This document shows, piece by piece, positions 1-12,172 of a stretch of 12,172 nucleotides of DNA. The position numbers and the translations under genes are program-made. Every line of letters begins with the position of its first letter. Position 1 is the stretch's first letter. Below the pieces are notes generated by a model. That model did no database searches. It worked only from the letters and a program-made list of their open reading frames with translations, and was not told the origin of the DNA. Origin of the DNA: an uncultured Bacilli bacterium (GTDB taxonomy: Bacteria; Bacillota_I; Bacilli_A; RF39; UBA660); contig CALVSV010000087.1 of the NCBI GenBank assembly GCA_944359595.1, positions 1 to 12,172 on the forward strand. Direction: 5' to 3'.

Positions 1-35
1 GTGAAGATGACGAAATAATATTTGTTGATGAATAA
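1..35 (+). CDS. C-terminal end of a truncated upstream gene, product unknown
   Basis: Only the frame that begins at base 3 is plausible. It reads E-D-D-E-I-I-F-V-D-E and then TAA at 33-35. An acidic tail followed within two bases by a terminator hairpin is what the end of a real gene looks like. The other two forward frames stop earlier (TGA at 2-4 and TAA at 16-18). Ten residues are too few to identify the product. The gene would be convergent with the pilin-like cassette on the minus strand and share its terminator. Confidence 0.45.
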   Translation, partial: EDDEIIFVDE

Positions 36-36
36 A

Positions 37-69
37 AAAATAAGTTCTCTAAAATAGAGAGCTTATTTT
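37..69. terminator. Bidirectional intrinsic terminator
   Basis: Inverted repeat with arms 37-50 and 56-69, 14 pairs including one G-U, and a 5-base loop (AAAAT). The + strand continues TTTTG and the minus strand is followed by a run of T. It lies between a + strand gene end and the stop codon of the minus-strand pilin gene. That stop codon (63-65) is inside the right arm. Confidence 0.8.
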
Positions 70-266
70 GTATATATTACTACATTAGGAAATGCATCGG
101 AATATTCTGTATCTAAATTATTTAATCTTTTATTTATTTGTTCTGTTACATAATCATTATTTTTTTTATATGATGTTGCAGTAATTAACATTAAACTAAC
201 AACAGACAATATTAATGTAAATAACGCTACCATAGCTCCTATTGCAATAAAGCCTTTATTCTTCAT
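63..266 (-). CDS. Small pilin-like protein (third gene of pilin cassette)
   Basis: A 67-residue protein whose N-terminus has the form of a type IV prepilin: a short leader M-K-N-K-G, then F-I-A-I and a hydrophobic helix to about residue 30. A short polar tail follows. Mature position 5, normally Glu, is Gly here; GspK/PilX-type tip minor pilins also lack that Glu, so a tip or initiation role is possible but inferred. It starts 7 bases after the stop of the preceding pilin gene, with an AAGGGATG ribosome site inside that gene's end. The protein is little more than a helix with a tail and is far smaller than normal pilins. It could instead be a simple single-pass membrane protein; the two upstream neighbours make the pilin reading more likely. 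Confidence 0.6.
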   Translation of the reverse strand: MKNKGFIAIGAMVALFTLILSVVSLMLITATSYKKNNDYVTEQINKRLNNLDTEYSDAFPNVVIYTK

Positions 267-273
267 TTAATCA

Positions 274-714
274 TCATCCCTTATAATTTATACTATAAAA
301 ATTTAGTTCGTTATCATATTCACCATAATATATTGTTGTTTTTAATACTTTATTATTTATATTTATATTAATGCTATTATATTTATTAGTATTTGTTAAT
401 TTTTTATTATCATATACTATATTTTTATTAACAATCTTTAATTCTTTTGATGTAGTAGAATTTGCATCAGTTGTGTAAAATATGAACTTACAAGTATTAG
501 AATTACATTCAGCACTCTTAATATTATATTTATATAAATCTTGTCCTATTTTAGTATATATATTATTATTTTCATTTCTTTCTTTTTGTGTTTCATATAA
601 TATATCATTCTTATTAATAATTGCATTAACTATTACAAATATATTTATTAATATAACAGTTGTTAGTGTTACACTAATTACTGTTTCTAATAATGCTATC
701 CCTTTATTATTCAT
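274..714 (-). CDS. Type IV pilin-like (pseudopilin) protein
   Basis: 146 residues. The N-terminus is a recognisable prepilin peptidase site: leader M-N-N-K-G, then I-A-L-L-E, with Glu at mature position 5, followed by a hydrophobic helix of about 20 residues. This is class III signal architecture, normally cut and N-methylated by a prepilin peptidase and assembled from the membrane. The rest is Asn/Lys-rich, with a close cysteine pair (C-x4-C) near residues 69-74 that could form a disulfide. It resembles ComGD/ComGF-type minor pseudopilins in size and layout, but I cannot assign one. Its start overlaps the end of the upstream pilin gene by 8 bases, which suggests translational coupling; GGAGAG supplies the ribosome site. 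It ends in TGA. Confidence 0.72.
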   Translation of the reverse strand: MNNKGIALLETVISVTLTTVILINIFVIVNAIINKNDILYETQKERNENNNIYTKIGQDLYKYNIKSAECNSNTCKFIFYTTDANSTTSKELKIVNKNIVYDNKKLTNTNKYNSINININNKVLKTTIYYGEYDNELNFYSINYKG

Positions 715-1180
715 TTGCGACTCTCCATATTTTTATTGATGCAAATTTATCATTATTAAAATATCCTAATAATCTATATTTATCTTCATATTTCTTTGTA
801 TATTCGTAATAGTCATCAAAGTCATCATCAAACGCATAAGAAGTAGTGTAGTTACATATATATAATTGTGTTGCGCCAACTTCGTTTTTTATAGTATTAT
901 ATTCATTAGTTAATTCATTTATATTATAACTTACATTATTTAGTGATACACAACCTTTGTCTGATGTTTGATCAATTAAATCATTAAGATCAGAAGATGA
1001 TCTATATAAAAACAGCCTAATATTAGCGATCTTATAAATATCTTCTAAGTTATCATACTTTTTATATTTATTTTGATTATCGATAAAAGTAGTACTAAAT
1101 ATATAAAAAGTAATAATTAACACTAACATAATTGCAGAAGAAACTAACGTTTCAGCAAAAACAAATCCTCTACTATCCAT
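707..1180 (-). CDS. Type IV pilin-like (pseudopilin) protein, first gene of cassette
   Basis: 157 residues from the ATG at 1180. An upstream ATG at 1189 directly abuts the AAGG ribosome site and cannot use it, whereas 1180 has 9-base spacing. The N-terminus carries the prepilin motif: leader M-D-S-R-G, then F-V-F-A-E, with Glu at mature position 5, and a hydrophobic helix to about residue 28. The remainder is an acidic, Tyr-rich soluble domain with two cysteines. It is the promoter-proximal gene of a three-gene operon of pilin-like proteins. No assembly ATPase, platform protein or prepilin peptidase is in the window, so these must be encoded elsewhere if the system works. Possible roles are DNA uptake, adhesion or secretion; the sequence does not decide. 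Confidence 0.72.
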   Translation of the reverse strand: MDSRGFVFAETLVSSAIMLVLIITFYIFSTTFIDNQNKYKKYDNLEDIYKIANIRLFLYRSSSDLNDLIDQTSDKGCVSLNNVSYNINELTNEYNTIKNEVGATQLYICNYTTSYAFDDDFDDYYEYTKKYEDKYRLLGYFNNDKFASIKIWRVANE

Positions 1181-1203
1181 TTGAATCATCCTTATCTAGT
1201 ATA

Positions 1204-1232
1204 ATTATAAAATATATATATTTTAAAATCAA
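1204..1232 (-). promoter_or_regulatory. Sigma-A promoter of the pilin-like operon
   Basis: On the minus strand, -35 TTGATT (1232-1227) and -10 TATAAT (1209-1204) are separated by exactly 17 bases. The predicted start is near 1197, giving a leader of about 17 bases before the ATG at 1180. It is divergent from the rpsF promoter. Confidence 0.7.
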
Positions 1233-1273
1233 TTTAACTTATTAAATTTTTATAACTTTTTATAGTATTGATG

Positions 1274-1302
1274 TTTACATATTTTGAATTGTTTGCTATA
1301 CT
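1274..1302 (+). promoter_or_regulatory. Sigma-A promoter of rpsF-ssb-rpsR
   Basis: -35 TTTACA (1274-1279), 17-base spacer, -10 TATACT (1297-1302), with a TG dinucleotide one base before the -10 (extended -10). The predicted start is near 1309, leaving a leader of about 60 bases before rpsF. Confidence 0.78.
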
Positions 1303-1308
1303 AATAGT

Positions 1309-1369
1309 CGAGTAAGTTTTTACTCCTTGCTTATTTATATAAGCCTAATGACCAAGAGGAGGTGTCTAT
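1309..1369 (+). promoter_or_regulatory. rpsF mRNA leader with two small hairpins
   Basis: Two tandem 6-bp hairpins with 4-base loops: GAGTAA/TTACTC (1310-1315 with 1320-1325) and GCTTAT/ATAAGC (1329-1334 with 1339-1344). A strong AGAGGAGGTG ribosome site (1355-1364) follows. Many bacteria autoregulate this operon through an S6:S18-binding leader RNA. I cannot see the CCG-containing core of that motif here, so a regulatory role is only a possibility. Confidence 0.4.
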
Positions 1370-1660
1370 ATGACAAGATATGAAATAATGTATATTATTA
1401 AACCTACTTTAGAAGATGCAAAAGTAAAAGAATTACACGAAAATTTAGTTAAAGTATTAACTGATAATGGTGCTAATGTTACAAAAAATGAGGCATTAGG
1501 GCAAAAACAATTTGCATATGAAATTAAAAAATTTAAAAGTGGTTTTTATTATTTAATTAATCTTGAAGCTAATGATGATAAAGCAATTAAAGAATTTGAT
1601 CGTCTTGCATCATTAAATGAAGATGTTTTACGTCATTTAATTATCAATTTAGATAAATAA
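1370..1660 (+). CDS. rpsF: 30S ribosomal protein S6
   Basis: 96 residues, the usual length of bacterial S6. It opens with the conserved M-x-x-Y-E-I-M-Y-I-I-K-P strand and has the family's ferredoxin-like pattern, including the A-Y-E-I-K-K-F-K-S-G-F-Y segment in the middle and V-L-R-H-L-I near the end. S6 binds 16S rRNA in the central domain as a heterodimer with S18, which is encoded two genes downstream. It is the first gene of the classic rpsF-ssb-rpsR operon, with its own extended -10 promoter and a near-perfect Shine-Dalgarno sequence 5 bases before the ATG. The identification is secure from both sequence and context. Confidence 0.97.
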   Translation: MTRYEIMYIIKPTLEDAKVKELHENLVKVLTDNGANVTKNEALGQKQFAYEIKKFKSGFYYLINLEANDDKAIKEFDRLASLNEDVLRHLIINLDK

Positions 1661-1681
1661 TATAAGAAAGAGGTACATGAT

Positions 1682-2188
1682 ATGAATAAAGTTGTTTTAA
1701 TTGGTAGATTAACACGTGATCCAGATTTACGTTATCCATCTAGTAACATACCTGTTGCTAATTTTACAGTAGCAGTAAACAGAAATTTTACTAACCAAAA
1801 TGGAGAAAGAGAAGCAGATTTTATTAATGTTATAGTATGGAGAAAACAAGCAGAAAATGTTAAAAAATATATTACAAAAGGTAGTTTAGTTGCAGTTGAA
1901 GGTAGAATTCAAACTAGAAATTATGAAGGTAGTGATGGGAAGAGAGTATATGTTACAGAAGTTGTTGCAGATAATGTACAATTCTTAGAAACAAAAGCTC
2001 AATCACAAAATAGAGCAACTATGACAAGTAATGGTCAATTTGCAGAAATGGATACTCCTATTGCTCAATCATTTGAATCAACAATGCCTGATATGATGAG
2101 TACAGGAACTACTAATATAGAAGAAGATAATCCATTTGCTAATTTTGATAGTAATATAGAAATTAGTGATGATGATTTACCATTTTAA
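1682..2188 (+). CDS. ssb: Single-stranded DNA-binding protein
   Basis: 168 residues. The N-terminal OB fold (about residues 1-105) begins [14 protein letters not shown] and includes the W-R-K-Q-A-E-N and V-E-G-R-I-Q-T-R core. A low-complexity linker of about 45 residues leads to the acidic tail D-D-D-L-P-F, the docking peptide for replication and repair partners. It coats single-stranded DNA during replication, recombination and repair, and acts alongside the DnaB helicase encoded further down. It sits between rpsF and rpsR, as in most Bacillota. An AAAGAGGT ribosome site lies 7 bases before the start. The domain plan and length are normal for SsbA. Confidence 0.96.
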
Positions 2189-2205
2189 AAAAGGAGGAAG
2201 ATAAT

Positions 2206-2424
2206 ATGGCAGAATACACAAATAAAAGAAGAAAAAAAGTGTGTCAATTATGTGCTAATAAGCCATTAGATTATAAATTAGATATAATAAAAAAATATGT
2301 TGGTGAAAGTGGAAGAATACTACCAAGAAGAATGACTGGTACTTGCTTAAAACATCAAAAAGAAGTAAGAAAACAAGTAAATAGAGCAAGATTTATGGGA
2401 TTTTTACCATATGTAAATAAATAA
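2206..2424 (+). CDS. rpsR: 30S ribosomal protein S18
   Basis: 72 residues, with the family signature I-L-P-R-R-M-T-G-T-C and the C-terminal R-A-R-F-M-G-F-L-P-Y. It is a zinc-ribbon type S18: the C-x-x-C pair (residues 13 and 16) and a later C-x-x-H pair are all present. S18 binds the 16S platform together with S6. A strong AAGGAGG site (2191-2197) precedes the ATG, 17 bases after ssb ends. It is the last gene of the operon and is followed by an intrinsic terminator. Confidence 0.96.
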   Translation: MAEYTNKRRKKVCQLCANKPLDYKLDIIKKYVGESGRILPRRMTGTCLKHQKEVRKQVNRARFMGFLPYVNK

Positions 2425-2441
2425 CTTATATTTTTATCTAT

Positions 2442-2467
2442 AAACACTATTTTATTAGTGTTTTTTT
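2442..2467 (+). terminator. Intrinsic terminator of rpsF-ssb-rpsR
   Basis: 8-bp stem AAACACTA/TAGTGTTT (2442-2449 with 2456-2463), 6-base loop and a run of seven T (2461-2467). It lies 17 bases after the rpsR stop codon. Confidence 0.85.
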
Positions 2468-2489
2468 GAAATTGTCAGAGGGAATAACT

Positions 2490-2864
2490 ATGAAATTTAA
2501 AAATATATTAAATTGTTTTATACTATTATATTTATTTAATGTAAATTTTGTTTTTGCTAGTAATAAATATGATTCAAAAATAGATATATCTATGATTATA
2601 TTTTTTTCATGTATTGTAATATTTAATCTTATATGTTCAAAAGATGACAAAAAACATAAAATGATACTTACAAATATATTAAAATTTAGTTTAAAAGAAT
2701 TAGAAATAAATTATGTTATAACTAATGTGGTAAGATTAATATTTATACTAGCATATTACTTTTTTGTAATTCCAATAATTATTGACTTTTTTATTGCTTT
2801 CATACAAATATTATATAGAAATATTAAATCAAACAAAAAGAGGCGATATCACAAAGCAAAGTGA
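2490..2864 (+). CDS. Small membrane protein of unknown function
   Basis: 124 residues from the ATG at 2490, chosen because AGAGGG lies 7 bases upstream; an in-frame ATG at 2466 lies inside the terminator's T run. I do not recognise a family. Visible features are a signal peptide or first membrane segment (residues 1-24, ending V-F-A-S), a second hydrophobic stretch near 33-49, a Lys-rich cytoplasmic-type loop, a longer hydrophobic region near 80-112 that may span the membrane once or twice, and a basic tail. Its place between rpsR and the gdpP-like gene is where other Bacillota often carry the membrane protein YybS (DUF2232), but the size and sequence do not support calling it that. No promoter of its own is evident. 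It ends in TGA inside the terminator stem. Confidence 0.7.
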   Translation: MKFKNILNCFILLYLFNVNFVFASNKYDSKIDISMIIFFSCIVIFNLICSKDDKKHKMILTNILKFSLKELEINYVITNVVRLIFILAYYFFVIPIIIDFFIAFIQILYRNIKSNKKRRYHKAK

Positions 2865-2876
2865 TATCGTATCTTT
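2837..2876. terminator. Bidirectional terminator between convergent genes
   Basis: Arms 2837-2852 and 2861-2876 pair over 16 positions with one mismatch and one G-U. The core is the perfect CGATATCAC/GTGATATCG, and the loop is AAAGCAAA. The flanks are T-rich in both directions (CTTTATTTT on +, CTCTTTTTG on minus). The stem holds the TGA stop of the + strand membrane protein, and its right arm overlaps the cotJC stop codon. Confidence 0.82.
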
Positions 2877-3435
2877 ATTTTATACCTTTATTTTTATAAT
2901 AGTCGTATAATTCTTTAAATCTAGTAAAATGTACTATTTCTCTTTGTCTTAAGAAATTAAGAGGTGCAAGTACATCAGGATCATCAGTTAAATCTATTAA
3001 ATTTTCATATACAGCTCTTGCTTTTTCCTCTGCAGCCATATCCTCAGAAAGATTAGCTAAAGGATCACCCACTGATGAAAAATAAGTAACAGTAAATGGT
3101 ACACCACTTGGATTTACTGGATACAAATCATTACCATGTTCTGCATAAAAATCTGCCATTCCTTCTTTTTTTATTTCTTCGATGGACGCACCTTCCATCA
3201 ATTGATATATAATAGAATCCATTATTTCAACATGACCAATTTCTTCAGTAGCAATATCAGTTAATAAATTTTTACCTTTTTCATCGGGCATCGTATATCG
3301 TTGATTTAAATATCTTAATGCAGCAGCAAGTTCTGAATTACCTCCACCATATTGTGCCATCATAAGTTTTGCTAGTTTTAAATTTTTATTTTTAATATTT
3401 ACTGGATATTGTAATTTTTTTTCATAAGCCCACAT
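2875..3435 (-). CDS. cotJC: Spore coat protein CotJC, manganese-catalase family
   Basis: 186 residues, matching the usual CotJC length (about 190). It starts M-W-A-Y-E-K-K-L-Q-Y-P, a typical CotJC opening. It is a ferritin-like four-helix protein related to manganese catalase; the expected metal-ligand helices are visible: S-E-L-A-A-A-L-R-Y-L, A-T-E-E-I-G-H-V-E, A-A-E-E-K-A-R-A and R-E-I-V-H-F. In Bacillus subtilis, CotJC is an inner coat protein made in the mother cell with CotJA and CotJB. Whether it has catalase activity here cannot be told from sequence. The gene begins one base after the stop of the CotJA-CotJB fusion, with GAGGGGGT as ribosome site inside the upstream gene's last codons, so the two are co-translated. 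Confidence 0.93.
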   Translation of the reverse strand: MWAYEKKLQYPVNIKNKNLKLAKLMMAQYGGGNSELAAALRYLNQRYTMPDEKGKNLLTDIATEEIGHVEIMDSIIYQLMEGASIEEIKKEGMADFYAEHGNDLYPVNPSGVPFTVTYFSSVGDPLANLSEDMAAEEKARAVYENLIDLTDDPDVLAPLNFLRQREIVHFTRFKELYDYYKNKGIK

Positions 3436-3436
3436 A

Positions 3437-3976
3437 TTAATACCCCCTCATCCATGGAGCTGTTACATCATTCCAAGCCCATGGATTTTTATTAAGACCT
3501 TTACTTTTTAAAGTAATAGGACCATATGTTTTTTCATATTCGTTAACTAGCATGTTCTTCTTATTTAGAATTTCATTATATTTATTTATCATACATGAAT
3601 TATCAGGATGTACATCTAAAAATAAATCTATATCCTTTAGAGCGAAGCCCAATTCGCTAATTTGAAGCATTAATGCTTCTCCTTCACTGCTAGCTTTAAT
3701 TTTTTGTGGTTTATAATTTTTATAAGGACTATATAATTCTGGAAACATATTTCCTTTTAAAAAGCCTTCATAAGTAGAGTATAACCCACAATCATTGTTT
3801 ATATTATTTTGCATATTTGGTTTTAACCCGATAAAATTTTGAATATCCATCATATCATTAAAATTATTCGGAACCATTTGTTGTCTTAAATATTCATCAT
3901 ATATAACATTTTCTTCTCCAGCTACAGGATAAATGTTAGATGAATTATTTAAATACTCATAATATTTATTATTCAT
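3437..3976 (-). CDS. Fused spore coat protein CotJA-CotJB
   Basis: 179 residues from the ATG at 3976, which has GGAGGGG just upstream; a longer in-frame start at 3994 has no ribosome site. Residues 63-87 carry the CotJA signature (C-G-L then K-G-N-M-F-P-E-L-Y-S-P-Y). Residues 101-179 match CotJB: the helix with D-L-F-L-D-V-H-P-D, then Y-E-K-T-Y-G-P and the Trp-rich end N-P-W-A-W followed by A-P-W. In B. subtilis these are two separate proteins of about 80-90 residues from the cotJABC operon. Here one reading frame contains both, preceded by about 60 residues that I do not recognise. With cotJC immediately behind, the operon is cotJ-like with two genes instead of three. It probably acts in spore coat assembly around the forespore. 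Confidence 0.83.
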   Translation of the reverse strand: MNNKYYEYLNNSSNIYPVAGEENVIYDEYLRQQMVPNNFNDMMDIQNFIGLKPNMQNNINNDCGLYSTYEGFLKGNMFPELYSPYKNYKPQKIKASSEGEALMLQISELGFALKDIDLFLDVHPDNSCMINKYNEILNKKNMLVNEYEKTYGPITLKSKGLNKNPWAWNDVTAPWMRGY

Positions 3977-4064
3977 TAATTTTCCCCTCCACACTTTATA
4001 ATATTAATTTAGGAAATATGTGTATAGACAAAAGTCATGGGTTAAAATTAATTTATAAAATTTA

Positions 4065-4093
4065 TAGACTTTGTTTACTCAATTTGGTACAAT
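4065..4093 (+). promoter_or_regulatory. Sigma-A promoter of the DHH-rplI-dnaB-M23-walJ-rlmH operon
   Basis: -35 TAGACT (4065-4070, 4 of 6 consensus), 17-base spacer, -10 TACAAT (4088-4093) with TG one base before it (extended -10). The start would be near 4100, about 18 bases before the TTG start codon. No other promoter is evident until gerE. Confidence 0.65.
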
Positions 4094-4117
4094 ATATTTG
4101 CATGGTGGTGATATATT

Positions 4118-5104
4118 TTGAAAATTGAAAGAAAAGAAATTTTTAACAGTTTAAAAGAAAGTATAAATAATTATGAACAAATTATTTTAATACCACATAA
4201 CGAAATTGACTTAGATGCTTTAGGAGCATCGCTAGGCTTATATATGATTTTTTCGAAATATAAAAAAAATGTAATTATTAATTTTGAAGAGAACGAACCT
4301 GAATTTGGTGTTAGTAGAGCTATGCAAAAAATAAAAGAATTGAATTTAAATATTAATTTTAGTAAACTTATAGATATTGATACAAATTTGAAAACATTAT
4401 TAATACTTGTTGATCATCATAAAAAAGATATGTCTCAAAATATTGATATATATAAATATTTTAGTGATATAGTTATTATTGATCATCATATAGAAAATAA
4501 AAAAGTTAATAATGTATTACTCAAATATATTGATGAAGAAGCTAGTTCAGCATCTGAAATAATATACGATTTTATAAAGATCGAAAATTGTATTGTACCA
4601 AAATATATATTAACTATTATGTTGGCTGGTATTACAATTGATACTAATAAATTTACTATAAAAACTAGTTCAAGTACATACGAAGTGGCAGCTCAATTAT
4701 CAAGTGATGGAGCGAATTCTAAAGAGGTACAATATTTACTAAAAGAAGATTTATTAGAATATATTTCTATGCAAAAATTAATATTTAAAACAGAAATATA
4801 CAAGGGTGAATTTGCAATAACGGTTGGTAGCCAAAATCAAATATATGATAAAGAGCAACTGGCTAAAATAGCAGGAAGCCTATTACAATTTAATGGGGTC
4901 GAATCTGCTTTTGCTATAGGAAAGATTAACACAAACATTATAGGGATAAGCGCTAGAAGTATGGGAAATATAGATGTTGAGTACATAATGAAAAAATTAA
5001 ATGGTGGAGGTCATAAAACAGATGCTGCCGCACAAATGTATAATACATCTATAACTAATGCAAAAAAAGAGCTTATTAAAATTATTGATAAATATAGGGG
5101 ATGA
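4118..5104 (+). CDS. DHH-DHHA1 phosphodiesterase, shortened GdpP-like
   Basis: 328 residues from a TTG start (4118-4120) preceded by GGTGGTGAT; no ATG in this frame fits. Family motifs: H27-x3-D31-x-D33 in the [13 protein letters not shown] segment, D99 in V-D-H-H-K, the D-H-H motif at 122-124, I-D-T-N-K-F, and the DHHA1 glycine motif [10 protein letters not shown] at 296-305. The sequence aligns best with the C-terminal part of GdpP, the c-di-AMP phosphodiesterase normally found just before rplI. The two membrane helices, PAS-like and GGDEF domains of GdpP (about 650 residues) are absent, and the promoter close upstream leaves no room for them. The enzyme should be soluble. Likely substrates are c-di-AMP or pApA/nanoRNA; stand-alone DHH-DHHA1 enzymes of the NrnA/DhhP type are the alternative. 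Confidence 0.87.
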
Positions 5105-5108
5105 TATA

Positions 5109-5552
5109 ATGAAGGTTATATTTTTAAAAAATTTAAAAGGACAAGGGAAAAAAGACGAAATAAAAGAAGTTAAAGATGGATATGCAATTAATTATTTAAT
5201 TAAGAATGGATATGCAGTTAAATACACTAAAGATAGTAAGAAAAAATTAGATCATGATATAGATATAAGAAATAAAAATGATTTAGAAGATAAACAAATA
5301 TGTGAAAAATTAAAAGAAGAGATAGAAAAAGTAACTTTAGAATTTAGTTTAAATACTTCAAAACAAGATCAAGTTTTTGGAAGTGTTTCTTCTAAACAAA
5401 TAGTTAAAGAATTAGAAAAGAAAAATATAAAGATAGATAAAAAGAAGATTATGATAGATAAAGCTATTAATTCATTAGGATATCATAATATCAATATTGA
5501 GTTAAGAAAAGATGTTATCGCAACACTTAAAATACATATTAAATCAAACTAA
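5109..5552 (+). CDS. rplI: 50S ribosomal protein L9
   Basis: 147 residues, the normal L9 length. The start at 5109 is set by the conserved opening [15 protein letters not shown] and by AGGGGAT just upstream; an earlier in-frame ATG at 5058 lies inside the DHH gene. The N-terminal domain (1-50, ending in G-Y-A-V-K-Y), the long linking helix rich in Lys and Glu, and the C-terminal rRNA-binding domain (about 80-147) are all present. L9 binds 23S rRNA at the base of the L1 stalk and supports translation fidelity. It starts 4 bases after the upstream stop and precedes dnaB, the standard Bacillota order. Confidence 0.95.
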
Positions 5553-5568
5553 GAAAGTAGGTGATATT

Positions 5569-6111
5569 ATGCAAGAAAGAACCTTGCCTCACAGTCTAGA
5601 AGCAGAACAATCAGTAATAGGTTCTATGTTTATTTCAAAATATGCAGTAAATAGAGCAGTTGAGGAATTATATCCAGAAATGTTTTATTTAGATAGTAAT
5701 GCAAAAATATTTGAAGTATTAAAAGAGCTTGCTGATGATAAAAAACCTATTGATATAATGACAGTAACCGATAAACTTGAAAGTAAAAAATATTTAGATA
5801 AAATTGGCGGAATAGAATATATTACAGCGGTAGTTAATTCTGTACCATCTGCTGTTAATATAGATTCATATATAGAAATAGTAAGAGATAAATCAATACT
5901 TAGAAAACTTATTGATGTATCAACACAGATTGCTACAGAAAGTTATGACGCAAAAGAAAGTACTAATGAAATATTAGATGAAGCCGAGAAAAAAATTTTT
6001 AGTGTAGTTAAAAATCGTAAGGGTGGAGAATTTAAATCTATTAGTCAAGTTGTTAATAAAGCACAAATGATGCTTGAAGATTTAGCTAAAAATGGTGGAA
6101 ATATTACATGA
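5569..6111 (+). CDS. dnaB: Replicative DNA helicase DnaB, N-terminal part ending at an in-frame UGA
   Basis: Start ATG at 5569 behind AGTAGGTGAT; a longer frame to 5512 overlaps rplI and is not used. These 180 codons encode the DnaB N-terminal helical domain (from L-P-H-S-L-E-A-E-Q-S-V-I-G-S-M to about residue 105, including G-G-I-E-Y-I) and the linker helix that docks on the neighbouring subunit. The frame stops at TGA (6109-6111), where the family has Gly in I-T-G-x-x-T-G-[FY]. Ignoring that codon, the same frame runs on to 6927, giving 452 residues against about 454 for the B. subtilis protein DnaC. So the gene is complete apart from one codon. On its own this fragment would lack the ATPase and could not act as a helicase. 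Confidence 0.9.
   Translation: MQERTLPHSLEAEQSVIGSMFISKYAVNRAVEELYPEMFYLDSNAKIFEVLKELADDKKPIDIMTVTDKLESKKYLDKIGGIEYITAVVNSVPSAVNIDSYIEIVRDKSILRKLIDVSTQIATESYDAKESTNEILDEAEKKIFSVVKNRKGGEFKSISQVVNKAQMMLEDLAKNGGNIT
6109..6111 (+). other. In-frame UGA codon inside dnaB at a conserved Gly position
   Basis: Codon 181 of the 5569 frame. Upstream context reads G-G-N-I-T and downstream L-A-T-G-Y-T, matching the DnaB segment I-T-G-x-x-T-G-[FY]. One base change (GGA to TGA) explains it. The base after the stop is C, the context generally associated with weaker termination, whereas all four genes in the window that end in TGA are followed by T. Confidence 0.9.
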
Positions 6112-6927
6112 CTTGCTACTGGATATACTGCTTTATATAATTTAACTACCGGATTGCATGGTGGAGAATTTATTGTTATTGCTGCGCGTCCTGCTATGGG
6201 TAAAACAGCGTTTGCTCTTAATTTAGCTGCTAATATTGCTATGAATTCTGGAAAAACAGTAGCGTTATTTAATCTTGAAATGAGTGCAGAACAACTTGCT
6301 ATGCGTATGATATCATATGTTGGACAAGTTGAAGGTAATAAAATACGTACAGGAAACTTTGAAAATGAAGATTGGGCAGCAATTGGAGAAGCAGTCGCAT
6401 CTTTAGCAGATTCAAAAATGTATATAGATGATACTCCAGGAGCGACTGTTGGTGATATAAGAGCTAAATGTAGAAGACTTGCAGCAAGTGATGATGGATT
6501 AGGTATAGTAATAATTGACTACTTACAATTACTTAGTGGATCTAATAGATATGTTAACAATAGACAAATGGAAGTATCTGAAATATCGAGATTATTAAAA
6601 ACTTTAGCGTTGGAACTTGATGTGCCAGTTATTGCCCTTGCGCAACTATCTCGTGCAGTTGAACAAAGAGATGATAAAAGACCTATGATGAGTGATTTAA
6701 GGGAATCTGGGTCTATCGAACAAGATGCTGATATTGTTGGTTTCTTATATAGAGATGATTATTATAATAAGAAGGCTGCAATTGATCCGAATGTTAGTTT
6801 AAGTGAACTTATTATTGCTAAACACCGTAATGGTTCAACTGATACGATAAATTTGTTGTTTAAAAGAAATATGTCTACCTTTGCTGATTATGAGAAGAAA
6901 ATAGAAGAGGATGATATTGATGTATAA
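6112..6927 (+). CDS. dnaB: Replicative DNA helicase DnaB, C-terminal ATPase part
   Basis: Same frame as the N-terminal part, directly after the UGA. If translated separately, the first usable codon is TTG at 6154, but no Shine-Dalgarno sequence precedes it, so independent initiation looks weak. It holds the RecA-like hexameric helicase core: Walker A A-R-P-A-M-G-K-T (about codons 206-213), Walker B V-I-I-D-Y-L-Q-L-L (Asp near codon 317), the L-R-E-S-G-S-I-E-Q-D-A-D motif and the C-terminal K-H-R-N-G-S-T. DnaB unwinds DNA at the fork and recruits primase. The position before L-T-T-G, usually Asp or Asn (T-x-L-D), is Tyr here, also explicable by one G-to-T change. All catalytic motifs are otherwise intact, so selection has kept this half. 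Confidence 0.9.
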   Translation, partial: LATGYTALYNLTTGLHGGEFIVIAARPAMGKTAFALNLAANIAMNSGKTVALFNLEMSAEQLAMRMISYVGQVEGNKIRTGNFENEDWAAIGEAVASLADSKMYIDDTPGATVGDIRAKCRRLAASDDGLGIVIIDYLQLLSGSNRYVNNRQMEVSEISRLLKTLALELDVPVIALAQLSRAVEQRDDKRPMMSDLRESGSIEQDADIVGFLYRDDYYNKKAAIDPNVSLSELIIAKHRNGSTDTINLLFKRNMSTFADYEKKIEEDDIDV

Positions 6928-8359
6928 AAAAGTTATATTATTATTAATTATTATGTTTTGTTCTTGTTTTTATATGGGATTTAGCTCTAATAATATTATT
7001 AAAAAAGTTTATCAAGTATATTTAGATGGTGAGAATTTAGGTATGATTGAATCTAAGGAAGAACTTGAAAAACATATTGATAAAATGCAAAACAAATTAA
7101 AAAAGAAGTATGGTGTTAAAAATGTATATGCACCAAAAGGATTAGATATAAAAAGTTTTAAAACCTTTTCGCCAAAAATATCAAATATAAATGATATTTA
7201 TAAAAAAATAGAAGATAAAAAGCCATTTACTATTGATGGATATGACATTATTATAAAAGATACTGAAAATGAAGAAGAAGAGGAAAAACATTTTTATGTT
7301 ATAGATAAATCAGTATTTTTAGATGCAGTAGAAAGAATAATAACAACGTTTGTTGATAAAGATCAATATGAATTATATTTAAATAATGAGCAGCTAGAGA
7401 TAAAAGAGACAGGATCTTTAATAGAAAATGTTGATATAAACGAAGATATTACAATAAAAAAAGATAGAATATCTGTAGATAATGAAATTATGATGAATGT
7501 TGATGATATGACTAAGATGTTATTATTTGGTACAACTGAAAAACAAGATACATACACTGTTCAAACTGGTGATACTATTGAACAAGTTGCATTCAATAAC
7601 AAACTTAGTGCAGAAGAATTTTTAATTGCTAATCCCGAATTTACTTCTAAAGATAATTTATTATATCAAGGTCAACAAGTAAATATAGGACTTATAGATC
7701 CACAATTTAGTGTTGTACTTGAAACACACGTTGTAGAGGATAAAGTTAAAAATTATGAACAAGAAATAAAATACGACGCTTCTCTTTTAGTTGGTAATGA
7801 TTATGTTGAAAGAAGTGGAGAAGATGGGCTGGAGCGTATTACACAAAAAGTAAGATCTGTAAATGGTGAAATACAGACTGTTGTTACTGTATCTAGTGAA
7901 GAATTAAAACCAGTAATTAATGAAATATATGTTAAAGGTGGTAAAGTAATACCATCAGTAGGGGATACATCATCATGGGCATGGCCTACTATTCAAGGAT
8001 ATACTATATCTAGTCAATATGGGTACCGTTGGGGTCGTTTACACCGTGGTGTAGATATTAGTGGTACTGGGCACGGATCTCCAATATATGTAACAAATAA
8101 TGGTACCGTATATAAGACTGGTTATAATAGTAGTATGGGTTATTATATTTATGTAAATCATAATAATGGATATTTTACAGCATATGAACATTTATCTAAA
8201 ATATTGGTTAGTGAAGGTCAAGTAGTTGCCAGAAAACAACAAATTGGTGAAATGGGAAATACTGGAGTATCTACTGGAACACACTTACACTATGAAATAT
8301 GGACTGGTGGTGCACCATATCAAGGTGGTACTTCACATAATCCGTTGTTATATTATTAA
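6920..8359 (+). CDS. LysM-G5-M23 peptidoglycan endopeptidase
   Basis: 479 residues from the ATG at 6920, which overlaps the end of dnaB and has AGAGG 9 bases upstream; an alternative ATG lies at 6911. An N-terminal membrane segment (about 1-22) exports or anchors it, with the rest outside. Domains in order: an unassigned region of about 190 residues with an acidic run, LysM (211-258, opening Y-T-V-Q-T-G-D-T-I), G5 (about 264-341) and a C-terminal M23 metallopeptidase (about 367-465). The zinc motif is complete: H375-x3-D379 (H-R-G-V-D) and H455-L-H457. LysM and G5 bind the wall, and M23 enzymes of this type usually cut peptide cross-links. It lies between dnaB and walJ, the latter from the cell-wall regulation locus, which fits an envelope maintenance role. 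Confidence 0.88.
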   Translation: MYKKVILLLIIMFCSCFYMGFSSNNIIKKVYQVYLDGENLGMIESKEELEKHIDKMQNKLKKKYGVKNVYAPKGLDIKSFKTFSPKISNINDIYKKIEDKKPFTIDGYDIIIKDTENEEEEEKHFYVIDKSVFLDAVERIITTFVDKDQYELYLNNEQLEIKETGSLIENVDINEDITIKKDRISVDNEIMMNVDDMTKMLLFGTTEKQDTYTVQTGDTIEQVAFNNKLSAEEFLIANPEFTSKDNLLYQGQQVNIGLIDPQFSVVLETHVVEDKVKNYEQEIKYDASLLVGNDYVERSGEDGLERITQKVRSVNGEIQTVVTVSSEELKPVINEIYVKGGKVIPSVGDTSSWAWPTIQGYTISSQYGYRWGRLHRGVDISGTGHGSPIYVTNNGTVYKTGYNSSMGYYIYVNHNNGYFTAYEHLSKILVSEGQVVARKQQIGEMGNTGVSTGTHLHYEIWTGGAPYQGGTSHNPLLYY

Positions 8360-9114
8360 TGAAAATAATAGTATTAGCAAGTGGATCTAAAGGAAATTCT
8401 ACATATATAGAGTATAACAATACAAAAATACTCATTGATATTGGAATTTCCTGTCTTTCTTTGGAAAAAAAATTAAGAGAATTTGGTGTAAGTTGTAATG
8501 AATTAGATGCTGTATTAATAACACATACACATACAGATCATATTGGCGGATTAAAAACTTTTAGTAAGAAGTATGATGTACCAATATACATGACAGAAAT
8601 TATGTTAAATGATATAGATTATACAATTAAAAGTATAGAATATATTTATGAAAGTATTTTATTTATTAAGGATTTATCAGTTAAAGTTATTAAAACTTCA
8701 CATGATGTTGATGACTCTAATGCCTATATCATAAAAGGAGATAAAGAAGTAGTATATATTACAGATACTGGATATATTAATAGAAAATATTATAGAACAT
8801 TATTAAATAAAGAGGTTTATATATTTGAAAGTAATCATGATGTTGAATTACTTATGAATAGCAAATATCCATATCACGTAAAAACAAGAATATTAGGTGA
8901 TAGAGGACATTTATCGAATAAAGATAGTGCATATTATTTATCTAAATTAGTAGGTAATAGTACAAAATATGTTGTGTTAGCTCACTTATCTGAAGAAAAC
9001 AACACAGATGAACTTGCATTAAGTGCTTTAAATAATTCACTATCTAAAGAAAACAAAAATGTTGAACATATAGAAATTGCCCATCAAAAAGAAAGTATAT
9101 GTATAGAGGTGTGA
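8359..9114 (+). CDS. walJ: Metallo-beta-lactamase fold hydrolase WalJ (YycJ)
   Basis: 251 residues. It opens M-K-I-I-V-L-A-S-G-S-K-G-N-S-T-Y, the WalJ/YycJ signature, with the metal motif H-T-H-T-D-H-I-G-G near residues 55-63, V-Y-I-T-D-T-G-Y in the middle and the later ligand-type G-H-L-S and L-A-H-L-S segments. WalJ is encoded with the WalRK cell-wall two-component system in many Bacillota and is linked to coordinating cell wall and DNA replication; its substrate is uncertain, with 5'-exonuclease activity reported for the family. The ATG overlaps the upstream stop (TAATG) and I see no Shine-Dalgarno sequence, so translation probably depends on reinitiation after the M23 gene. WalRKHI genes are not in the window. 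It ends in TGA, one base before rlmH. Confidence 0.9.
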   Translation: MKIIVLASGSKGNSTYIEYNNTKILIDIGISCLSLEKKLREFGVSCNELDAVLITHTHTDHIGGLKTFSKKYDVPIYMTEIMLNDIDYTIKSIEYIYESILFIKDLSVKVIKTSHDVDDSNAYIIKGDKEVVYITDTGYINRKYYRTLLNKEVYIFESNHDVELLMNSKYPYHVKTRILGDRGHLSNKDSAYYLSKLVGNSTKYVVLAHLSEENNTDELALSALNNSLSKENKNVEHIEIAHQKESICIEV

Positions 9115-9115
9115 T

Positions 9116-9571
9116 ATGATAAAAATAGTTTGTGTTGGTAAAATAAAAGAGAAATATTATGAAGAAGCTATTAATGAATATATTAAAAGAATAAATAAGT
9201 ATATTAATATACAAATAATAGAAATTAAGGATTATAATACAGATGTAGAAAAAATTACATTATTAAAAGAAAAAGAACAATTATTAAAACATATTAATAA
9301 AAACGATTATTTAGTATGTTTAGATATTAATGGTGATATGTTGGATAGTGTAGAATTGTCTAATAAAATAAATAACATGTTAATATTTAATAGTAATATT
9401 ACATTTATTATTGGTGGTTCTTGTGGATTAGATAAGGACATTATAAATATGTGTAATTATAGATTATCGTTTTCTAAATTAACTTTTCCACATCAATTAT
9501 TTAGAGTAATATTATTAGAACAAATATATCGATCATTTAAAATTATAAATAATGAAACATATCACAAATAA
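9116..9571 (+). CDS. rlmH: 23S rRNA (pseudouridine-1915 N3)-methyltransferase RlmH
   Basis: 151 residues, close to the 155-160 norm. It is a SPOUT-class methyltransferase: I-I-G-G-S-C-G-L-D forms the S-adenosylmethionine knot loop, and the C-terminus has the family's T-F-P-H-Q-L-F-R-V-I-L-L-E-Q-I-Y-R and ends in Y-H-K. It methylates pseudouridine 1915 in helix 69 of 23S rRNA, acting on assembled 70S ribosomes as a homodimer. The start is fixed by an AGAGGTGTGAT ribosome site and by following walJ's stop by one base. The walJ-rlmH pairing is common in Bacillota. It is the last gene of the operon; no clear terminator follows, so some transcription may continue into gerE. Confidence 0.95.
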   Translation: MIKIVCVGKIKEKYYEEAINEYIKRINKYINIQIIEIKDYNTDVEKITLLKEKEQLLKHINKNDYLVCLDINGDMLDSVELSNKINNMLIFNSNITFIIGGSCGLDKDIINMCNYRLSFSKLTFPHQLFRVILLEQIYRSFKIINNETYHK

Positions 9572-9577
9572 TTATTC

Positions 9578-9605
9578 ACCCTTTTTACTATTGAATCATA
9601 TATTA
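9578..9605 (+). promoter_or_regulatory. Sigma-K-like promoter of gerE
   Basis: -10 CATATATTA (9597-9605) fits the sigma-K consensus CATAnnnTA exactly. An AC (9578-9579, within TCACC) lies 17 bases upstream, as the consensus requires. No sigma-A promoter is visible in this 80-base gap. In B. subtilis gerE is a sigma-K gene, so the site is biologically sensible. The motif is short and AT-rich, so chance remains possible. Confidence 0.6.
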
Positions 9606-9651
9606 TTAGTGAATGTAGAATACCACCTCTTATGAGGAAAGGATGGGGAGT

Positions 9652-9861
9652 ATGAGCACTGGACTACTTACCAAACGTGAAAAAGAAGTATTTAATTTAC
9701 TTATAAATAATATGAGTACAAAAGATATCGCTAAAAGTTTAGGTATTAGTGAAAAAACTGTTAGAAATCATATTTCTAATACAATGCAAAAATTAGGTGT
9801 TAAGGGAAGAGCACAAGCTGTAATCGAATTATTAAGATTAAAAGAAATATCTATTGATTAA
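9652..9861 (+). CDS. gerE: GerE, LuxR-type late sporulation regulator
   Basis: 69 residues from the ATG at 9652, which has AAAGG (9638-9642) 9 bases upstream; the ATG at 9643 (72 residues) has GAGG 5 bases upstream and is also possible. The whole protein is a LuxR/GerE helix-turn-helix: L-T-K-R-E-K-E-V-F, T-K-D-I-A-K-S-L-G-I-S, the recognition helix E-K-T-V-R-N-H-I-S-N, then M-Q-K-L-G-V-K-G-R-A-Q-A-V. This run is nearly identical to B. subtilis GerE (74 residues), which has no receiver domain and regulates coat genes in the mother cell after sigma-K becomes active. It stands alone between rlmH and gerM, with a sigma-K-like promoter and its own terminator. A small CCTC-ttat-GAGG hairpin (9626-9637) could mask part of the ribosome site. 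Confidence 0.93.
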   Translation: MSTGLLTKREKEVFNLLINNMSTKDIAKSLGISEKTVRNHISNTMQKLGVKGRAQAVIELLRLKEISID

Positions 9862-9895
9862 AAGGATTGCATTAATATGTAATCTTTTTCATTTT
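9860..9895 (+). terminator. Intrinsic terminator of gerE
   Basis: 13-pair stem with two G-U pairs (9860-9872 with 9877-9889), 4-base loop TAAT, and a T-rich tail. It begins within the gerE stop codon and separates gerE from gerM. Confidence 0.75.
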
Positions 9896-9916
9896 TATAT
9901 ATTTTATGCATACATA
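9889..9916 (+). promoter_or_regulatory. Possible sigma-E-type promoter of gerM
   Basis: CATACATA (9909-9916) is close to the sigma-E -10 consensus CATACAnT, and TCATTTT (9889-9895) lies about 13 bases upstream, near the sigma-E -35 form TCATA. gerM belongs to the early mother-cell programme in B. subtilis. The -35 match is weak and the site overlaps the end of the gerE terminator. Confidence 0.35.
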
Positions 9917-9934
9917 TTATTAGAGGTGAAATTC

Positions 9935-10885
9935 ATGCTAAAAAGAATTTCTATAAGAAAATTATCTATTTCTTGTTTTACACTCATAGTATTATTACTT
10001 ATGTATATGATACCTAATGATATTAAAGACTTAAATGTTAAAACGAGTGAAGAATATGTAAGTATTGATGAAAGTAATTTAAGTGATATATTCTTACTTG
10101 ATAATGATGAATATATAGCTATGACTAATATTGTTATAAGTGGTGATGATATTTGTTCTAAAGCAAGAGATTTATTAGAAGCACTTATAATAGATGGAGA
10201 AAAACAAGATATAATCCCCAATGGATTTAAACCTATTATACCAACTGGAACTACTATAAATGATGTAAATTATGATAATGGAGTATTAAAAGTTGATTTT
10301 TCAAAAGATATATTGGAAATAAACGAAAAATATGAAGAAAAAATGATAGAGGCAATATGTTATACATTAACGAGTATTAAGGACGTTAAAAATATATTAA
10401 TATATGTAGATGGCAATTTATTAGTAAAATTACCAAAGAGCGGTAAATATTTGCCAGATATATTAGATAGAAATTATGGTATTAATAAAGAAGTTAATAT
10501 AAGTAATTATAAAAATGTTATGGATATAACTTTATATTATACTAAAGTATATAAAGATAGTTATTATTATGTACCTGTTACAAAGTATGTAAATAGTGAT
10601 AAAGACAAAGTCAAAATTATTATAGATGAATTATCTAGTGCACCTACATATGAAGAAAATTTGATGAGCTTTTTAGATTCTAATACTAAATTATTGAATT
10701 ATAATATAGATAATAAAGTATTAAGTTTAGAGTTCAATGAATATGTAATAGAAGATATGAATACTATGGGAATTAGTGAAGAAGTAAAAGAAGCTATTTC
10801 ATATTCTATGAAAGATAACTTAGATATTGATGAAATAATATTTATGTTTAATAACAAAGAAATAACAAAAACTGAATATAAATAA
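9935..10885 (+). CDS. gerM: GerM, tandem GerMN-domain sporulation protein
   Basis: 316 residues from the ATG at 9935, chosen for GAGGTGA 5 bases upstream; the longer frame to 9854 overlaps gerE and its terminator. An N-terminal hydrophobic segment (about 10-27) suggests a membrane anchor or signal peptide. Two GerMN repeats follow: about 60-165 (with P-T-G-T-T-I-N-D-V, G-V-L-K-V-D-F-S and I-L-I-Y-V-D-G) and about 196-310 (opening D-I-T-L-Y-Y, with K-V-L-S-L-E-F-N). GerM is needed for spore cortex formation and germination in B. subtilis and acts in the space between mother cell and forespore. The B. subtilis protein is a lipoprotein; here the one early Cys does not sit in a clear lipobox. gerE and gerM are also close in B. 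subtilis. Confidence 0.87.
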   Translation: MLKRISIRKLSISCFTLIVLLLMYMIPNDIKDLNVKTSEEYVSIDESNLSDIFLLDNDEYIAMTNIVISGDDICSKARDLLEALIIDGEKQDIIPNGFKPIIPTGTTINDVNYDNGVLKVDFSKDILEINEKYEEKMIEAICYTLTSIKDVKNILIYVDGNLLVKLPKSGKYLPDILDRNYGINKEVNISNYKNVMDITLYYTKVYKDSYYYVPVTKYVNSDKDKVKIIIDELSSAPTYEENLMSFLDSNTKLLNYNIDNKVLSLEFNEYVIEDMNTMGISEEVKEAISYSMKDNLDIDEIIFMFNNKEITKTEYK

Positions 10886-10913
10886 AAATATTAGAAATTA
10901 ATCTAATATTTTT
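10884..10913. terminator. Bidirectional terminator between gerM and the phosphoesterase gene
   Basis: Perfect 12-bp inverted repeat AAAAATATTAGA/TCTAATATTTTT (10884-10895 with 10902-10913) with a 6-base loop. The left arm starts in the gerM TAA and the right arm contains the TAG stop of the minus-strand gene. All but two of its pairs are A-T, so its strength is moderate. Confidence 0.65.
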
Positions 10914-11868
10914 CGTATTTAGTTTTTTTATATATTTTTTCTGTATTATATTGTTTATCATTAGTAAAATCTGCTTGAGTAATATACATAGGATATAATA
11001 TATTAAATTTTTGTAGTTGACCAGTACATTCTTGAAATGTAGTAAGTGGACCATTAACTATTAATTTATCTTTATTAGTTTTTAAAGTATCTCTTTCGTT
11101 ATTAGGAAATAAAGATTTATTTGGAGCTATTAAACCTTTGTCAGATTTCCATATTTCATATAAAACTGGAGGGACACAACCATTATGCATATGCCCTGAA
11201 AATACATAATCATATTCTTTTAATAAATCCTTAATATTAGGATCATTAACATATATTGGCGAATGTATCATAATCAAATTTAATTTGTTTTTATTGGTTG
11301 AATCAATTAATGTTTTCTTTAACTCGTTTAATTCTTTTATCATACATTCTTTGTTTTCTGGTGCTGGTTTTAAAATTGATTTAGGTTTATCAGTTTTTGG
11401 ATGAAAATAATCCATAGATTGTGTATAACCAACAATTGATACATTATCATCTTCGTACTTTTGATTATCCAAAATTTTAACATTATTTAATGTATTAACA
11501 TCTTCAATAAAGTATTTAGGATAATAATAGATCCAGTGTGTTTTTCCTGTATTTTCATCTTTTTCTTTTTTATAGTAATCATGGCTCCCTAATGAGATTA
11601 AAGTTGGCGCAGTATTACCTAATTCTTTTAACCAATTTTTAATTCTCATATATTCTTCTTTGTTTTCTATCATACCCGTTGAATCTAATAAATCTCCCGG
11701 AAATAATATATAGTTTGGTTTATAACTATTTAAAAATTTAATAATAGCTTTTAATTTTTCCTCTGTAATAGTATAACTAAAATGAAGATCACTTAAGCTA
11801 GCAACTTTAAGTTCTTTTTTTACTTTTTCATTGTATATTTTATAATAAGTTGTATGTATACGCTTCAT
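10903..11868 (-). CDS. Calcineurin-like metallophosphoesterase
   Basis: 321 residues from the ATG at 11868, which follows GGGGAG; a longer frame to 11919 crosses the promoter. Metal-site motifs in order: S-D-L-H (D27, H29), F-P-G-D-L-L-D (D59), G-S-H-D (94-97), M-I-H-S-P and S-G-H-M-H-N-G. These define a two-metal phosphoesterase of the YkuE/YaeI type. The third motif is normally G-N-H-D; here the metal-bridging Asn is Ser (codon AGC, one change from AAC). No signal peptide or membrane segment is seen, so it is cytoplasmic or peripheral. The substrate is unknown; relatives act on nucleotides, UDP-sugars or phospholipids. It is a single gene with a consensus promoter, convergent with gerM. A long insert (about residues 97-180) separates the third and fourth motifs. 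Confidence 0.85.
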   Translation of the reverse strand: MKRIHTTYYKIYNEKVKKELKVASLSDLHFSYTITEEKLKAIIKFLNSYKPNYILFPGDLLDSTGMIENKEEYMRIKNWLKELGNTAPTLISLGSHDYYKKEKDENTGKTHWIYYYPKYFIEDVNTLNNVKILDNQKYEDDNVSIVGYTQSMDYFHPKTDKPKSILKPAPENKECMIKELNELKKTLIDSTNKNKLNLIMIHSPIYVNDPNIKDLLKEYDYVFSGHMHNGCVPPVLYEIWKSDKGLIAPNKSLFPNNERDTLKTNKDKLIVNGPLTTFQECTGQLQKFNILYPMYITQADFTNDKQYNTEKIYKKTKYEKY

Positions 11869-11890
11869 ATATAACTCCCCTTTCGGATAT

Positions 11891-11919
11891 ATTATATTAC
11901 ATATTATATTAATTGTCAA
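11891..11919 (-). promoter_or_regulatory. Full-consensus sigma-A promoter of the phosphoesterase gene
   Basis: Minus strand: TTGACA (11919-11914), 17-base spacer, TATAAT (11896-11891), with TG three bases before the -10. Both hexamers match consensus fully. The predicted start is near 11884, about 16 bases before the ATG. Confidence 0.88.
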
Positions 11920-11971
11920 ATTTTTGTTTGGTTTTTAAGTTAAAATGTCATAATTTAAAATATAATGTAAT

Positions 11972-12084
11972 AGTGTATACTATAAATGTTATTTAATGGA
12001 TACGGCAACACTGTAAAAATGAGAGTAAAAATATAAATTACATAGAAAAAATCCCTTTAAATAAAGGGATTTGTTGTATACACT
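11972..12084. repeat. Long-range inverted repeat in AT-rich intergenic region
   Basis: AGTGTATACTATAAAT (11972-11987) pairs with ATTTGTTGTATACACT (12069-12084) over 16 positions with one mismatch and one G-U. The first 9 pairs, AGTGTATAC/GTATACACT, are perfect. It encloses 81 bases that include the terminator hairpin at 12049-12072. A direct repeat TTTAAAATATAAT occurs at 11954-11966 and 12123-12135, outside the inverted repeat. No coding frame of useful length exists between 11920 and 12118. I cannot tell whether this is a structured RNA, a regulatory site or remnant DNA. Confidence 0.5.
12045..12072 (-). terminator. Intrinsic terminator, best oriented on the minus strand
   Basis: Perfect 10-bp stem AAATCCCTTT/AAAGGGATTT (12049-12058 with 12063-12072) and a 4-base loop. 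On the minus strand it is followed by six T in a row; on the + strand only by TTTG. It would terminate a minus-strand transcript arriving from the right edge. Confidence 0.75.
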
Positions 12085-12118
12085 GGTGCTCTAAATGAGC
12101 TTATTTCGAACCAATACA

Positions 12119-12172
12119 TTATTTTAAAATATAATATGTATTTTTACCATTTCCTTTTTTTACAATAATATT
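12119..12172 (-). CDS. C-terminal end of a truncated minus-strand gene
   Basis: Only one minus-strand frame is open from the right edge. It gives 17 residues ending K-G-N-G-K-N-T-Y-Y-I-L-K, then TAA at 12121-12119. A G-x-G-[RK]-x-T-Y-Y-x-L ending is typical of the winged-helix tail of some Fic proteins and AlbA-type ATP-binding regulators, but this piece is too short for more than a hint. The other two frames stop within 20 bases. A minus-strand terminator follows 47 bases downstream, which supports a real gene end. Confidence 0.5.
   Translation of the reverse strand, partial: NIIVKKGNGKNTYYILK

Follow-up and report, generated by a model that had tools for sequence, protein, structure and literature searches.

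In the genetic code of the Gracilibacteria and Absconditabacteria (table 25), UGA is read as glycine. The excerpted text of PMC8629427 ties this code to a tRNA-Gly(UCA) and describes UGA as a stop codon in Bacilli of the GTDB order RF39. Read-through of UGA has been tied, in the excerpt of PMC13092985, to a tRNA-Trp with an anticodon stem of four base pairs. Another system in which an in-frame UGA followed by C lies in an otherwise intact gene is the programmed +1 frameshift of prfB, with the context CUU UGA C. The dnaB gene described here resembles the table 25 code in that a UGA is present where relatives have Gly, but this concerns a single site, and the Bacilli-type genome has RF2, uses TGA as a stop and has yielded no UCA tRNA. 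It resembles prfB in the UGA-C within an intact gene, but its two halves share one frame, so that a shift would be of no help, and it lacks the CUU slippery codon. With consensus errors in metagenome-assembled genomes it shares isolated nonsense and missense differences that lie close together, are private to one contig and fall on invariant residues, and an intact near-identical copy elsewhere; the cause proposed here comes from sequence comparison and not from reads. The dnaB TGA very probably does not reflect real biology.

The window, by which we mean the whole stretch of 12,172 nucleotides that was analysed, comes from a genome assembly that totals 1.19 Mb on 166 contigs, is 92 % complete and has 24 % GC. 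It carries the gene of the replicative DNA helicase, dnaB, at 5569..6927 on the plus strand, on which all dnaB features given below are located. Upon translation, the gene shows a single internal stop, the TGA of codon 181 (6109..6111), and its terminal TAA. The N-terminal piece of 180 codons ahead of the stop (5569..6108; protein P0121 in the protein search) matches PF00772 (DnaB N, E 5.7e-32). The C-terminal piece of 271 codons (6112..6924; P0001) contains a complete RecA-like domain and matches PF03796 (DnaB_C, E 1.4e-102) and TIGR00665. As the match to DnaB_C begins at profile position 2, the stop is located at the domain junction. The pieces are in the same frame and comprise 452 codons when the stop codon is counted, in agreement with the original prediction of two intact halves of normal joint length. 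A genome-wide search showed that dnaB is present in a single copy. The gene is essential, and a cell with only the stop-bearing allele should not survive.

The base following the internal TGA is a C, a context that is linked with weaker termination. The four window genes ending in TGA all have a T at this position, as had been noticed before. A larger sample combined the window with 53 other stretches to a total of 426,737 bases (36 % of the genome), and in these 427 kb a C follows 3 of the 27 TGA stops counted, that of dnaB included. The UGA-C context is thus uncommon, not unique, in this genome. The window contains no tRNA genes, and a search for RNA families across it gave one sub-threshold match only.

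Elsewhere in the window, a CotJB gene with an adjoining gene that presumably encodes CotJC is present at 2875-3994 on the minus strand and a gene with a Germane domain at 9854-10885 on the plus strand, which places spore-type genes in a genome of 1.2 Mb. Two small frames at 274-1189 (minus strand) have prepilin-like N-termini and no Pfam match. A prepilin-like frame (PF07963) was also seen on contig C51 (L141, 13042-13110), where the apparent natural start after AGGAG is ATA, not ATG.

Codon 181 is Gly in all of 109 aligned related loci and a stop in none of them. These loci comprise 29 from a genome search and the best 80 of 581 from named contigs, so that the same genome is possibly counted twice. 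The stop is therefore not shared with relatives, contrary to what would be expected of a conserved recoding event. The suspicion that the UGA sits at a conserved Gly and that a nearby Tyr has replaced Asp or Asn proved well founded: codon 190 (6136..6138), which is Tyr (TAT) in the window, is Asp in 108 of the 109 loci and Asn in the remaining one. In an alignment of close proteins (48 candidate rows, P0002-P0049, of which two partial ones were omitted), both positions are invariant in 46/46 proteins other than the near-identical copy discussed below; 133 of the first 278 columns are invariant in this alignment. A dnaB match was obtained in 57 of 59 relatives, in G009 only weakly; in a separate search, the DnaB_C matches of the other two were partial or weak. 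Two relatives at class level, G038 and G050, each have one TGA within dnaB, at another codon which, judged by eye, faces a Trp in the window. A TAG in the dnaB of relative G021 was rejected as an interruption, since L013 shows it to be the stop codon at which that gene terminates. P0050 (243 residues) and P0100 (242 residues), two related C-terminal DnaB proteins, start at the Met of Walker A and may be fragments cut off at contig edges or products of other interrupted genes.

A search of 5.8 billion proteins with the N-terminal piece returned, next to its own 180-residue protein, P0122, a protein of 278 amino acids encoded on a contig of 3338 bases and known from the protein alone. P0122 agrees with the window in 276 of its 278 residues and differs only at codons 181 and 190, which are Gly and Asp, respectively, in this protein. 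Both window-only residues are on invariant columns, at a distance of 27 bases from each other. At other positions of this stretch where the window is unusual compared with relatives, such as 113, 120, 194, 221, and 250, P0122 has the same residue. These are thus true features of the species to which both sequences belong, and 181 and 190 alone are private to the window. The window's version of dnaB has one member on one contig (12172 bases) for the N half and was likewise found once for the C half; in the C-terminal search, the next relative was 90 % identical and unbroken, with 452 residues. An exact stretch of 23 bases across the stop had no matches in viral contigs. Other copies of the neighbouring DHH gene are found on two contigs, neither longer than 3787 bases, and differ from the window at one residue in 328. 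This difference, at codon 85, where the window has ATA and P0241 has Met, is of another base type and falls on a variable column. Because of it, the other copies, P0122 as well as those of the DHH gene, may belong to another strain.

A sieve for split genes was applied to the sample, and 8 of 1173 neighbouring same-frame pairs passed. In the control relative G023, 9 of 946 pairs passed; the sieve thus discriminates poorly and its count by itself proves nothing. A closer look at some of the passing pairs showed that three genes besides dnaB seem broken. A C-5 cytosine methylase on contig C17 (L137, 1181-2194) is interrupted by a TAA that falls between positions 22 and 24 of the profile, and apparently by two frame changes further on. 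On contig C54 (L181, 17463-18425, minus strand), three same-frame pieces without a Pfam match, which we take to resemble a HipA-like kinase, are separated by a TAG and a TGA. An amidase-like piece and a peptidoglycan-binding piece in one frame on contig C152 (L149, 9516-10031, minus strand) have a TAA between them. The occurrence of all three kinds of stop in these accessory-type genes suggests decay or errors rather than a changed meaning of UGA. A further candidate, at position 5825 of L146, was discarded as it is antisense to a frame of 437 residues.

A suppressor or recoding tRNA that decoded the UGA as an amino acid would give a full-length DnaB, and the intact frame on both sides of the stop fits such a reading, as does the following C, since an identical UGA-C occurs in the genome's own prfB. 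In that gene (contig C88; start at position 816 of L136), CTT TGA C is present in frame at 888-894 with GGAGG ahead of it, which we take to be the classical programmed +1 frameshift site of release factor 2. Such a site is meaningful only where UGA acts as a stop that is decoded slowly, however, and RF1 and RF2 are both present in the genome, with prfB scoring 493.6 bits against TIGR00020 (cut-off 370), so that RF2 has not been lost as in code 25. TGA closes 27 of the 250 long coding frames in the 427 kb, and a codon-score sieve combined with inspection by eye recognised no further TGA in place of a known Gly in this sample, whereas in code 25 UGA is found at many Gly sites and is not a stop. 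None of 23 tRNA matches in the genome (22 called by ARAGORN and one truncated at a contig edge, with anticodon GTC by eye) has the anticodon UCA. As neither Gly nor His tRNAs were found among them, the tRNA set of this 92 % complete genome is incomplete, and an altered Gly tRNA could be encoded in the missing portion. The anticodon stem of tRNA-Trp(CCA), UUGGU/ACCAA, has five pairs in the minimum-energy fold, unlike the four-pair read-through type, while the centroid drops the outer pair. SelA had no match in the genome, and the six matches to tRNA-Sec were all sub-threshold and at ordinary tRNA genes, which gives no indication of selenocysteine insertion. The TGA in one of the accessory genes is a second in-frame UGA that would suit recoding, but TAA and TAG interrupt these genes too, and P0122 has its Gly without needing any recoding. 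The view of the original prediction that general recoding is unlikely is upheld, and decoding of this UGA appears very improbable. Still more improbable is that the strain truly carries the UGA in its only dnaB and that a tRNA from the portion missing in the assembly reads it, at least partly, as an amino acid, the UGA-C acting as a brake on helicase supply. The position of the stop at the junction of two Pfam domains would also suit a two-chain DnaB, with the N domain and the RecA-like motor on separate polypeptides. The first possible restart past the stop is a TTG at 6154..6156 and the first ATG is at 6196..6198, inside Walker A (PAMGKT). In the 20 bases preceding either codon, no Shine-Dalgarno-like stretch is present at the usual spacing, whereas such purine-rich stretches precede dnaB, rpsF, and ssb. 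As the protein is, moreover, unbroken in relatives and in P0122, a two-chain helicase is hardly credible.

The options originally put forward for the UGA thus fared differently: the Gly and Asp of P0122 speak for an assembly error or a strain-specific lesion, while read-through or suppression and a helicase of two chains found no support. A true private lesion would mean that some cells carry the stop, together with the Tyr, and that the assembler took this allele; such cells would be dying or would draw their DnaB from another source, located in the part of the genome that is missing. The completeness of 92 % leaves room for such a source, P0122 may come from another strain in view of the DHH difference, and the three interrupted accessory-type genes of the sample, two of them interrupted more than once, look like decaying genes. 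Against this, dnaB is essential and single-copy, and two changes at invariant residues only 27 bases apart would have arisen with no other residue difference in 278, which makes a private lesion unlikely. We consider it highly probable that the TGA, and most likely also the Tyr codon 190, are consensus errors of the assembled contig. A G/T difference could account for either private codon, and the two lie within one read length of each other. According to the excerpted text of PMC12390751, such differences belong to the known artefacts of oxidised DNA. A consensus error explains two close private changes of the G/T type at invariant residues of an essential gene as well as the intact copy. Some observations argue against it: codon 181 is covered by one independent copy alone, as a protein that may be from another strain, as may the DHH copies with their residue difference, and dnaB is the sole gene of an essential kind seen broken in the sampled 36 % of the genome. 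A generally error-ridden assembly is not supported by the sample.

In conclusion, the two deviant bases of the window would stem from a faulty read or a faulty assembly path rather than from living cells, and the dnaB of the cell would be an ordinary, unbroken gene for a helicase of 452 residues. A genuine stop would make this a remarkable instance of read-through in a replication gene that is essential. A fault of one base in an assembled genome can mimic recoding or a split essential enzyme, and a near-identical second copy in protein collections can expose such faults when the reads are out of reach.
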